A DNA stretch of 64,000 nucleotides from the NCBI RefSeq assembly GCF_900099965.1, contig NZ_FNDJ01000019.1:1-64000 (forward strand), in the 5' to 3' direction. Below, in pieces: positions 1-64,000 of this stretch. Numbering within the stretch: position 1 is the stretch's first letter; every line of letters starts with the position of its first letter. Under the pieces are notes generated by a model. It was not told the DNA's origin and did no database searches. It was given only the letters and a program-made list of their open reading frames with translations. Both the position numbers and the translations under genes were made by a program. Origin of the DNA: Nonomuraea jiangxiensis (GTDB lineage: Bacteria > Actinomycetota > Actinomycetes > Streptosporangiales > Streptosporangiaceae).

Positions 1-922
1 CGGCGTCGACCCCGAGCTTCTTGTTGATCTTGTAGCGGCCCACCTTGGCCAGGTCGTACCGCTTGGCGTTGAAGTACAGATTCTCCAGCAGCGTCTGCGC
101 CGACTCCTTGGTCGGCGGCTCACCGGGCCGCAACTTGCGGTAGATGTCCAGCAGCGCGTCATCCTGGCCGGCCGTGTGATCCTTCTCCAGGGTCGCCCGC
201 ATCGACTCGTACTGGCCGAACCGCTCGAGAATCTGCTCGCTCGTCCAGCCCAGCGCCTTCAGCAGCACCGTGACGGCCTGCTTGCGCTTACGGTCGATAC
301 GCACACCGACGCTGTCACGCTTGTCGATCTCGAACTCCAGCCAGGCCCCCCGCGACGGGATGACCTTGCACCCGTACAGGTCCTTGTCGGAGGTCTTGTC
401 GACCGTGCGCTCGAAGTACACACCCGGCGAACGGACCAACTGCGAGACCACGACACGCTCGGTGCCGTTGACGATGAACGTGCCCTTCGGCGTCATGAGC
501 GGGAAGTCCCCCATGAACACCGTCTGGCTCTTGATCTCACCCGTGGCGTTATTGATGAACTCCGCCGTCACGAACATCGGGGCGGAGAAGGTCATGTCCT
601 TGTCTTTGCACTCATCGACTGAGTATTTCGGCGGCTCGAACCGGTGGTCGCGGAACGACAAGGACATGGTCCCCGAGAAGTCCTCGATCGGACTGATCTC
701 TTCGAAGATCTCTTCGAGGCCCGACTGGGTCGGGACGTCCTTGCGCCCGGCCTGGCGAGCCGCCTCTACCCGGCCCTTCCACTTCTCGTTGCCGAGCAAC
801 CAGTCGAACGACTCGGTCTGCAGGGCGAGAAGGTCAGGAACTTCGAGGGGCTCCTGGATGCGCGAGAAAGACACACGACGGGGACCGGCTGGTACTGCTG
901 AGGCGTTGCGCGAGGCTGCCAA
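1..922 (-). CDS. rpoB: RNA polymerase beta subunit, N-terminal part (cut by window edge)
   Basis: About 307 codons of the beta subunit of DNA-directed RNA polymerase, running off the left edge; rpoC should follow beyond it. The translation has the typical actinobacterial opening (AASRNAS), then [50 protein letters not shown] and [19 protein letters not shown], which form the protrusion and lobe regions. The start is taken as TTG at 922, preceded by GGAAGGAC at good spacing. TTG with the same first residues is the usual rpoB start in Streptomyces relatives. The rifampicin-resistance region lies outside the window. Confidence 0.97.
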
Positions 923-1030
923 CGGATGTCCTTCCGAGGGATCGCGGCGGACGGGACTGCACGCACGCCGGACACCCCGGAAGTCGAAGAACTCGGGAAG
1001 CGGGACGTCGCGGACCAGGCGTGAGAGGGC

Positions 1031-1079
1031 AGCATAACTCATGCGGCAAACGAATGTCCACGTCTACACTAAATGTCAA
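1031..1079 (-). promoter_or_regulatory. Candidate rpoB promoter elements
   Basis: On the minus strand a TGGACA (1055-1060) and a TATGCT (1031-1036) lie 18 bp apart, a good sigma70-type -35/-10 pair. A second consensus -35, TTGACA (1074-1079), lies just upstream and could serve a tandem promoter. They would give an rpoB leader of roughly 100 nt. This is read from sequence only. Confidence 0.45.
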
Positions 1080-1188
1080 CCTCGATCCCGGGACCAGGAT
1101 CGCATGCCTCACCCGGCTTCGTCAATCCCGACGTGACAATTCCGGCGAATACCGGACCTATCCGGAGGATCAGCCGTTCGGCCGAGCC

Positions 1189-1211
1189 GATCATCCCTTC
1201 GGCCGATGATC
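1189..1211. repeat. Inverted repeat upstream of the TAP-like hydrolase
   Basis: Arms GATCATC (1189-1195) and GATGATC (1205-1211) are perfect 7-bp complements around a 9-bp loop. The motif TTCGGCCGA also occurs twice nearby. The repeat ends 22 bp before the ATG at 1234, so it could be an operator or a leader hairpin. No regulator is linked to it by sequence. Confidence 0.35.
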
Positions 1212-1233
1212 AGCGGGTCGAGGGCGGTGAATC

Positions 1234-2766
1234 ATGCCTCCCATGATGCGACACCTGACGATCGTCACCGTGGCGTTCGCCGTGACCCTGGCGTCGGCGG
1301 CGACCCCCGCACCGGCCGGGGGCGGGTCGGCCACGGTCCGGGCCCCCGCGAGAACCGCCCCGTCCACCGCCGGTATGTCCTGGCACGCCTGCGCGGACCG
1401 GCCGGGGGCCGAGTGCGGCGTGGTCTCGGTGCCGCTCGACTGGAACGCCCCGGCGGGCGCCAAGATCGAGCTGTCCGTCGTGCGGAGGCGGGCCACCGAT
1501 CCCGCCGCCCGGGTCGGCACCCTGCTCTACAACCCGGGCGGCCCCGGCGTACCGGCCGCCCTGCTGGTCCGCGACTACGCCGCCGACACCTTCTCGGCGG
1601 AGCTGCGCCGCCGCTTCGACATCGTGGGCATCGACCCGCGCGGCGTGGGCGAGAGCACTCCCGCGCTGAGGTGCACGCTGCCCGTCCACGACCCCGCGAT
1701 CAGCCGGTTCCCGGAGAGCAGGGCCGCATACGACCGGCTCGTCACCTCGAACGCGGCCGTCGGCCGCAGCTGCCTGCGGGCCACCGGCCCCCTGCTCGGG
1801 CAGCTCGACACGGCGACCGTCGCCCGCGACTTCGACGCGGTACGGGCCGCCCTCGGCGAGGCGAAGATCAGCTTCTTCGGCAAGTCGTACGGCAGCATGC
1901 TGGGGACTCGGTACGCCCGGCTGTTTCCCGGGCGCGTGCGCACGATGGCGCTGGACGGCGCCGTCGATCAGGCGATTCCCACTTCCCGGCTGGTCACCGA
2001 TGCCGCCAGGGCGGTGGAGGACTCCTTCGACCGGTTCGCCGCGTGGTGCGACCGCACCGCGACGTGCGCCCTGCACGGCCGCGACGTCGGCCAAGTGTGG
2101 GACCGCCTCGTCGCGGCGGCCGGGCGCGCGCCCATCAAGGTACGCGACGGCCGGCCGCTGACCGCCGAGGAGCTGCGTTACTCCGCCTACGCCTTCCTCA
2201 CCGCGACCCCGGAGTACGCCGGCGGCCTCGCCACCGCGATCAGCCAGGCCGAGCGGGGCGACGCCCAGCTCTTCGCGACCATGCGGGCCCAGGCGCTCGA
2301 CGATCCGGTGAGCACCGCCGCGTACCGGTCGATCCTCTGCACGGACGTCGATCCGGAGATCCGCGGCTACGGCGACGTACGCGTGCGGATGCGGCGGGTC
2401 CGTGCGGCGGCCCCGCACATGCGCGGCACGTCGGAGTTCTGGGACATGACCACAGGGTGCCTGGGCTGGCCGATCCCCCCAACCCGCACGCAACCCCGGA
2501 CCCCGGTCCGGGACGTGCCGGCGATCCTGGTGGTCGGCAACACCCACGACCCCGCCACCCCGCTCGCCTGGGCGCGCAGCCTCTCGGCCCGCATCGAGGG
2601 CGCGGGACTGCTGACCAACGACGGCGACGGCCACACCGCCTACCTGAGGTCGGCCTGCGCCACGGAGCACATCGACACCTACCTGGTCACCGGCACGTTG
2701 CCGCCCACCGGCACGACCTGCCCCGCCACCCCGCCCGGCCCGCCGGCGTCGCGGGCGAGGACTTGA
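1234..2766 (+). CDS. Secreted alpha/beta hydrolase, TAP-like peptidase (tripeptidyl aminopeptidase type)
   Basis: 510 residues. An N-terminal hydrophobic stretch (about 7-25) looks like a Sec signal peptide. The body is an alpha/beta hydrolase of the SlpD/SlpE and tripeptidyl-aminopeptidase family: YNPGGPGVPA oxyanion region, DPRGVGES, nucleophile in GKSYGSMLG, acid in NTHDPATP and histidine in GDGHTAYL near the C-terminus, the TAP-like domain. It should release short peptides outside the cell. Four or more cysteines in the mature region are usual for this family. The gene stands alone and is followed after about 40 bp by a TetR regulator on the same strand. The exact substrate is unknown. 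Confidence 0.85.
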   Translation: MPPMMRHLTIVTVAFAVTLASAATPAPAGGGSATVRAPARTAPSTAGMSWHACADRPGAECGVVSVPLDWNAPAGAKIELSVVRRRATDPAARVGTLLYNPGGPGVPAALLVRDYAADTFSAELRRRFDIVGIDPRGVGESTPALRCTLPVHDPAISRFPESRAAYDRLVTSNAAVGRSCLRATGPLLGQLDTATVARDFDAVRAALGEAKISFFGKSYGSMLGTRYARLFPGRVRTMALDGAVDQAIPTSRLVTDAARAVEDSFDRFAAWCDRTATCALHGRDVGQVWDRLVAAAGRAPIKVRDGRPLTAEELRYSAYAFLTATPEYAGGLATAISQAERGDAQLFATMRAQALDDPVSTAAYRSILCTDVDPEIRGYGDVRVRMRRVRAAAPHMRGTSEFWDMTTGCLGWPIPPTRTQPRTPVRDVPAILVVGNTHDPATPLAWARSLSARIEGAGLLTNDGDGHTAYLRSACATEHIDTYLVTGTLPPTGTTCPATPPGPPASRART

Positions 2767-2807
2767 ACGATGTGTAAGTGCCATCCGGGGTGTCCTATCG
2801 TGGGCGC

Positions 2808-3530
2808 ATGCCCCGCGACACGCTGACCCGCGAACAGATCGTCCGCGCCGCCATCGAACTGCTGGACGCCGAGGGTCTGGACGGTCTCAACATGCGCGCG
2901 CTGGGCAAGCGGCTGGGCTCCGCGGCCACCGCGGTCTACTGGCACGTGGGCAGCAAGGACAATCTCATCTCCCTGGCCGGCGACGAGTTGTGGCACGAGA
3001 TCGCGCTGCCCGACCCGGCCACGGTCGGCTGGCGGGCCTCCGCCACGTCCATGGCCACCGACCTGCACGCGATGCTCAACCGCCACCCCTGGCTGGTGCA
3101 GTCACTCGGATCCTTCGTGATGTTCGGCCCCGGCAAGGCCCGCTATGACGATCACCACCTCGGTGTCTACGAGGCGGCCGGATTCACCGGGGCGCGGGCC
3201 GACCAGGCGGCGGGGGCCGTCTTCACGTTCGTGCTCGGCAGCGCCCTGGGCCCGGCCGCGGAGGCCGCGCTCACCAGGAAGCTCAGCCGCGAGGGCGGCG
3301 ACGCGGAGGAGCGGATGCGTGACGGCATGGCGCAGGCCATGGAGATCGCGGAGCGGTTCCCGCGCCTGCGCGCCCGCCTCGGCACCACCGCCGCCACCGA
3401 CTACGCCGCGGCGCCCGACAACAGCTTCGAGTTCGGCCTGCGAGCCATCCTCGACGGCATGGAGGCCCAGCTGATGGCCCCCCATCCGCCGTCCGGCCAG
3501 AACACCGGCCACCCCACACCCACGCCATAG
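2808..3530 (+). CDS. TetR family transcriptional regulator (tetracycline-repressor C-terminal type)
   Basis: 240 residues. The N-terminal helix-turn-helix (about 8-55) reads LTREQIVRAAIELLDAEG, then LNMRALGKRLGSAATAVYWHVGSKDNLI, the classic TetR recognition-helix pattern. The C-terminal half matches the TetR_C class of ligand-binding domains. The start is ATG at 2808 rather than the in-frame GTG or ATG further upstream, because the conserved domain begins right after it and no ribosome-binding site is seen further up. The transcript may be leaderless. No efflux pump is adjacent, so the target is unknown; the upstream peptidase is one candidate. Confidence 0.85.
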   Translation: MPRDTLTREQIVRAAIELLDAEGLDGLNMRALGKRLGSAATAVYWHVGSKDNLISLAGDELWHEIALPDPATVGWRASATSMATDLHAMLNRHPWLVQSLGSFVMFGPGKARYDDHHLGVYEAAGFTGARADQAAGAVFTFVLGSALGPAAEAALTRKLSREGGDAEERMRDGMAQAMEIAERFPRLRARLGTTAATDYAAAPDNSFEFGLRAILDGMEAQLMAPHPPSGQNTGHPTPTP

Positions 3531-3593
3531 CCGCAACGGACACGCCGCACCACCCCTGCCTCAGCACCGATCTTCGGTGAGGCCCGCCCCTTC

Positions 3594-3599
3594 TAAACT
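3594..3599 (+). promoter_or_regulatory. -10 box for a leaderless transcript
   Basis: TAAACT lies 7 bp before the ATG at 3607, so transcription would start at or next to the start codon, and no ribosome-binding site is present. The same layout recurs before several other genes in the window. Confidence 0.4.
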
Positions 3600-3606
3600 C
3601 GGACGC

Positions 3607-4548
3607 ATGGACGAGTTACGGGGACATGCGGCGACATGGCGGTTCGACAGCGAGAAGGTGGTCATTCACTACGACTCCCGATGGCGTACGCACCCGCTGC
3701 TGAAGATCCTCGCCCATTGCGAGATCCCCGTGGCCGCCATCGCGTCGGTGGACTTCGTCGCCGGTCAGAAGAAGGGCTGGCGGCTCCGGTTGCGGCTGCG
3801 CGAGCGCGCCGACCCGTACGCCGCCGTCGGGGCGCTGCTGCCCGAGAAGGGACAGCCGTTCCTGCTGACCGGCAGGCCCGACACGGAGCTCGTCGCCGAG
3901 TACCAGGCCGACCAGCTCAGGCTCGCGGTCGAGGCCGCCCACGGTAGCGGCCCGCTTCCCCCGGCCGAGACGTTCGCCCTCGGGCTCGTCCCGTCGCTGC
4001 CGCTGCACCTCCAGACGGAGGAGGGCACGGCCGTGTTCGACGGCCGGACCGTCCGGCTGGGGTGGTCCGACGACGCGAGCGTCCGCAAGATCAAGCAACG
4101 CCGGATGGAGTACGGGCTGGCCGACATCCGGCGGGTGGACTGGGTCCCCGAGGGGCCGGGCGCCGACAACGGCTACCTGCGGATCGTGACGCGGGAGGTG
4201 GAGGCCGGCGCCAAGCCGTTCAAGCCGACCAAGGACTTCGCCTGCTTGACCACCGAGAGCGGGAAGGAGGAGGCCTGGGCGCTGGTCATGGCCGCGACCG
4301 TGACGGCGCATCTGTGGGTGGCGCCGGACCAGCCGGTGGAGCGGCCCCAGCTCACCGCCGCCCCGCAGGACGCATCGCCGGGTCAGACCGTACCCGGGCA
4401 GGACGGGTCACCGGGCCGGACCGTACCGGCGCAGGACTCCGCGACCGTCTACGACCTGATCCGCGAGCTCGGGCGCCTGCACGCGGAGGGGTTGCTCACC
4501 GATGAGGAGTTCACGGCGAAGAAGGCCGAACTGCTGGCCCGGTTGTGA
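3607..4548 (+). CDS. DUF4429 domain protein with C-terminal SHOCT domain
   Basis: 313 residues. Residues 1-240 match the DUF4429 type (ATWRFDSEKVVIHYD near the start, a second similar unit starting about residue 135), a PH-like beta-rich fold found in actinomycetes. A Pro/Gln/Gly-rich linker with a repeated element (SPGQTVPGQD, SPGRTVPAQD) leads to a C-terminal SHOCT motif (YDLIRELGRLHAEGLLTDEEF). SHOCT helices are usually oligomerisation or membrane-stress elements. No signal peptide is seen. The function is unknown. The start at 3607 fits the leaderless -10 box immediately upstream. Confidence 0.75.
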   Translation: MDELRGHAATWRFDSEKVVIHYDSRWRTHPLLKILAHCEIPVAAIASVDFVAGQKKGWRLRLRLRERADPYAAVGALLPEKGQPFLLTGRPDTELVAEYQADQLRLAVEAAHGSGPLPPAETFALGLVPSLPLHLQTEEGTAVFDGRTVRLGWSDDASVRKIKQRRMEYGLADIRRVDWVPEGPGADNGYLRIVTREVEAGAKPFKPTKDFACLTTESGKEEAWALVMAATVTAHLWVAPDQPVERPQLTAAPQDASPGQTVPGQDGSPGRTVPAQDSATVYDLIRELGRLHAEGLLTDEEFTAKKAELLARL

Positions 4549-4603
4549 GCCGGCGACCGCCAGAACCAAGGCGCGCGTCCTCTGTCGGGGTTAGGGTCGC
4601 CGG

Positions 4604-5527
4604 ATGGTCCCTCATCGCATGCCGGTCGCCGAGGTGGACGTCTCCCCGGAGCTCGTACGGCGGCTTCTGACTATCCAGCACCCCGACCTGGCCCACCTCC
4701 CCCTCGAAGTGATGGCCAACGGATGGGACAACGTCATGTGCCGGATCGGCGACACGCTGGTGGCCCGGCTGCCCCGGCGCGAGGTGGCCACCACCCTGCT
4801 CGTCCACGAACAGCGCTGGCTCCCGGTCCTCGGGCCCCGGCTGCCGCTGCCTGTTCCCGCCCCCGTACGGATGGGACGGCCGGACGCCGGCTACCCGTGG
4901 CCGTGGAGCGTCGTCCCGTTCCTGCCCGGGCGGACAGCCGCCCACAACCCGCCGGCCGACCCGGAGGAGGCCGCGGCCGGCCTGGGCAGGTTTCTCGCCG
5001 CCCTGCACACTCCCGCCCCGCCGGACGCCCCGGCCAACCCCCACCGCGGCATCCCGCTCGCGGACCGCACCGCGACGGTCACCGCGAACCTGAGTGTCCT
5101 GGGCGACCTGGTCGACCACCGGGCCGTGACGCGGGTGTGGGAGCCCGCGGTCGCGGCGCCGGCGTGGCCCGGCCCCCCGGTGTGGCTGCACGGCGATCTC
5201 CACCCCGGCAACATCCTGGTCCATCACGGCCGGATCAGCGGCGTGATCGACTTCGGCGACATCACCTCCGGTGATCCCGCCACCGACCTGTCCGTGGCCT
5301 GGATGCTCCTGCCCGCCGGATGCCACGACGCCTTCCAGCACGCCTACGGGACGGCGGCCGGGCACCCGCCGGACGACCACCTCTGGCTGCGCGCCCGCGC
5401 CTGGGCCCTCGCGCTGTCGCTCGCGTTCCTGGCCAACTCGGCCGACCACCCGCTGATAGCGGACATAGGCCGTCGAACCCTGAACGCCGTGCTAGCGGAG
5501 GGCCGTTCGCGGGCGGGCGGGCGTTGA
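4604..5527 (+). CDS. Aminoglycoside phosphotransferase family kinase
   Basis: 307 residues of the APH/choline-kinase fold. The catalytic loop is HGDLHPGNILV (about 203-213) and the metal-binding motif is VIDFGDITSGDPATDL (about 220-235). The N-lobe has GWDNVMCRIGDTLVARLPRR. Such proteins phosphorylate aminoglycosides, macrolides or small metabolites; sequence alone does not tell which. The ATG at 4604 follows TTAGGGT at leaderless spacing. It is not next to any antibiotic cluster, so a housekeeping or detoxifying role is as likely as resistance. Confidence 0.8.
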   Translation: MVPHRMPVAEVDVSPELVRRLLTIQHPDLAHLPLEVMANGWDNVMCRIGDTLVARLPRREVATTLLVHEQRWLPVLGPRLPLPVPAPVRMGRPDAGYPWPWSVVPFLPGRTAAHNPPADPEEAAAGLGRFLAALHTPAPPDAPANPHRGIPLADRTATVTANLSVLGDLVDHRAVTRVWEPAVAAPAWPGPPVWLHGDLHPGNILVHHGRISGVIDFGDITSGDPATDLSVAWMLLPAGCHDAFQHAYGTAAGHPPDDHLWLRARAWALALSLAFLANSADHPLIADIGRRTLNAVLAEGRSRAGGR

Positions 5528-5558
5528 ACCGATCACGCCTCCCCCACGTTGAGCGGGC

Positions 5559-6170
5559 ATGATGGTGCGCATACTTTCGTCGCTCGGCACGATGGCGGCC
5601 CTGTTACTGATCTCGGGCGGCCCGGCGGGCGCGTCCTCGGGCTGCTCCTGCGCAGGACTGGAGCCGCGCCGGCAGCTGGCCGCGGCGGCCGCCGTCTTCT
5701 CCGCGACCGCCACGGACGTCCGGGTGGACGAGCCGATGCTGAACGGCGGCAGCCTCACCGCCACGCTCCGCGCCGACCACGTCTACAAGGGTGCGGTCAG
5801 CACCGAGTTCCGGGTGTCCGCCAAGGCGCAGGAGGCGGCCTGCGGATATGAGTTCACCAAGGGCCGCCGTTACCTGGTGTTCGCCGGCGTGGGGGACTCG
5901 GGGCTGACCACGGGGCTGTGCGCGGGCAACAGGATCCTCCCGGCCGGGGACCAGCCGTTGCGGCTCTCCGATCGCACCCAGGGCATGCGACCGCTCACAC
6001 CCGAGCTGATCACCGTACTGGGAGAGCCCACCAAGGTCCGGCACACCGCCCAAGAACAGCCGTCCGGCCCCGGCCGTACCGATCCGGTGCTGCCGGCCGC
6101 GGCGGTGGTCGCGGTGGCGGGCGCGGTAGGGGGCATCGTCTGGGCACGCAGGAGGGCCAGGGCGCGCTGA
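5559..6170 (+). CDS. Secreted NTR/TIMP-like protein with C-terminal membrane anchor
   Basis: 203 residues. An N-terminal signal peptide (about 3-25) ends before SSGCSCAGL. The mature part has the pattern of netrin/TIMP-like bacterial proteins: a CxC near the N-terminus, VFSATATDV, VYKG, CGYEF, KGRRYLVFA, TGLCAGN. A hydrophobic helix (about 177-195) followed by RRRARAR forms a C-terminal anchor with the basic tail inside. It is probably displayed on the outer face of the membrane. The role is unknown. Either ATG (5559 or 5562) could be used. Confidence 0.7.
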   Translation: MMVRILSSLGTMAALLLISGGPAGASSGCSCAGLEPRRQLAAAAAVFSATATDVRVDEPMLNGGSLTATLRADHVYKGAVSTEFRVSAKAQEAACGYEFTKGRRYLVFAGVGDSGLTTGLCAGNRILPAGDQPLRLSDRTQGMRPLTPELITVLGEPTKVRHTAQEQPSGPGRTDPVLPAAAVVAVAGAVGGIVWARRRARAR

Positions 6171-6199
6171 CCTGCCGGGCCTGCCGAGTGGCCGCCGGG

Positions 6200-8377
6200 T
6201 CACCTCAACCCGGACGCGGCGTCGTCCCCCGATCCCCTTCGCGCCGTCTTCCCGGCCTCCCCGTCCTCCCCGTCGGGATGCCCGCGTGCGAGATGCTGCT
6301 GCAGCTCGACGTGCCGGAACTGGTAGTACGGCCCCTCCGTCCGCAGCAGGCCCAGGCGGTGGGCGTCTTCCAGGAAGTCCATGGCCCGCAGCGGCAACCT
6401 CCCCCTGGTGGCCAGCCGCGGCACCGTCAGCTTGTAGGCCAGCCAGGCGTGGTGACTGCCCAGTACGAGCCCGAACAGCAGCCCCAGCAGCAACCCGCCG
6501 CCGATCGCCACGCTCGGGTTCAGCTGCGCCCTGAGCCCGATGGCCCCGGCCATGAGCCCGACCACGAGCCCGCTGATGATCCGGATGACGGTCAGGTTCC
6601 TGTCGGCCCGCCAGGTCGAGCGCGGGGACCTCGCGCTCGACACGGTGGTGGGGTTCTCGACCCAGCGGATCAGGCTGAGCACGACCACGAACCCGATGCC
6701 GGACAGCAGGCCGATGTCCCGCGCGCCCACTATGCCGCCCTTCACCCCTCCCACCGAGCTGCCCATGAGCCAGCCGACGAGCGCCCCCAGCACTCCGACC
6801 AGCAGCCCGTCCCGCAGCACGCCCAGCAGTTGCGGGAGCCGGCCGCGAAGGTGGAAGTCGGCGTGGCCCGGCGCCTCGGTGAACCACGACCCGCTCATGA
6901 TCACGACCACCGCCGCCGACAGCAGCCCGATCACCGCGCTCGGCACCGGCATGCCCGTGAGCACCGTGAACACCACCCCGACCACGATCCCGATGGCGAT
7001 CCCTGCCCACAGCCGTATCGGGCGGCTGGGCGTGTACCGGGCCAGGTGCCACCACGCCATGTCACGCGGCTCCCCCGTCCCGCGCGAGAGCTGGTGGGAC
7101 AGGTACGTGAGCCAGCGGCCGACCTCCTCCGGCCGCCAGGCGTGCTGCGGCCGGAAGGGCTGGGCCGGGCCGTCGACCGGCGGCACGGCGTCCACCAGGG
7201 CGGGAATGAGCCGGTCGCACAGATGGTCGTGCAGTTCGGCCGGGGTGCGGCGGCCGAGCTCCAGCAGCGGTGCCGGATCCACCCGCGGCGCGATGTAGGT
7301 GGCGCGGACCAGCCACAACCCCAGCGAGGTCGAGACGACCCCGGCCAGGCCGGGGGCGGCGCCCGTGCGCAGCGCCTCCAGGACCCTGGGCCAGCCGGGA
7401 TGGATCACGGGCGGCAGGCACGCCTCCAGGTAGTCGGCCGCCGCGGCGGGGGCCATGGGCTGCGGCTCGATGACCGCGGCCGCCGTGAGAACGTCGCCGA
7501 GCCGCTCGACCGACTCGGCGAACTGCTCGGTACGGCAGGTGATGATCAGCTGGTCGGTCTCGCACATCGACCGGTTCAGCGCGCCGAGCAGGTCCGCGCG
7601 GGCGGAGTCGTGCAGTTCGTCCACCCCGTCGATGACGGGCAGCACCTCGCCGCGGGCCACCAGCGCCTCCGGGATGCCGGGGCCGAGGCCCTCCGCCCGC
7701 AGCGCGGGATAGTCCATCGCGAGGCTCTCGGCGAGCCAGTCCTGAAGCCGCGGGTGTACGCGGTCGTCCCAGCGCGAGGCCGACAGGAGCACCGGGACGG
7801 GCTCCTCCGGCTGCCGGGTATCCAGCAGTTCGAGCAGCAGCTGCACGGCCAGGGTCGTCTTCCCGGTGCCAGGACCGCCCAGGATGACCAGCCGCCGGCA
7901 GCGCAGCGCGCGGAAGTTGCGAGCCATGTCGGCGATGTGCACCTCCAGGCCGGGGAAGGCCACCGTGCCCCTGGCGATGATCTCGGGCCGGTCGACCAGC
8001 TCACGGCGCCCGGTCGAGCGCCAGGGCAGCGGCATCGGCTCGGGATCGCCGAGCGAGCGCAGGGCCGTCTCGTGGCGCCACTGCTCTGTCACCAGCCCGG
8101 CGAGGATGTCCTTGGCGGTGCCGATGTCGGTGGATGTCGGCGCGGGCGCGGGCGCGCCCCGCCCGCGCCACCAGTTCAGGAACTGCACCAGGCTGTTGCC
8201 CAGCGCCATCGCGCTCAGCACGGCTGAGAAGACCGAGACTGCTCCCACGCCCTTCCCGGGAATGCCGGGCAGTTGCGGGGCCCAGAGAAGGAATGCCGAG
8301 GAAAGGATCAGCAGCAGAACTCCCACTGCCACCCACATCCTGGCCTTGCGATTCTGCTGCGGACTCTGTCGAGACAT
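6200..8377 (-). CDS. Membrane-embedded NACHT-domain NTPase (STAND family)
   Basis: 725 residues. Two N-terminal membrane helices (about 13-31 and 43-65) precede a NACHT module with Walker A GGPGTGKTT (about 166-174), Walker B VLPVIDGVDEL and sensor LIITCRTEQF. The C-terminal half holds about six hydrophobic segments with Gly-rich helices, then a soluble tail ending in LEDAHRLGLLRTEGPYYQFRHVELQQHLA, which is typical of actinomycete NACHT proteins. STAND ATPases are signalling switches and some act in phage defence, but no known effector domain (nuclease, protease, TIR) is visible. It lies downstream of the YcaO gene on the same strand, with about 95 bp between them that looks like a separate promoter region. 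Confidence 0.8.
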   Translation of the reverse strand: MSRQSPQQNRKARMWVAVGVLLLILSSAFLLWAPQLPGIPGKGVGAVSVFSAVLSAMALGNSLVQFLNWWRGRGAPAPAPTSTDIGTAKDILAGLVTEQWRHETALRSLGDPEPMPLPWRSTGRRELVDRPEIIARGTVAFPGLEVHIADMARNFRALRCRRLVILGGPGTGKTTLAVQLLLELLDTRQPEEPVPVLLSASRWDDRVHPRLQDWLAESLAMDYPALRAEGLGPGIPEALVARGEVLPVIDGVDELHDSARADLLGALNRSMCETDQLIITCRTEQFAESVERLGDVLTAAAVIEPQPMAPAAAADYLEACLPPVIHPGWPRVLEALRTGAAPGLAGVVSTSLGLWLVRATYIAPRVDPAPLLELGRRTPAELHDHLCDRLIPALVDAVPPVDGPAQPFRPQHAWRPEEVGRWLTYLSHQLSRGTGEPRDMAWWHLARYTPSRPIRLWAGIAIGIVVGVVFTVLTGMPVPSAVIGLLSAAVVVIMSGSWFTEAPGHADFHLRGRLPQLLGVLRDGLLVGVLGALVGWLMGSSVGGVKGGIVGARDIGLLSGIGFVVVLSLIRWVENPTTVSSARSPRSTWRADRNLTVIRIISGLVVGLMAGAIGLRAQLNPSVAIGGGLLLGLLFGLVLGSHHAWLAYKLTVPRLATRGRLPLRAMDFLEDAHRLGLLRTEGPYYQFRHVELQQHLARGHPDGEDGEAGKTARRGSGDDAASGLR

Positions 8378-8473
8378 AAAGCAATTATGTCCACATTCAT
8401 CGTAAAATGGACTAAAGGCCGCCCTGGCGCGGTCGATTAACCGGAAAAATCGGTCGCCCTATCGAAAGGGCCG
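8378..8473 (-). promoter_or_regulatory. AT-richer spacer with hairpins between the YcaO and NACHT genes
   Basis: On the minus strand a short hairpin (CCGTC, 5-nt loop, GACGG) lies just after the YcaO stop. A GCCCT/AGGGC hairpin follows, then an AT-rich tract with GTCCA/TGGAC arms (8389-8393, 8408-8412) just before the NACHT start. Plausibly a weak terminator followed by the NACHT promoter. No single -35/-10 pair is convincing. Confidence 0.35.
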
Positions 8474-9805
8474 TCAATTCGACGGCATTGTTGCGGAGAT
8501 TTTCCCGGCCGCGGCGGCCAGCCCCCTACGGCCGGGGAGAACGAGATTACCGTCGGTCACCAGCATGAACCGCTCCAGCTCCGGCACGACCACGTGCACG
8601 GCGGTGACCCCGCGGGGAAGGACGCCGGCCGTGCGGTGGTAGGCGGTGCAGCCCCGCGCGGCCAGCATCGCGGTCACCTTCCGCACCTGCCCGCCGGGCG
8701 GCCCGGCGGTCGCGGCGGCGCGCGGGAAGGGCGCCACGCGCGCCGTGCGCAGCGGGCCGGTGAGGTCGAACCGCCCGCAGGCGTGCAGGGCGGGATGCGC
8801 CGCGAGCCCGGCCAGGTCAGCGTGCGCGGGAGCCGCCGGGCGGGGCATGCTCCCGCTCTCGCCGAGCGTGGCCTGGACCAGCTCGGTGAGGGCCCGCCAG
8901 GCGGCGTAGGAGGGGTCGAGCGAGGTCCCGGTGCCGCGCCGGTGCGGGCGGCCGGCGGTGGGCGCCGTGTACGCCAGCATCGTCGGCACCCCGACGTCAC
9001 TGGTGATGTCCAGGAGGTGCACCGGCGCTCCGGTGAGCTCACCGGCCGTCGCGTACGCCCGCGCCGGGCCGGGTGGCAGCGTCGCCGGGTCGATCAGCGT
9101 GGGCCGGAAGCCCTCCGCGCCCAGAAAGGCCCGTACCAGGAGCAGGGACAGGGCGTCGCGTTCGATCACCTCGTTGAGGGCGTGCAGCAGCGCCTCGGCG
9201 GCGGTGACGCCGGCGGCCGAGCCGCTGTTGCAGCTGTAGCGCATCAGATGGGTGTAGTCGCAGTCGTCTCCGGCCCGCTCGCGCAGCCGGGCGGCCCCGG
9301 CCTCGACGTACCAGGGAGCGAACAGGAACAGCGGCACCAGCGCCTCCCGTCCCCCGCCGAGCGGGCGGTAACGCAGGCAGGCCATCCGCCGGCCGGGCAT
9401 CCTGGCCAGCAGCAGGGCCGTGGCGTCCGTACGCAGGGGACCCGCGGCGATCGCGGCGGGCGGGGCCGGCTCCACGGCCGCGGGGTCGAAGCGGGCCGGA
9501 CCGGTGAGATAGTGCTCGACCGCCTCGAACAGCGCGCCCACCCGGGCCTCCGCCGGGCGGCCCTTCCCCATCCCGCACGCGGCCGGCCCGGCGTCCCCGT
9601 CGAGCAGCTCGCACCACCAGGCGGTCGGGTCGCGCCCCGCGCCGACGTCCGCGAGCTCCGCCCGCAGGCCCAGCGCGGCCAGCGCCGCCGCCGCCCGCCG
9701 GTCGGCCTCGCCCACCGGCACTTCCCGCTCCACCTCACCGGGACAGGCGTCACCGGGAGGGGCGTTACCGAGAGCGACGCCGGCCGGATGCGCTCTAGTC
9801 CTCAC
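8474..9805 (-). CDS. YcaO-domain cyclodehydratase-like ATP-dependent enzyme
   Basis: 443 residues. The YcaO ATP/Mg-binding signature is visible: GMGKGRPAEARVGALFEAVE, SCNSGSAAGVTAAEALLHAL followed by NEVIERDA, and C-terminal HVVVPELERF. YcaO enzymes activate backbone amides with ATP to make azolines, thioamides or amidines in ribosomal peptides, or thioamides in proteins. No E1-like partner (ocin-ThiF), TfuA or dehydrogenase is adjacent, so this is a stand-alone YcaO. The start is GTG at 9805, overlapping the stop of a 41-codon gene by 11 nt. This implies translational coupling and suggests the peptide is its substrate. The first 30 residues are poorly conserved, so a later start is possible. 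Confidence 0.8.
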   Translation of the reverse strand: MRTRAHPAGVALGNAPPGDACPGEVEREVPVGEADRRAAAALAALGLRAELADVGAGRDPTAWWCELLDGDAGPAACGMGKGRPAEARVGALFEAVEHYLTGPARFDPAAVEPAPPAAIAAGPLRTDATALLLARMPGRRMACLRYRPLGGGREALVPLFLFAPWYVEAGAARLRERAGDDCDYTHLMRYSCNSGSAAGVTAAEALLHALNEVIERDALSLLLVRAFLGAEGFRPTLIDPATLPPGPARAYATAGELTGAPVHLLDITSDVGVPTMLAYTAPTAGRPHRRGTGTSLDPSYAAWRALTELVQATLGESGSMPRPAAPAHADLAGLAAHPALHACGRFDLTGPLRTARVAPFPRAAATAGPPGGQVRKVTAMLAARGCTAYHRTAGVLPRGVTAVHVVVPELERFMLVTDGNLVLPGRRGLAAAAGKISATMPSN

Positions 9806-9920
9806 TATCGCCCGTCATCGTGGACAGCAGTTCTTCGAGCCGGTCGAGTTCGGCCCCGGTCAACCGCTGTTCCCGGGTGTCGAGCGATTCCACCTTCACG
9901 TAGTCCACGACGTTTCCCAT
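9795..9920 (-). CDS. 41-residue peptide, candidate substrate of the YcaO enzyme
   Basis: Reads MGNVVDYVKVESLDTREQ, continues RLTGAELDRLEELLS and ends TMTGDSED. It has its own strong ribosome-binding site (GGGGAGG, 7 nt before ATG) and an AT-rich promoter, and its stop overlaps the YcaO start. An amphipathic leader-like helix (AELDRLEELL) precedes a short Ser/Thr/Gly tail that could be a core. It has no cysteine, so thiazole formation is excluded; oxazoline or thioamide chemistry remains possible. I do not recognise a known precursor family. It could instead be a small regulatory partner. Confidence 0.6.
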   Translation of the reverse strand: MGNVVDYVKVESLDTREQRLTGAELDRLEELLSTMTGDSED

Positions 9921-10000
9921 GAGGCCTCCCCTCACGTTTCTTCCTCCAATGGTAGCTCCAGCTCGATAAAGCACTGGAAAATCAGAAAAATCATCATTTG

Positions 10001-10031
10001 ATAATACGTTTGCCCTTTAAAGGGCTTGCAA
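10001..10031 (-). promoter_or_regulatory. Promoter with palindromic operator for the peptide-YcaO operon
   Basis: On the minus strand TTGCAA (10026-10031) and TATTAT (10001-10006) lie 19 bp apart. The spacer holds a perfect 14-bp palindrome, GCCCTTTAAAGGGC (10012-10025). The tract from about 9950 to 10030 is strikingly AT-rich for this genome. The palindrome between -35 and -10 fits a repressor site. Confidence 0.55.
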
Positions 10032-10050
10032 GCGGCAGGGCGGCGAGCGG

Positions 10051-10335
10051 TCACCCGACCGGGTGCAGCAGCACGGCCAGCGGATCGGCCAGCCTGGGCG
10101 GGGGCTCGTCGGGCACCGTGAAGACCCGCCCGCCGCCGTCGCCCACGGTGATCCGGTAGGTGATCAGGTCCGCGCCCACTTCCCCGCCTCCCTCCCGGGC
10201 CACGGCGGCCTCGATGGCGGCCAGCGCGCCGTACACCCTGGCGGCCGCCGGCGCGGGCAGCTCGTCGGTGTCGTAACCGGCGACGGTCTCCTGCAGGCCG
10301 GCGAAGCCGCCGGCCCGCTCGATCCGTACTTTCAT
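10051..10335 (-). CDS. Emfourin-type protealysin inhibitor
   Basis: 94 residues, beginning MKVRIERAGGFAGLQE, then a YDTDELP turn, a helix (AAARVYGALAAIEAA), DLITYRITVGDGGG and a C-terminal PLAVLLHP. This matches emfourin, the small cytoplasmic inhibitor of protealysin-like M4 peptidases, which in Serratia is encoded next to protealysin. Here it lies 29 bp downstream of an M4 peptidase gene on the same strand, so the pair is probably co-transcribed and the protein should occlude the active site of its neighbour. There is no signal peptide, consistent with action in the cytoplasm. Confidence 0.8.
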   Translation of the reverse strand: MKVRIERAGGFAGLQETVAGYDTDELPAPAAARVYGALAAIEAAVAREGGGEVGADLITYRITVGDGGGRVFTVPDEPPPRLADPLAVLLHPVG

Positions 10336-10364
10336 GTCGGACTCCCCGGCTCACGCGGCGGGGG

Positions 10365-11837
10365 TCACTTGAACGCCTTCTTCAGCGCCTTCAGCTCCGC
10401 GGCCAGGATGTCGTCGTCGGACAGTTCCCCCCGGGCCATCAGCCTGTCCGTGCCGATGACCTGGAACTCGGGCATCTGCATGGTGCCGCAGCAGGTCGAC
10501 CGATCCTGTACGGCACGCAGGCTCGCGGACGCCGTGTCGGCCGCCTTCACCGTGGTCACGTCCTTGGCGGCCTTGCCGTCGCCGGTGTAGTCGGCGTTCA
10601 TGAGCTCCATCTCACCGGACAGCACCTTGGTGAACGGCGTGGGCGAGGTCACCACCTCGCGTACGGCGAACCGGTTGCGGATGAAGGTCCGGTAGATGTT
10701 GGGATCCTGCTGCGCGGCCGAGACCTGCAGCATCTGGTTGACCACGTCGGTGTAGGTGGCCCCGGTGTCAGGCGCCTTGACGATGGCCTTGAACAGCAGC
10801 TTGCACAGCCGGTCCGCGACCTCCATGAGGATCATGGTGGGGCTCTTGACCATGCCCTGCTTGATGCTTTCGTGCGCGTAGATGTCGGCCAGCACGTCGT
10901 AGATGCCGCCGGTGAACACCTGCGAGATCGCGTGCACCTCGTTGCCGACCTCGCTCAGCTTGAGGTCGTTGTCGGCGTTGCGCAGGCCGAACGGCAGGCC
11001 GAGCGACGCGCCGAACTGCTCGGCCAGGCACGACAGAAACGACTTGGCGTGCAGGTTGGCCTTGGTGAGCGCGACGAGCGCCTCGGCCTGGTCCGGCTCC
11101 GACAGCGCCAGGAAGATGGCGGTCAGGTCGCCGAAGGACTCGTGCAGCCCCCCGGTCTGCGGCGGGTTGTCCGCGCCCAGCCAGCCCGGCTTGAGCCCGT
11201 CGAGGACCGCGTGACCGGTCTCGTGGGCCACGATGTCCAGCGAGCGGCAGGTGAAGACCTCCTGCTCGGCGCCCTTCGGGGTGAAGTGGAGGAACTTCAG
11301 GGCCTTGGACGTCCTGGTGTAGAAGGCGTTGGCACCGACCCCGCCATGCGGGAAGATCGTGAGCCGGTCGATGTTCCCGCCGGTGTTCCAGGCGAACGGG
11401 AGCGGGTCGCCGCCGTTGTGGCGCTGGTACATCGTCAGCGTCTCGCGGACGACCGCGTACGTGTGCGCGCAGTCGAACTCCGGCGAGTTCGGGGTGAAGA
11501 CGAAGTCCCCGTTGACCCCGCGCTTCACCGGGGTGGTGCCGGCCAGTTCGGTGGTGAGCCGGGCGTCGGTGGGCCCGTTGAGCACGGCGCTGGGAATGAA
11601 GATCGCCCTGACGCCCAGCTCGGCGACGCTGGGATCCTGCTTGTAGACGAGGATCCGGGGCCCGACGATCGGCGCGAGCGGGATCGGGGTCGAGGTCGGC
11701 AGCGGGCGCGGGGCGGGCACCACGTCCATCGTGAAGGGAGGCTGGAGCGTGCGCGTGGTCGATTCGGCCACGGCCACTCCCATGATTTCGCGGCGTTCCG
11801 GGGTGATGACCTTGTCCCCGGTGTCGTGATTGATCAT
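10365..11837 (-). CDS. Protealysin-like M4 family zinc metallopeptidase
   Basis: 490 residues. Zinc motif HETGH (about 205-209), third ligand Glu in GGLHESFGD (about 233), and the acid/base-region histidine in EVHAISQVFTGGIYD (about 302). There is no signal peptide. The N-terminus has the short propeptide style of protealysins (a PP element in RTLQPPF) rather than the long thermolysin propeptide. The last 100 residues form an extra tail with paired cysteines (STCCGTMQM) and an acidic end. ATG at 11837 is chosen because GGGGAAGAG lies 9 nt upstream; the frame is open for 19 more codons. The adjacent emfourin gene supports a protealysin-type, initially intracellular protease. Confidence 0.82.
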   Translation of the reverse strand: MINHDTGDKVITPERREIMGVAVAESTTRTLQPPFTMDVVPAPRPLPTSTPIPLAPIVGPRILVYKQDPSVAELGVRAIFIPSAVLNGPTDARLTTELAGTTPVKRGVNGDFVFTPNSPEFDCAHTYAVVRETLTMYQRHNGGDPLPFAWNTGGNIDRLTIFPHGGVGANAFYTRTSKALKFLHFTPKGAEQEVFTCRSLDIVAHETGHAVLDGLKPGWLGADNPPQTGGLHESFGDLTAIFLALSEPDQAEALVALTKANLHAKSFLSCLAEQFGASLGLPFGLRNADNDLKLSEVGNEVHAISQVFTGGIYDVLADIYAHESIKQGMVKSPTMILMEVADRLCKLLFKAIVKAPDTGATYTDVVNQMLQVSAAQQDPNIYRTFIRNRFAVREVVTSPTPFTKVLSGEMELMNADYTGDGKAAKDVTTVKAADTASASLRAVQDRSTCCGTMQMPEFQVIGTDRLMARGELSDDDILAAELKALKKAFK

Positions 11838-12006
11838 TCGCTCGTCTCTTCCCCTGCGGTCCGGCTCGCGGATCATTCCGGCGAATCCCGTCAATGGGGA
11901 CGCGCTTCTCGGAGCCTCCCCCGCGCCGGATCAGCACTCGCACACGGGATTTCCAAGGTTCGGCCAGACTTGCCGGCCGAGGCCGTGCCTGCCCCAGACT
12001 GTTCGC

Positions 12007-13284
12007 ATGCCGTCTGACCAGTACGGAAGCACGGCGATCGTGCTCTTCAACCGGGACCTGCGGGTGCACGACCACCCGGCCCTCGCCGCCGCCTGCGAGC
12101 GGGCCGAGCGGGTGGTGCCGCTGTTCGTGCTGGACCCGGCCGTGCCGGCGGGTCAGCGGACCGGCTTCCTGCTGGAGTGCCTGGCCGACCTGCGGGCCTC
12201 GCTGCGGGAGCGCGGCGGTGAGCTGTTCGTACGGCACGGCGACACCGTCCGCGAGACCATGAGGCTGGCCGCCGAGCTGGGCACGGAGACCGTCTACGCC
12301 AGTGCCGACGTCAGCTCGTTCGCCAGGCGGCGGGAGGAGCGCCTGGCCGCCGAGCGGATCGAGTTCCTGTGCTTCCCCGGCGTCACCGTCGTGCCCCCTG
12401 ACGAGCTGCGGCCCTCGGGCGGCGGCGACCACTACCGGGTCTTCACCCCCTACTGGCGCGAGTGGACCCGCCGTAACAGGCGCTGGCAGCTAGCGCCTCC
12501 CCGCAAGATACGCACGCCACCGGGCCTGGACGCCGGCCCTCTGCCCGCCGGCCGGCCGCACCCGGGCATGCCCGGCGGCGAGTCGCAGGCCCGCGACCGT
12601 GCCGCGCGGTGGTTGCGGCAGGGCCTGAGCGGCTACGCCGACGGGCACGACGACCTGGCGGGCGACCGTACGTCCCGGCTCAGCCCGTATCTGCGCTTCG
12701 GGTGCCTGTCGCCGCTGGAGCTGGCCTGCCGGGCCGGGCACAGCGTGGACTTCGTCCGCCAGCTCTGCTGGCGGGACTTCCACCACCAGGTGACGTACGC
12801 GTTCCCGCGGATCAACCGGGAGAACTACCGCCACCCCGAACGACGCTGGCGGCACGACCAGGAGGCGCTGCAGGCGTGGCAGGCCGGCATGACGGGCTTG
12901 CCCATCGTGGACGCGGGCATGCGCCAGCTGCTCGCCGAGGGCTGGATGCACAACCGGGCCCGCCTGATCGTGGCCGCCTACCTCATCAGGCATCTCGGCG
13001 TCGACTGGCGGGACGGCGCCTGGCATTTCTGGCGGCACCTGCTGGACGGCGACGTGGCCAACAACTTCGGCAACTGGCAGTGGGTCGCGGGCACCGGCAA
13101 CGACACCCGGCCCAACCGCGGCTTCAACCCGCTGCGCCAGGCCAGGCGCTACGACCCGGCGGGCGACTACGTGCGCCGCTACGTGCCCGAGCTCGCCGGC
13201 CTGCCCGCCGCCCACGTCCACGAGCCGTGGCGGCTGCCGAACCCGCCCGCCGGCTATCCCGCCCGGCTGGACGGCACCGACTGA
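12007..13284 (+). CDS. phrB: Deoxyribodipyrimidine photolyase (class I CPD photolyase)
   Basis: 425 residues; repairs UV-induced cyclobutane pyrimidine dimers using blue light. The N-terminal antenna domain reads IVLFNRDLRVHDHPALAAA. The C-terminal FAD domain has TSRLSPYLRFGCLSP, LCWRDFHHQVT, GLPIVDAGMRQL, MHNRARLIVA and NNFGNWQWVAGTGND, including Trp residues of the electron-transfer chain. Length is normal. The start at ATG 12007 puts the conserved domain within 10 residues. The 3' end overlaps the convergent SDR-DUF2867 gene by 31 nt; such oxidoreductases are often next to photolyases. Confidence 0.92.
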   Translation: MPSDQYGSTAIVLFNRDLRVHDHPALAAACERAERVVPLFVLDPAVPAGQRTGFLLECLADLRASLRERGGELFVRHGDTVRETMRLAAELGTETVYASADVSSFARRREERLAAERIEFLCFPGVTVVPPDELRPSGGGDHYRVFTPYWREWTRRNRRWQLAPPRKIRTPPGLDAGPLPAGRPHPGMPGGESQARDRAARWLRQGLSGYADGHDDLAGDRTSRLSPYLRFGCLSPLELACRAGHSVDFVRQLCWRDFHHQVTYAFPRINRENYRHPERRWRHDQEALQAWQAGMTGLPIVDAGMRQLLAEGWMHNRARLIVAAYLIRHLGVDWRDGAWHFWRHLLDGDVANNFGNWQWVAGTGNDTRPNRGFNPLRQARRYDPAGDYVRRYVPELAGLPAAHVHEPWRLPNPPAGYPARLDGTD

Positions 13285-14750
13285 TCTCCGGCGGCCTGCC
13301 GACGGACCGCGGCCTTGGCCACGTTGACGGGCATGCGCCCGAAGATCAGGCCGTGGAACGGGAAGATCGCCCACCAGTAGAGGTGCCCGAGCAGGCCGTG
13401 CGGGTAGAAGATCGCCCGCTGCCGGTAGTACGTACGGCCGGCGCGGCGGGAGACGCTCAGCTCCAGCCAGGCCAGCCCCGGCAGCCGCATCTCGGCCCGG
13501 AGCCGGAGCAGCCGGCCGGGCAGCACCTCCTCCACCCGCCAGAAGTCGACGGTCTCGCCCACGCGCAACCGGTCGGCGTCCCGTCGCCCGCGGCGCAGCC
13601 CGACCCCGCCGAACAGTCCGTCCAGCAGGCCGCGCAGACGCCAGGCGCCCGGCAGGGAGTACCAGCCGTTACGGCCGCCGATCCCCTCGATGACCTGCCA
13701 CAACGCCTCCGGCTCCGCGTCCACCCGGGTGTCCCGGCAGTCGACGTAGAGGCTGCCGCCGGCCCAGTCAGGGTCGGTCGGCAGCGGATCGCTCGGGGTG
13801 CCGGGTGTGGAGGCCGAGGACCAGCGGGTGGCGACCTTGGCCTCCTTGATCTTCTTGAGCGCCAGCGAGACGGCCGCGGGAAAGCCGATCAGGCCTTCCT
13901 CGGGATCGGGTACGTAACGGGCGATGTCGTGCTCGCCGCAGACCGCCTCGTTGCGCAGCGACTCGACCAGCGGGCGCGCGATGCCCGCCGGAACCGGCGT
14001 GACCAGGCCCACCCACAGGCTCGACAACCTCGGGGTGAGCACCTTCACCGGGATGATCACGCGCCGGGGCAGCCCGGCCACGGCCGCGTACCCCTGGATC
14101 ATCTCGGCGTAGGTGAGCACGTCCGGGCCGCCGAGGTCGAACCCGCGGTTGACCTCCCCTGGCACGCTCGCCCAGGCGGTGAGATAGCGCAGCACGTCGC
14201 GTACGGCGATGGGCTGCGTACGGCTCTGCACCCAGCGCGGCGTCGTCATGACCGGCAGCCGCTCGGTCAGGTGGCGCAACATCTCGAAGGACGCCGAGCC
14301 GGAACCGATGATCACCGCGGCCCGCAGCACCACGGCCGGCACGCCCGAGCGCAGGAAGATCCCGGCCACCTCGGCCCTGGACCGCAGGTGCGGGGAGAGC
14401 GGCCCGCCCGGGTCGAGGCCGCCGAGGTAGACGATGCGCCGCACCCCGGCCCGCTCGGCCGCCGCCGCGAAGGTCCCGGCCGCCCTGCGGTCGTTCTCGG
14501 CGAACTGCCCGGTGCCGCCCATGGTGTGGATCAGGTAGTAGGCCACCTCGATGCCGTCGAGCGCCGCCCGTGTCCGGGCGGGATCGGTGGCGTCCGCCTC
14601 GACGACCCGTACCCGCTCCGCCCAGGGCAGGTCCCGCAACCGCTCCGGCGAGCGGGCCATGCAGCGGACCTCGTGGCCGGCCGCGAGCAGCTCGGGCACC
14701 AGCCGGCCGCCGATGTAACCGGTCGCCCCGGTCACCAGACAACGCGCCAT
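13254..14750 (-). CDS. NAD(P)-binding SDR protein with C-terminal DUF2867 domain
   Basis: 498 residues. The atypical SDR domain (1-290) opens with CLVTGATGYIGGRLVPELL, a TGxxGxxG dinucleotide site, and contains AYYLIHTMGG and RIVYLGGLDPGG. The C-terminal DUF2867 part (about 330-490) is an SRPBCC-like pocket containing RLRVGETVDFWRVEEV. The family is common in actinomycetes near photolyase or carotenoid genes; its reaction is unknown. The start is ATG 14750, just before the Rossmann motif; the frame is open 15 codons further. It converges on, and slightly overlaps, the photolyase gene. Confidence 0.8.
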   Translation of the reverse strand: MARCLVTGATGYIGGRLVPELLAAGHEVRCMARSPERLRDLPWAERVRVVEADATDPARTRAALDGIEVAYYLIHTMGGTGQFAENDRRAAGTFAAAAERAGVRRIVYLGGLDPGGPLSPHLRSRAEVAGIFLRSGVPAVVLRAAVIIGSGSASFEMLRHLTERLPVMTTPRWVQSRTQPIAVRDVLRYLTAWASVPGEVNRGFDLGGPDVLTYAEMIQGYAAVAGLPRRVIIPVKVLTPRLSSLWVGLVTPVPAGIARPLVESLRNEAVCGEHDIARYVPDPEEGLIGFPAAVSLALKKIKEAKVATRWSSASTPGTPSDPLPTDPDWAGGSLYVDCRDTRVDAEPEALWQVIEGIGGRNGWYSLPGAWRLRGLLDGLFGGVGLRRGRRDADRLRVGETVDFWRVEEVLPGRLLRLRAEMRLPGLAWLELSVSRRAGRTYYRQRAIFYPHGLLGHLYWWAIFPFHGLIFGRMPVNVAKAAVRRQAAGDQSVPSSRAG

Positions 14751-14898
14751 CTTCTCGCCCTCCCCGCTCCTGAGACCTCTTTTCTCCGGTTCCATCAGGG
14801 ATCGCGGGATATCGGAATGCCGGGCAAAGCTCTCTTTGCCGGCACGGCCCAGCGCGGTCCGGTCGGCGGCCTATCGGGGAGGAGCGCCGCCCGGGCTC

Positions 14899-15567
14899 TC
14901 AGGGAGCCGGGTCCAGCAGGGGCGCGAGGTCGGCGACCGCGTGCGCGCGGTGCAGGTCGAGGGTGGTGACGGCCTCGTCGGCACTGCGCCGCCGCAGCGC
15001 GTCGAGCGTGGCCCGGTGCTCCTTGACCACCCGCTCGCGGTTGCCCGGATCGCCGTAGTACATCGAGCGGTAGGCGTCGGTCGCGTCCCACAGGGTCCTG
15101 ATCAGGCGGGCCAGCCGGGGCATGCCCGCGCGGTCGAACAACGTCATGTGGAACAGCCGGTTGGCGGCGGCCATGGCCGGCACGTCGCCGGCCGCGGCGG
15201 CCCGCTCGACCTCCTCCTGGGCCGACTCCAGCCGGTCGAGGTCGGCGTCGGTGAGGCGGGCGACCGCCCGGCGCACGGCCTCCTCCTCCAGCAGCTCCCG
15301 GATGCGGTAGACCTCGCGCAGGTCGTCGAGCGAGAGCGTCTCGACGAAGTAGCCCCGGTGGGCCTCGTATGCCACCAGGCCCTCGCCCTGCAACATCTTG
15401 AGCGCCTCACGCAGGGGGACGCGGCTGACCTGGAGCTCCTCGGCCAGCGCGTCCTGCCGGATCGGGGCGCCGGGCCGCAGCCGGCCGCTGGTGATGGCGC
15501 GGCGCAGCTCGGCCAGCACGAACTGCTGGGCCGTGGGCGGCCTGCGTCGTGCCTGGTCCGGACTCAT
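14899..15567 (-). CDS. GntR family regulator, FadR/FCD subfamily
   Basis: 222 residues. Winged helix (about 12-75) with AITSGRLRPGAPIRQDALAE and SRVPLREALKMLQGEGLV; the C-terminal FCD domain (about 80-210) carries metal-binding histidines (LFHMTLF, VVKEHRATLDAL, DLHRAHAV). It overlaps the upstream CoA-transferase gene by 4 nt (ATGA), so the two form one operon. The ligand is probably an organic acid or acyl-CoA from the same pathway. A likely target is the divergent control region at 16781-16807. Confidence 0.85.
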   Translation of the reverse strand: MSPDQARRRPPTAQQFVLAELRRAITSGRLRPGAPIRQDALAEELQVSRVPLREALKMLQGEGLVAYEAHRGYFVETLSLDDLREVYRIRELLEEEAVRRAVARLTDADLDRLESAQEEVERAAAAGDVPAMAAANRLFHMTLFDRAGMPRLARLIRTLWDATDAYRSMYYGDPGNRERVVKEHRATLDALRRRSADEAVTTLDLHRAHAVADLAPLLDPAP

Positions 15568-16724
15568 CGCCCCAATATCTCACGAAGCCATGCGTCATCC
15601 GCTCCGAGCCGGGGAGGCGGGCGCCGGTAGGAGGGCGGGGTGGCGCTGAGGCGCAGCGGGTTCGCGACCTGGCCGGTCCCCTCGATCCGTACGGACGGCT
15701 CCAGGCCGAGCTCCTCGGCCAGGGCGAAGGCGGCGGCCAGGTCGTTGATCGGGCCGCACGGCACCCCGGCCTCGGTGAGCGCCGCGAACCACTCGTCCGC
15801 CGGCCGGCCGGCCAGCGTGGCGTTCAGCTCGGCGACCAGCGGGACCCGGGCGGCCACCCGGCCCGCGTTGGTGGCGTACCGGGGGTCCTCGGCGAGGTCG
15901 GCGCGGTCCAGCACCGCGCAGAGGGCGCGGAACTGGCGGTCGTTTCCCGCCGCGATCACAATGGCGCGGTCGGCGGCCTGGAAGACCTCGTACGGCACGA
16001 TGCTCGGATGCCGGTTGCCCATGGCGCGCGGCACGACCCCGGCGGCGGCGTAGGCGGAGGAGTGGTTGGTCAGCGCCGACAGGAGGGAGGTCAGCAGGGA
16101 GACCTCGACGCGCTGGCCGGCGCCCGGCTCGGGGTCGCCGCCGAAGACGCGCCCGCCGCTGCCGGTGTGGTCGCGGTGGTGGAGCGCGGCCAGGATGCCG
16201 ACGGCGGCGTGCAGGCCGGTGATCACGTCCACCACCGCCACGCCCGCCTTCGTCCCCGGCCCGTCCGGCTCGCCGGTGACGCTCATCAGCCCGCCCACGG
16301 CCTGCGCGATCAGGTCGTAGCCGGGCAGCCCGGCCCCCGCCCCCGACCCGAACCCCGTGATCGAGCAGTACACCAGTCCCGGGTTGAGCTCCCGCAGCGC
16401 CTCGTAGCCGAGGCCGAACCGGTCCATCGTGCCCGGCCGGAAGTTCTCCACGAGCACGTCCGCCCGCGCCGCGAGGGCACGCGCCACCTCGACGTCCGCC
16501 CGCAGGTCCAGCGCGATCGAGCGCTTGTTGCGGTTGACGCCGAGGAAGTACGTGGCCTCGCCCCCGGCGTACGGCGGCCCCCAGGCGCGGGTCTCGTCCC
16601 CGAGGCCGGGCTGCTCCACCTTGACCACCTCGGCCCCCAGGTCGGCCAGCAGCATCGTGGCGTAGGGACCGGCCAGCACCCGGCTGAAGTCGGCGACCAG
16701 CACCCCCGACAGCGCGCCCGTCAT
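15564..16724 (-). CDS. Class III (CaiB/BaiF) CoA-transferase
   Basis: 386 residues. The typical opening is GVLVADFSRVLAGPYATMLLADLGAEVVK, then GDETRAWGPPY, FLGVNRNKRSIALDLR, the region with the nucleophilic aspartate (YDLIAQAVGGLMSVTGEPDG) and PIVPYEVFQAADR-like HPSIVPYEVF. It moves CoA between carboxylic acids. It is divergent from a glutaryl-CoA dehydrogenase with about 100 bp between them, which suggests glutarate (or a related dicarboxylate) activation to the acyl-CoA, followed by dehydrogenation. A GntR regulator gene overlaps its 3' end. Confidence 0.87.
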   Translation of the reverse strand: MTGALSGVLVADFSRVLAGPYATMLLADLGAEVVKVEQPGLGDETRAWGPPYAGGEATYFLGVNRNKRSIALDLRADVEVARALAARADVLVENFRPGTMDRFGLGYEALRELNPGLVYCSITGFGSGAGAGLPGYDLIAQAVGGLMSVTGEPDGPGTKAGVAVVDVITGLHAAVGILAALHHRDHTGSGGRVFGGDPEPGAGQRVEVSLLTSLLSALTNHSSAYAAAGVVPRAMGNRHPSIVPYEVFQAADRAIVIAAGNDRQFRALCAVLDRADLAEDPRYATNAGRVAARVPLVAELNATLAGRPADEWFAALTEAGVPCGPINDLAAAFALAEELGLEPSVRIEGTGQVANPLRLSATPPSYRRPPPRLGADDAWLREILGR

Positions 16725-16780
16725 GCGGGCCGCCCGAGCGGATTCACAACATTCATGGTCAGCGCAGCCTAACTGTGCCT

Positions 16781-16807
16781 ATATTGGATTTTCAATATTG
16801 GATCCAA
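16781..16807. promoter_or_regulatory. Operator region between CoA-transferase and acyl-CoA dehydrogenase genes
   Basis: A direct repeat ATATTGGAT occurs at 16781-16789 and 16795-16803 (14-bp period), and the second copy runs into a perfect palindrome TTGGATCCAA (16798-16807). It lies in the divergent intergenic space just before the RBS (ACGGAGGA) of the dehydrogenase. A GntR/FadR-type regulator is the natural reader. Confidence 0.5.
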
Positions 16808-16824
16808 AATACGGAGGATCGCGC

Positions 16825-17988
16825 ATGATCGCCCCGACCGCGCTGTTCGCCCTGGACACGCTGCTGACCGACGAGGAACGCGAGATCAGGAACACGGTCA
16901 GGAAGATGTGCGACCGCGAGATCCGGCCGCACGTCGCGGGCTGGTTCGAGGCCGGCGAGCTGCCCGCCCGCGAGCTGGCCCGCGAGCTCGGCTCGGTCGG
17001 CGTGCTCGGCATGCACCTCGACGGATACGGGTGCGCGGGCATGGGCGCGGTCGCGTACGGGCTGGCCTGCCTGGAGCTGGAGGCCGCCGACTCCGGCCTG
17101 CGCAGCCTGGTGTCGGTGCAGGGCTCGCTGGCCATGTACGCGATCTGGAAGTACGGCAGCGAGGAGCAGAAGAACGAGTGGCTGCCCGCGATGGCGGCCG
17201 GCGAGCGCATCGGCTGCTTCGGCCTGACCGAGCCGGACTTCGGCTCCGACCCGGCGGGCATGCGCACGACGGCCAAGCGCGAGGGCGGCGACTGGGTGCT
17301 GAACGGCACCAAGATGTGGATCACCAACGGCTCGGTGGCGGACGTGGCGGTGGTCTGGGCCCGTACGGACGAGGGGATCAGGGGCTTCCTGGTCCCGGCG
17401 GGCACCCCGGGCTTCACCGCCAACGACGTCAAGCACAAGATCTCGCTGCGCGCGAGCGTGACGAGCGAGCTGGTGCTGGACGGCGTCCGGCTGCCCGAGG
17501 ACGCGATGCTGCCCGGCGCCAGGGGCCTGTCCGGCCCGCTGGGCTGCCTGAACGAGGCCAGGTTCGGCATCGTGTTCGGCTCGATGGGCGCGGCCCTCGA
17601 CTGCCTGGAGACGACCATCGCGTACGTGGCCGACCGCGAGGTGTTCGCCCGGCCGCTCGCCTCCTACCAGCTCACCCAGGAGAAGCTCGCCGACATGGCG
17701 CTGGAGCTGGGCAAGGGCCTGCTGCTGGCGGTGCACGTCGGCCGGTTGAAGGAGGCCGGCACGCTCACCCCCGAGCAGGTGAGCGCCGGCAAACTGAACA
17801 ACGTGCGCGAGGCCCTGGAGATCGCCAGGAAGTGCCGCACCCTGCTCGGCGCGAACGGCGTCACCCTCGAATATCCCGTGATCCGGCACGCGGTGAACCT
17901 GGAGTCGGTGCTGACCTACGAGGGGACCTCGGAGATCCACACCCTGGTCCTCGGCCGGGCGCTGACCGGGATCAGCGCCTTCCAATGA
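16825..17988 (+). CDS. gcdH: Acyl-CoA dehydrogenase, glutaryl-CoA dehydrogenase type
   Basis: 387 residues. FAD-binding motifs CFGLTEPDFGSDPAGM and KMWITNGSVAD, the substrate-side LNEARFGIVFGSMGAALDC, and the catalytic glutamate in TYEGTSEIHTLVLGRALTG, where the IHxLxLGRxLTG ending is characteristic of glutaryl-CoA dehydrogenases. It should oxidise and decarboxylate glutaryl-CoA to crotonyl-CoA in lysine/tryptophan catabolism. ATG 16825 has ACGGAGGA upstream. It is divergent from a CoA-transferase/GntR operon and is followed by a second GntR gene. Confidence 0.87.
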   Translation: MIAPTALFALDTLLTDEEREIRNTVRKMCDREIRPHVAGWFEAGELPARELARELGSVGVLGMHLDGYGCAGMGAVAYGLACLELEAADSGLRSLVSVQGSLAMYAIWKYGSEEQKNEWLPAMAAGERIGCFGLTEPDFGSDPAGMRTTAKREGGDWVLNGTKMWITNGSVADVAVVWARTDEGIRGFLVPAGTPGFTANDVKHKISLRASVTSELVLDGVRLPEDAMLPGARGLSGPLGCLNEARFGIVFGSMGAALDCLETTIAYVADREVFARPLASYQLTQEKLADMALELGKGLLLAVHVGRLKEAGTLTPEQVSAGKLNNVREALEIARKCRTLLGANGVTLEYPVIRHAVNLESVLTYEGTSEIHTLVLGRALTGISAFQ

Positions 17989-18005
17989 GCGCCGCATTAT
18001 ACAAC

Positions 18006-18016
18006 CTGTCGTACAG
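18006..18016. promoter_or_regulatory. Short palindrome before the second GntR gene
   Basis: CTGTCGTACAG (arms CTGT/ACAG around CGT) lies 54 bp before the chosen GTG start, in a locally AT-richer stretch (ATTATACAACC). This resembles the GT-N-AC core of FadR-subfamily operators and could be autoregulatory. Confidence 0.3.
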
Positions 18017-18069
18017 CAGACAGAAGAAGCATCCTCCCCTGCCTGTCGGACGTGTGTCATGATTGCGCT

Positions 18070-18750
18070 GTGCGTTTCTCCGGTACGGCTGTCGCCCGCC
18101 CACCCGCCTTGATTCGCGACCAGGTCGCCGCACAGATCCGTGAGGCGATCACCGAGCTTCGGCTCATGCCCGGCCAGGTGCTCGTGGAGCGGGAGCTGTG
18201 CGAGGCCACCACGGCGAGTCGCGCGACCGTGCGGGAAGCGCTCCGCCAGCTCGAGTCGGAAGGTCTCGTCCACTCGACCAACGGACGCGGGACCGTGGTG
18301 GCCACGCTCTCGGTCGAGGACGCCCGCCAGATCTACGAGGTGCGCTCCGCCCTGGAGGGCGTCGCGGGCCGGCTGTTCGCCATCCGGGCCACCGAGGCCG
18401 ATCGGCACGCGCTGCGGGCGGCGCTCATCCGGCTGGAGGAGGTCGCGGAGGACACCCGCCAGCTCGCCATCGCGAAGACCGAGTTCTACGACGTCCTCGT
18501 GAGCGGGGCGAAGAACACCGAGCTGAAGCACATCCTCGACTCCATCAACCGCCGGGTGACGCTGGTCCGCGCGGTCTCGCTCTCCAAGCCGGGCCGTCCC
18601 CAGGAGTCGCTGGCGGAGGTGCGGGCGATCTGCGAGGCGGCGGTGGCCGGTGACGCCGCCCGTGCCGAGGAGTTGTGCCGGCTGCACGTCGAGCAGGCCG
18701 CCGAAGCGGCACTCCCCCGGCTCTCCGAGGCGGGAGACCTCGACCTGTAA
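18070..18750 (+). CDS. GntR family regulator, FadR subfamily
   Basis: 226 residues. Winged helix (about 10-75) with RDQVAAQIREAITELRLMPG, SRATVREALRQLESEGLVHS and NGRGTVVATLS; the C-terminal part is an FCD-like helical domain (YEVRSALEGVAGRLFAIRA). It lacks some of the classic metal-binding histidines, so it may bind ligand without metal. GTG at 18070 is preferred because CATGAT lies 6 bp upstream as a leaderless -10; an in-frame GTG at 18052 is possible. Its position after the dehydrogenase suggests control of that pathway. Confidence 0.8.
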   Translation: MRFSGTAVARPPALIRDQVAAQIREAITELRLMPGQVLVERELCEATTASRATVREALRQLESEGLVHSTNGRGTVVATLSVEDARQIYEVRSALEGVAGRLFAIRATEADRHALRAALIRLEEVAEDTRQLAIAKTEFYDVLVSGAKNTELKHILDSINRRVTLVRAVSLSKPGRPQESLAEVRAICEAAVAGDAARAEELCRLHVEQAAEAALPRLSEAGDLDL

Positions 18751-18793
18751 CCGGCCGCTCCACCCGTCCCCGAGGTGACCGGGCCTATTTCCG

Positions 18794-21304
18794 GTGTTCT
18801 GCCGGGAAACGTCGGGTGTGGTGCCTACACTGCGCCGGCATGACGACAAGGATCACCGTCGACGGGACGGCCTCGGGGCGGCGGGCGACGAAAACCGGAT
18901 CCGCCGGCTCGCCGAGGCCGGAGACGCCACCGGACTGGCCACCGAGCTGTTGCGCACCGTGGGGGTGCCGGGCTTCGGCGGGCCGGACTGGACCTGGCTG
19001 ACCGACGTCCTCGACGTCTGCCCGGACGAGTTCCGGCTGAGGGCGGCCCTGGCGATCACGGAGCTCTCCGACCACGTCCAGGACCGGTTCGTGGAGGTCG
19101 TCCTCCGGAAGGTCTCCTTCGAGGAGCACCTGGAGCTGGTGGAGAGCGTTGTGGTGGGGATGGGTGGCAAAGGGACCCAGCACGTCCACGATCTGCTGAC
19201 CGACCTCACCCAGGCGTGGCCGCGGGCCGGCCGGGAGGTCCCGGGACCGGTGGTGGGCGCGGTCAGGCGGGCGGTCCAGGCCACGTACGGCATCCACAAG
19301 CTTGAGCGGATGGCCGGCTTCCCCGGCCATCCGCCGTTCAGCCCCGGCGAGGCCTGGGCCGACCAGGCGCTCGCCGATCTGGACGGCCTGGGCGAGCCCT
19401 GGCGGGCTCTCGCCGCGCACGCGGTGACCGCGACGACCGCCCAGCCCACCGCCGCGTGGGAGCAGCGGGCGCGCCGGCTGCTGGACGCGGTGGGCCCCGA
19501 GGCCGCGCGGACGACGATCAGCCGGTGGCTGGCCCTGGTCGGACGGCCGCGCACCATGTCCGTCCGGCACCTTGATGACGAGGCGTTCGATCCGTACAAC
19601 GCCCTCGGGGTCCGGGGGCTGATCTGGATGCTGGCCTTCCTGCCCCCGGGCGCGGACAGCCCACGGGTGCTCGGGCATCTGGTCGAAACCGCGCTGAAGA
19701 AGGTGCAGGGCCTCGGCCCGCGCAGCCCCATGCTGGCCAACGCCGCGGTGCACGCGCTGGCGCGGATGGAGGGCGAGGCGGCGCCGGCGCAGCTGGCCCG
19801 CCTGTCGGCGCGTGTCACGTACAAGGGCACGGCCAAGGTGCTGGGGAGCGTGCTCGACGCGCGGGCGGCCGCGCTGGGGCTGACGCGCGAGGAGGTCGAG
19901 GAGCTGGCCGTGCCCACGTACGGGCTCACCGAGGTCGGCCGGCGCACCGCCACGTTCGGCGAGGTCACGGCCGAGCTGACCGTCACCGGCACCCGGACGG
20001 GCATCACCTGGCGCACCGCCGCCGGGCGGACGGTCAAGTCACCGCCCGCGAGCGTCCGGCAGGATCACCCCGAAGGGCCGGCCGAGCTGAAGTCCGCGGC
20101 CAAGGACATCGACAAGATGCTCGCCGCCCAGGTCGAGCGGCTGGACCAGCAGTTCCTCACCCGGCGCGAGTGGCCGTACCGGACCTGGCGGGAGCGCTAC
20201 CTCGACCACCCGCTGCTCGGCACCCTGGGCAGACGGCTGATCTGGCTGGTCGGCGATCGGGCCTGCTGCTACGCCGACGGGCGGCTGCGCGGGCTGGACG
20301 GCGTGCCGCTCGACCCGGCCGAGGAGGCAGCCGTACGGCTGTGGCATCCGATCGGCCGGGACGTGGAGGAGGTGGTGGCCTGGCGCGACCGGCTGGAGCA
20401 TCTCCAGATCACCCAGCCGTTCAAGCAGGCCCACCGTGAGGTCTACGTGCTCACCGCGGCCGAGAAGGACACCCGCGTCTACTCCAACCGGTATGCCGCG
20501 CACATTCTGCGCCAGCACCAGTTCCACGCGCTGGCCGCGCAGCGCGGATGGCACAACAGGCTGCGGCTGATGGTGGACGACACCTACCCGCCGGCGACCC
20601 GGGAGCTGCCGCGCTGGGGGCTGCGGGCCGAGTTCTGGGTCGAGGGGATCGGCGACGACCACGGCGGCGACACCCTCGACTCGGGTGCCTACCTGCGCCT
20701 GGCGACCGATCAGGTGCGGTTCTACCCGGCGGAGGCGCCGGCGAACTCCGGCCATGCCTACGGCGGCGGCTACGAGCAGTGGGTCCCCGGCGGCGCCGCC
20801 CCGGTCCTGCCGCTGCCGCTGGAGCAGATCCCGCCGCTGGTGTTCAGCGAGATCATGCGCGACGTGGACCTGTTCGTCGGGGTGGCCAGCGTCGGCAACG
20901 ACCCCACCTGGAACGACGGCGGGCCCGAGGGCCGGTTCAGGGATTACTGGACCTCCTACAGCTTCGGCGAGCTGTCGGGCACCGCGCGGACCCGCCGCGA
21001 CCTGCTGGACCGCCTGATCCCCCGGCTGGCCATCGCAGGCCGCTGCACCCTGGACGGCCGCTTCCTCCACGTACGCGGGGAGCTGCGCACTTACAAGATC
21101 CATCTGGGCTCCGGCAACATCCTGATGACGCCGAACGACCAGTACCTGTGCATCGTGCCCCAGCGGAGCGCGGCGGCGGCCACCGGCGAGGTCCACCTGC
21201 CCTTCGAAGGCGACGGGATGCTCGCGGTCATCCTCAGCAAGGCACTCATGCTGGCCAGGGACACCGAGATCACCGACCCCACCATCACCCGCCAGATCCG
21301 GTGA
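18794..21304 (+). CDS. DUF4132 domain protein
   Basis: 836 residues in the open frame. The DUF4132 C-terminal domain is clear: QPFKQAHREVYVLTAAEKDT, YSNRYAAHILRQHQFHALA, WHNRLRLMVDDTYPP and SEIMRDVDLFVGVASVGNDP, ending in EVHLPFEGDGMLAVILSKAL. The N-terminal 400 residues are helical. Relatives often carry a WGR domain, absent here; the function is unknown (MolR-like). The start is uncertain. The frame opens at 18794, but a better start context (TACACT then ATG 18840) is in another frame that stays open to 19001. This suggests a lost base or real frameshift near 18880-18895. Confidence 0.7.
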   Translation: MFCRETSGVVPTLRRHDDKDHRRRDGLGAAGDENRIRRLAEAGDATGLATELLRTVGVPGFGGPDWTWLTDVLDVCPDEFRLRAALAITELSDHVQDRFVEVVLRKVSFEEHLELVESVVVGMGGKGTQHVHDLLTDLTQAWPRAGREVPGPVVGAVRRAVQATYGIHKLERMAGFPGHPPFSPGEAWADQALADLDGLGEPWRALAAHAVTATTAQPTAAWEQRARRLLDAVGPEAARTTISRWLALVGRPRTMSVRHLDDEAFDPYNALGVRGLIWMLAFLPPGADSPRVLGHLVETALKKVQGLGPRSPMLANAAVHALARMEGEAAPAQLARLSARVTYKGTAKVLGSVLDARAAALGLTREEVEELAVPTYGLTEVGRRTATFGEVTAELTVTGTRTGITWRTAAGRTVKSPPASVRQDHPEGPAELKSAAKDIDKMLAAQVERLDQQFLTRREWPYRTWRERYLDHPLLGTLGRRLIWLVGDRACCYADGRLRGLDGVPLDPAEEAAVRLWHPIGRDVEEVVAWRDRLEHLQITQPFKQAHREVYVLTAAEKDTRVYSNRYAAHILRQHQFHALAAQRGWHNRLRLMVDDTYPPATRELPRWGLRAEFWVEGIGDDHGGDTLDSGAYLRLATDQVRFYPAEAPANSGHAYGGGYEQWVPGGAAPVLPLPLEQIPPLVFSEIMRDVDLFVGVASVGNDPTWNDGGPEGRFRDYWTSYSFGELSGTARTRRDLLDRLIPRLAIAGRCTLDGRFLHVRGELRTYKIHLGSGNILMTPNDQYLCIVPQRSAAAATGEVHLPFEGDGMLAVILSKALMLARDTEITDPTITRQIR

Positions 21305-21328
21305 CCCGGCCGGGCTGCGACGGTGTGT

Positions 21329-21922
21329 TCATCCCTCATGTACGGCGCGGTCGGCCGGCCCGGTCGTGAACCGGGTGAACCGCACCCGCAGCCCCTCGCG
21401 TTCGGGCGAACAGCAGTACGGGCCCGCCTTCGCGACCGCGACGGGAGCCAGCGGCGCCAGGCGTACGAGCCGCCAGGGGTCGTCCTCGCGGCGGGCCCGG
21501 ACGACGACGGCGTCCGCCATGCGGCTGGCTCGGATCGTGACCCGGCACCCGGCCCACCCGGCGACCGGCGCCACCGACCAGTCGGACCTGCCGTGCGTGA
21601 CGACCGCGCCCAGCTGCGGGACCCCGTCGCTCAGCTCGACCCCCGCCTTGATCCAGGTCTCGTCGTCCACCCGGACCATCAGCCCGGCCTGGTCGTACAG
21701 CGTGTCGAACTCGCACACGAACGTCACCTCGACGGCCTGCCCCGTCTCGAACCCGGTGAGCAGCGCGTGACCGTTGTCGTGCACGACGCCGTAGCCGGTG
21801 TGCCGCCAGAAGTCGCTGTGGTGCCGGGTGGTGACGATCAACGAGTCACCGTCGATCTCGGTGGAAAGTGGCGGATTGAGCCAGGCCGGCTCGTCCCATG
21901 ACACCGCGCGCTGAGCGTCCAT
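21329..21922 (-). CDS. DUF1349 domain protein (YesU-like beta-sandwich)
   Basis: 197 residues. Conserved DUF1349 features are TRHHSDFWRHTGYG, FEFDTLYDQAGLMVR-like CEFDTLYDQAGLMVRVDD, WIKAGVELSDG and PYCCSPEREGLRVRFTRF. The fold is a concanavalin-like jelly roll and members are probably carbohydrate-related, with no proven reaction. The start is ATG 21922, which has AAGGAG 9 nt upstream; the ATG at 21943 lacks such a site. It is convergent with DUF4132 and divergent from the amino-acid permease. Confidence 0.78.
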   Translation of the reverse strand: MDAQRAVSWDEPAWLNPPLSTEIDGDSLIVTTRHHSDFWRHTGYGVVHDNGHALLTGFETGQAVEVTFVCEFDTLYDQAGLMVRVDDETWIKAGVELSDGVPQLGAVVTHGRSDWSVAPVAGWAGCRVTIRASRMADAVVVRARREDDPWRLVRLAPLAPVAVAKAGPYCCSPEREGLRVRFTRFTTGPADRAVHEG

Positions 21923-22303
21923 CAGGTCTCGCTCCTTCGGCATGAGCTGGTCACCACGTGAACGATCGATCATGTTACTGCCGGCCGTACCCAGGTGGGC
22001 AGGGGTACCGGGCCACCCCGGGTCACGATCCGCGTCTCGGGGCTTACAGATCGCTATGCCGAGTCGTAAAGTGTCAGAATGACGGCTCCGGACGATCAAG
22101 ACGGCCCCGCGGGAGGTCGGCCCCGTCACCGGGAGCACCATCCACCCCGGCCCGCCCCGTCGTCGCCGCGTCCAGGTGAAACGTGACGCCAAGGGGTGAC
22201 GACGCGGTCTCGTCACCACCGTCCGGGACCCGTGTCGCGCACCGCGGATTCACGGCCGGTTCCGCAAGTAGTCCCCAACGAGGAATCCACGAGAAGGACC
22301 CCC
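21923..22303. other. Divergent intergenic region between DUF1349 and permease genes
   Basis: 381 bp without a credible gene. It holds one good rightward promoter (22044-22072) and a long leader of about 220 nt before the permease ATG. I see no recognisable riboswitch or terminator in the leader, only GC-rich sequence. Confidence 0.5.
22044..22072 (+). promoter_or_regulatory. Candidate promoter for the amino-acid permease
   Basis: TTACAG (22044-22049) and TAAAGT (22067-22072) are separated by exactly 17 bp. It would give a 5' leader of about 225 nt. Confidence 0.45.
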
Positions 22304-23710
22304 ATGGCCCAGACCAGCCACCCCAGTCCTACCGAGGAGAGCAGCACCCATTCCGACCTGAAACAGGTCATGGGTCCGGGCCTGCTGCTCCTGTTCATCA
22401 TCGGCGACATTCTCGGCACCGGCGTCTACGCCCTGACCGGACAGGTCGCCGGGGAGGTGGGGGGCGCCGCGTGGCTGCCCTTCGCCATCGCCTTCGTGGT
22501 CGCCCTGATCACGGCCTGTTCCTATCTGGAACTGGTCACGAAATACCCGCAGGCCGCGGGAGCCGCCCTGTACGTGCATAAGGCCTTCGGCAAGCACGTG
22601 CTGACGTTCCTGGTGTGCTTCACCGTGATGTGCTCGGGCATCACCTCGGCCTCGGCCGCGTCGCGGGCCTTCGCGGCCAACCTCACCACCGGATTCGGGC
22701 TGGACGTCGGCAACGGCGTCATCCTGCTGATCGCGCTGGCCTTCATGCTCCTGGTCCTGGCCGTCAACCTGCGTGGCGTCGGCGAGAGCGTCAAGGCCAA
22801 CATCGTGCTCACCGCGGTCGAGCTCTCGGGGCTGCTGCTCGTCATCTTCATCAGCCTGTACTTCATCGCCGGCGGCAACGCCGACTTCTCGCGGGTCGTC
22901 GCCTTCGAGACCGCCGCGGACAAGAGCGTCTTCCTGGCGGTCAGCACCGCGACGTCGCTGGCCTTCTTCGCCATGGTCGGGTTCGAGGACTCGGTCAACA
23001 TGGCGGAGGAGACCAAGGAGCCGAGCCGGATCTTCCCCCGCATCATGCTCACCGGGCTCGGCGTCACCGGCCTGATCTACATCCTCATCTCCATCTGCGC
23101 CGTGGCCGTCGTCCCCGTGGGCCAGCTGGCCGAGAGCGAAACACCCCTGACCCTCGTGGTGCAGACCGCGGCCCCCGGCTTCCCGATGTCGGACCTGCTG
23201 CCGTTCATCTCGATGTTCGCCGTGGCCAACTCCGCGCTGATCAACATGCTGATGGCCAGCCGGCTCCTGTACGGGATGGGCAAGCAGGGCGTACTGCCGG
23301 CCTTCCTGGCGAAGGTGAACCCCACCCGGCGCACCCCGCACGCGGCGATCGTGTTCACCACCGTCATCGCCCTCGCGCTCATCACCTACGTCTCGCTGGA
23401 CCCGGAGAGCCCGGTCGTGGCGCTGCTCGGCGGGACGACGTCGCTGCTCCTGCTCGCGGTCTTCGCGGGCGTCAACGTGGCCGTACTCGTGCTGCGCAAG
23501 GACAAGGTCCCGGGCAAGCACTTCAGGGCGGGTCCCGTCCTGCCCGTGATAGGCGCGATCACATCCCTGTACCTGGTCCTGCCCTGGTCGTCCGGGCGCC
23601 CGGCCGGCCAGTACCAGATCGCCGGCGTGCTGCTGGCGATCGGCGTCCTCCTGTGGGTGGTCACCTGGTTGGCCCGGCGCAGGGAGAACGCGACGACTCC
23701 GCAGGGCTGA
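22304..23710 (+). CDS. APC superfamily amino acid permease
   Basis: 468 residues with about 12 membrane helices. The first helix has the unwound substrate/ion motif GDILGTGVYALTGQVAGEVG; other hallmarks are FAMVGFEDSVNMAEETKEPSR in helix 6-7, the R-L-Y-G-M-G-K loop (ASRLLYGMGKQGVLPAFLAK) and RRTPHAAIVFTT. It imports amino acids or polyamines across the cytoplasmic membrane. The start is ATG 22304 with GAAGGAC upstream. The gene is monocistronic. Confidence 0.9.
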   Translation: MAQTSHPSPTEESSTHSDLKQVMGPGLLLLFIIGDILGTGVYALTGQVAGEVGGAAWLPFAIAFVVALITACSYLELVTKYPQAAGAALYVHKAFGKHVLTFLVCFTVMCSGITSASAASRAFAANLTTGFGLDVGNGVILLIALAFMLLVLAVNLRGVGESVKANIVLTAVELSGLLLVIFISLYFIAGGNADFSRVVAFETAADKSVFLAVSTATSLAFFAMVGFEDSVNMAEETKEPSRIFPRIMLTGLGVTGLIYILISICAVAVVPVGQLAESETPLTLVVQTAAPGFPMSDLLPFISMFAVANSALINMLMASRLLYGMGKQGVLPAFLAKVNPTRRTPHAAIVFTTVIALALITYVSLDPESPVVALLGGTTSLLLLAVFAGVNVAVLVLRKDKVPGKHFRAGPVLPVIGAITSLYLVLPWSSGRPAGQYQIAGVLLAIGVLLWVVTWLARRRENATTPQG

Positions 23711-23950
23711 CCGCACCGACCGGGGCAGTCGGCCCGGTGGACCGCGGGAACTCACCCTTCCGCGCCCGGCGAGATGGCCGGGCGCGGAGGGATGTGCGCG
23801 GTCCCGCTGTCAGCGAGGAATCCGGCTCGCGCGGGACCTCGGCTCCGCCGTCAGCGGGCCGTAAGCCGATGGCAGGGAACCGGCAAGCGGGATTCGCATC
23901 CTTGGAGGTGTCAGGCGGTACGAGCCGATGCCCCCGCGGAGGCGATTCGG

Positions 23951-24361
23951 ATGACCGGCACGAACATGCGAGAGTTCCCCGCCCTGCTCGAAGAGCTCGG
24001 GCATGTGCGTCATTTCGCGGGCGGCGTCGTGGCCGGCCATCCCGCCGCGGACGACGTGGTCCTGGCCGTCTCCGAACTGGCCGCCAACGCCGTCGAGCAC
24101 TCCGCCGCCAGCCGTGACTTCGAGGTACGGATCACCCATCTGGCCGGCGCCGTCCGCGTCGAGGTGCACGACCACGGGGGTGCGGGCAGGCCGCGGCTCG
24201 GCGTGGCCGGCGCGGAGGCGACCCGGGGGCGCGGGCTCTTCCTCGTGGACCACCTCTCCCGCGACTGGGGCATCACCCACCAGCCGGATCACACCGGCGT
24301 CTGGTGCGAGATCGGCTGCTCCTGCACGGAGTCACCGGCCCTCGGCAGGGCCGCCGCCTGA
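23951..24361 (+). CDS. Anti-sigma-factor-like ATP-binding protein (HATPase_c)
   Basis: 136 residues, GHKL/HATPase fold of the SpoIIAB/RsbW type. N box: DDVVLAVSELAANAVEHS; G1 region: VEVHDHGGAGRP; G2: TRGRGLFLVDHLSRDWGI. Streptomyces relatives have dozens of these small ATPases, acting as anti-sigma or anti-anti-sigma kinases. ATG 23951 follows GGAGG 7 nt upstream. No cognate sigma or STAS gene is adjacent. About 240 bp before it hold only GC-rich sequence with no gene. Confidence 0.83.
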   Translation: MTGTNMREFPALLEELGHVRHFAGGVVAGHPAADDVVLAVSELAANAVEHSAASRDFEVRITHLAGAVRVEVHDHGGAGRPRLGVAGAEATRGRGLFLVDHLSRDWGITHQPDHTGVWCEIGCSCTESPALGRAAA

Positions 24362-24382
24362 AGGGGGTCCGCTGCGCGGCCG

Positions 24383-24712
24383 TCAGCTGATCCGCAGGCT
24401 CGCGATCAGACCGTCACGCAGGTGGAAGGTCATCGGGCCGGTGCCGTTGTAGCCGTTTCCGCTCACCTTGAGGGTGACGACGAAACTGTCGGGGTCCGGG
24501 CCCGGCTCGATCGCGACGAGCTCGAACTTCGACTGCACGCCGATGTTGTCGGTACGGTCCCAGTCGCGCACGCCGTCACGACCGTGGAACTCGCGCCCCC
24601 AGTCGTTGAGGTAGGCGTCGTCGGTGAACGCGGCGGCGAAGGCCGCCGAGTCGGCACTGTTGGTGGCGTCGATGAAGGTCCGGATGGCGGCGGGTGTGCC
24701 GGTGACTGTCAT
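24383..24712 (-). CDS. SnoaL/NTF2-like nuclear transport factor 2 family protein
   Basis: 109 residues: IRTFIDATNSADSAAFAAAF, DDAYLNDWGREFHGRDGV, then alternating strands VVTLKVSGNGYNGTGPMTFH. A cone-shaped alpha+beta barrel, often an isomerase/hydrolase or a small-molecule-binding protein. It follows two SDR genes on the same strand with about 33 bp between, so probably lies in their operon, controlled by the TetR gene upstream. Confidence 0.75.
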   Translation of the reverse strand: MTVTGTPAAIRTFIDATNSADSAAFAAAFTDDAYLNDWGREFHGRDGVRDWDRTDNIGVQSKFELVAIEPGPDPDSFVVTLKVSGNGYNGTGPMTFHLRDGLIASLRIS

Positions 24713-24745
24713 GATCTCTTCCTTGCGGGGTCGTACGGTGGCCGA

Positions 24746-25636
24746 CTACCGCTGGGCGGCGAGCAGGTCGGCCAGGTCGATGCGGGTGAGGAAGTCGCGG
24801 CGGACGCGGTCGGCGACCTCCGAGACCTCCTCGGAGCCGTCGTTCGCCGGGTCGATGTGCACCCGGTAGGGGCGCTGCCCGCGTGGCAGGGCGACGATCC
24901 GGGCGATCTCGTCGGCGACGAGCGAGGCGTCGGCGCCCTCGGGCGCGAGCGCGGCCAGCTTTCCCGCGATCTGCTCCATCAGCCCGGCGTACCTCGTCTC
25001 GTACTCGGCCTCCACGGCGGTGTCGGCGGGGTGGCCGGAGTGGGCGAAGTGGTTGGTGCCCGAGGTGAACGAGCCCGGCACGACGATGGAGGTCTCGACG
25101 CCCCAGCGGGCCAGCTCGCCGGCGTAGCTGACGGCGAGGGAGTCCATGCCCGCCTTCGCCGCGAAGTACGGGGCGAGGTAGGGCGGCGTGCCGCCCTTGA
25201 CGCTGGAGCTGGACACCCAGATCACCAGGCCCTGCCCGCGGTGGCGCATGCCGGGCAGCACGGCGCGGTTGACCCGCTGGGTGCTCAGCACGTTGACGTC
25301 GTAGAGCTCGGCGAGCTGCTCGGGGGTGAAAGCCTCGGCGGGGCCGGTGACCATGTGGCCGGCGTTGTGGATCAGGACGTCGATGCGGCCGTGCTCGGCC
25401 TCGATCCGCGCGACGGCCGCGTCGACGGAGTCCTGCGCGTTGACGTCCAGCTCGATCGAGCGCAGATCGACGCCGTGCTCCTTCGCGTAGTCGGCCGCGG
25501 CCTGGACCTGGGGCGCGTTGCGGCCGGCGGTCTCGCGCATGCCCGCGTACACCGTGTCGCCGGCGTCGGCGAGGGCACGGGCGGTCAGGGCGCCGAAGCC
25601 GCTGGAGGCGCCGGTGATGACGATGACGTTGCTCAT
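24746..25636 (-). CDS. Short-chain dehydrogenase/reductase
   Basis: 296 residues, classical SDR. Cofactor motif ITGASSGFGALTARALADAG (TGxxxGxG), NAGHMV, and catalytic Tyr-Lys in PYFAAKAGMD (YxxxK) after the serine-rich VSSSSVKGG. The C-terminal extension is long (about 60 residues). ATG 25636 starts directly before the Rossmann strand; the frame is open upstream without an RBS. It lies between a second SDR and an NTF2-like gene. The substrate is unknown. Confidence 0.85.
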   Translation of the reverse strand: MSNVIVITGASSGFGALTARALADAGDTVYAGMRETAGRNAPQVQAAADYAKEHGVDLRSIELDVNAQDSVDAAVARIEAEHGRIDVLIHNAGHMVTGPAEAFTPEQLAELYDVNVLSTQRVNRAVLPGMRHRGQGLVIWVSSSSVKGGTPPYLAPYFAAKAGMDSLAVSYAGELARWGVETSIVVPGSFTSGTNHFAHSGHPADTAVEAEYETRYAGLMEQIAGKLAALAPEGADASLVADEIARIVALPRGQRPYRVHIDPANDGSEEVSEVADRVRRDFLTRIDLADLLAAQR

Positions 25637-25692
25637 GTGGTTCTTCTTCCGGGTGAAGTGCGGTGCGGGAGCGGCCGGTAGGTGGCCCACCC

Positions 25693-26439
25693 TCAGGCGA
25701 GGCCGCCGTTGGTGTAGATGACCTGGCCGTTGACCCAGCGGGCGGGCCCGGCGAGGAAGGCGACGGTCTCGCTGATGTCCTCGGGCTGTCCGAGGCGCTC
25801 AAGCGGGGTGGCCTTGGCGAACCTGGCGACCGCGGCCTCGTCCTTGCCGTTGAAGAACAGCGGGCTCGCGGTGGGGCCGGGGGCGACCGCGTTGACGGTG
25901 ATGTCCCTGCCGCGCAGCTCGCGGGCCAGGATCAGGGTGATGCCCTCGACGGCGGCCTTGCTGGCGACGTACGGGCCGTAGGTGGGCAGTTGGGTGCGGG
26001 TGACGGAGGTCGAGAAGTTGATGATGGCGCCACCCGGGCGCAGGCGGCGGGCGGCCAGCTTCGAGACGACGAAGGCGCCGCGGATGTTGGTGCGGTGCAT
26101 CCGGTCCAGGTCGTCCAGGTCGAGCTCGACGATGGGGGTCAGGATCATGATGCCCGCGGTGTTCACCACCACGTCGATGCCGCCGAAGGCGGACTCCACG
26201 GCGTCGAACGCGGCGGTCATCTCGTCCTCGTCCCCGACGTCGCCGCCGATGGCGATGGCCTGTCCGCCACGGGAGACGAGGTCGGCGACCATCGCCTCGG
26301 CCCGGTCCTTGTTACCGGAGTAGTGCACGGCCACGGCGAAACCGTCGGCGACGAGGCGCTCGACGACGACGTGGCCGATGCCTCCCGTGCCGCCGGTGAC
26401 CAGCGCGACACGGACGTTTGCTGTGGTGTTCTCGGTCAT
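25693..26439 (-). CDS. SDR family oxidoreductase (3-oxoacyl reductase-like)
   Basis: 248 residues, full classical SDR: ALVTGGTGGIGHVVVERLV, NTAGIM, IINFSTSVTR with catalytic Ser, YGPYVASKAAVEGIT (YxxxK), AVAPGPTASPLF and a C-terminal WVNGQVIYTNGG, which is typical of FabG-like enzymes. It is co-directional with the SDR and NTF2-like genes downstream and the TetR gene upstream. Probably one operon for detoxifying or modifying a small carbonyl compound. Confidence 0.87.
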   Translation of the reverse strand: MTENTTANVRVALVTGGTGGIGHVVVERLVADGFAVAVHYSGNKDRAEAMVADLVSRGGQAIAIGGDVGDEDEMTAAFDAVESAFGGIDVVVNTAGIMILTPIVELDLDDLDRMHRTNIRGAFVVSKLAARRLRPGGAIINFSTSVTRTQLPTYGPYVASKAAVEGITLILARELRGRDITVNAVAPGPTASPLFFNGKDEAAVARFAKATPLERLGQPEDISETVAFLAGPARWVNGQVIYTNGGLA

Positions 26440-26512
26440 GAGGGTTTCCTTCTCGTGTTTCAGGGGTGCTGCGGCTTGAGCGGATCTCCAGAAAGCGGGC
26501 GGGGGCCCGGTG

Positions 26513-27214
26513 TCACGGCTTCGGGCCGTGCGCCAGCCGGGTCAGCCATTCGGCCAGCAGCTCCCGCTCCGCGGGGCTGAACGACTCCGGCGGGGCGGAA
26601 CGCAGGAGCGCCGCGAGGGTGTTGGCCGCCTGCGGCACGGCCGGTGGTTCGGGCGGGGTGCCGCCGTCCGGCTCGGGCGTCAGGATGCCGGCCAGCACGA
26701 TCTCCCTGACGTGCGTCGAGAGCTCCACGCTGCGGTGCAGCTCCGGCCGGGTGAGCAGGGCGAGCGCGACCCCGCTGTTGGCCGAGATCACGATCTCGGC
26801 GGCACGGTCGGGCTCGATCGCCAGGCGGCCGGCCCGGGCGACCCGTTCGAGCACCGATCGCAGCAGCTCGTGGGCCTCGCCGACAGAGCGCGGCGCGGAG
26901 GCCAGACCCGGGGTGTACATCAGCCGATAGAGGTTGGGGTGCTCCAGGGCGAAGCGCGTGTGCTCCTCCCAGCCGCGCCGCAGGTCCGCCACCGGATCCG
27001 AGGTGGGCACCGCGGCACGCTTGGCGGCCAGGTATTCCCCGAACCCGTGGTCGACGACCGCGGACAGCAGACCGTCCTTGTCGCCGAAGAGCCGGTAGAT
27101 CACCGGCTGCTGGACGCCGGCCTTCTCCCCGACGCCCCTGGTGGAGATGTCGCCGTTCGGCGAGGCCTCCAGCAGCTCGGTAGCGGCCAGCACTATCCGC
27201 GATCTGTGATCCAT
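26513..27214 (-). CDS. TetR family regulator
   Basis: 233 residues. HTH at about 1-50: RIVLAATELLEASPNGDIST, VGEKAGVQQPVIYRLFGDKDGLLSAV. The C-terminal domain has YRLMYTPGLA and an acidic LxxLL-rich helix set. A palindrome sits directly against its start codon (27215-27229), so it is probably autoregulated and controls the SDR/SDR/NTF2 genes that follow on the same strand. Confidence 0.85.
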   Translation of the reverse strand: MDHRSRIVLAATELLEASPNGDISTRGVGEKAGVQQPVIYRLFGDKDGLLSAVVDHGFGEYLAAKRAAVPTSDPVADLRRGWEEHTRFALEHPNLYRLMYTPGLASAPRSVGEAHELLRSVLERVARAGRLAIEPDRAAEIVISANSGVALALLTRPELHRSVELSTHVREIVLAGILTPEPDGGTPPEPPAVPQAANTLAALLRSAPPESFSPAERELLAEWLTRLAHGPKP

Positions 27215-27229
27215 GTTAGCGACGATAAC
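27215..27229. promoter_or_regulatory. Palindromic operator at the TetR gene start
   Basis: GTTAGCGACGATAAC: arms GTTAGCG and CGATAAC match at 6 of 7 positions around a central A. It directly abuts the ATG (27214, minus strand), a position at which a bound TetR protein would block a leaderless transcript. Confidence 0.45.
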
Positions 27230-27282
27230 AGGTCATGACGATCGGCGCAAACAGATTTTTGTTATCAGTGATCCAGAGGCGT

Positions 27283-28200
27283 TCACGCCGGCTCGGCCTC
27301 GGAGGCGGGCCGGGTGGGGACCTCGGTCTCGATGAACTTGAGGAGGCGGGCGTTGACCAGGTCGGGCGCCTCCGCGGGGAGCCCGTGGCCGATGCCCGGC
27401 ACCATCTCCGCGCGTACGCCGGGGATGAGGTTCCGGGCCCGGACCTGTGCGCGGCGGGCACTGACCAGGATGCTGCGCTGCGCCAGCAGGACGAGGGCCG
27501 GGAGGTTCACCGACCGCAGCTCCTCGTCCGTGAACGGCCTGCCCGGCGGGCGCGAGGAAGGGCGGAAGGTCCTGGCGCTCAGCATGATCGGGGCCATCAA
27601 CCGCCGCGGGGCGACCAGCGCGTGGTTGGCCAGCACCCGGCCGAACCACGGACGGAACCGGCGCGGGGCGAGCATCGCGACCAGCCCGCCAAGGGTGCTG
27701 ACCAGGAAGCGGGCGGGCACCTTCTCCAGTCCGGCGGGGTCCAGCGGCGAGATCGAGGCCAGGCGCCCGGGCGCGTAGATGGCCTGATTGAGGGTGAGCC
27801 AACCGCCATAGGACAGGCCGACGAGATGGACACCGTCGAGCCCGAGACCGGCGAGCACCTCGTCCAGCCAGGCGGCGTTGTCGCGGGAGTCCTTCGCGAC
27901 CACGCGCTGAACGCTGCGGCCCGGGTCGTCGAGGGTGTCGATCGCGTACACCGGGTGGTTCTCGCCCAGGGCGGCGATCTGGGGATACCAGGTGGACGCG
28001 TTCGCGCCGTGGCCGTGCAGGAGCACGATGGGCTCCCCGTGGCCGGGCCCGAACCGGTGTACGTGCACGGTGCCGAAGCGGGTCTCGACGTCGACTTCCG
28101 TACGCGGTTCCGGCCACAGCCGCATGGCCTCGTCGTACGCCCGCAGGAACCGTGCGCGGGCCTTGTCGCTGGTGAACCGTCCGACAGCGGTCCTTGTCAC
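27283..28200 (-). CDS. Alpha/beta hydrolase
   Basis: 305 residues. Oxyanion region VLLHGHGANASTWYPQIAAL, nucleophile elbow in HLVGLSYGGWLTL, and C-terminal His in GIGHGLPAEAPDLV. There is no signal peptide, so it is cytoplasmic. GTG 28200 is chosen because AAAGGA lies upstream and the frame above it crosses the operator. It is divergent from a TetR gene with a strong palindrome between them, so expression is almost certainly under that repressor. The substrate is unknown (ester or epoxide). Confidence 0.83.
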   Translation of the reverse strand: MTRTAVGRFTSDKARARFLRAYDEAMRLWPEPRTEVDVETRFGTVHVHRFGPGHGEPIVLLHGHGANASTWYPQIAALGENHPVYAIDTLDDPGRSVQRVVAKDSRDNAAWLDEVLAGLGLDGVHLVGLSYGGWLTLNQAIYAPGRLASISPLDPAGLEKVPARFLVSTLGGLVAMLAPRRFRPWFGRVLANHALVAPRRLMAPIMLSARTFRPSSRPPGRPFTDEELRSVNLPALVLLAQRSILVSARRAQVRARNLIPGVRAEMVPGIGHGLPAEAPDLVNARLLKFIETEVPTRPASEAEPA

Positions 28201-28214
28201 CTTGAGGGTCCTTT

Positions 28215-28244
28215 CTTTTGGTAGTACGACTGTACTATCAAAAG
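28215..28244. promoter_or_regulatory. TetR operator in the hydrolase/TetR divergent region
   Basis: Arms CTTTTGGTAGTAC (28215-28227) and GTACTATCAAAAG (28232-28244) pair at 12 of 13 positions around a 4-bp centre. The site is 15 bp from the hydrolase start and 45 bp from the TetR start and covers both promoters. Confidence 0.7.
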
Positions 28245-28288
28245 CGTTGGAGCAGTTCGTTAGGGTGCCAGGCGAGGAGGTGGGGCTG

Positions 28289-28909
28289 GTGCCGAAGCTG
28301 GCGGACCACGGACAGCGGCGCGCCCAGATCGCCGAGGCGCTGCTGCGCATCGCCGGGAGCAGCGGGTTGCATGCCGTCACCATGCGCTCCGTCGCCGCCG
28401 AGGCCGGTTTCTCCGTGTCCGTGGTGCAGTACTACTTCGAGTCCAAGGAGAAGCTGCTGCTCTTCGCGCTGCAGTACCTGGCGCGGCGGGTGAGCGAGCG
28501 GGTCGAGGCCCGGGTGCGCGCGGCGGGATCCCCGCCCACCGCGCGGCGCGTCGTCGAGGCCGTCCTCACGCAGGCGCTCCCCACCGATGCGGAGAGCCGC
28601 ACCTTCCACCTCGTCTACACCGCGTACGCGGTGCTGTCGGTGACCGATCCCGCGCTCGCCGCGCAGCCGTTCATGAGCGCTCCCGACGAGATGCGGGCCT
28701 TCCTCACCGACCAGATCCGCGCCGCGCAGAGCGCCGGGGAAGCCCCCGCCGACCTGGACGCGCAGGCCGAGGCCACGGGACTGCTCGCCATGTCGGCGGG
28801 CCTCGGCACCAGCGTGCTCCTCGGACAGGTCACCGCCGGCGACGCGCTGGCGATCCTGCGCTACCACCTCGGCCGCATCGTCCCTGAGCCTGAGGGCGTC
28901 CGCGGTTGA
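28289..28909 (+). CDS. TetR family regulator (BetI-like C-terminal domain)
   Basis: 206 residues. HTH: RRAQIAEALLRIAGSSGLHA, VTMRSVAAEAGFSVSVVQYYFESKEKLL. The C-terminal domain (about 80-200) is of the TetR_C_6/BetI type. GTG 28289 is chosen because GAGGAGG lies 8 nt upstream; GTG 28280 is also in frame. Divergent from the alpha/beta hydrolase and very likely binding the 30-bp palindrome between them. Confidence 0.85.
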   Translation: MPKLADHGQRRAQIAEALLRIAGSSGLHAVTMRSVAAEAGFSVSVVQYYFESKEKLLLFALQYLARRVSERVEARVRAAGSPPTARRVVEAVLTQALPTDAESRTFHLVYTAYAVLSVTDPALAAQPFMSAPDEMRAFLTDQIRAAQSAGEAPADLDAQAEATGLLAMSAGLGTSVLLGQVTAGDALAILRYHLGRIVPEPEGVRG

Positions 28910-28963
28910 CGGTCATGGGTGGCGCCGCCCGTGCCGCGCGAAAAGCCGCGACAGGTCACTTCG

Positions 28964-30052
28964 TCACAGGCAGGAGAGCCGGACCGGGCCGGCCGCCATC
29001 GACCGGTCGCCCGTGGTGTTCCCCAGGCCGTTGTCCCGGATCTCCACCATGACCATGCCGCTGGTGACCGCGACGGGGAACGGCGTCGGGATCCAGGCGC
29101 CCTGCCGCGCGCCCTGGTCGAGGGTGAACTCCGCGACGGTACGGGCGTCGTCGTCGAAGCCATCGCGGACGGTGTACCAGACGCGCTGGGCGGCGTGCCG
29201 GGCCTTGACCACGTACGCCTCGACGAAGCACTGGTGCCGGCCGCGCAACCCGGTGGTGAACCGCCACTGGAACGTGTTCTGCGGGCGTTCGGCGGACTGC
29301 GGGTCGTAGGTCAGGTTGGAGAACAGGAAGCCGTTCCCGCACCCGTCGCCCGTCCAGCCGGGCGCCTCGTCCTCCCGCCAGCCGTCCTGACCCGGCACGC
29401 CACTCATCCGGACGGTACGGCTGGTGTCACGCGGGCAGTAGGGTCCGGCGACCGCCGTGAACACGGGTTCGACCGGGCTCGTACGGGCCTCGGCCGCCTG
29501 GGCACTCTGCACCGCCGAGCCCAACCCCGCCGCCGGGACCTCCTGCCGCGTCCCGCCCGCACTCGTGTCCGCGCCCTTCGTCGCCGAGACCGGCCAGGAC
29601 GGCAGGTCCGTACCGAACGCGCCGGCCGTGACCAGCCCGACCAGCCCCAGCACGGCGATGCTCACCGAGAGCCGCACCACGCGGCGGCGCGGGAGCCGCT
29701 GAGCGGCGCCGGTGGACGGAGGCGCCCCGATCCCGCGATCGGTCTCGCCACCCATGGTGACGGCACAGGCGACGTCCAGCTCCGCCTTGGCCTCGTGCCA
29801 CCTCCTGCTCCACTCGTCCTGATCGCCACCGCACGCGCCCGCGTACGCCTGCGTGACCCCCAGGCTCGGCAGCCGGTCCCCCGCCGCGGCGGCGGAGAGC
29901 GCGGAAGCGGAATATCCTGCCTTGCGCTCCATCGCCCGATAGCTCGGATTGCCGGCATCCGCCCGGAGCTCGCGTAGCCCCTGAGCGAACTCCTGAAGCG
30001 GACCGGGCGGCACCGGCCGCTCCCTCCGCCCCCGTAACGTGTTGTCCTGCAT
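28964..30052 (-). CDS. XRE-type HTH protein with membrane helix and extracytoplasmic domain
   Basis: 362 residues. The N-terminal HTH (about 15-75) reads FAQGLRELRADAGNPSYRAM, SASALSAAAAGDRLPS, the Streptomyces-type degenerate XRE module. A membrane helix follows (about 126-147, VVRLSVSIAVLGLVGLVT). The C-terminal domain (about 200-362) is beta-rich with cysteines (GPYCP, GDGCGNGF, HQCFVEAYV, RLSCL) and would lie outside the cell. A one-protein sensor-regulator layout. ATG 30052 has GGGGG upstream. Confidence 0.72.
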   Translation of the reverse strand: MQDNTLRGRRERPVPPGPLQEFAQGLRELRADAGNPSYRAMERKAGYSASALSAAAAGDRLPSLGVTQAYAGACGGDQDEWSRRWHEAKAELDVACAVTMGGETDRGIGAPPSTGAAQRLPRRRVVRLSVSIAVLGLVGLVTAGAFGTDLPSWPVSATKGADTSAGGTRQEVPAAGLGSAVQSAQAAEARTSPVEPVFTAVAGPYCPRDTSRTVRMSGVPGQDGWREDEAPGWTGDGCGNGFLFSNLTYDPQSAERPQNTFQWRFTTGLRGRHQCFVEAYVVKARHAAQRVWYTVRDGFDDDARTVAEFTLDQGARQGAWIPTPFPVAVTSGMVMVEIRDNGLGNTTGDRSMAAGPVRLSCL

Positions 30053-30288
30053 GATCGTGCCCCCTGACGTGAACTGTGCCTTCCTATTCGCGCCCGCCCG
30101 CCCGGCGGACTCCACGCCCGGCCACGAGCACCAGAAACCGCAGCCCTGGGGCCCGCGTAGCGGTCCGTGAAGGCCCGACTGGATGAACGCGCTTCATCTA
30201 GCCCCGGAAACACCCCGGCCATGACACTGCAAGTCGGTGCCCCATGGCACCACAGGTTCCCTCGGACACGGAAAGGAGCTGACGGGTC

Positions 30289-30738
30289 GTGAGACGACTC
30301 GCCATCTTCGTGACCGCGCTCGTCTCGGTGACCGGGATCGTCGCAGTCCCAGCCGCCGAGGCGGCCTCCGTAGCGCAGCACCACCGCACCGCCGTCGAAT
30401 GCCCGGCGTCCGCGGAAGGGGGTGCCCTGGCGGGATGCGAGGTCTCACCCGAACCGCCGGACCGATGGTTGTTCGAGCCGTGCGGCATCGTCTCCGCCTG
30501 CGTGGTCTACACCGGGCAGGACATGTGCGACCGGACCCAGCGGATGAGGGCCCACCGGCCGGGCGGCGACGCGTACACGCGCGACTGCGGCAGCCGCGCG
30601 GTCATGGTCCAGTGGGGCTGCCCCGCGGACACCCCGCGGCAGCCTCCGACTCCGAGTACGGACCCCGCCGCCGGGTGCTCGATCGCCTGGTACTTCGACG
30701 ACCTCGCCACGGCAGGAAACCACCCGGGGGCGGCATAA
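30289..30738 (+). CDS. Small secreted cysteine-rich protein
   Basis: 149 residues. Signal peptide about 1-26 (RRLAIFVTALVSVTGIVAVPAAEAA, AxA cleavage). The mature part has seven cysteines (VECPAS, AGCEVS, EPCGIVSACVV, DMCDRT, RDCGS, WGCPAD, GCSIAW) and no recognised domain. GTG 30289 is preceded by AAAGGAG. Its TAA overlaps the ATG of the next hydrolase gene (TAATG), so the two are translationally coupled. Function unknown. Confidence 0.72.
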   Translation: MRRLAIFVTALVSVTGIVAVPAAEAASVAQHHRTAVECPASAEGGALAGCEVSPEPPDRWLFEPCGIVSACVVYTGQDMCDRTQRMRAHRPGGDAYTRDCGSRAVMVQWGCPADTPRQPPTPSTDPAAGCSIAWYFDDLATAGNHPGAA

Positions 30739-31658
30739 TGGCCGAAAGAAGGCCGAGCATGACAGACAGCAGCGCTTTCGGCACGTCAGCGCACGCGCTC
30801 ACGCGCGACGGCCGCCGGCTGCACTACGTCACTTCGGGGGTCGGCGAGCCGCTCGTCCTGTTCGAGGCCGGGGGCAACGGCTCGCGGACCACCTGGGGCC
30901 TGGTGCAGGGGCAGGTGGCGGAGACCACAGGCACGCTCGCCTACGACCGCGCGGGATTCGGCCGCAGCGAGCCGGACGCGGCGCCCCGTGCCATGGACCG
31001 GATCGTCGACGACCTGGAGGATCTCGTCGAGTACGTCGGCGCGCGGCCCTGCGTGCTGGTCGGGCACAGTCTGGGCGGGCCGATCTGCCGCTCCCTCGCC
31101 TACCGCAGGCCCGACCTGGTGGCCGGGCTGGTGCTGGTGGACCAGGCGTCCGAAGACTGCGGCTTCTACTACGCCAGGGCTTTCAGCAGGCTCGGCGCGC
31201 TGCTCAACAAGGTCTTCACCGTTCCGCTGGCGAGGACCGGAATGCTGGGGCTGCTGACCACCCGCCGCCTGTACCGGGAGTTTCCGGCGGCCATGGTCCG
31301 TGAGATCCGCAGGGAGGAGTTCTCCTCGGCCGCGTTCCGGGCCCACGAGTCGGAAACGCGGCACCTCGCGGACGGCTTCCGCGCGCTGCGGCTGGTGAGC
31401 GCGGCGCAGGCGCTCCCGGACGTACCCGTCACCCTCATCTCCGGCGCCACCGGGAAACACCGCACCCGGGGGATGTGGGCGCAACTCGCGGCAAGCCACC
31501 AGCGGTTGGCGGGAGCCCTTCCGCGGGGCAGGCACGTGTGGGCCGACGGCAGTGGCCATATGGTGCCGATGGAGACGCCCGGGCTCGTCGTCGACGAAAT
31601 CCGGAAGGTCCTGAAGGCCCTTTCGGATCCGCCTGCGCCCGGCGCCCCCGAGCGCTGA
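30738..31658 (+). CDS. Alpha/beta hydrolase
   Basis: 306 residues. Catalytic elbow LVGHSLGGPICRSLAY, acid region PVTLISGATGKH, and histidine in DGSGHMVPMETPGLV; LAYDRAGFGRSEPD is the usual strand-4 motif. There is no signal peptide. ATG 30738 overlaps the preceding stop; ATG 30759 with AAGGCCGAG upstream is an alternative. Coupled to a small secreted protein; the link between them is unclear. Confidence 0.83.
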   Translation: MAERRPSMTDSSAFGTSAHALTRDGRRLHYVTSGVGEPLVLFEAGGNGSRTTWGLVQGQVAETTGTLAYDRAGFGRSEPDAAPRAMDRIVDDLEDLVEYVGARPCVLVGHSLGGPICRSLAYRRPDLVAGLVLVDQASEDCGFYYARAFSRLGALLNKVFTVPLARTGMLGLLTTRRLYREFPAAMVREIRREEFSSAAFRAHESETRHLADGFRALRLVSAAQALPDVPVTLISGATGKHRTRGMWAQLAASHQRLAGALPRGRHVWADGSGHMVPMETPGLVVDEIRKVLKALSDPPAPGAPER

Positions 31659-31710
31659 TCGGCCTTGTACGGAACCCGCGCCGCCGGCTCCGACCGCGCA
31701 TCGGTGTCCC

Positions 31711-32184
31711 TCATCCCCACTGGCCGGGCCGGTAGTCGCCGGCGGGCTGCTGGACAATGACGTTCAGGCGGTTGAAGGCGTTGACCACGGCGACGAGCGA
31801 CACCAGGGCGGCGAGCTGGTCCTCGTCGTAGTGCTTGGCCGCGTTCGCCCAGACCTCGTCGGACACGCCCCCGGCCGCGTCGGCGATCCGGGTGCCCTGC
31901 TCGGCCAGCTCCAGGGCGGCCCGCTCCGCCTCGGTGAAGACCGTCGCCTCCCGCCAGGCGGCGACCAGATGAAGACGCTGCGCAGACTCCCCCGCCCGCG
32001 CCGCGTCCTTGGTGTGCATGTCGATGCAGAAGCCGCAGCCGTTGATCTGGCTGATGCGGAGTGCGAGCAGCTCCTGGATCGCGGCGGGCAGCGTCGAATC
32101 GTGCACGGTCCTGGACGCGGCGACGATCTGCTTCACGACCTTCCCCGAGACCGGGATGTTGCGATGGTCCAGACGGGCTTCCAT
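31711..32184 (-). CDS. Carboxymuconolactone decarboxylase/AhpD-like protein
   Basis: 157 residues. AhpD-type redox motif CGFCIDMH within ALRISQINGCGFCIDMHTKD, followed by LHLVAAWREATVFTEAERAAL and the ending LAALVSLVAVVNAFNRLNVI. AhpD proteins use the CxxC for alkylhydroperoxide reduction or related thiol chemistry. A paralogue lies at 34111-34581. The start is ATG 32184; ATG 32217 is 11 codons upstream, inside an inverted repeat. Confidence 0.85.
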   Translation of the reverse strand: MEARLDHRNIPVSGKVVKQIVAASRTVHDSTLPAAIQELLALRISQINGCGFCIDMHTKDAARAGESAQRLHLVAAWREATVFTEAERAALELAEQGTRIADAAGGVSDEVWANAAKHYDEDQLAALVSLVAVVNAFNRLNVIVQQPAGDYRPGQWG

Positions 32185-32201
32185 GCTGATCTCCTTGCTG
32201 T

Positions 32202-32222
32202 GTCGGTGGTCACTCAACCGAC
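32202..32222. repeat. Inverted repeat upstream of the AhpD-like gene
   Basis: GTCGGT (32202-32207) and ACCGAC (32217-32222) are perfect 6-bp complements with a 9-bp spacer, 18 bp before the start. The spacing equals that of the Rrf2-type sites at 33513 and 34065, but the arm sequence differs. Confidence 0.35.
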
Positions 32223-32241
32223 GACACAGCCCGGCGAGATG

Positions 32242-33282
32242 TCAGGCGTCCTGCCGGTGCAGCAGGAGCATCGCCGCGTCGTCGAGCAGCGGACCGCCGA
32301 CGTGCGCGACGAGGTCGGCGCGCAGCGCGTCCAGGGCGGCCTGGGGTTCTTCCCGGCCGAGAAGGCGGGCGCGGTCGGCCAGCGGGTAGAAGGCGCCGAC
32401 GGAGTTCCTCGCCTCGATGACCCCGTCGGTGAAGAACAGCAGGCGATCCCCGCTGCCGAACGGGGTCCGGTGCGCCTTCACCGCCCCCGTGCCGAGCGCG
32501 CCCAGGCCGAGCGGCAGGCCGTGCTCGGGCAGGTCCACGGTGGTGATCTCGCCGTCCGGGCGGATCAGCAGCGGCGCCGGATGGCCGAAGTTCACGAGTG
32601 AGATCTCGCCGTCGTGCACCTCGGCGACGATCGCGGTGACGAACTGCTCCCCGTCCAGGTGCCTGGCCAGGCTCACCTCCAGCCGCTCGCCGATGTCGGC
32701 CAGGTCGGGCTCGTCGTAGGCGGCCTCGCGGAAGGCGCCCAGCACCCAGGCCGCCGTCTCGACCGCCGCCAGCCCGTTGCCCTGGACGTCCCCGATCAGC
32801 AGCCGTACGCCGTGCGGGGTCGTGACGACCTCGTACAGGTCACCGCCGATCTGGGCCTCGGCCGCCGCCGAGGTGTAGGACAGCGCCACCCGTAAGTCGC
32901 CCGCCCGCCGGGGAACCGGCCGCAGCAGCACGCGCTGGGCGGCCTCGGCGACCAGTCGCACGCTGGCCAGCTCCCGCTCCCGTCGCAACCGCAGATGGCT
33001 GGCCATCATGCTGGCCACGGTGATCCCGATGATGGTCACGATGGTGAGGTTGTTCTGCCATTTGAGCAGCGACCCGTTGTTGTACGCGAGCGGCACGCAG
33101 ATGGCCAGCGCGACCGCGCCCACCAGGGCCGTCCTGCGGACACTGCCGGACACCGACGCGAAGGTGGGGCCCAGGGTGAGGAGCGGCAGGAAGGCCAGCT
33201 CGGGCTCGGCCAGCAGGTCGATCAGGGCGACACCCAGCATGACGGTGAAAGGCAGCCAGCGCAGGGCATGCTCTGATCTCAC
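32242..33282 (-). CDS. Membrane PP2C (SpoIIE) serine phosphatase
   Basis: 346 residues. About four membrane helices in the first 105 residues (FTVMLGVALIDLLAE, LTIVTIIGITVASMMAS) and a SpoIIE-type PP2C domain (about 125-346): IGGDLYEVV, VRLLIGDVQGNGLAAVETAA, LVNFGHPAPLLI, LLFFTDGVIEARN, DDAAMLLL with metal-binding aspartates. These phosphatases usually act on anti-anti-sigma (STAS) proteins. Start GTG 33282. The 257 bp between it and the Rrf2 gene carry no other gene. Confidence 0.85.
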   Translation of the reverse strand: MRSEHALRWLPFTVMLGVALIDLLAEPELAFLPLLTLGPTFASVSGSVRRTALVGAVALAICVPLAYNNGSLLKWQNNLTIVTIIGITVASMMASHLRLRRERELASVRLVAEAAQRVLLRPVPRRAGDLRVALSYTSAAAEAQIGGDLYEVVTTPHGVRLLIGDVQGNGLAAVETAAWVLGAFREAAYDEPDLADIGERLEVSLARHLDGEQFVTAIVAEVHDGEISLVNFGHPAPLLIRPDGEITTVDLPEHGLPLGLGALGTGAVKAHRTPFGSGDRLLFFTDGVIEARNSVGAFYPLADRARLLGREEPQAALDALRADLVAHVGGPLLDDAAMLLLHRQDA

Positions 33283-33512
33283 TCCGACCCCCGCATCACC
33301 GTAGGCGTGTGCCCCATGCCCTTCGCGCTCGCCGAGCCGCCTCCCCAGGCGAGCGACAACGTGGATGGCGTCGATGCACAAGCATTACTCAGCACGCGTC
33401 TTTCCTCAAGCGCAACTCGCCTTTGTGAGCCTTTTGCGGATATGCGAAAGATGCCGTGAAAGTACGCAACTGTGGGCAGCGGTGGGCGGCTTCGAGCACG
33501 GTTGCGCGGCCT

Positions 33513-33539
33513 GATTCTGGATGGCTAGTATCCAGGATC
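33513..33539. promoter_or_regulatory. Rrf2 operator (autoregulatory site)
   Basis: GATTCTGGAT (33513-33522) and ATCCAGGATC (33530-33539) are complements at 9 of 10 positions around 7 bp, ending at the base before the Rrf2 ATG. A related site precedes the AhpD-like gene at 34065-34089. Confidence 0.6.
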
Positions 33540-34025
33540 ATGCGGATGAGCGAGGGCGTGGAATGGGCCCTGCACACCTGCCTCAACCTGACCTGGGTCG
33601 AGACGGACGAGGCGATGACCGCCGCGCGGCTGGCGGCGTTCTACGAGCTGCCCACGGCCTACCTGAACAAGCAGCTCCAGGCACTCGCCCGGGCCGGCAT
33701 CCTCACCTCCACCCCCGGTCCGCGCGGCGGGTTCCGGCTGGCCCGCCGGCCGGAGCACATCACGCTGCTCGACGTGGTGACGGCGATCGAGGGGCCGGGC
33801 GAGGCGTTCCGCTGCGAGGAGGTCCTGCGCAAGGGGCCCGGCGGCCGGGCCGGCGTCGACTACCGCAAGGCGTGCGTCGTCTCGCAGGCCATGCGCCAGG
33901 CGGAGCTGGCCTGGCGCAAGGAGCTGGCCGGTCAGACGCTCGCCGACATCAAGGAGACGGTGGAGCGCCGCGCCCCCCGCACACCCGCGTCCACGCGCGA
34001 CTGGCTCGCCGGTCGCCGCCCCTGA
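33540..34025 (+). CDS. Rrf2 family transcriptional regulator
   Basis: 161 residues. Winged helix: EWALHTCLNLTWVETDEAMT, LAAFYELPTAYLNKQLQALARAGIL, GPRGGFRLARRPEHITLLDVVTAI. Cysteines in FRCEEVL and KACVVSQ flank a long loop where Fe-S-binding members keep their ligands, plus one in helix 1. This permits but does not prove an iron-sulfur or redox switch. The ATG at 33540 directly abuts a strong palindrome. The following AhpD-like gene shares the site, so the regulator probably controls peroxide or thiol stress functions. Confidence 0.86.
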   Translation: MRMSEGVEWALHTCLNLTWVETDEAMTAARLAAFYELPTAYLNKQLQALARAGILTSTPGPRGGFRLARRPEHITLLDVVTAIEGPGEAFRCEEVLRKGPGGRAGVDYRKACVVSQAMRQAELAWRKELAGQTLADIKETVERRAPRTPASTRDWLAGRRP

Positions 34026-34064
34026 GCGACACCGCCGGCCCGGCCGGCCCTGCCGCTCGCCCGA

Positions 34065-34089
34065 ATTCTGGATATCCATCGTCCAGATC
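34065..34089. promoter_or_regulatory. Second Rrf2-type operator, before the AhpD-like gene
   Basis: ATTCTGGAT ... GTCCAGATC with perfect core arms TCTGGA (34067-34072) and TCCAGA (34082-34087). The core-to-core distance is 15 bp, exactly as in the site at 33513-33539. Confidence 0.55.
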
Positions 34090-34110
34090 AACCAGAATGG
34101 AGAAACACCG

Positions 34111-34581
34111 ATGCGCATGAACCTCCGCACACCCGCCGCCGAGGGCCTGAAGGCCATGCACGCGCTGGAGGCGTACCTCGACACCGCCCCCGTCCCGCGC
34201 GCCACGCTCGAACTGCTGCGGCTGCGGGTCAGCCAGATCAACGGGTGCGGCTTCTGCGTGGACATGCACGCCCGCGAGGCGCTGGCGGCCGGCGTGTCCG
34301 GTCAGCGCGTGCACGCGGTCGCGGCCTGGCGGGACACCGCGTTCTTCTCCGACGAGGAGCGTGCCGCCCTGGCGCTCGCCGAGGCCGCCACCCGCCTGTC
34401 CGACAACCCCGACGGCGTCCCGGACGCCGTGTGGAACGCGGCGGCGGACCACTACGACGAGGAGTCGCTGGCCGCGATCCTCATGACGATCGTGGCGATC
34501 AACGCCTGGAACCGCATCAACGTCACCCTCCGCAACGCTCCCGCGCTGCGGGCCGACGAGACTCCGGCCGCCACCGCATAG
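34111..34581 (+). CDS. Carboxymuconolactone decarboxylase/AhpD-like protein
   Basis: 156 residues. CxxC redox motif in RLRVSQINGCGFCVDMHARE, then VHAVAAWRDTAFFSDEERAA and AILMTIVAINAWNRINVTLR. Clearly paralogous to the protein at 31711-32184. ATG 34111 with GGAG 9 nt upstream. It follows the Rrf2 gene and carries its own copy of the putative Rrf2 site, so peroxide or thiol stress control is plausible. Confidence 0.86.
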   Translation: MRMNLRTPAAEGLKAMHALEAYLDTAPVPRATLELLRLRVSQINGCGFCVDMHAREALAAGVSGQRVHAVAAWRDTAFFSDEERAALALAEAATRLSDNPDGVPDAVWNAAADHYDEESLAAILMTIVAINAWNRINVTLRNAPALRADETPAATA

Positions 34582-34679
34582 CCCGGCGCCCGCTCCTCTC
34601 CCAGGCGAACCGGAAATTGTCCTTCGCCTCCGGCATGATGGCCCCCATTCGATCCGCAGATGATCTCGAAGGAGTCGTC

Positions 34680-35630
34680 ATGACCGCAGACTGGTCCGGT
34701 TTCACGTGGCGTTCGTGGGAGGACCTCGCTCTCGTCCGGGCCAAGCTCGACGCGGGCGCCGACCCGAACGAGGGGGAGTTCCCCGATGAGCGCCCGTTAC
34801 ACGCCGCGGCTGAGCGCGGCTCGCCGGAGGTGGTCGCCGAGCTGGCCCGCCGGGTCGACGACGTCGACGCGGAGCACGAAGGCCGTACGGCGCTCTGGGT
34901 GGCGGTGTTCAACGACCGGCCGGAAAACGCCCGCGCCCTGGTCGCCGCCGGAGCGGACCCGTGGCGGCCCATGATGGACGGCTGGTCGCCCGGCCGGCTC
35001 AGCCTGGCGGGCCGCACGCCCGGCCTGTTCTTCCCGCTCCCGCCGGGTCACGCGAGCCTGACCGAGGCAGAGGCCGCCGCCGTGGCCGAAGCCGGACGCC
35101 TGATCGGCGTGCTGAGCGACATCCAGGGCGACGGTTTCAGCCTCGCCTGCGTCCACGGCATCAGCGCCGCCGAGGCGGCCCGGCGCCTGGGCGCCGAACC
35201 CGCCGACGAGGAGGAGCTGGAAGAGGCCATGGAGGATCCCTTCGACGAGGAGGCCATGCGGTTCGTCGGCTTGACCGACGTGCCGGGCGGCTGCGTCGTC
35301 AGCCAGGAGTTCGGCTACATGGCCTCCGCTCCCGCCGTCATGACGGCGCTGTCGGCGGGCACGGTCGCCTACGGCACCTACGCCAACGCCAAGAGCGGTG
35401 ACCAGGGCTGCTTCTACCGCGACGGCGAGGTCGTCGACTGGGACACGCCCGCGGGCGGCGGCGAGGTGTCCGCCACCGACTCGGCCGCGGAGATCCTGCT
35501 CAAATTCCTGTACGACGGCCACGCCGAGGCCTACTGCTTCGCGGGCGCCGGCCTGCACCCGGTCAACGCCCGCGCGCTCGCCGAACCGGACACATACGTG
35601 CGGCTGCCCGAGGGGGACTACTGGGACTGA
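34680..35630 (+). CDS. Ankyrin-repeat protein
   Basis: 316 residues. The N-terminal third has ankyrin-type repeats: LVRAKLDAGADPNEGEFPDE, RPLHAAAERGSPEVVAELAR, GRTALWVAVFNDRPENARAL VAAGADPW (two to three units). The C-terminal part (about 130-316) is unfamiliar, with an acidic stretch (ADEEELEEAMEDPFDEEA) and GCVVSQEFGYMASAP. ATG 34680 has GAAGGAG upstream. Probably a cytoplasmic protein-protein adaptor; partner unknown. Confidence 0.75.
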   Translation: MTADWSGFTWRSWEDLALVRAKLDAGADPNEGEFPDERPLHAAAERGSPEVVAELARRVDDVDAEHEGRTALWVAVFNDRPENARALVAAGADPWRPMMDGWSPGRLSLAGRTPGLFFPLPPGHASLTEAEAAAVAEAGRLIGVLSDIQGDGFSLACVHGISAAEAARRLGAEPADEEELEEAMEDPFDEEAMRFVGLTDVPGGCVVSQEFGYMASAPAVMTALSAGTVAYGTYANAKSGDQGCFYRDGEVVDWDTPAGGGEVSATDSAAEILLKFLYDGHAEAYCFAGAGLHPVNARALAEPDTYVRLPEGDYWD

Positions 35631-35756
35631 CCGGTGCCGCGCGGGGCGGGTGCGCCGGGCGTCGGCGCCGCGGGCCGGGGCGGGCCGCGGCGACGCGCCG
35701 TCACCCGGGAGGTTAAAGCTATTGCCAAACCACGGTGACCAGGCGATCCTCCCTAC

Positions 35757-36443
35757 GTGCCCGTCTATCTGCAGCTCCTGGATCGGTTCCACATCCGTGG
35801 CGGTGACGGTCCGATCGCCGTGTCGGCCACCGGGCAGCGGCTGATAGCGCTGCTCGCGTTGCGTGGTTCGGTCAGCCGTAGCGTCGTGGCCGGAACCCTG
35901 TGGCCCGATGTCACCGAAAACCGCGCGCACGGGAGCCTGCGCACCACCCTGTGGCGGCTGCACCAGGCCGACGAGGGCATCGTGGGCAGCAACATGGGCG
36001 TGCTCACCCTGACCTCCGCCGTACACGTGGACGTGCGCTCCTACGCCGAGCGGGCGCTGCGCTCGCTCGACAGCCCGGATGACCACTGCCTGGCCACGAT
36101 GCTCGAAGGCGGCGAGCTGCTGCCCGGCTGGGGGGAGGAGTGGGTGGTGTTCGAGCGCGAGCGGCTGCGGCAGTTGCGCCTGCACGCGCTGGATGCCATG
36201 GCCGCCCACCTGCTGGAGCGGCGGCAGTTCGCCCTCGCGCTGGAGGCCGCCCTGCACTGCACCCGCCTGGAGCCGCTGCGGGAGAGCGCGCACCGGGCGA
36301 TCGTCGCGGTGCACCTGGCCGAGCACAACGTCCACGAGGCACTCCGGCATTATGGAACGTTCCAGGCACTTGTCAGGGACGAGCTGGCCATCGAACCGTC
36401 GGACGCGTTCACCGCGATGGTCAGGCCGTTGATGCGCCGCTGA
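35757..36443 (+). CDS. Small SARP-family activator, putative eCIS regulator
   Basis: 228 residues. The N-terminal winged helix (about 1-80, GQRLIALLALRGSVSRSVVA, LWPDVTENRAHGSLRTTLWR) and BTAD domain (about 85-225, HLLERRQFALALEAALHCTR, EPLRESAHRAIVAVHLAEHN, HYGTFQALVRDELAIEPSDA) are those of Streptomyces antibiotic regulatory proteins without further domains. SARPs bind direct heptamer repeats just upstream of -10 boxes and activate transcription. The gene precedes the eCIS operon on the same strand, and such repeats lie in the operon promoter (36666-36709). GTG 35757 is the first start before the conserved fold. Confidence 0.85.
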   Translation: MPVYLQLLDRFHIRGGDGPIAVSATGQRLIALLALRGSVSRSVVAGTLWPDVTENRAHGSLRTTLWRLHQADEGIVGSNMGVLTLTSAVHVDVRSYAERALRSLDSPDDHCLATMLEGGELLPGWGEEWVVFERERLRQLRLHALDAMAAHLLERRQFALALEAALHCTRLEPLRESAHRAIVAVHLAEHNVHEALRHYGTFQALVRDELAIEPSDAFTAMVRPLMRR

Positions 36444-36478
36444 CACTTCGGTGACGCGCTACGGCTTGAGCTGGGCGG

Positions 36479-36670
36479 GTGGACCCATCGGACCCCCCGC
36501 CCAGCGCCATCCTGATGATCAGCCTTTCCGCGGACCCCGAGACCGGCGCGTACGGCTATCGCGTCATGGAGACCCTCGATCCGCGGCACCCCGGTCACGT
36601 CTACCACCTGATCAGCCGGGAGCAGGTGATCGCCGCCGTGCAGGACTGGCTCGACGACTACGAACGGTGA
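36479..36670 (+). CDS. Small hypothetical protein, 63 residues
   Basis: Acidic 63-residue protein (DPETGAYGYRVMETLDPRHP, then VYHLISREQVIAAVQDWLDD). GTG 36479 as start; ATG 36515 would give a shorter version. Codon positions are GC3-rich, consistent with coding. It lies between the SARP gene and the eCIS operon, and its end overlaps the first SARP-box heptamer. No recognised domain. Confidence 0.5.
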   Translation: MDPSDPPPSAILMISLSADPETGAYGYRVMETLDPRHPGHVYHLISREQVIAAVQDWLDDYER

Positions 36671-36709
36671 CGCAGGTGTGACATATGGCTGACGTGGCCT
36701 GTCTAGCAT
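36666..36709 (+). promoter_or_regulatory. eCIS operon promoter with SARP-box direct repeats
   Basis: Three related heptamers, GGTGACG (36666-36672), TGTGACA (36677-36683) and GCTGACG (36688-36694), are separated by exactly 4 bp each (11-bp period). The last ends 9 bp before a -10 box TAGCAT (36704-36709), itself 8 bp before the ATG at 36718. This is the geometry of SARP-activated promoters, and a SARP gene lies about 220 bp upstream. Confidence 0.6.
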
Positions 36710-36717
36710 CCTGAAGC

Positions 36718-38469
36718 ATGACGGGTCTGCACGAGGGGCTCGAGCCGGCGTTGGGGCTGCTCGACAGGTTGCTCGGGCGCGCGGTCGAGGCGGTCATGGC
36801 GGTCTATGGCACCGACCACGATCCCCGCCGCGGCCTCTACCTGGATCCCGAGGAGATCGCCCGGCTGGTCCGGCTGCAGCCGCGGCTGCCCTTCCGCGCC
36901 CCGGACGAGCGCTCGCTGCTGGACCTGCTCGATCCCGGCTCCCGGCCCGCCGAGCTCGCCGCCAGGTTCCAGCTCACCGGTTTCGACCTGGGCGTGCTGG
37001 TCATCGCGCTGGCCCCCGAGCTGGATCTGCGCTACGAGCGCCTCTACGCCTTCCTGAACGACGACGTCTCCCGGCAGCGGCCGACCGTGGACCTCGCGCT
37101 CACGCTGCTGTCGGCCTCCCCCGGGGAGAAGCTCGCCCGGCTGCAGCACTTCGCCCCGGACGCGCCCCTCGTCCGCCATGGGCTGCTCAGGGTGGCCCGC
37201 TGCCGGCTCGCCGAGCCGATCCAGGTCGCCGAGCCCGTCGTCAGGCACCTGCTCGGGCTGGGCGGGCTGCCTCCGTGGTGCGAGCTCGCCGATCCGGGCG
37301 ACCGGCCCGCGGAGCCCGCCCCGGGCCGGCACGTCTACCTGTCCGGCGCCGACGGCCCGGCCAAACGTGAGGTCGCGCTGGGCATCGCCGCCGCAGAACG
37401 CGCACCGCTGCTCATCCTGGACGTCGCCACTGCCGTGGAGGCCGGCTGGCCGCAGGCGCTGGAGGCCGCGCTGCTGGAAGCCGCGCTCCGCGAGGCCGTG
37501 TTCCTGGTCGACGACGTGGACGAACTCGACGACCCCGGCGCACGGCGCGCGTTCCTGCGCGCGCTCGCCGGACGTGGCGCCACCACGCTCGTCGCGGGGA
37601 CGGGGGCCGCGCCGGACGGCTTCACCGAGCGTACGGTCCCCGGCCGCCGGGCCGCCCGCCGCCTGCTGGCCCGGCTCGCCCAGCGGGTCCTCCCCCGGCA
37701 CGGCTGGGACGACCTCGTCCTGCCGGCCGACACGGTCGAGCAACTCCACGAGCTGTGCACCCACGTACGCCACCGCGACCAGGTGCTCGGCACCTGGGGC
37801 TTCGGCAGCGCACCCAACCCGGGACGCGGCGTGACCGCCCTGTTCAGCGGCCCCTCCGGCACCGGCAAGACCAGCGCGGCCGAGATCGTCGCCGGCGACC
37901 TCGGACTCGACCTCTACCGGATCGACCTGTCCGCGGTGGTCAGCAAATACGTCGGCGAGACCGAGAAGAACCTCAGCCGCATCTTCGACGCCGCCGAGGA
38001 ATCCGGCGCCATCCTCTTCTTCGACGAATGCGACGCCCTCTACGGCAAGCGCTCCGAGGTCCGCGACTCCCACGACCGTTACGCCAACATCGAGACCGCC
38101 TTCCTCCTGCAGCGGATGGACGACTACGACGGAGTCGCGATCCTGGCCAGCAACCTGCGACAGAACATGGACGACGCCTTCACCCGCCGGCTGCGCTTCG
38201 TCATCGAGTTCCCCGTGCCCACCCGGGCCCAGCGGCTGCGGATCTGGCGCCGCCACCTGCCGGCGCAAGCCGAGGTCGAGCCCGGGCTCGACCTGGAGTC
38301 CTACGCCGAGCAGTTCAAGCTCACCGGCGGCAACATCAGGAACATCGTGCTGTCGGCCGCCTACCAGGCCGCCGCCGAAGGATGCCCGATCGGCGACCGG
38401 CACCTGCTGCACGCCACCCACCGCGAGCACCAGAAGCTCGGCCGGCCGGTGAACGGATTCCAGCCGTGA
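36718..38469 (+). CDS. eCIS AAA+ ATPase (Afp15/Pvc15-like)
   Basis: 583 residues. The active C-terminal AAA module has Walker A GPSGTGKT (about 378-385), Walker B AILFFDECDALYGKRSEV (about 430-447), sensor ILASNLRQNMDDAFTRRLRF with arginine finger, and a lid ending LTGGNIRNIVLSAAY. Before it, residues about 215-325 look like a degenerate AAA module (SGADGPAKREVA without GKT; EAVFLVDDVDELDD as a Walker B-like strand). In Afp/PVC systems this ATPase is needed for particle assembly or cargo loading. First gene of the operon; its stop overlaps the next start (GTGA). Confidence 0.9.
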   Translation: MTGLHEGLEPALGLLDRLLGRAVEAVMAVYGTDHDPRRGLYLDPEEIARLVRLQPRLPFRAPDERSLLDLLDPGSRPAELAARFQLTGFDLGVLVIALAPELDLRYERLYAFLNDDVSRQRPTVDLALTLLSASPGEKLARLQHFAPDAPLVRHGLLRVARCRLAEPIQVAEPVVRHLLGLGGLPPWCELADPGDRPAEPAPGRHVYLSGADGPAKREVALGIAAAERAPLLILDVATAVEAGWPQALEAALLEAALREAVFLVDDVDELDDPGARRAFLRALAGRGATTLVAGTGAAPDGFTERTVPGRRAARRLLARLAQRVLPRHGWDDLVLPADTVEQLHELCTHVRHRDQVLGTWGFGSAPNPGRGVTALFSGPSGTGKTSAAEIVAGDLGLDLYRIDLSAVVSKYVGETEKNLSRIFDAAEESGAILFFDECDALYGKRSEVRDSHDRYANIETAFLLQRMDDYDGVAILASNLRQNMDDAFTRRLRFVIEFPVPTRAQRLRIWRRHLPAQAEVEPGLDLESYAEQFKLTGGNIRNIVLSAAYQAAAEGCPIGDRHLLHATHREHQKLGRPVNGFQP

Positions 38470-39053
38470 ACGCCGTCGTGCTCGGCCTGCTGGAGCGGGA
38501 GTGGGAGGCGCAGTCCGGCCGGGACCGCCCGTTCGCGATCACCTGCCGGGTCACGGAGGTGCTGGAGCTGGCCTACGGCGGTGCCGTACGCGATCTTCCG
38601 GAGGCCGGCACGCCCGGTGACCTGCTGGCCGGGCTCGGTCCCGCAGCGCCCGCGCCGTGGGCGCTGCGGGTCCTGACCGCGCTGTCCGAGCTCGACCATC
38701 GGCCGGTGCCCGCGCCCGCCGAGGCCGGCACCCTGGTACGCCCCGGCCCTGCTCCCCCGCTGCCGCTCCGGCCCGGCCAGGCCGCCACCCCCGCCCGGGC
38801 GCGACAGCTCACCGTGTCCGCCGCCCGGCCCCGGATCCGCGTCACCCGGCTGGTCGGTGCGCATCTGCTGGCCGCCGGGGCCGGGTTCGGCCTCGCCATG
38901 ACGTTAGGGAGTTCATCCGTCCTACTCGGCACGTTCGCCGCGGTCGCGGGCGCGTGGGCCGCACTGCTCATCCCTGCCAGGAAACCCCCCGGAGCCATTG
39001 GAGCGTTCCACGATGACGACAAGCCGGATCGCGAGGCGAACCCGCACGCGTGA
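38466..39053 (+). CDS. Hypothetical two-helix membrane protein in the eCIS operon
   Basis: 195 residues. The N-terminal soluble part (1-110) opens with a helical AVVLGLLEREWEAQSGRDRP, followed by a Pro/Ala-rich linker. Two membrane helices follow at about 128-147 and 151-170, and the tail ends in a charged stretch. GTG 38466 overlaps the ATPase stop by 4 nt, and its end overlaps the DUF4157 gene by 41 nt, so it is translated within the operon. The two-helix hairpin could anchor the particle or ATPase at the membrane. No known family. Confidence 0.65.
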   Translation: MNAVVLGLLEREWEAQSGRDRPFAITCRVTEVLELAYGGAVRDLPEAGTPGDLLAGLGPAAPAPWALRVLTALSELDHRPVPAPAEAGTLVRPGPAPPLPLRPGQAATPARARQLTVSAARPRIRVTRLVGAHLLAAGAGFGLAMTLGSSSVLLGTFAAVAGAWAALLIPARKPPGAIGAFHDDDKPDREANPHA

Positions 39054-41184
39054 CCGCGCCCGCACCGTGGCCAGGCGCTCGGCCGAGCCGACGCATGGGC
39101 GCCCGGCCGAGCCGGCGGTCGTGGCCGGGCTGAGCAACCGGGCGATGGCCGGGTTCGTCCAGGCCAAGCTCGCCGTCAGCCGGCCCGGCGACCCGGCCGA
39201 GCGCGACGCCGACCGGGTGGCGGCCGAGGTGATGCGCTCGGCCGAGTTGTCCCGGCCGCCGATGCGTGTGGCGGGCTCCTGCTCCCGCTGCGCGGACGAC
39301 GGCCGGCCGTGTTCGGGCTGCCAGGCGAGGCGATCGGCGGAAGGGGGCACCGGCGGGCGCCCGGTGGAAGGAGATCCCGGCGGCGGCACCGCGAGTGTGG
39401 TGATCCCGGTGGGCGGGCAGCCGCTGCGGGCGGTGGACCGGGCCTTTTTCGAGCCGCGGCTGGGCGTGGACCTGGCGGGTGTGCGCGTGCACACCGGGAC
39501 GGCGGCGGGCGCGGCGGCCAGGTCGCTGCGGGCCAAGGCGTACACCGTGGGCCACGACGTGGTCTTCGGCACCGGCCGCTACGCCCCGGAGACCGTTCAG
39601 GGACGCCTCCTGCTCGCCCACGAGCTGGCGCACGTCGCCCAGCAGGGCGGCACCGTGCGCGGCACTGTGGGCGGCACTGTGCGGCGCGCTCCGGAGCAGG
39701 GGCTGTCGCTGTTCGACGCGGGCCAGGCGCTGCTGACGGGTGGCCCGGCCGCGCTGGCGGGCGAGCTGTGGCTGAGGCTGTCGCCGGAGCAGAAGACGTC
39801 CTATGTCGACAGGGCGCTGGAAGGCGCCGCGATGGTGGTCGCCAAGCTGCCGAGCGATCCGATGCTGGGCGTGCTGTGGCCGCTGTTCAGGACGGGGCTC
39901 GAAGGGTTCATCGCCCGGCTGCGCTCGCCGCGGGTCAAGGCCGAGGAGAAGGTCCGGGCGATGGACAAGATCGCCGGGATCGTGGCCGGCAGGAACCCGG
40001 AGTTCAACAAGGCCTTCCTGACGGGGGTGGCCAAGGGCTTCTTCGTCGAGGGCATGCTCGGCATCTTCGTCATGATCCGCGACGTCGTCCTGGCGATGCC
40101 GCGGATCTGGGCGTTCGTCGAGAACGTGGGCCGGACCATCGGCGGGTTCCCCGACGCCGTCGCGGACCTCCTCCGGGAGCTGCGCGGGACCTGGGAGACC
40201 CTGGTCAGCGAGTCCGGCTCGATCGCCGCGCAGGCGTGGGAGCACGCGAAGCACCCCGGCAGGGTGCTGGAGGAGCTCTCCTCGGCCTGGTCGAAGGTCA
40301 AGGACCTGGTCAGGAGCAAGGCCGGCGACCTCGCGGAGGAGCTCGTCCAGGCGGTCAACCGGCCGGGCAGCGAGGTGACCCTGGGCGAGACCACCGGCAG
40401 CGTGCTCGGACAGGGGCTCTGGGAGGTCCTCTTCGACGTGCTGACCGCGGGCGGCGGCGCGGCGGTGACCGGGGTGAAGGCCGCGCTCAAGCCGGTCATC
40501 GCCTTCTTCCAGCGGCTCGGCGGCAAGATCGCCAGCGGTTTCATGGCGCTCTTCCGGCAGGTCCACGGCCTCCTGGAACCAGCGGTCAAGTGGATCAGGA
40601 GCACGGCCGGCGCGGCCAAGGGCAAACTGGGCGAGTTCGGCGAGCGGCTCGGCGCCCTGGTCGAGAAGCTGAAGGACTTCTTCGCCCGGCTGCTCGGCGG
40701 CTGCCACGAGAGCAAGCTGACGTGCGCGTTGCCCGGCTCCCGGCGCAACAAATATCCGGAGTTCGAGCCGGTGCACCCGGGTCTCCGGCCGAAGGCGCTC
40801 GCCCAGGCCAAGAACCTCAGCAAGCAACTCGGCATCGCCATCCCGGCCGACCGGCTCCTCGACGCGCCCTGGATCGGCCGCCTCCGCAACAAGGCGGGGA
40901 AGACCCGACCGATCTCCACCAGCATGGGTTTCCTCCGCAGCGAGAGCCGCTTCTGGCGGAAGTTCGAGGAGCTCTTTTCTGAGGATTTCAAGCTCATCGG
41001 GAAGGGCCGGCGCGTCACCAAGGAGCTCGCCGCGAAATACGGCTGGGACCCCAAGTACGTGGGCGACAAGCTCGTCCATCACCACGTGGAGAACGGCCAG
41101 CTCGTGGCCGCGATCCCGGAGGGCCTGCATCACGAGCTCTCCGGCACGATCCACGCGACGGCCACCGTGGTCGGCCGGCCATGA
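39013..41184 (+). CDS. eCIS-core (DUF4157) protein with C-terminal His-rich nuclease-like domain
   Basis: 723 residues. A basic N-terminus (RIARRTRTRDRARTVARR) precedes a CxxC-x(n)-CxxC knuckle (about 90-103) and the DUF4157/eCIS-core domain (about 120-215) with HELAH at 203-207 in RLLLAHELAHVAQQ. A long helical middle (about 235-570) follows, and the C-terminal domain (about 600-723) ends with KLVHHHVENGQL, IPEGLHHE and TIHAT, the histidine spacing of HNH/Endo VII-superfamily toxin nucleases. DUF4157 marks eCIS-associated effectors, so this is a good cargo-toxin candidate. ATG 39013 lies within the preceding gene. Confidence 0.8.
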   Translation: MTTSRIARRTRTRDRARTVARRSAEPTHGRPAEPAVVAGLSNRAMAGFVQAKLAVSRPGDPAERDADRVAAEVMRSAELSRPPMRVAGSCSRCADDGRPCSGCQARRSAEGGTGGRPVEGDPGGGTASVVIPVGGQPLRAVDRAFFEPRLGVDLAGVRVHTGTAAGAAARSLRAKAYTVGHDVVFGTGRYAPETVQGRLLLAHELAHVAQQGGTVRGTVGGTVRRAPEQGLSLFDAGQALLTGGPAALAGELWLRLSPEQKTSYVDRALEGAAMVVAKLPSDPMLGVLWPLFRTGLEGFIARLRSPRVKAEEKVRAMDKIAGIVAGRNPEFNKAFLTGVAKGFFVEGMLGIFVMIRDVVLAMPRIWAFVENVGRTIGGFPDAVADLLRELRGTWETLVSESGSIAAQAWEHAKHPGRVLEELSSAWSKVKDLVRSKAGDLAEELVQAVNRPGSEVTLGETTGSVLGQGLWEVLFDVLTAGGGAAVTGVKAALKPVIAFFQRLGGKIASGFMALFRQVHGLLEPAVKWIRSTAGAAKGKLGEFGERLGALVEKLKDFFARLLGGCHESKLTCALPGSRRNKYPEFEPVHPGLRPKALAQAKNLSKQLGIAIPADRLLDAPWIGRLRNKAGKTRPISTSMGFLRSESRFWRKFEELFSEDFKLIGKGRRVTKELAAKYGWDPKYVGDKLVHHHVENGQLVAAIPEGLHHELSGTIHATATVVGRP

Positions 41185-41199
41185 GCCCGGGAGGACGCC

Positions 41200-42015
41200 G
41201 TGTTCCATGACCTCGACCTGACCCTGGCCGTGCTGCTGAGCGACGCGCCGGCGGCCGAGCTGCCGGAGCTGAACGGCGCGGACGTGAGCTTCGAGGCGCC
41301 TGACCGGGGCTTCCACCCGCCGGCCGCGACGGTCAACCTGTTCCTGCACGAGGTCAAGGAGAACCGGGTGCTCCGGCATCCGGCGCCGATCCTGCGGGAC
41401 AACGTGCGGCGCCGGCCGCCGTTGCGCGCGGACTGCTCGTACCTGGTGACCACCTGGGTGCCGGGGCCGGTGGGCGCGCAGCGGGTGATCACCGAGCACC
41501 GGCTGCTGGGGCAGGCGCTGGCCTGGCTGGGCAGGTTCCCGACCCTGCCTGAGCGCTTCCTGCGGGGGTCCCTGGCCGATCCGGAGCGGATCTACCCGCT
41601 GCCCACGGCGGTGGCGCAGCTCGACCCGGCCGACCACAACGGGGACTTCTGGGCCGCCATGGGCGTCCCTCCCCGGCCGGCCTTCCAGCTCACCGTCACG
41701 ATCGAGCTGGACCTGGGCTTTCCCCTGGCCGAGCATCCGGTCGCGAGCGTGGAGGTCGGGCATGCCGGCGAGCCGTACGTCGCGTTCGGCGGCCAGGTCA
41801 CCGACGCGGCGGGGGCGCCGGTGCCGGGCGCGCGGGTGGAGCTCGAACCCACCGGCCGGACGGCGCACACCGACGCCGCCGGGCGCTTCGCCTTCGACCG
41901 GGTGTCACCGGGCGACGGCTACCGGCTGCACGCGGCGGCGACGGGCCACCCCCCGGTGGACCGGCCGATCGTCGTACCCGATCCGAATGGCCACTACGAC
42001 CTGCGATTCCAGTAA
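41200..42015 (+). CDS. eCIS tail-cap protein (DUF4255, Pvc16/Afp16-like)
   Basis: 271 residues. The DUF4255 domain (about 1-185) contains VNLFLHEVKENRVLRHPAPI, RADCSYLVTTWVPG, EHRLLGQALAWLGRFPTLPE and PPRPAFQLTVTIELDL. A carboxypeptidase-regulatory-like beta-sandwich (about 200-271; GQVTDAAGAPVPGARVELEP, GRFAFDRVSPGDGYRLHA) is appended. Pvc16-type proteins cap the sheath-tube at its distal end. GTG 41200 with GGGAGGAC upstream. Confidence 0.88.
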   Translation: MFHDLDLTLAVLLSDAPAAELPELNGADVSFEAPDRGFHPPAATVNLFLHEVKENRVLRHPAPILRDNVRRRPPLRADCSYLVTTWVPGPVGAQRVITEHRLLGQALAWLGRFPTLPERFLRGSLADPERIYPLPTAVAQLDPADHNGDFWAAMGVPPRPAFQLTVTIELDLGFPLAEHPVASVEVGHAGEPYVAFGGQVTDAAGAPVPGARVELEPTGRTAHTDAAGRFAFDRVSPGDGYRLHAAATGHPPVDRPIVVPDPNGHYDLRFQ

Positions 42016-42034
42016 GAGCGAGAAAGGCGAGCGG

Positions 42035-43990
42035 ATGGCCGTACGCACCTCCTACCCCGGGGTCTACATCGACGAGTTCGCCCCGGCCCCGCCCATCCAG
42101 GGGGTGGGCACCTCGACCGCGGCGTTCGCGGGTCCCGCCGCGCGCGGGGAGATCGACGTCCCGGTGAAGGTGACCCGCTGGGAGACCTTCCAGCGGCTGT
42201 TCGGCGACCTGCCGCTGCCCGGCCGCTACCTCTGGTACGCCGTACGCGGCTTCTTCGACAACGGCGGGCAGGTCTGCTACGTCACCCGGGTCAGCAACGG
42301 CGCCTGCGCCTCCGCCGGGATCGACAACGCGGCCGGTGAGCCGGTGTTCCAGGTCAGGGCGGCGGCCCCGGGCACGGCGGGCGACGCCATCGCCGTACGG
42401 GTGCAGCACACGTCGCTGGTGTCAGGGGCGGAGCTGTACCGCCCGTCGGCCCAGGGCAAAGTCACCGGGGTCAGGCAGATCACGCTCAACACGGCGGCGG
42501 AGTCGGCGCGCTTCCGCGTGGGTGACTACGTGCGCTTCACCGGGCCGAAGACGGACCCGCGCGTCCAGGTGGTCGGCATCGGCGGCGGCGTGCTCCGCGT
42601 GGACCGGGACCTGGTCTCGGCGGTGAACGACGCGGGCACGCTCACCCTGGCGGACGTCGTACCGGGCACGACGGCGATCCGGATCAAGGCCGCCGGGCAG
42701 CTCGCCGAGGGCGCGCTCGTGCCCGGCAGCACGCTGACGGTGACCCAGGGCACGGTCACCGAGACGGTGATCGCGCAGGAGGTGCGGCAGGAAGGCCGGG
42801 TGCAGTCCGGGGCCTGGGTCTACGGCGTCACGCTCAGGCAGGGGGTCGCGCACGGGCTGACCCTCGATCCGGCCGCGGCGGCGCCGGGGGTGAGCTCCCG
42901 CGAGTTCACCATGACCGTCGGCTCGGCCGTCTACCGGGACCTGGCGCTCGATCCGGCCCACCCCCGCTACTACCTGCCGCTGGTGAACGGCGGCCCGGTC
43001 GTCGTACGGCCGGCCGATCCGGCTCCGGCGGACGGTTTCCCGGCGGCCGGGAGCACGAATCTGGCGGACGGCGTGGACGAGGACCTGAGCACCCTGGACG
43101 CGGGCGACTACCTCCGCGCGCTGACGGCCCTGCGGCCGATCGACGACGTCAACCTGCTGGCCGTACCCGACGCGGCGGACCTGCCGGACGCCGACACGCT
43201 GGCGGTGCAACGCCGGATCGTGGAGGACTGCGAGCTGCTGATGGACCGGTTCGGCGTGCTGGATCCGCAGGCCCGCGACCTGCCGCCGTTCGGCGCGGGA
43301 TCGGCCGCGGGCATCGACACCCAGCGGCGCACGCTGAGCTCGGCCCGGGGGTACGCGGCGCTGTACTACCCGTGGATCAAGGTCCTGGCGGCCGACGGCG
43401 GTCCGCCGGTGCTCGTCCCGCCGTCGGGTCACGTCTGCGGCGCGATCGCCAGGGTGGACAACACCGCCGGGGTCTTCAAGGCCCCCGCCAACGTCTACCT
43501 CAACGGCGCCCTCGACATCCAGGCCAACGGCAACCTCATCGACGCCGAGCACGGCGAGCTCAACCTGATGGGCATCAACGTCATCCGGGTGCAGCAGGGC
43601 GGCCGGCCCCTGCTCATGGGCGCCAGGACCATCGCCGACGACCTCAACTGGCAGTACGTCAGCGTCCGCCGCCTGTTCCTGTTCCTGGAGGAGTCGATCC
43701 AGCAGGGCATCGGCTGGGCGGTCTTCGAGCCGAACAACCTGGAGCTGTGGCAGAAGCTCAAGCGCGCGCTCAACGCCTTCCTGCACCGGCAGTGGCAGGA
43801 CGGCGCGCTGTTCGGCGCCACCGCGGACGACGCCTTCGAGGTGCGGATCGACGAGGCGCTCAACCCGCCGGACGAGCAGCGGCTGGGCCGGCTGCACATC
43901 AGGATCGCGCTGCGCCCCACCTACCCCGCCGAGTTCGTCGTGGTCCACATCGGGATCTGGGACGGCGGCGCCGAGATCAGCGAAGGCTGA
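42035..43990 (+). CDS. Contractile tail sheath protein
   Basis: 651 residues. N-terminal PGVYIDEFAPAPPIQGVGTS and TAAFAGPAARGEIDVPVKVT, with NGGQVCYVTRVSNGA, are sheath hallmarks. The C-terminal core has YYPWIKV, VPPSGHVCGAIARVDNTAGV, NVIRVQQGGRPLLMGARTI, YVSVRRLFLFLEESIQQGIG and a final beta-strand set for the interlocking mesh. A variable middle (about 120-370) forms the outer surface. Only one sheath gene is present, unlike the three in PVC/Afp. ATG 42035 follows GCGAGCG after a weak AAAGG. Confidence 0.93.
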   Translation: MAVRTSYPGVYIDEFAPAPPIQGVGTSTAAFAGPAARGEIDVPVKVTRWETFQRLFGDLPLPGRYLWYAVRGFFDNGGQVCYVTRVSNGACASAGIDNAAGEPVFQVRAAAPGTAGDAIAVRVQHTSLVSGAELYRPSAQGKVTGVRQITLNTAAESARFRVGDYVRFTGPKTDPRVQVVGIGGGVLRVDRDLVSAVNDAGTLTLADVVPGTTAIRIKAAGQLAEGALVPGSTLTVTQGTVTETVIAQEVRQEGRVQSGAWVYGVTLRQGVAHGLTLDPAAAAPGVSSREFTMTVGSAVYRDLALDPAHPRYYLPLVNGGPVVVRPADPAPADGFPAAGSTNLADGVDEDLSTLDAGDYLRALTALRPIDDVNLLAVPDAADLPDADTLAVQRRIVEDCELLMDRFGVLDPQARDLPPFGAGSAAGIDTQRRTLSSARGYAALYYPWIKVLAADGGPPVLVPPSGHVCGAIARVDNTAGVFKAPANVYLNGALDIQANGNLIDAEHGELNLMGINVIRVQQGGRPLLMGARTIADDLNWQYVSVRRLFLFLEESIQQGIGWAVFEPNNLELWQKLKRALNAFLHRQWQDGALFGATADDAFEVRIDEALNPPDEQRLGRLHIRIALRPTYPAEFVVVHIGIWDGGAEISEG

Positions 43991-44008
43991 GAGAGAGGAG
44001 AGCAGGCC

Positions 44009-44440
44009 ATGCCCAGGCCAGTGGATCCGTACCGGAGCTTCAACTTCCACGTCGAGATCGACGGCATCACGCAGGCGGGGTTCACCGAGTGCACCGGGTT
44101 CTCCGCGTCCGTCGACCCGGCCGACTATCGCGAGGGTAAGGACGGCCCTGCCATCAGGAAACTCCCGAACCTCGCCAAATACTCCAACCTCACGCTCAAA
44201 TGGGGGCTGACCGACTCGCGGGACCTGTTCGACTGGTTCGTCGACGTGACCATCGGCAAGATCAGCCGCCGGAACGGCTCGATCATCGTCTACGACCTCG
44301 ACGGCATGACCGAGAAGGTCCGCTGGAACTTCTTCGAGGCCTGGCCCACCAAGTGGGACGGCCCCGACTTCAACGCCACGGGCACCGCCGTCGCCATCGA
44401 CACGCTCGAAATCGCCTACGAGCGGCTGAGGAGAGAGTAG
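44009..44440 (+). CDS. Tail tube protein (gp19-like)
   Basis: 143 residues, T4 gp19/PVC-tube family: VDPYRSFNFHVEIDGITQAG, FTECTGFSASVDPADYREGK, KLPNLAKYSNLTLKWGLTDS, RNGSIIVYDLDG and WNFFEAWPTKWDGPDFNATG. It polymerises into the inner tube driven out by sheath contraction. Strong RBS GAGAGGAG. Only one tube gene is seen. It overlaps the next GTG start by 1 nt (TAGTG). Confidence 0.93.
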   Translation: MPRPVDPYRSFNFHVEIDGITQAGFTECTGFSASVDPADYREGKDGPAIRKLPNLAKYSNLTLKWGLTDSRDLFDWFVDVTIGKISRRNGSIIVYDLDGMTEKVRWNFFEAWPTKWDGPDFNATGTAVAIDTLEIAYERLRRE

Positions 44441-44799
44441 TGATCGCCACCGAACGCCCCTTCCGGCTGCCCGTCGGCTATCTCGACGAGGAGGGCACCT
44501 TCCACCGCGACGGCGTCATGCGCATGGCGACGGCGGCGGACGAGATCCTGCCGCTGCGCGACCCGCGGGTGCAGGGCAACGAGGCCTACCTCATCGTCAT
44601 CCTGCTCTCCCGGGTGATCACCCGGCTCGGCACCCTGGAGGCGGTCACGCCCAAGGTCATCGAGAGCGTCTTCGCCGCCGACCTCGCCTACCTGCAGGAC
44701 TTCTACAACGAGGTCAACCTGACCGGCGAGGCGCGGGCCGCGTGCCCCTCCTGCGAGCACCGGGCTGAACTGGAGGTGAGCGGTGCGGGGGGATCGTAG
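44440..44799 (+). CDS. eCIS assembly protein, zero-frame product, with CxxC tail
   Basis: 119 residues: RPFRLPVGYLDEEGTFHRDG, AADEILPLRDPRVQGNEAYL, LSRVITRLGTLEAVTPKVIE, FAADLAYLQDFYNEVN and a Cys motif ACPSCEHRAELEV. By position (after sheath and tube) and size it resembles phage tail-assembly chaperones. Its last codons, GCG GGG GGA TCG TAG, contain a G GGG GGA heptamer, and the next coding frame (DUF6760) continues in -1 without a start codon. The gene therefore probably also yields a 172-residue frameshift product. GTG 44440 overlaps the tube stop. Confidence 0.75.
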   Translation: MIATERPFRLPVGYLDEEGTFHRDGVMRMATAADEILPLRDPRVQGNEAYLIVILLSRVITRLGTLEAVTPKVIESVFAADLAYLQDFYNEVNLTGEARAACPSCEHRAELEVSGAGGS

Positions 44800-44834
44800 G
44801 CTACCCCCTCGACTCCCTCTACGGGGAGGTAGCC
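44772..44834 (+). promoter_or_regulatory. Putative programmed -1 ribosomal frameshift signal
   Basis: Elements in order: Shine-Dalgarno-like GGAGGT (44772-44777), 9 nt, slippery heptamer G GGG GGA (44787-44793) in the correct phase for the zero frame, 5-nt spacer, then a hairpin with perfect arms GGCTACC (44799-44805) and GGTAGCC (44828-44834). One mismatch and four further pairs extend the stem above a 12-nt loop. The zero-frame TAG is at 44797-44799. The order and spacings match bacterial -1 frameshift sites such as dnaX. Confidence 0.6.
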
Positions 44835-44957
44835 TTCCTCGCCTACCACTTCCACTGGCCGCTCCCCGACCTGCTCGACCTGGAGCACGCGGACCGGCGG
44901 CGGTGGGTGGCCGAGGTGTCGGCCATCAACCGGCGCATGGTGGAGACGGACGGGTGA
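44793..44957 (+). CDS. DUF6760 domain, encoded in the -1 frame (no start codon of its own)
   Basis: 54 codons: IVGYPLDSLYGEVAFLAYHF, HWPLPDLLDLEHADRRRW, then VAEVSAINRRMVETDG. It matches the short DUF6760 proteins found after the tube genes of eCIS clusters, and its codon third positions are GC-rich. The frame opens after a TGA at 44766 and has no ATG, GTG, TTG or CTG before the conserved YPLD; only rare codons such as ATC are possible. Translation by -1 frameshifting from the upstream gene explains it best. A missing G in the G6 run would also fuse the frames. Its TGA overlaps the next GTG. Confidence 0.7.
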   Translation: MVGYPLDSLYGEVAFLAYHFHWPLPDLLDLEHADRRRWVAEVSAINRRMVETDG

Positions 44958-45643
44958 ACCGCTGGGTCGCCTGGGCCGCCCGGCTGGCGGCCCGCCGGGG
45001 GCGCCGGCCGGTGCGCCGCCCGGTCGCGCCGCTGGTCCTGCTCCGCCTGTGGCGTCCGGTGCCGGGCGGCAGGCGCCATACGTTCTCCGCGAACATCCGC
45101 GTCGTCACCCGTGCGGTCCTCCTCACCGGCCCCGCGCGGTCGGCGGTGGTCCCGCTCCGCGCGGTGCGCATCCGGCCGGTCGGGCTGACCGTTCGGGGCA
45201 CGCGGACGACCACCGTCCTCACCCCGCACCGGACCGCTCGCGAGCGGCACGCGGGCTCCCCGCTGACGCGCCGTGACGGTGTCCGGTTCACGGCGCCGCT
45301 CCGCCACGACAGCACCCGGTCCACGGCGCCGCAGCGCCGCCACACCCGCGTCGAACGGCCCGCGCGCGAGTGGCGCGGCCAGGTCGGCTCGCCGGGCACG
45401 CACGCGCCGGTCCCGGCCGGTCCCGTGGTGGCGGTGAGGCAGGCCGTTCCCTCGGGGCGGCCGCAGCAGGCTGTGCCCGGGCCGATGGTCACGGGGGCGT
45501 TGCGGCAGGCCGTACCGGAGGCGGAGCCACGGGTGACGGAGGCGCGAGCGCCCGCGCTGGATCTGGAGCGGATCGCCGACGACGTGCTGCGCCGCATCGA
45601 CCGGCGGATCGTCGCGCACCGGGAACGGCTGGGACGGATCTGA
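44954..45643 (+). CDS. Arg-rich eCIS protein of unknown role
   Basis: 229 residues, strongly basic (RRGRRPVRRPVAPLVLLRLW at the N-terminus) with a low-complexity middle and a repeated LRQAVP/VRQAVP element. It ends in an amphipathic helix LDLERIADDVLRRIDRRIVA before HRERLGRI; that type of C-terminal helix recurs in actinobacterial eCIS clusters at this position. GTG 44954 overlaps the DUF6760 stop (GTGA). It could be a tape-measure-like or tube-tip adaptor protein, but it is short for a tape measure. Confidence 0.6.
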   Translation: MNRWVAWAARLAARRGRRPVRRPVAPLVLLRLWRPVPGGRRHTFSANIRVVTRAVLLTGPARSAVVPLRAVRIRPVGLTVRGTRTTTVLTPHRTARERHAGSPLTRRDGVRFTAPLRHDSTRSTAPQRRHTRVERPAREWRGQVGSPGTHAPVPAGPVVAVRQAVPSGRPQQAVPGPMVTGALRQAVPEAEPRVTEARAPALDLERIADDVLRRIDRRIVAHRERLGRI

Positions 45644-45653
45644 GGGAGCCACG

Positions 45654-46337
45654 ATGCCGCTGGAGAGGTTGACGATCACCCCGCTGGACGCGACGGGACG
45701 CCCGCAGGCCGGCCGCCGGGTCAAGGTCCGCTACAACCCGGAGGAGTTCACGGTCAGCAAGGACAACGCCTTCGCCGTGCAGGGCGTGCCCGGCCTGGGC
45801 TCGCCGATCGTGCAGTTCGTCAGCGGCAACCAGCGCACGCTGGAGATCGAGCTCTTCTTCGACACCTACGACAACGAACAGCTGCCCAAGACCGACGTCA
45901 GGACGGAGACCGGGCAGGTCGCCGCGTTCATGGAGCTGGACTCCGATCTGCACGCGCCGCCGGTGGTCGAGGTGGCGATGGCGGCCTGGAGTTTCCGCGG
46001 CGTGCTGACCAGGGCCAGCCAGCGCTACATCCTGTTCATGCCCGACGGCACCCCGGTGCGGGCCCGGATGTCCTGCACGTTCATCGAGTACGTGGACCAG
46101 GAGCAGGCGGCCAGGGCGGCCAACCTGCAGACCGCCGACTACAGCAAGCAGCACGTCGTCGCCGGTGACGAGACGCTCTCCTCGATCGCCGCCCGGCTCT
46201 ACGGCGACGCGGCCAAGTGGCGGCCGATCGCGCTGGCCAACGGCCTGGCCGACCCCCGCGAGATCGCGCCGGGCGACGCGCTGCACGTGCCCGCCCTGCC
46301 CTACGTCAACCCGGTGACCTGGGAGGTGGAGGAGTGA
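45654..46337 (+). CDS. LysM baseplate hub protein (gp53/Pvc7-like)
   Basis: 227 residues. N-terminal part: VRYNPEEFTVSKDNAF, TLEIELFFDTYDNEQLPKTD, FRGVLTRASQRYILFMPDGT. C-terminal LysM (about 170-215): HVVAGDETLSSIAARLYGDA, WRPIALANGLADPREIAPGD. In PVC/Afp this protein links the spike to the first tube ring. ATG 45654; its end overlaps the next gene (GTGA). Confidence 0.88.
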   Translation: MPLERLTITPLDATGRPQAGRRVKVRYNPEEFTVSKDNAFAVQGVPGLGSPIVQFVSGNQRTLEIELFFDTYDNEQLPKTDVRTETGQVAAFMELDSDLHAPPVVEVAMAAWSFRGVLTRASQRYILFMPDGTPVRARMSCTFIEYVDQEQAARAANLQTADYSKQHVVAGDETLSSIAARLYGDAAKWRPIALANGLADPREIAPGDALHVPALPYVNPVTWEVEE

Positions 46338-47467
46338 AGCAGTACGCGCCCGCCTTCACCGTCACCGTCGGCGGCCGGCCCCTGCCGCCGGCGATGCGCG
46401 CGAGCGTCACCGCCATCCGCTATCAGGACGGGCTGGAAGGGGCGAACCGGCTGGAGGTGAGCATCGCCGACGAGCGACTGCGCTGGCTGGACGATCCGCT
46501 GCTCGCCGTGGACGCGCCGGTCGAGCTGAGCCTGGGTTATGCCGCCGACCCGCTGGAGATCGTCTTCACCGGCGAGATCACCGGCGTGGACGCGGCCTTC
46601 CCCTCCTCGGGGCCGCCGACCCTCACGGTCGTCGCCCACGACTTCATGCAGCGGATGACGATCGGGGCCAGGGACCGGGCATTCGCCATCAGCCTGCCGT
46701 GCATCGGGAAGTTCCCGCTGCCCGACCCGGTGATCGCCGCGGCGGTCTCGGCGACCGACCTGCTGGTCCCGGTTGTCGATCCGGTGGGCGCGGCGCTGTC
46801 GTTCCTGACGCTGCTGGCCATGTACGCGATCAACCCCGCCGACGCGGCCCGGTCGATCCGCATCCAGCAGGGGCAGAGCGACTTCGAGTTCCTGTCCGGG
46901 ATCGCGCGGGAGAACGGCTGGGACATGTTCATCGACCACACCGCCGCCCCGCGCGGCCACGTGCTGCGCTTCCAGTTCACCGGGCAGGACGCCGCCCCCG
47001 CGGCCACGCTGCGCTGGGGCGAGTCCATCGTGGACTTCAGCCCGCGCATCACCACGGTCGGCCAGGTGGCCACGGTGTCCAGCCGGATCTGGGTGTCGGC
47101 GATCAACGCCGAGTTCGTGGTGTCGCTCGGCTGGGACTACGACCGAGGCCGCTTCGACCTGCAGGTCTATCCGGGGCTCCGCTATCCGGAGGCCGCGCGG
47201 ACCGGGTCGCTGACCGTCGATGCGGACGGCCCTGCCACCGCGCCCCGCAAGATCCTGGGCGAGCTGATCCCCCGGCTGAACAACCGGCTCACCGGGAGCG
47301 GCACGGCCATCGGCGACACCCGGATCAAGGCGGGCCGGCTGATCTCGCTGGACGGCCTCGGCGCCCGGTTCGGCGGTCTCTACCGGGTCACCCAGGCCAC
47401 CCACACCGTCGACGCCAGTGGCTATCGCACCGCGTTCGAGGTGCGCAAGGAGGTCTGGTTCCGATGA
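46334..47467 (+). CDS. Spike hub protein, gp27-like half of a VgrG (Pvc8 N-terminal part)
   Basis: 377 residues. VTVGGRPLPPAMRASVTAIR, NRLEVSIADERLRWLDDPL, IRIQQGQSDFEFLSGIAREN, GWDMFIDH and LRWGESIVDFSPRITTVGQV are features of the phage gpD/gp27 hub. The gp5-like half is a separate gene directly downstream. GTG 46334 overlaps the LysM stop, and its TGA overlaps the next ATG. Confidence 0.87.
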   Translation: MKQYAPAFTVTVGGRPLPPAMRASVTAIRYQDGLEGANRLEVSIADERLRWLDDPLLAVDAPVELSLGYAADPLEIVFTGEITGVDAAFPSSGPPTLTVVAHDFMQRMTIGARDRAFAISLPCIGKFPLPDPVIAAAVSATDLLVPVVDPVGAALSFLTLLAMYAINPADAARSIRIQQGQSDFEFLSGIARENGWDMFIDHTAAPRGHVLRFQFTGQDAAPAATLRWGESIVDFSPRITTVGQVATVSSRIWVSAINAEFVVSLGWDYDRGRFDLQVYPGLRYPEAARTGSLTVDADGPATAPRKILGELIPRLNNRLTGSGTAIGDTRIKAGRLISLDGLGARFGGLYRVTQATHTVDASGYRTAFEVRKEVWFR

Positions 47468-48084
47468 GGCTGTACGACTCGGGCGAGAAGAGCGCCGAGC
47501 CCACCTCGACGCGGCTGCTCAGCGGTGTGGTGGTCAACGACTGCGAGGCGCTGCCCCAGGGCAACGTCCTGGTCCGGGTGCCCGCACTCGACCAGGAGAT
47601 CTGGGCCCGCCTGGTGGCGGCGGGCGGCGGCCCGGGATCGGGCTTGTTCTTCCAGCCCAGGATCGGCGACGAGGTGCTGATCGGCGTGACCGGTGCCGAG
47701 GCGTTCGTGCTGGGCGGGATGTACAGCCTGGTCAACAGCCCACCGGTGGGCAATCCTCTCGACGCCAGGACCAAGCGGGTCATCAAGAGCGGCCTGACCG
47801 GCGGGATCGGGGGGCACCGCATCGAGCTGGACGACGCCCGGCAGAGCATCTCCATCAGCTGCGCCACCGGGCACGAGATCACGGTGGGGCCGGCCGAGAT
47901 CGAGCTGACCAACCCGGCGGGCTCACTGAAGATCACCCTGCGGGACGGCGACCAGACCGTCGTGATCAGCGGGGTCAACATCGAGCTCAGCGCCACGGCC
48001 AAGCTCACGCTGAGCGCCGGCCTGATCGACATCACCGCGAAGGGCCCGCTCGTCCAGCAGGGCAAGCCCATCAAGATCAATTAG
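47464..48084 (+). CDS. Spike protein, gp5/gpV-like OB-fold with beta-helix
   Basis: 206 residues. The OB-fold (about 17-95) has LSGVVVNDCEALPQGNVLVR, FFQPRIGDEVLIGVT, AFVLGGMYS. The C-terminal part alternates short strands (EITVGPAEIELTN, SLKITLRDGDQTVVIS, IELSATAKLTLSAG), as in needle-like beta-helices, and ends QQGKPIKIN. It forms the spike with the gp27-like protein and PAAR tip. No lysozyme domain is present. ATG 47464 overlaps the preceding stop. Confidence 0.88.
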   Translation: MRLYDSGEKSAEPTSTRLLSGVVVNDCEALPQGNVLVRVPALDQEIWARLVAAGGGPGSGLFFQPRIGDEVLIGVTGAEAFVLGGMYSLVNSPPVGNPLDARTKRVIKSGLTGGIGGHRIELDDARQSISISCATGHEITVGPAEIELTNPAGSLKITLRDGDQTVVISGVNIELSATAKLTLSAGLIDITAKGPLVQQGKPIKIN

Positions 48085-48096
48085 GGGAGGACCCGG

Positions 48097-48396
48097 ATGT
48101 TTCCAGCCGCCCGTCTCGGCGACCCGACCGGCCACGGCACCCCGCTGACGCCCGGCCCGCCGGGCTGCAGCCCCGACGTGCTCATCGGCGGCCTGCCCGC
48201 CTGGCGGGTGGGCGACGTGCACGTATGCCCGCTGGTCACCGTCCTGGTCCCGCACGTCGGGGGCGCGGTGGTCATGGGCAGCCGTACCGTGCTGATCAAC
48301 GGGCGGCCCGCCGTACGGGCCGGGGACCAGCTGGTGGAGAGCGGCCCGCCCAACCCGATCGCCGCCGGGTGCCCGACCGTGCTGATCGGCGGGTGA
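48097..48396 (+). CDS. PAAR spike-tip protein
   Basis: 99 residues. PAAR pattern: PAARLGDPTGHGTPL, PDVLIGGLPAWRVGDVHVCP, GAVVMGSRTVLINGRPAVRA, CPTVLIGG, with the His/Cys residues that bind the tip metal. It sharpens the spike. No extra effector domain is fused. GGGGAGG RBS upstream. Confidence 0.92.
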   Translation: MFPAARLGDPTGHGTPLTPGPPGCSPDVLIGGLPAWRVGDVHVCPLVTVLVPHVGGAVVMGSRTVLINGRPAVRAGDQLVESGPPNPIAAGCPTVLIGG

Positions 48397-48400
48397 GCCG

Positions 48401-48790
48401 ATGCCGGACTTCCTGGGCGTGGGCTGGGCCTTCCCGCCCGGCGTGACTCCGGCGGGCCAGACCGCGACCGCCTCCCATGAGGAGGACGTACGGCAGGCGA
48501 TCCTCATCATCCTGGGCACCGATCCCGGGGAGCGGGTGATGCGCCCGGACTTCGGCGCCGGGCTGTCCGCCTTCGTCTTCGAGCCGGTCACCCCGGTCAC
48601 CCTGGCCGGGATCGAGGACCGGGTACGCGAGTCCCTGATCACCTGGGAGCCGCGCATCGACGTGGAGTCGGTGGCGTGCCTGCCGGAACGTTCCAGGGTG
48701 GACGTGGAGATCCGCTACCGGGTGCGGGCCACCAACACCCTGCACAACCTCGTCTACCCCTTCTACCTGGAGGAAGGTGCGGGGCGGTGA
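48401..48790 (+). CDS. Baseplate wedge protein (GPW/gp25 family)
   Basis: 129 residues: HEEDVRQAILIILGTDPGER, VMRPDFGAGLSAFVFEPVTP, IEDRVRESLITWEPRIDVES, VDVEIRYRVRATNT. This is the conserved gp25 core that anchors sheath to baseplate. Its TGA overlaps the start of the large baseplate gene (GTGA). Confidence 0.93.
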   Translation: MPDFLGVGWAFPPGVTPAGQTATASHEEDVRQAILIILGTDPGERVMRPDFGAGLSAFVFEPVTPVTLAGIEDRVRESLITWEPRIDVESVACLPERSRVDVEIRYRVRATNTLHNLVYPFYLEEGAGR

Positions 48791-51700
48791 ACCTCGGCGA
48801 CCTGCGGCCCGGCTACGTCCCCGAGTGGACGCCGGGCGAGCACGACCCCGGCGCGGCGCTGCTCGACATCGCGGCCCGCTATCTGGCGATCATCGAGGAG
48901 CGGCTCGGCCTGGCGCCGGACAAGCACTACGCCGTCCTGCTCGACCTGCTCGGCGTCCGGCCGTGCCCCGCCAGGCCCGCCTCGGCCACCGTGGTGGTCA
49001 CCCTGGCCGAGGGCGCGCCGGACGCCCGGTTGCCCGCCGGCACCCGGCTCGCCGCGCCGCCGCCACCGGGCGGGCAGGCGCAGATCAGTTTCGAGACGGA
49101 GCAGGCGGTGGGGCTGGCGGGCGCCCGGCTGGCCGAGGTGGTCAGCCTGTGGCCGGGGCGCGACCAGTACGTCGCGCACGATCCCGCGGGGCCGCTGCGG
49201 CCGTTCGACCCCCGGCTGCTGCGGAACACCCCGCACCTGCTCTACCTCGCCCACGACCGGCTGCTCGACCTCGGCGGGCGGGCCGAGGTCACCGTCGGCT
49301 TCGATCTGAGCACCCCTTCCGACCGGCCGCTCGACCTGGCCTGGGAATACTGGGACGGGGCGGACTGGCGGCCGTTCCTGGACGCGAGCGACTCCTGCGC
49401 CGGGCTGACCCGCGACGGCAGCTACGTCCTGCGGGCCGAGTGCGCGAAGTCCAAGCCGGGCGAGGTGGACGGCGTGCGGTCCCGGTGGATCCGGGCGCGG
49501 CTGGAGGAGACCCTCCCGGCGGACCCGGCGAGGGTGCTGCCCGAGGTGTCGGCGGTGACCCTGTCCACCACGCTCACCCGTTCGTACGCGTCCATCTGGC
49601 GGGTGGGTGAGCGGGTGGGGGGCCGTGACGGCAAGGTCCTGGTCCGGCTCCGGGACGGGGGCGGCGTGCCGCTGGCCGGGGTGCCGGTGTCGCTGCTGGA
49701 GCGGCCCTCGACCGAGGACCCGGCCACGGACCCGACCGACTCCGCCGACGGCCCGCCCAGCGATCCGACGGGAGACCTCATAGGCGGGTCGATCAGCGGT
49801 CCGACGGGAAACCTGATCGGCGGGTCGACCTGCGGTCCGATCGGCGACCTCATCGGCGGTCCGACCGGCGACCTCGTCGACGGCGCGACCGACGTCAACG
49901 GCGAGGTGGTCCTGGACGCGGAGGCGGGGGACACCGTCGTGGTGCGGCTGGGCGGCTTCCCGCAGGAGCACCGGCTCGACCGCGGCGACGTGACCGTGAC
50001 CTTCGGCCTCGACCTGGCGGCCCCGGAGCAGGCCGTCGCGGACGGGGTCGAGGTGGACCTGTCCAGGCCGTTCCATCCGCTGGGCGTGCAGCCGCAGCCG
50101 GGTGCGGCCCTCTACATGCGCAGCGAGGAGGCGCTCGGCCGGCCGGGCGCGCGGGTGCGGGTCTACCTGCGGCCGGCCCGTACGCCGGAGGACGAGCTGA
50201 CCCCGCCGACCGGCGCGAAGCCGCTGCCCCACCTGGTGAGCTGGGAGTACTTCGACGGCAACGGCTGGCGGGCGCTGCCGGTGGACGGCACGGGCGACGC
50301 GCCGGGCGCGTTCAGGGGACACGGGTTCTTCGAGCTGACCGTGCCGCGCGACCTGTCGGAGACCGAGGTGAACGGGCAGCGCGGCAGGTGGCTGCGGGCC
50401 AGGCTGCTCAGCGGCGGGTACGGCGTGGTCCGCACGCTGGAGGGCGGGCTGGAGTTCGTCGTGGGCCAGCCGCCGGTGCTGGCCGATCTCCGGTTCGGCT
50501 ACACCTGGCAGGACGGGCCGGTCGCCCCCGAGACCTTCCGTACCTACAACGACTTCGCCTACGGCCGGGCCGCGACCCCGTTCTCCCCGGTGTCGGACGA
50601 GACGCCCGCGCTCTACCTGGGCTTCGACCGCAAGCTGCCGGTCGATGACGTCGGGCTGCTCCTCGACCTGGCCGACGAGCCCGACGCCCCGCTACTGGCC
50701 TGGGAATACTTCGACGGCCTCAACTGGAACGAGCTCGCCGTGGCGGACGGCACCCTCAACCTGTCGGTGCCCGGCACGGTCCGGCTCATCGGCCCGGAAG
50801 GCAGCCGGGCGCACCCCCGCTTCGGCGAGTCCCGCCACTGGCTGCGTGCCCGCCTCGCCCAGGACGGCCCGCCGGGGCAGCCCGAGGTCCACGCCATCCA
50901 CCTCAACGCGGTGCCGGTGGCGCAGCGGCAGACCGTGACCGGCGAGCCGCTCGGCGTCAGCACCGGTACGCCCGGCCAGTCCTTCCCCTTCCGGGTGCTG
51001 CCGCTGCTGCCCGGCCCGGGGATCGAGGTGCGGGAACTGTCCGGCAGGCGGGCGGAGGTCGAGTGGCGCGCCCTCGCGGCCACGACCTCTCCACCCCCAC
51101 AGGGCACCGGCTCGCCGCGGCTGGTCCACGACCGGCTCGGGCGGGTGACGGAGGTCTGGATGACCTGGCAGGACCGGCCGGACCTGCGGGCGTCCGGGCC
51201 CGCCGACCGGCACTTCGCCGTCGACCACCACCGGGGGCTGGTGCTGTTCGGTGACGGCCGGCACGGCATGGTGCCGCCGGACGGCGCGGCCGTCGTCGCG
51301 ACCGCCTACCACGCGGGTGGCGGGCCCGAGGGCAATCTGCCGCCGCACAGCATCACCCAGGTCCTTGGCGCGGCGGTGGCCATCGAGACGGTGGACAATC
51401 CGGGCGCGGCCGACGGCGGGTCCTCGCCAGAGCCGGTGGCGGCCCTGCTCCGCCGGGGCCCCGGCCTCATCCACGCCCGGGGGCGGGCCACCACCGCCTC
51501 GGATTACGCGGCGCTCGCCCTGTCCCTGCCGGCCGTCGCCGGCGCGTGGGCGTACCCGTGCCTGGACGTGTCCGGACGGGCCGCCGCCGGGTGGGTGACC
51601 GTCGTGGTCATCCCGCACAGCACCGAGCCGCGGCCGTACCCGTCGCCGGCGTTGCGCGAGGAGGTGGCGCGCACGCTCGCGGCCCGCGCCCCCGCCACGG

Positions 51701-52017
51701 CCAGGCTCAACGTGACCGGGCCCGACTACCTGCCGGTGGACGTCACGGTGACGCTCGTACCGCGCTCGCGGTCCGCGGCCGGGGCGGTGGAGCAGGCCGC
51801 CCGCCAGGCGATCAACGGCTTCTTCCAGCCACGCGACGGCAGCGGGGACGTCCCGGTGGCCCGGCTGGCCGCCCTGCTGGAAGGGCTGGACGGGGTCGAC
51901 CACCTGGAGGAACTGGTCCTGACGGCACGCGGCGTGAGCCACGCCGACAACGTGCCGGTGCCGGACGGCCGGCTAGCCACCGCCGGCGACGTCCGCCTGA
52001 ACGTGATCGGAGGCTGA
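48787..52017 (+). CDS. Large baseplate J-like protein (Pvc11-like)
   Basis: 1076 residues. The N-terminus (PGYVPEWTPGEHDPGAALLD, YLAIIEERLGLAPDKHYAVL) and C-terminus (DHHRGLVLFGDGRHGMVPPD, YHAGGGPEGNLPPHSITQVL, RATTASDYAALALSLPAVAG, VPVARLAALLEGLDGVDHLE) are those of putative baseplate assembly proteins related to gpJ/gp6. Three jelly-roll-like inserts share WEYWDGADWRPF/WEYFDGNGWRAL/WEYFDGLNWNEL. An Ig-like insert (about 275-410) carries a Gly-rich tandem repeat (327-366). GTG 48787 overlaps gp25. Confidence 0.88.
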   Translation: MNLGDLRPGYVPEWTPGEHDPGAALLDIAARYLAIIEERLGLAPDKHYAVLLDLLGVRPCPARPASATVVVTLAEGAPDARLPAGTRLAAPPPPGGQAQISFETEQAVGLAGARLAEVVSLWPGRDQYVAHDPAGPLRPFDPRLLRNTPHLLYLAHDRLLDLGGRAEVTVGFDLSTPSDRPLDLAWEYWDGADWRPFLDASDSCAGLTRDGSYVLRAECAKSKPGEVDGVRSRWIRARLEETLPADPARVLPEVSAVTLSTTLTRSYASIWRVGERVGGRDGKVLVRLRDGGGVPLAGVPVSLLERPSTEDPATDPTDSADGPPSDPTGDLIGGSISGPTGNLIGGSTCGPIGDLIGGPTGDLVDGATDVNGEVVLDAEAGDTVVVRLGGFPQEHRLDRGDVTVTFGLDLAAPEQAVADGVEVDLSRPFHPLGVQPQPGAALYMRSEEALGRPGARVRVYLRPARTPEDELTPPTGAKPLPHLVSWEYFDGNGWRALPVDGTGDAPGAFRGHGFFELTVPRDLSETEVNGQRGRWLRARLLSGGYGVVRTLEGGLEFVVGQPPVLADLRFGYTWQDGPVAPETFRTYNDFAYGRAATPFSPVSDETPALYLGFDRKLPVDDVGLLLDLADEPDAPLLAWEYFDGLNWNELAVADGTLNLSVPGTVRLIGPEGSRAHPRFGESRHWLRARLAQDGPPGQPEVHAIHLNAVPVAQRQTVTGEPLGVSTGTPGQSFPFRVLPLLPGPGIEVRELSGRRAEVEWRALAATTSPPPQGTGSPRLVHDRLGRVTEVWMTWQDRPDLRASGPADRHFAVDHHRGLVLFGDGRHGMVPPDGAAVVATAYHAGGGPEGNLPPHSITQVLGAAVAIETVDNPGAADGGSSPEPVAALLRRGPGLIHARGRATTASDYAALALSLPAVAGAWAYPCLDVSGRAAAGWVTVVVIPHSTEPRPYPSPALREEVARTLAARAPATARLNVTGPDYLPVDVTVTLVPRSRSAAGAVEQAARQAINGFFQPRDGSGDVPVARLAALLEGLDGVDHLEELVLTARGVSHADNVPVPDGRLATAGDVRLNVIGG
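49765..49884 (+). repeat. In-frame tandem repeat in the baseplate gene
   Basis: Four units encode PTGDLIGGSISG, PTGNLIGGSTCG, PIGDLIGG and PTGDLVDG (36, 36, 24, 24 nt), inside a surface loop of the Ig-like insert. All length changes keep the frame, so copy number can vary without loss of the protein. Confidence 0.7.
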
Positions 52018-52020
52018 CCC

Positions 52021-53922
52021 GTGCCCTTCCCGCTGCCCCGTCTGGACGATCGGCGCTGGCGTGACCTGGTCGACGAGGCACGCTCGCTCATCCCGTACCG
52101 GGCGCCCGGGTGGACCGACCACAACGTGTCCGATCCGGGAATCACGCTGGCCGAGCTGTTCGCCTGGGTGGCCGAGATGGACCTGTTCCAGCTCGACCAG
52201 ATCTCCGACCGGCTGCGGCAGACCATGCTCTCCCTGGTCGGCCTGCGGCGCCGGCCCGCGGTACCCGCCACGGTCACCCTCGCGCTGTCGGGGGACGGGG
52301 TCGTGGTCCCGGCCACCACCGAGCTGGCAGGGCCGCACGGGCTGCTCTTCCGCACGCTCGAACCGGTCCTGGCGACCGGGGTGCGGCTCACCTCGGTCGA
52401 GGCGGCCGGCGGGAAGGTGACCACGGGCTCCCCGTTCACCCCGTTCACCCGGCCGGGCGAGGCCCTGGTGCTGGGCTTCAGCGAGCCGTTGCCACCCGGT
52501 ACGGCTCTCGCGATCACGGCCGAGGGCACCGAGGTCGTCACCCGGTGGGAGGGACACCTGCGGGGCCGCTGGCGGTCGCTGGAGGTCGAGGACGGCACCC
52601 TCGGGCTCAGCAGGAGCGGCTCGGTGCGTTTTCGCACCCCCGGCGCCGCGCTCATCAGGTGCGCCTATGTCGGCGGCGATCTCGACGCGCCGCCGGTCGT
52701 GCGTGAGCTGGCCGTCAACGGCGTACGCGCCGAGCAGGCCACCCCGATCGGCACGCTGACCTGGCCGATCGCCCCCGGCGCGGTGATCACGGGCACCGTG
52801 CGGCCCGGCACGACCATCCACGCGGAGATCCGGCTGGACGGCTCCGGCGCGATCACTCACCTGGAGACCGGCCGGCCGGGCACCCCTGGGCTGTTCGTCC
52901 TGGACCGCTCCCCCGCCCACCTCACCGTCGAGGCGTGCCTGCTCGGGAGGGGAGACGACGCTCCGGGGCAGCGGCACCGGCTGCCCGCCGCCCCGGTGGC
53001 CGCCGAGATCTGGACGCTGGAGCCGGGCTGGCGGCGCTGGCGGCTGCGCGACGACCTCGGAGGCTCGGGGCCCGCCGACGCGCATGCCGTCCTCGACCCG
53101 CTGACCGGCCTGCTGAGCTTCGGCGACGGCGAGCGCGGCCGGGTGCCGCCCAGGGGAGCGCCGATCGTCGCCCTGGCCCGCCGCACCGGCGGTGCCGCCG
53201 GCAACCGGGCCGAGGAGTTCGCCCTGGCGGACACGCCGCACAACCGGGCGCTGGGCGTGACCGGCGTGCGGGTCGCTCACGTGTCGCCCGCCGCCGGGGG
53301 CGCGGATGCGGAGAGTGTGGCCGACACGTGGGGCCGGGCGGAAGGGCTGCTCGATCGGGCGACCCGGGCGATCACCCTCGCGGACTGCGAGGAGCTCGCC
53401 GCCGCCACCCCCGGAGTGCGGCTGGCCAGGGTGACGGCACTGGCCGGAGTGCATCCCGCGCTCCCCGGCGTGCCCGCGCCCGGGGTGATCACCGTCGTGC
53501 TGGTGCCGTACCTGCCCGCGGGCCGTCCGGTGCCGAGCCCCAGGCTGTTGCGCGCGGTGGCACGTCACCTGTGCCGGCACCGGCCGCTCGGCTCGCGGTT
53601 CGAGCTCACCGGTCCCGTCTACACGGAGGTGTCGGTACGCGCGCGGCTGCGCGTCATCCCCGCGGCAGACCCCGCCGCCGTACGGCAGGACGTGCTGCGC
53701 GCGCTGGACGCCTGGCTCGACCCGCTCACCTGGCCGCTGGGCCGGGACGTCCACCGGACCGAGGCGCTGGCCGTGCTGGACCAGGTGCCGGGGGTGGACC
53801 GGGTGTCCGGCGTCGAACTGCTGGCCGGCGGCGAACCGGCGTGCGGCGACCTCCGCGTCGGCCCGCTCGGGCTGGTCACCGCGGGCGAGCACACGATCGA
53901 GGTGGAGCGGGCATGCGACTAG
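52021..53922 (+). CDS. Second baseplate J-like protein (Pvc12-like)
   Basis: 633 residues. DDRRWRDLVDEARSLIPYRA, WTDHNVSDPGITLAELFAWV and AEMDLFQLDQISDRLRQTML form the typical opening. The later part has GLLSFGDGERGRVPPRGAPI, ARRTGGAAGNRAEEFALADT and LDAWLDPLTWPLGRDVHRTE, the gpJ-like wedge core. GTG 52021 comes right after the previous stop. The gene overlaps the next ATG by 10 nt. Confidence 0.88.
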   Translation: MPFPLPRLDDRRWRDLVDEARSLIPYRAPGWTDHNVSDPGITLAELFAWVAEMDLFQLDQISDRLRQTMLSLVGLRRRPAVPATVTLALSGDGVVVPATTELAGPHGLLFRTLEPVLATGVRLTSVEAAGGKVTTGSPFTPFTRPGEALVLGFSEPLPPGTALAITAEGTEVVTRWEGHLRGRWRSLEVEDGTLGLSRSGSVRFRTPGAALIRCAYVGGDLDAPPVVRELAVNGVRAEQATPIGTLTWPIAPGAVITGTVRPGTTIHAEIRLDGSGAITHLETGRPGTPGLFVLDRSPAHLTVEACLLGRGDDAPGQRHRLPAAPVAAEIWTLEPGWRRWRLRDDLGGSGPADAHAVLDPLTGLLSFGDGERGRVPPRGAPIVALARRTGGAAGNRAEEFALADTPHNRALGVTGVRVAHVSPAAGGADAESVADTWGRAEGLLDRATRAITLADCEELAAATPGVRLARVTALAGVHPALPGVPAPGVITVVLVPYLPAGRPVPSPRLLRAVARHLCRHRPLGSRFELTGPVYTEVSVRARLRVIPAADPAAVRQDVLRALDAWLDPLTWPLGRDVHRTEALAVLDQVPGVDRVSGVELLAGGEPACGDLRVGPLGLVTAGEHTIEVERACD

Positions 53923-54392
53923 AACGACTGCGTCACCGGTCCGGGCAACTCCTGCGCGCCCGTGACCTGCGTGACCAACTGGCCTACCAGGAACGGCTGC
54001 GCGCCCTGCACGAGCGGATCCCCCACCCGGCCGCCGTGGACAACCCCCACGTCGCCAGTGGCAGCACCCCGGGTGACGGCACCCCGTGGCGGCCCTGGGC
54101 GGGCCCACGGGCCGCGTACGGCGTCGAGGTGGCGATCGACGCCGGCGCGCACGGTTTCACCGACACGCCCTGCTACTTCGGCTGGCTCGCCACCGGTGGG
54201 CGGTCGCGGGTGCCGGTCCTGGTGCCGTACGTCGAGGACGTCAGCGCGGCCGGGTTCGTGTTCCGGCTGGCCATGCGGGGCCTGGGCGGCGACACCGGGC
54301 CGGTGGAGCTCGTGGGCATCGCGCTGGCGGAGCGGTGGTCGGTCTGCTGGATCGCCGTCAGCCGGCCGGTCGACCTCCTGGAAGGGGAATGA
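53913..54392 (+). CDS. eCIS accessory protein with CY-module
   Basis: 159 residues. The N-terminal helix (RLERLRHRSGQLLRARDLRD) may sit on the baseplate. The C-terminal module (about 65-155) reads AYGVEVAIDAGAHGFTDTPC, then YFGWLATGG, GFVFRLAMRG and ALAERWSVCWIAVSRP. The same module ends the next gene's product. Overlaps both neighbours (10 nt; ATGA). Function unknown; a fibre-like or decoration role is possible. Confidence 0.65.
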   Translation: MRLERLRHRSGQLLRARDLRDQLAYQERLRALHERIPHPAAVDNPHVASGSTPGDGTPWRPWAGPRAAYGVEVAIDAGAHGFTDTPCYFGWLATGGRSRVPVLVPYVEDVSAAGFVFRLAMRGLGGDTGPVELVGIALAERWSVCWIAVSRPVDLLEGE

Positions 54393-55339
54393 GCATGGAC
54401 ACCCGTTACACCGAACGGCTGCGCTTCTTCGACGGCCAGCAACTGTACGCCGAGGACCTGGACGGCCTGGAGGCGGTCAACCGCGAGCTGCGCTGGCTGC
54501 ACAACCGGAGCCTGCACCAGCCGGGCATCGGCGCCGGGCTGGCCGTGCACGGGCCGGCCGGTGCGAGCGCGGTCCTGGTGCAGGCCGGGTACGCGCTGGA
54601 CGCGAACGGCCGCGAGATCGTGCTGACCGAGACCGAGCGACTGCCGGTGCCGCCGGTGGCGGGCGAGGGTTGCGGCGGGCCCGCGTTCTTCGACCTCACG
54701 GTGTCGTACCCGGCCGATGAGGAGCTGGAGGAGGCGGAGACACGGCAGGGAGCGTGCGCGCCCCGCGGGATCGTACGGCTGCGGGAGCGGCCGGCGTTCA
54801 CCTGGGTGCGGCTAAAGCACGACGTCTCGGGCACGTTGCGGCCGGTCGACCCGCGTCACCGGGTGGACATCGAGGCGGGCCTGATGATCATCCTGGCCCG
54901 CTCGCAGGTGCGTGAGTGCGTGCTCGCGGCGGACGTCTCGCTCGCCCAGCGCAGGACCTCCAGGGTCGCCGACCGGCCGCGCATCCGCTGTGACACCTCC
55001 TACGCCGAGTGGACGTGGTGGAGCGTCCCCGTCGGGGACCAGCCGCCGGTCCAGGGGGTGGAGGCGACCATCGACACCGAGGCGGCCGGCTTCGCCCAGG
55101 TGCCCTGCTACTCGGCCAGGGTGGCGGGAAAGCGGCCCCTGACCGTCCCGTACGAAGGCGACGGCACGGTGACCGTGTTCGACGGTCCTGCCCACGTCGA
55201 GGAGCCGTCGAGCACCTCGTTCCGGTGCCGGGTGCCGCTGCTCAGCCCCGGCCACGAGGTCGGCGGCGCGGCCCTCGCGGCGATCCTGACCGCCGTACGC
55301 GCCGAGTGGGCGGTCACCTGGTTCGGGATCGAGAGCTGA
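54389..55339 (+). CDS. eCIS accessory protein: paralogous N-domain plus CY-module
   Basis: 316 residues. The N-terminal domain (1-90), with RLRFFDGQQLYAEDLDGLEA, LHNRSLHQPGIGAGLAVHG and AGYALDANGREIVL, is shared with the two genes at 57180 and 57896. The C-terminal module (about 215-316), GVEATIDTEAAGFAQVPCYS and VRAEWAVTWFGIES, resembles that of the preceding gene. The protein thus joins both accessory families. ATG 54389 (ATGAGCATGG) or 54395, with GAAGGGG upstream. Confidence 0.68.
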   Translation: MSMDTRYTERLRFFDGQQLYAEDLDGLEAVNRELRWLHNRSLHQPGIGAGLAVHGPAGASAVLVQAGYALDANGREIVLTETERLPVPPVAGEGCGGPAFFDLTVSYPADEELEEAETRQGACAPRGIVRLRERPAFTWVRLKHDVSGTLRPVDPRHRVDIEAGLMIILARSQVRECVLAADVSLAQRRTSRVADRPRIRCDTSYAEWTWWSVPVGDQPPVQGVEATIDTEAAGFAQVPCYSARVAGKRPLTVPYEGDGTVTVFDGPAHVEEPSSTSFRCRVPLLSPGHEVGGAALAAILTAVRAEWAVTWFGIES

Positions 55340-57180
55340 TGACCCATCGCTACCTGAACGGCGAAGGCCGCTGGCTCGGCTTCCAGCGGTCCGGCCTGCG
55401 GCTCGGCGCGGACGGCTCGTTGCGGCTGCACCCCCTGCCCCTCGGCGCCGTCGCCGACGACGGCCGCGCGGCGCCGACCGGCGTCCTGGGGGTCGTCGCG
55501 GTGCCGGGCGGCGCCGTCTACTTCACCGACGGGCACCGCCTGTACGTCGTCCCGGACTGCCGGCGCGACGCCGCCGCCTGCTTCGGCGGCCTGTGCGAAC
55601 CCCGCGGGCTCGCCTATCATCCTGCCCGCCGGGCGCTGCTGGTCGCCGACACCGGGGACGACCGGGTGCTCGTCCTCGACGCCAGGACGCTGCGCCCGCA
55701 GCAGAGCTGGACCGGGTTGCCCGAGCCGCGTTCGCTGGCCGTCGACGACACGGGCACGGTGTACGTCGCCTGTCGTGACGCGGTCCACGTCATCGACCGG
55801 TGGGGCAACCGGGCTCCCGGCCTGCCGTACGCCGAGGAGGTGGCCGCCGCCGGCGGGCGCGTCTTCCTGCTGGCCGGCGGGACGGTGACCGTCCTTCCCG
55901 AGGGGCGGGCCTGGCCGACCGGGCTGGCCCGGCCGGGGGGGCTGGCCGTCCGCGGCGACTACGTCTACCTGGGCGACAACGACCGCCGCGAGCTGGCCGT
56001 GTTCCTCGCGGACGGCGAGCGGGCCGGGCGGGCACGCGGCTTCGCCGGGCCGGTCGCGGCCGTCGGAATCGACGGGGACGAGCTGCTGGTTCACCGGGGA
56101 GGCACACAGGTCCCGGTACGGCTCGCGGCCGAGGGCGCGTACGGCGAGCACGGCGTGGTGTGGGGCGGGCCGATCGCCAACCCCAGCCCGCACCGCGATC
56201 CGCTGCACCTGGTGCGGGCCCGGATCTCCGGCTCCCACTTCCGCCTCTACCTCAGTTCGGCGGAACCCGCCGGTGCTCCGCCCGACGACCCGGCCTGGCG
56301 ACCGGCGGCGCCCGACGCCCCGCACACCACGATCGCCGGCAGGCCGCTCGACCGGCTCTGGATCGGCGTGCGCCTCACCGGTGACGGATTGAGCACTCCC
56401 GTGCTCTCCCAGCTCAGGGTGGACTTCGATCACCGTACGTACCTGGAGCGGCTGCCCCGGGTCTACCAGCGCGACCCGGCCTCGCGCGAGTTCCTCCGCC
56501 GGTTCCTGGCGCTGTTCCAGAGCGGCTTCGACGAGCTGCGCGACCGGATCACCGACCTGCCCGACCGGCTGGACCCGCGGACCGCCGAACCGGGCGAGCT
56601 GGCCGCCCGGCTCGGCCTGCGCCTTCCGCCGCGGCACGGTCGGCACGCGCTCGCCGGCGCCCTGGCCACCCACGCCCGCCGCGGCACCGCCGCCGGCCTT
56701 CGTGCGGCCATTCATGCGGAGACCGGGGCGCGGGCCGTCATCGCCGAGCCGCTCCAGCACACGCACGTGTGGATGCTCGGCGAGCAGCCGCTCGGGCTGG
56801 GGACGATGGTGCCGGTCGGCGAGCCGGGCGGCGCGGTGCTCGGCGCGGGCGTCACGCTGGACGCCTCCTTCCTCGACCCCTCACCCGGCACCGCCCTGTT
56901 CGAGAGCGTCGCGCACCGCTTCGCCGTGCGGATCTACCGGGGCGACGCGCGGCCGGCGGCGGTCCGGCAGGTGGTGGAGCGCGAGAGCCCCGCGCACACC
57001 GCCTTCCACGTCTGCGTCATCGAACCGCGCATGCGGCTCGGCGTGCAGTCCGTGCTCGGCGTGGACAGCGTCGTGGCCGAGCCCGCCCCCTCGGGGTCCG
57101 GCGTGCTGGCGCTGGCCGGCCCGCCGGTGCCGCGGCTGGGCGCCACCACCGTACTCGGACCGATCGGAAAGGAAGCGTGA
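55339..57180 (+). CDS. Beta-propeller/tail protein I fusion
   Basis: 613 residues. Residues about 45-290 form NHL-like propeller blades (GLCEPRGLAYHPARRALLVA, DTGDDRVLVLDARTL, LPEPRSLAVDDTGTVYVA, ARPGGLAVRGDYVYLGDNDR). Residues about 370-520 are tail protein I-like (YLERLPRVYQRDPASREFLR, RFLALFQSGFDELRDRITDL, ARLGLRLP), the P2 gpI family that bridges wedge and fibres. The C-terminal 100 residues are beta-rich. The propeller could bind a surface ligand. ATG 55339 overlaps the stop before it (TGATG). Confidence 0.8.
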   Translation: MTHRYLNGEGRWLGFQRSGLRLGADGSLRLHPLPLGAVADDGRAAPTGVLGVVAVPGGAVYFTDGHRLYVVPDCRRDAAACFGGLCEPRGLAYHPARRALLVADTGDDRVLVLDARTLRPQQSWTGLPEPRSLAVDDTGTVYVACRDAVHVIDRWGNRAPGLPYAEEVAAAGGRVFLLAGGTVTVLPEGRAWPTGLARPGGLAVRGDYVYLGDNDRRELAVFLADGERAGRARGFAGPVAAVGIDGDELLVHRGGTQVPVRLAAEGAYGEHGVVWGGPIANPSPHRDPLHLVRARISGSHFRLYLSSAEPAGAPPDDPAWRPAAPDAPHTTIAGRPLDRLWIGVRLTGDGLSTPVLSQLRVDFDHRTYLERLPRVYQRDPASREFLRRFLALFQSGFDELRDRITDLPDRLDPRTAEPGELAARLGLRLPPRHGRHALAGALATHARRGTAAGLRAAIHAETGARAVIAEPLQHTHVWMLGEQPLGLGTMVPVGEPGGAVLGAGVTLDASFLDPSPGTALFESVAHRFAVRIYRGDARPAAVRQVVERESPAHTAFHVCVIEPRMRLGVQSVLGVDSVVAEPAPSGSGVLALAGPPVPRLGATTVLGPIGKEA

Positions 57181-57896
57181 TGTCAGACCACCTGCGGGCC
57201 CCGACCAGGAACAACTACTTCTACGGCCAGCTGATGACCGTGGAGACCTTCACCACGGAGACCGACTACTTCCTGCGGCAGGAGCGCACCTTCAACCGGC
57301 TGGCCCTGGGCCACGGCGTGGTGTGCGGGCTGGACGTGCACCTGGCCGACGCGGGGCGGGCGGTCGTCGTGACCCCCGGCCTGGCCGTGGACCGGTGGGG
57401 CCGGCGGGTCGTGGTGCCCCGCGCGTCCGCCAGGATCCCCATCCCGGACGACGTGCTCGAGGAGGCCGTGGAGCACGGCCGGGACTGCCGCCAGGACGCG
57501 TGCGTCCAGGTGCTGCTCGACTACCAGGAATGCGTCGCCGACCCGATGCCGGTGCACGCGGGCGACTGCGACGACCCGCCGCCCTGCATGCCGGGCACCC
57601 TGCGGGAGGGCTACGCCGTCTCCTTCCGCGCCGAGTGCCCGCCCACCAGGCGTCCCTCGCCCGGCGGGCGGCTCGTCCGCGGCGGCAGGGTCGACTACGC
57701 GGAGCTGGCCCGGCTGGTGACCCGCGACTGTCCCGCCCCGGCCGCGGACCCGCGCATCGTGCTGGCCGCGCTCCAGATCGAGGACTGCCCGCCGCACGCC
57801 GAGGGCGATCCGGACATCACGGTACGGCCGGTCTCTCCGACGAACCAGGTGCTCATGCGGCTGCTCCTGGCGCTGCTCGAATCCACCCACGACTGA
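57180..57896 (+). CDS. eCIS accessory protein, paralogue of 54389 and 57896
   Basis: 238 residues. RNNYFYGQLMTVETFTTETD, RTFNRLALGHGVVCGLDVHL and VTPGLAVDRWGRRVVVP form the shared N-terminal domain. It is followed by Cys-rich segments (GRDCRQDACVQVLLDYQECV, GDCDDPPPCMPGTL, AECPPTR) and EDCPPH near the end. Probably a baseplate-periphery or fibre-adaptor component. Start ATG 57180 (TGATG overlap); the stop overlaps the next ATG. Confidence 0.68.
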   Translation: MSDHLRAPTRNNYFYGQLMTVETFTTETDYFLRQERTFNRLALGHGVVCGLDVHLADAGRAVVVTPGLAVDRWGRRVVVPRASARIPIPDDVLEEAVEHGRDCRQDACVQVLLDYQECVADPMPVHAGDCDDPPPCMPGTLREGYAVSFRAECPPTRRPSPGGRLVRGGRVDYAELARLVTRDCPAPAADPRIVLAALQIEDCPPHAEGDPDITVRPVSPTNQVLMRLLLALLESTHD

Positions 57897-58867
57897 TGAG
57901 GGCGACCATGCACGACACGTACGAACGGCCGCGGTTCTTCCCCCGCCAGCTCGTCACCCACACCGAGCTCAACCAGGCGGGCGACTACGCCCTGGCCAGG
58001 CTGCGCCGGCACAACCGCATGATGCACGGCTGGGGGGTGGTGTACGGGGCTCTCGTGTGCGCCGCCGACGAGCCGTGGCGGCTCCGGATCACCCCCGGTT
58101 ACCTGCTCGATCCGGCGGGCAACGAGCTGTGCGTGCCCAAGGAGCAGGTGGTGGACCTGCGATCCGACGGGGTGACGGTCATGGCCGACGACCCGTTCGG
58201 GCCGTGCGGCGAGCCGGTGGGCCGCGGGCAGCCGGGCAAGGTGTGGGTGGCGCTGCGCTACGTGGAGGAGCCGCGCCGGCCGGTCCGCACGCCCACCTCC
58301 GGATGCGGCTGCGACGAGGCGGCCTGCGAGTACTCGCGCGTGGGCGACGGCTACGCAGTGGCCTTCCTCCCCGAGTGCCCGCCCTCGCACGCCGGCTCGC
58401 CGCCCACGCCCGACCAGTTCCTGAACGGCGTGCCCGCGCCCTGCCCGCCGCCGGTGACCGACCCGTGGGTGGTGCTGGCGATGGTCGAGGTGGACGCCAA
58501 GGGCGAGATCGTCACCATCGACAACTGCTCCTGCCGCCGGATCGTGACCACGCTGGCGCCGTTCTGGCAGCGGTGCACGCCGCAGCCCGCCGCCATCGGC
58601 CAGGTGTCCGTCAACCCCGCCGAGCCGATCCCGCCGGGGGCCACCGGGGTGAAGCTGGTCGTCGAGGGGACCGGCTTCGACCCGGCGGCCCGGGTCGATC
58701 TCGGGCTGGGTGTGCGGGTCACGCGGGTGGAGGTGACCACGGGTGGCACGACCCTGCTGGTGACGGCGCACGTTCTGCACAGCGCCGCTCCCGGGGACCG
58801 GACGCTCACGATCACCAATCCGGACGGCTCGACCAGCACCCGCCCGGAGGTCATCACGATCGCGTGA
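57896..58867 (+). CDS. eCIS accessory protein with C-terminal IPT/TIG domain
   Basis: 323 residues. The N-terminal shared domain (RPRFFPRQLVTHTELNQAGD, RRHNRMMHGWGVVYGALV, ITPGYLLDPAGNELCVP) is followed by a Cys-rich centre (SGCGCDEAACEYS, CSCRRI). An IPT/TIG-like Ig domain (about 235-323; INPAEPIPPG-like VNPAEPIPPGATGVKLVVEG, RTLTITNPDGSTSTRPEVI) ends the chain. TIG domains often bind surfaces or sugars. Last gene of the eCIS operon. ATG 57896 overlaps the previous stop; ATG 57908 is an alternative. Confidence 0.72.
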   Translation: MRATMHDTYERPRFFPRQLVTHTELNQAGDYALARLRRHNRMMHGWGVVYGALVCAADEPWRLRITPGYLLDPAGNELCVPKEQVVDLRSDGVTVMADDPFGPCGEPVGRGQPGKVWVALRYVEEPRRPVRTPTSGCGCDEAACEYSRVGDGYAVAFLPECPPSHAGSPPTPDQFLNGVPAPCPPPVTDPWVVLAMVEVDAKGEIVTIDNCSCRRIVTTLAPFWQRCTPQPAAIGQVSVNPAEPIPPGATGVKLVVEGTGFDPAARVDLGLGVRVTRVEVTTGGTTLLVTAHVLHSAAPGDRTLTITNPDGSTSTRPEVITIA

Positions 58868-58912
58868 ATCTTCCGTCTTGTCGTACTGATCCGTTCATCG
58901 CACTGTTGGGTA

Positions 58913-58943
58913 GCGGCCTCGCGGAATACACCCCGCGGGCCGC
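58913..58943 (+). terminator. Hairpin after the eCIS operon
   Basis: GCGGCCTCGCGG pairs with CCGCGGGCCGC (one bulge) around AATACACC, 46 bp after the last eCIS stop. There is no U-tract, as is common for actinomycete terminators. A second inverted repeat, GCGTACG/CGTACGC (58942-58948, 58964-58970), follows and may belong to the next gene's control region. Confidence 0.5.
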
Positions 58944-58988
58944 GTACGACTTCACGGTCGAACCGTACGCAGCGTGTTGGGAGGATTC

Positions 58989-60410
58989 ATGGACGACATC
59001 CAGCCCACCGAAACCACATCAGCCGTCGGCCGGCGTGCCATGCTGGCGGGGACGGCCGCCCTGGCCGGAGCCGCGGCGCTCGCGCCCCTCGACGCACTCG
59101 CGGCCCGCTCGGCGCGGGCCGACTCGGACGAACGGCAGGCCCGACGGCCGTTCAGCCCCGATTACGGCCCGCTCTTACCGGTGCGCGACCACACGACCGG
59201 CCTGCCCCTGCTCCTGCTCCCGCGCGGGTTCGAGTACATCAGCCACGGCTGGACCGGCGACCCGATGAGCGACGGCGTGGCCACCCCGGCTCTGCACGAC
59301 GGCATGGCCGCCTTCCGCGTCAAGGACGACCGGCATCGCGGCCGCCGGCGTGACCTGGTCCGGCTCGTACGCAACCACGAAGTGGGGGGCTTCTCCGGCA
59401 GGTTCACCGACCCGGCGTACGACCCGGACGCCGGCGGCGGCACCACCACGATCACGTTCGACCTGGACGACGGGAAGTTCGTGGAGAGCCACGCCAGCCT
59501 GTCCGGCACCGTACGCAACTGCGCCGGCGGGCCCACCCCTTGGGGCAGCTGGCTGACGTGCGAGGAGACGCTGGACGTCAATCCCGTCAGCGGCACGCGG
59601 CACGGCTACATCTTCGAGGTCCCGAACGACGGCGAGGGCGATCCCCGCCCGCTCAAGGCGATGGGGCGCTTCGAGCACGAGGCCATCGCCGTCGACCCGG
59701 CGACCGGCTACGTGTACGAGACCGAGGACGCCGGGGCCGCCGGCCTGTTCCGGTTCCTGCCGCGCCGCCGGGGCGACCTGAGCAGGGGCGGCGTGCTGCA
59801 GATGCTCAAGATCGGCGACGCCACGTACGACACCTCGGCCGATCCCGCCGGTACGGTCTACCGGGACACCTCATGGGTGACCATCGACGAGCCCGACCCG
59901 GCGCCCGGCGCCCCGACCCCCACCCAGCAGGGCGTCGCCAAGGGCGGAGCGACCTTCTCCCGCCTCGAAGGCGCCTGGTACGGCAACGGCCTGATCTACA
60001 TCGTGTCGACCAGCGGCGGGCCGAGCCGTTTGGGCCAGATCATGGAGTACGACCCGCGCCGGGGCAGGCTGCGCATCCTGTTCGCCTCGCCCGGCCAGGA
60101 CGTGCTGAGCAACCCCGACAACATCGGTGTCAGCCCGCGCGGCGGAATCGTCGTGTGCGAGGACGGCAGCGGCGTGCAGTACATGCACGGCCTGACCACC
60201 CGCGGCCAGGTCTTCCCGTTCGCCGCCAACAACGTCGTCATCCCCGACGGGGTGCAGGGCAAGCCGGGGATCCCGCCCGGCGACTACTCGACGCGGGAGT
60301 GGGCCGGCTCGACGTTCGAACCCGAGCGCGGCCAGTGGCTCTTCGCCAACATCCAGACCCCCGGCATCACGTTCGCCATCACCGGTCCGTGGCGTAACGG
60401 CTCTCTGTGA
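58989..60410 (+). CDS. Tat-exported PhoX/DUF839 family protein
   Basis: 473 residues. The N-terminus (VGRRAMLAGTAALAGAAALA) is a twin-arginine signal. The DUF839/PhoX body has LLLPRGFEYISHGWTGDPMS, RLVRNHEVGG, CAGGPTPWGSWLTCEETLDV, GRFEHEAIAVDPATGYVYET, GNGLIYIVSTSGGPSRLGQI and NPDNIGVSPRGGIVVCEDGS. These are propeller motifs that hold Ca/Fe in PhoX phosphatases. The likely role is an extracellular phosphatase or related metal-dependent enzyme. ATG 58989 has GGGAGGA upstream. Not obviously part of the eCIS. Confidence 0.87.
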   Translation: MDDIQPTETTSAVGRRAMLAGTAALAGAAALAPLDALAARSARADSDERQARRPFSPDYGPLLPVRDHTTGLPLLLLPRGFEYISHGWTGDPMSDGVATPALHDGMAAFRVKDDRHRGRRRDLVRLVRNHEVGGFSGRFTDPAYDPDAGGGTTTITFDLDDGKFVESHASLSGTVRNCAGGPTPWGSWLTCEETLDVNPVSGTRHGYIFEVPNDGEGDPRPLKAMGRFEHEAIAVDPATGYVYETEDAGAAGLFRFLPRRRGDLSRGGVLQMLKIGDATYDTSADPAGTVYRDTSWVTIDEPDPAPGAPTPTQQGVAKGGATFSRLEGAWYGNGLIYIVSTSGGPSRLGQIMEYDPRRGRLRILFASPGQDVLSNPDNIGVSPRGGIVVCEDGSGVQYMHGLTTRGQVFPFAANNVVIPDGVQGKPGIPPGDYSTREWAGSTFEPERGQWLFANIQTPGITFAITGPWRNGSL

Positions 60411-60476
60411 GAACGCGCCGGGCGGCGGGCCGGGTCCTGGCCCGCCGCCCGGACGGATGACGGGGACGGTGGGCGG

Positions 60477-62504
60477 TCAGCTCGCGGGGGGCTCCTCGCG
60501 CAGCGGGAAGTGGCAGGCGACCTGGTGCGTCGCGCCCTGCAGCAGCGGCTCGGTGGCGCAGATGTCCTGTGCCAGCGGGCAGCGGGTGCGGAAACGGCAG
60601 CCGGTCGGCGGGTTGAGCGCGCTCGGCAGCTCGCCGCGGATGGTCGTGTCCGGGCTGGGCGCGTGGCCGGGGTCGGGCGTGGGCACGGCGTCGAGCAGCG
60701 CCTGGGTGTAGGGGTGGCGCGGGGCGCGGACCACCTGGTGAGCGGGGCCCACCTCCACCAGCTTGCCGAGGTACATCACGCCGATGCGGTCGGCCATGTA
60801 GTCGACCACGGACAGGTCGTGGCTGATGAACACGTACGACAGGCCGAGGTCGCGCTGCAGGTCGCGCATGAGGTTGAGCACCTGCGCCTGGACCGACACG
60901 TCCAGCGCGCTGACCGGCTCGTCGGCCACGATCAGCCGCGGCGACAGCGCCAGCGAACGGGCCAGCCCGATGCGCTGCAGCTGCCCGCCGGAGAACTCGT
61001 GCGGGTAGCGCTCCAGCGCCCGGCGCGGCAGGCCGACCTGGTCGAGCAGCTCGCTCACCCGGGCACGGCGGGCGCCGGCGTCGCCCACCTGCTGGATCTC
61101 CAGCGGCTCGGTGAGGATGGAGTCGATGCGCATGCGCGGGTTCATGGCCGCGTAGCTGTCCTGGAACATCAGCTGCACCTGCCGGTGCATGCGGTGGCGG
61201 GCGCCCCGGTCCAGGGTGGCGAGGTCGGCGCCGTCCAGCACGATCCGGCCGCCGGTGGGGGCTTCGAGGCCGGCCACGATGCGGCCGACGGTGGACTTGC
61301 CGCAGCCGGACTCGCCCACGATCCCGAGCGTCTCGCCGGGCCCGACCTCGAAGGACACACCGGCTACCGCACTGACCCGGCCGGCGGTCCGGCGGACCCC
61401 CGTGCCGCCGGCGTCGTACTCCTTGACCAGGTCCCGCACGGTCAGGAGCGGGTCGGAGACCTCGGACGCGGTCCTGACCGACGGCGAGGCCGCCGCGATC
61501 GTGACCGGTCCGGTGACCGGGTGCAGGCAGGCGAACTCGTGCCCGGTGCCCGACCCGTCCGGGGTGAGGCCGACGTCGGTGGTACGGCACTCGTCGGTGG
61601 CGAACTGGCAGCGGGGCGCGAAGCGGCAGCCGGTCAGCGGCCGGGACAGGTCCGGCGGCAGGCCGGGGATGCTGTAGAGGCGGCCGGCCCCGTCGGAGTC
61701 GGGCTGGGCCGACTCGGGCAGGGCGCGCATGAGCGCCTCGGTGTAGCGGTGACGCGGCGAGCGGAACAGCTCGGCGGTGGTGGCGGTCTCCACCACGCGC
61801 CCGGCGTACATGACGGCGACCCGGTCGGCGCGGCCGGCGATCACCCCGAGGTCGTGGGTGACCAGGATGACCGCCATCCTGAACTCCTCGCGCAGGTCGT
61901 CGATGAGCTCAAGGATCTGGCGCTGGGTGGTGACGTCCAGCGCCGTGGTCGGCTCGTCGGCGATGAGCAGGCGCGGGGAGCGGATGAGCGCCATGGCGAT
62001 GACCACACGCTGGCGCATGCCGCCGGACAGCTGGTGCGGGTAGTCGTCGACGATCTTGTCCGGCCGGGGCATGCCGACCCGGCGCAGGATCTCGATGGCC
62101 CGCTCGCGCGCCTCGGCCTTGCTGACGCCCTGGTGGACGCGCAGGGGCTCGGCGACCTGGGCGCCGATGCGCAGGGTGGGGTTCAGCGAGGTGAGCGGGT
62201 CCTGGAAGACCATGCCCATCTCGACGCCGCGCACCCTGCGCAGCTCCTTGTCCTCCAGCCCGCGCAGGTCGCGGCCGTCGAAGAGGATCTCCCCGCCGAC
62301 GACGTGGCCGCCGGTCGGCAGCAGTCCCATGATCGACAGTACGGTCATGGTCTTGCCGCTGCCCGACTCGCCCACGATGCCGAGCGTCTCGCCCTGGCCG
62401 ACCTGCAGGTTGACCTGGTCGAGCGCGTGGACGGTGCCGCGCCGCAGCGCGATGTCGGTGCTGAGGTCACGCAGCCGCAACAGCGGCTGGTTGGCTGCCT
62501 CCAT
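60477..62504 (-). CDS. Fused dipeptide ABC transporter ATP-binding protein (DppD-DppF)
   Basis: 675 residues with two complete ABC domains. The first has Walker A GESGSGKT, Q-loop FQDPLTSLNPT, signature LSGGMRQR and Walker B LLIADEPTTALD. The second has GESGCGKST, FQDSYAAMNPR, SGGQLQRIGLA and LIVADEPVSALD. Each is followed by the oligopeptide-type C-terminal Cys cluster (CRFAPRCQFATDECR, CRFRTRCPLAQDIC) of DppD/DppF. It powers peptide or nickel-type uptake with the two permeases upstream. ATG 62504. Confidence 0.93.
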   Translation of the reverse strand: MEAANQPLLRLRDLSTDIALRRGTVHALDQVNLQVGQGETLGIVGESGSGKTMTVLSIMGLLPTGGHVVGGEILFDGRDLRGLEDKELRRVRGVEMGMVFQDPLTSLNPTLRIGAQVAEPLRVHQGVSKAEARERAIEILRRVGMPRPDKIVDDYPHQLSGGMRQRVVIAMALIRSPRLLIADEPTTALDVTTQRQILELIDDLREEFRMAVILVTHDLGVIAGRADRVAVMYAGRVVETATTAELFRSPRHRYTEALMRALPESAQPDSDGAGRLYSIPGLPPDLSRPLTGCRFAPRCQFATDECRTTDVGLTPDGSGTGHEFACLHPVTGPVTIAAASPSVRTASEVSDPLLTVRDLVKEYDAGGTGVRRTAGRVSAVAGVSFEVGPGETLGIVGESGCGKSTVGRIVAGLEAPTGGRIVLDGADLATLDRGARHRMHRQVQLMFQDSYAAMNPRMRIDSILTEPLEIQQVGDAGARRARVSELLDQVGLPRRALERYPHEFSGGQLQRIGLARSLALSPRLIVADEPVSALDVSVQAQVLNLMRDLQRDLGLSYVFISHDLSVVDYMADRIGVMYLGKLVEVGPAHQVVRAPRHPYTQALLDAVPTPDPGHAPSPDTTIRGELPSALNPPTGCRFRTRCPLAQDICATEPLLQGATHQVACHFPLREEPPAS

Positions 62505-62518
62505 GTACGAAACTCCCG

Positions 62519-63403
62519 CTAACGCCGCCGGAGGCGGACCTCGAAGACGTCCCTCAGCCCGTCGCCGATGAAGTTGAAGGCGAGGACGATGAGGATGATG
62601 GCGATTCCCGGCGGATACAGCAGCCACCAGTGGCCGCTGAAGGTGTCGGACAGGCCGTCGGACAGCATGCCGCCCCAGTTGGCCGCGGGTGGCGGCACTC
62701 CCAGGCCGAGGAAGGACAGGTAGGCCACGTAGAGGATCGCGTCGGCGACCTGGAAGGTGGCGTTGACGATCACCGTGCCGATGGCGTTCGGGATGATGTG
62801 CCGGCGCACCGCGCGCCCGCCGGTGCCGCCCATGCCGCGCATCGCCATGACGTACTCGCGGGTGCGCAGCGTGAGCGCCTCGCCGCGGACCAGGCGCGCG
62901 GGGCCGAGCCAGGCGAAGGCGCCGATGATCAGGATGAGCATCGGCACCGTGGGCGTGACGATCGAGGCCATGAGCATGAACAGGAACAGGGCGGGGATCG
63001 ACATCATCGCGTCGACCACCCGCATCATGACCGCGTCGAGCCAGCCCCCGGCGAACCCGGCGATGGCGCCCCAGACGGTGCCCACGACCGTGGCCAGCAG
63101 GCCCGCGGCCAGGCCGACCACGATGGAGGTCTGGCCGCCCAGCATCAGGCGGCCGAGCTGGTCGTAGCCCACGCCGTCGGTGCCGAGCGGATGCCCCTCC
63201 GTGCCGGGGAGCAGGAAGACCTTGGCCAGGTCGGTGTGCACCTGGTCGGTCCGGTAGACGAGCGGCCCGAGGAAGGAGAAGATCGCCAGTACGACGAACA
63301 GGCCCACGCCCACCAGGGCGAGCCGGTTCTCGACGAAGACCTCCAGCCCCTGGCGCCACATCCCGCGGACGGGCGCCTCCTCCTCGTGCGGAACGGCGGT
63401 CAT
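62519..63403 (-). CDS. ABC transporter permease, DppC/OppC type
   Basis: 294 residues. About six membrane helices; the N-terminal OppC segment (RLALVGVGLFVVLAIFSFLG) and EAA loop REYVMAMRGMGGTGGRAVRR, HIIPNA are visible. HPLGTDGVGYDQLGRLMLGG is the DppC signature loop. It pairs with the DppB-type permease whose gene overlaps its start by 4 nt (ATGA). Confidence 0.92.
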   Translation of the reverse strand: MTAVPHEEEAPVRGMWRQGLEVFVENRLALVGVGLFVVLAIFSFLGPLVYRTDQVHTDLAKVFLLPGTEGHPLGTDGVGYDQLGRLMLGGQTSIVVGLAAGLLATVVGTVWGAIAGFAGGWLDAVMMRVVDAMMSIPALFLFMLMASIVTPTVPMLILIIGAFAWLGPARLVRGEALTLRTREYVMAMRGMGGTGGRAVRRHIIPNAIGTVIVNATFQVADAILYVAYLSFLGLGVPPPAANWGGMLSDGLSDTFSGHWWLLYPPGIAIILIVLAFNFIGDGLRDVFEVRLRRR

Positions 63404-64000
63404 GCGCGACCTGCCCTGAGCCGCACCCGCGGGTCCACCGCGGCGTAGAGGACGTCGGCGATCAGCGCCCCGACCACGGTGGCCACCGAGATCAGCAGCG
63501 TGACGCCGAGCAGGATCGGATAGTCCCGCTTGAGCGCCGCCTGCCAGAACAGCAGCCCCATGCCCGGGTAGTTGAACAGCCGCTCGACCACGAGGGCGCC
63601 GCTGAACAGCGCGGGCAGGTACATGCCGAGCAGGGTGATGACCGGGAACAGCCCGTTGCGCAGCGTGTGCCCGACGATCACCCGGCTCTCCGACAGGCCC
63701 TTGCTGCGGGCCGTGCGGACGTAGTTCTCGTTCAGGTTGTCGACCATGGAGGAGCGGATGTAGCGGGAGTAGACCGCGACGGTGAGGATGGCCAGCGTGA
63801 CCACGGGCAGCACCAGCCCGGCCGGATCGGCCAGCACCTCCGCCAGGGTGAAGCCCTGCGGGGCCTCGGGCGGCAGCACCGGCCACACCTGGGAGAACAG
63901 AATGATCATCATGAGACCCATGAAGAAGATCGGCGTGGCGTACGCCAGCAACGACAGCCCGTTGATGGTGTAGTCGGGCCAGCGGTTACGGCGTACGGCC
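63400..64000 (-). CDS. ABC transporter permease, DppB/OppB type (cut by window edge)
   Basis: 200 codons of the C-terminal part; the frame runs off the right edge. NLNENYVRTARSKGLSESRV, GHTLRNGLFPVITLLGMYLP, GALVVERLFNYPGMGLLFWQ and DYPILLGVTLLISVATVVGA are DppB-family motifs, including the EAA loop. The N-terminus and the substrate-binding protein are expected beyond the window. Confidence 0.93.
   Translation of the reverse strand, partial: AVRRNRWPDYTINGLSLLAYATPIFFMGLMMIILFSQVWPVLPPEAPQGFTLAEVLADPAGLVLPVVTLAILTVAVYSRYIRSSMVDNLNENYVRTARSKGLSESRVIVGHTLRNGLFPVITLLGMYLPALFSGALVVERLFNYPGMGLLFWQAALKRDYPILLGVTLLISVATVVGALIADVLYAAVDPRVRLRAGRA

Follow-up and report, generated by a model that had tools for sequence, protein, structure and literature searches.

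A candidate programmed −1 frameshift joining an eCIS tail assembly chaperone to DUF6760 in Nonomuraea jiangxiensis and its relatives

The eCIS gene cluster and its chaperone–DUF6760 junction

The DNA analysed here, referred to as the window, is a stretch of 64,000 nt from Nonomuraea jiangxiensis, corresponding to positions 1 to 64,000 of the forward strand of contig NZ_FNDJ01000019.1 (assembly GCF_900099965.1). It contains an eCIS cluster comprising genes for an AAA ATPase, an eCIS_core protein, a Pvc16-like protein, the sheath, a gp19 tube protein, a chaperone ORF and DUF6760, followed 3' of DUF6760 by those for a 229-residue protein, a LysM/CIS tube protein, the hub, the spike, PAAR and gp25. 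Membership of the eCIS family is indicated by the occurrence of PF04984, PF06841, PF14065, PF04717, PF05488, PF04965, PF00004 and PF13699 in one cluster. The eCIS_core protein (38998-41184) carries a C-terminal Tox-HNH-HHH nuclease-like domain and is likely a cargo effector.

The junction and the neighbouring genes of the window described in this section lie on the plus strand. The gene for the tail tube protein of the gp19 family (44009..44440; PF06841, E 3.1e-43) is directly followed by the chaperone ORF (44440..44799), which encodes a protein of 119 residues, the short form or 'G', and ends with a TAG stop at 44797-44799. Its GTG start at 44440 was assigned from homology and from its position at the tube stop; the ORF list opens the frame earlier, at 44200. 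The protein matches the tail assembly chaperone family phrog_508 (E 9.8e-6), a match shared by 59 of the 60 members of alignment A1, and no match was found in Pfam or NCBIfam. An AF2 model was obtained with a pLDDT of 85.7, for which the HK97 tail assembly chaperone was the only solved structure shown by a second aligner, as a weak match; a search of PDB sequences with the chaperone profile gave no match. A preliminary description of this locus had likened the arrangement to the G/GT tail assembly chaperones of phages, and the profile matches to phrog_508 support homology behind this analogy.

A TGA at 44766-44768 precedes the DUF6760 frame, which is open from 44769, and the DUF6760 extension, or 'T' domain, occupies 44793..44957 (PF20546, E 1.1e-14), with a TGA stop at 44955-44957. 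As previously described, it lies in the −1 frame of the chaperone and holds no ATG, GTG, TTG or CTG ahead of its YPLD motif. A sequence search of the PDB with DUF6760 returned two sc-apCC chains at E about 1e-5, which were taken as helix resemblance, and three others above 0.6; a fold search of the PDB gave no match, nor did a tblastn search of 50,697 phage records. The viral counterpart of the domain, detected from the viral contig L192, is phrog_10636, a family of unknown function. Further 3' lie an Arg-rich protein of 229 residues (44954..45643), which is without match in Pfam, NCBIfam or PHROGs and sits where the phage-like contig L192 has its tape measure gene, and a contractile injection system tube protein with a LysM domain (45654..46337; PF19266, E 3.8e-31, and PF01476).

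At the junction itself, the heptamer G_GGG_GGA (44787..44793) stands in phase with the chaperone frame, and the zero-frame stop follows just past it. After a spacer of 5 nt (44794-44798) comes a hairpin whose 5' arm, GGCTACC (44799..44805), pairs at 7/7 positions with its 3' arm, GGTAGCC (44828..44834). These elements agree with the preliminary description. Given a −1 shift at 44787-44793, the two frames would together form a unit of 44440..44957 encoding a long form, or 'GT'. The product lengths of 119 and 172 residues given earlier hold under this shift, but the wording '172-residue extension' does not, 172 residues being the length of the extended product as a whole. In the −1 reading the junction encodes two glycines, each at least 90% conserved among 61 proteins. 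A second chaperone–DUF6760 pair occurs in the same genome (L002, contig C58, 97498-100626), where DUF6760 is again in the −1 frame, the site reads CCG GGG GAA and the zero-frame stop lies about 26 codons beyond the heptamer.

Conservation of the phase and of the slippery heptamer

A PF20546 profile search detected matches in 5 of 59 genomes of relatives, 23 of 396 from the window's phylum, 26 of 301 for Chloroflexota, 28 of 292 for Cyanobacteria, 7 of 398 for Pseudomonadota and 1 of 199 for Acidobacteriota (the centre genome itself), these last four labels denoting the phylum of each search centre's seed locus; the window's phylum is most likely Actinomycetota, as judged from named relatives. 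A total of 165 loci was tabulated, 85 found by profile and 80 seeded. Before counting, L003, L173 and L175 (weak matches), L109 (no match to the custom DUF profile) and L110-L116 (second copies) had been dropped. Loci were regarded as chaperone-adjacent when the chaperone match ended no more than 60 nt from DUF6760, a rule that holds for 153 of the 165 and leaves outside L007, L067, L100, L102-L105, L107, L108, L140, L174 and L176, the last two of which gave no chaperone match. Training of the custom profiles for the chaperone and for DUF6760 used 30 loci, the window among them. Two loci are duplicates (L133 repeats L037, and L086 repeats L085). The profile-found sets were also counted separately, because the seeded set was partly recruited by the junction peptide. 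In the Cyanobacteria scan, two successive chaperone matches, the second adjoining DUF6760, were observed in L143-L145, L150, L156, L158, L160-L166 and L168-L170.

Alignment of the junction across these relatives, the check proposed with the preliminary description, showed that several phyla share the phase and the slippery site and have a stem under constraint, some lineages carrying a different canonical heptamer. DUF6760 is in the −1 phase in 152 of the 153 chaperone-adjacent loci (150/151 without identical copies), and an in-phase G_GGG_GRN is found in 148 (146/151 without identical copies). Among the profile-found loci alone, which span the window's phylum, Chloroflexota, Cyanobacteria and Pseudomonadota, the corresponding figures are 73/74 and 70/74, and in the 36 plus-strand profile-found loci compared in this respect the Pfam match starts 12-33 nt past the start of the heptamer. 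The 148 sites comprise 77 GGGGGAA, 25 GGGGGAG, 23 GGGGGGA and 23 GGGGGGG. Outside the junction, GGGGGR occurs 15 times in the 17,464 chaperone codons of the same loci, 7 of these in the heptamer phase, and GGG accounts for 23-26% of the Gly codons elsewhere in these chaperones in five of six locus groups and for 3/9 in the single Pseudomonadota group. The usual heptamer is replaced by G_GGA_AAG in L036 and L171, a sequence that one survey in E. coli places among the heptamers of highest efficiency (PMC4066793). The other exceptions are L094, with G_GGG_CGA, and L101, which has an ATG and no heptamer; L164 reads +1, with an apparent upstream indel and GGGGGAG retained.

Five plasmid loci, counted outside the 153, are all −1. 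G_GGG_GRN is present in L177, L178, L179 and L180, and L181 has G_GGG_GAA plus an overlapping ATG, its chaperone match ending 62 nt away. L177 and L180 extend the same phase to Paraburkholderia and Paenibacillus, and L178 appears, from its equal length, to be the plasmid of L142.

An upstream Shine-Dalgarno-like stimulator is optional for bacterial −1 frameshifting. The preliminary description had included a GGAGGT in the signal, and this element is indeed present 9 nt 5' of the heptamer (44772..44777), but its conservation did not hold, a Shine-Dalgarno-like 5-mer being found 4-20 nt upstream in only 37 of 148 loci. On this count it was rejected as a required part, and in the window it is probably non-essential.

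A constrained RNA hairpin

The predicted fold of the window's junction includes the stem (MFE −30 kcal/mol, z −1.90), with 7 of 200 shuffled sequences folding equally well. Across the window's class (n=75), 96.4% of cells of the 7-bp stem are paired, a value reached in 0/500 shuffles, and 12 double-change cells were counted against a shuffle mean of 4.0 (again 0/500). Ten of these 12 fall in the outermost pair, which breaks in 15/75, and four pairs are invariant. The number of further pair types was equalled in 174/500 shuffles and the number of pairs with a double change in 45/500. When the stem was slid by +1, its covariation score was 0.075 against 0.082 for the real stem, but only 52% of cells were paired. 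Covariation is thus modest in the window's class, with mixed controls, and clearer in a second (TY) class.

The choice of synonymous codons within the stem also departs from expectation. Across the same 75 sequences, the Val/Ile codon ends in A in 70 (69 GTA and 1 ATA; 7.6 expected), NGC is used in all 75 (30.7 expected), Tyr is TAC in 73 (36.3 expected) and Glu is GAG in all 75 (40.4 expected), effect sizes that are overstated because related sequences were counted as independent. Taken alone, the cyanobacteria show the same four choices in 26, 27, 26 and 27 of 27 sequences, with 5.5, 6.3, 6.8 and 8.1 expected. The Ala wobble position, which contributes to the outermost pair, is unconstrained in this group, C being used in 10/27 against 8.8 expected. 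These alignments indicate a constraint on the hairpin over and above codon bias, for which codon choice constitutes better evidence than covariation.

In the TY class (n=40) a different stem is found, shifted by a few bases and paired in 90.8% of cells over 10 pairs, the two outer pairs breaking in 12/40 and 17/40. It contains 4 double-change cells (L004, L005, L089 and L093), compared with 0.2 in shuffled sequences; when this stem is slid there are also 4, yet only 6.5% of cells pair.

Viral counterparts, natural fusions and known frameshift systems

When IMG/VR was scanned for a peptide pattern taken from within DUF6760, 18 contigs were recovered, viral by the IMG/VR call, in all of which the domain is −1. 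G_GGG_GRN is present in 9, G_GGA_AAG in 2 and T_TTT_TTY in 6, and one (L188) is without a clear heptamer; L189/L190 and L198/L199 look like near-copies. In the six T_TTT_TTY contigs the heptamer lies a few codons 5' of the chaperone stop, and in five of them an ATG, GTG or TTG stands between it and the domain. In the phage-like L192 a tape measure gene comes directly after the −1 DUF6760 (2917-5838), itself preceded by the genes for sheath, gp19 tube and chaperone in that order; this is the arrangement of phage G/GT loci, and the chaperone matches PF12322, phrog_150 and phrog_508. The bacterial loci L007 and L140 encode single-frame proteins in which a PF12322 (T4_baseplate)/phrog_150 part is joined to a C-terminal DUF6760, and therefore the fused form occurs naturally. 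L174 has a PF12322/phrog_150 protein with a DUF6760-like end in one frame, below the Pfam cut-offs.

The heptamer of phage lambda G/GT is G_GGA_AAG, the same as that of the bacterial loci L036 and L171 and of the viral contigs L198 and L199. The eCIS arrangement resembles the lambda pair in comprising a short chaperone and a predicted −1 extended form, encoded directly after the tube gene. It differs in belonging to a contractile injection system, in having DUF6760 as the extension, a constrained hairpin on the 3' side and G_GGG_GRN as the usual heptamer, and in that no tape measure gene was identified adjoining the window's chaperone. In dnaX, −1 frameshifting involves a slippery heptamer, a downstream hairpin and an upstream Shine-Dalgarno-like element. 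The window has all three, although the gene is a different one and the upstream element is unconserved among the eCIS loci. A resemblance to T4-type chaperones is provided by PF12322, found in the L007 and L140 fusions and the L192 chaperone and not matched by the window's protein; T4-like phages reportedly make no use of frameshifting.

Frameshifting at −1 in phage tail chaperones is already known, GGGGGAA sites included (PMC10274946). In that work, nearly all frameshifts annotated in SEA-PHAGES genomes are in tail assembly chaperones, and GGGGGAA is the sole 'fivetwo' motif across a thousand such motifs. The Streptomyces-type eCIS loci share both this heptamer and the kind of gene with the actinobacteriophage chaperones, which are viral, and whose likeness to the eCIS proteins is drawn only through phrog_508. 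For one cluster of phage chaperone frameshifts, shifting of 6-7% was measured (PMC3711429).

Alternative routes to the DUF6760 frame

DUF6760 might instead be a separate gene, translated by re-initiation or coupling near the chaperone stop through a GTGA or ATGA overlap, or in the window from an unusual ATC or GTA. Exactly such an ATGA overlap, without a slippery site, is seen in five loci of a separate class (L100, L103, L104, L107 and L108), and because these are −1 by ordinary overlap, the −1 phase alone is indecisive. By sequence, a genuine start codon accompanies the absence of a slippery site in this class. Homologues with a normal start and no slippery site, which the preliminary description had regarded as evidence against a frameshift, do exist there. 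The window's class is mostly start-less: 66 of its 75 sequences lack an ATG, GTG or TTG between the heptamer and the Tyr codon, and 37 of 75 lack a start codon back to the upstream stop or over 90 nt. Three further loci of the separate DUF6760-like class likewise lack a slippery site and carry a start codon ahead of the YP motif (ATG in L102 and L067, GTG in L105). The Streptomyces-type TY class is more favourable to re-initiation, with GTG in 30/40 and ATG in 4/40 at the stop overlap, and the frameshift case is weaker for this class because these codons stand beside the slippery site in 34 of 40 sequences; the other six carry CTG (5/40) or GCG (1/40) instead. In 131 of the 148 loci only 0 or 1 codon separates the heptamer from the zero-frame stop, a position compatible with coupling; in the other 17 the distance is 2 to 26 codons, an arrangement ill-suited to stop-start coupling. 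In Nostoc and Rhodococcus plasmids DUF6760 is annotated as a gene of its own, and an E. coli survey suspected some G-rich tetramers to act as Shine-Dalgarno sites (PMC4066793). On the other hand, the slippery phase, the replacement of the heptamer by GGGAAAG or TTTTTTY, the conserved −1 glycines and the hairpin would serve no obvious purpose in re-initiation. ATC or GTA as an unusual start was rejected, since relatives have I, V, A, S, G or M after the two glycines. The frameshift reading is tempered, and re-initiation made slightly more probable, by the loci with an ATGA overlap, by where the stops fall and by the mixed controls for the stem; re-initiation is nonetheless considered improbable.

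Slippage of the polymerase on the G run, giving a mixed mRNA population whose form with one extra G would be translated into the fusion, is suggested by the six-G run of the window. Only five Gs (GGGGGAA or GGGGGAG) are present at 102 of the 148 sites, however, and GGGAAAG stands in their place in two loci and two viral contigs; the constrained hairpin directly 3' and the strict phase are better suited to slippage of the ribosome, making a transcriptional origin very improbable. Least probable of all is an error of sequencing or assembly, or a decayed fused gene. Homopolymers are prone to error and in-frame fusions are known in L007 and L140, but many genomes share the phase (152 of 153 loci), the stem is constrained and both frames hold intact domains. 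The specific case of a plain fused gene with a miscounted run of seven Gs was set aside as very unlikely, given the shared phase and the sites with five Gs or GGGAAAG.

Proposed mechanism and significance

Programmed −1 frameshifting at this locus, giving two forms of one eCIS tail assembly chaperone, is the reading best supported, with a probability of about 0.9. An eCIS frameshift pair following the G/GT logic had been put forward in the preliminary description, and homology, phase, heptamer, stem and synteny speak in its favour. Most ribosomes would read 44440-44799 and produce the chaperone of 119 residues. Some, whose P site holds tRNA-Gly on GGG while the following tRNA occupies the A site, would slip by −1 on G_GGG_GGA, assisted by the hairpin starting 5 nt downstream, and would continue into DUF6760 to give the 172-residue chaperone–DUF6760 fusion.

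Roles for the two parts can be proposed by homology to phage G/GT. The lambda model assigns tape measure binding to the G part and tube binding to the T part (PMC5009743). The eCIS chaperone part may likewise bind a rod-like cargo or a tape-measure-like partner, and the DUF6760 part may recruit the tube protein. For Streptomyces CIS, two reports describe tape-measure-like effectors (PMC11126660, PMC13277306). We infer that the fusion is produced and that a ratio of short to long form exists. A broader interpretation, which appears somewhat more probable than its opposite, is that eCIS across many phyla have retained a lambda-like G/GT pair with DUF6760 as its T domain, in which a selected RNA stem would set the slip and the resulting ratio would govern nucleation of the tube round its cargo without a phage genome or a classical tape measure. 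In the Streptomyces-type loci the slip may act together with re-initiation.

As judged by titles and abstract openings in the open-access literature, no frameshift has been reported in an eCIS, which is not proof of absence. No paper in that literature names DUF6760 or associates a GGGGGG slippery site with tail assembly.

The present findings describe a candidate bacterial −1 site of wide conservation, where the junction between the same two genes carries one of three kinds of heptamer. They propose a function for DUF6760, a domain of unknown function, and would explain the absence of its start codon, a feature through which the gene could be overlooked or mis-started in annotation. Should assembly or cargo loading be set by the proportion of the two forms, recombinant expression of such systems with an altered site could fail for a cause that is currently overlooked. 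Injection machines related to phage tails may thus have retained the phage's translational switch.
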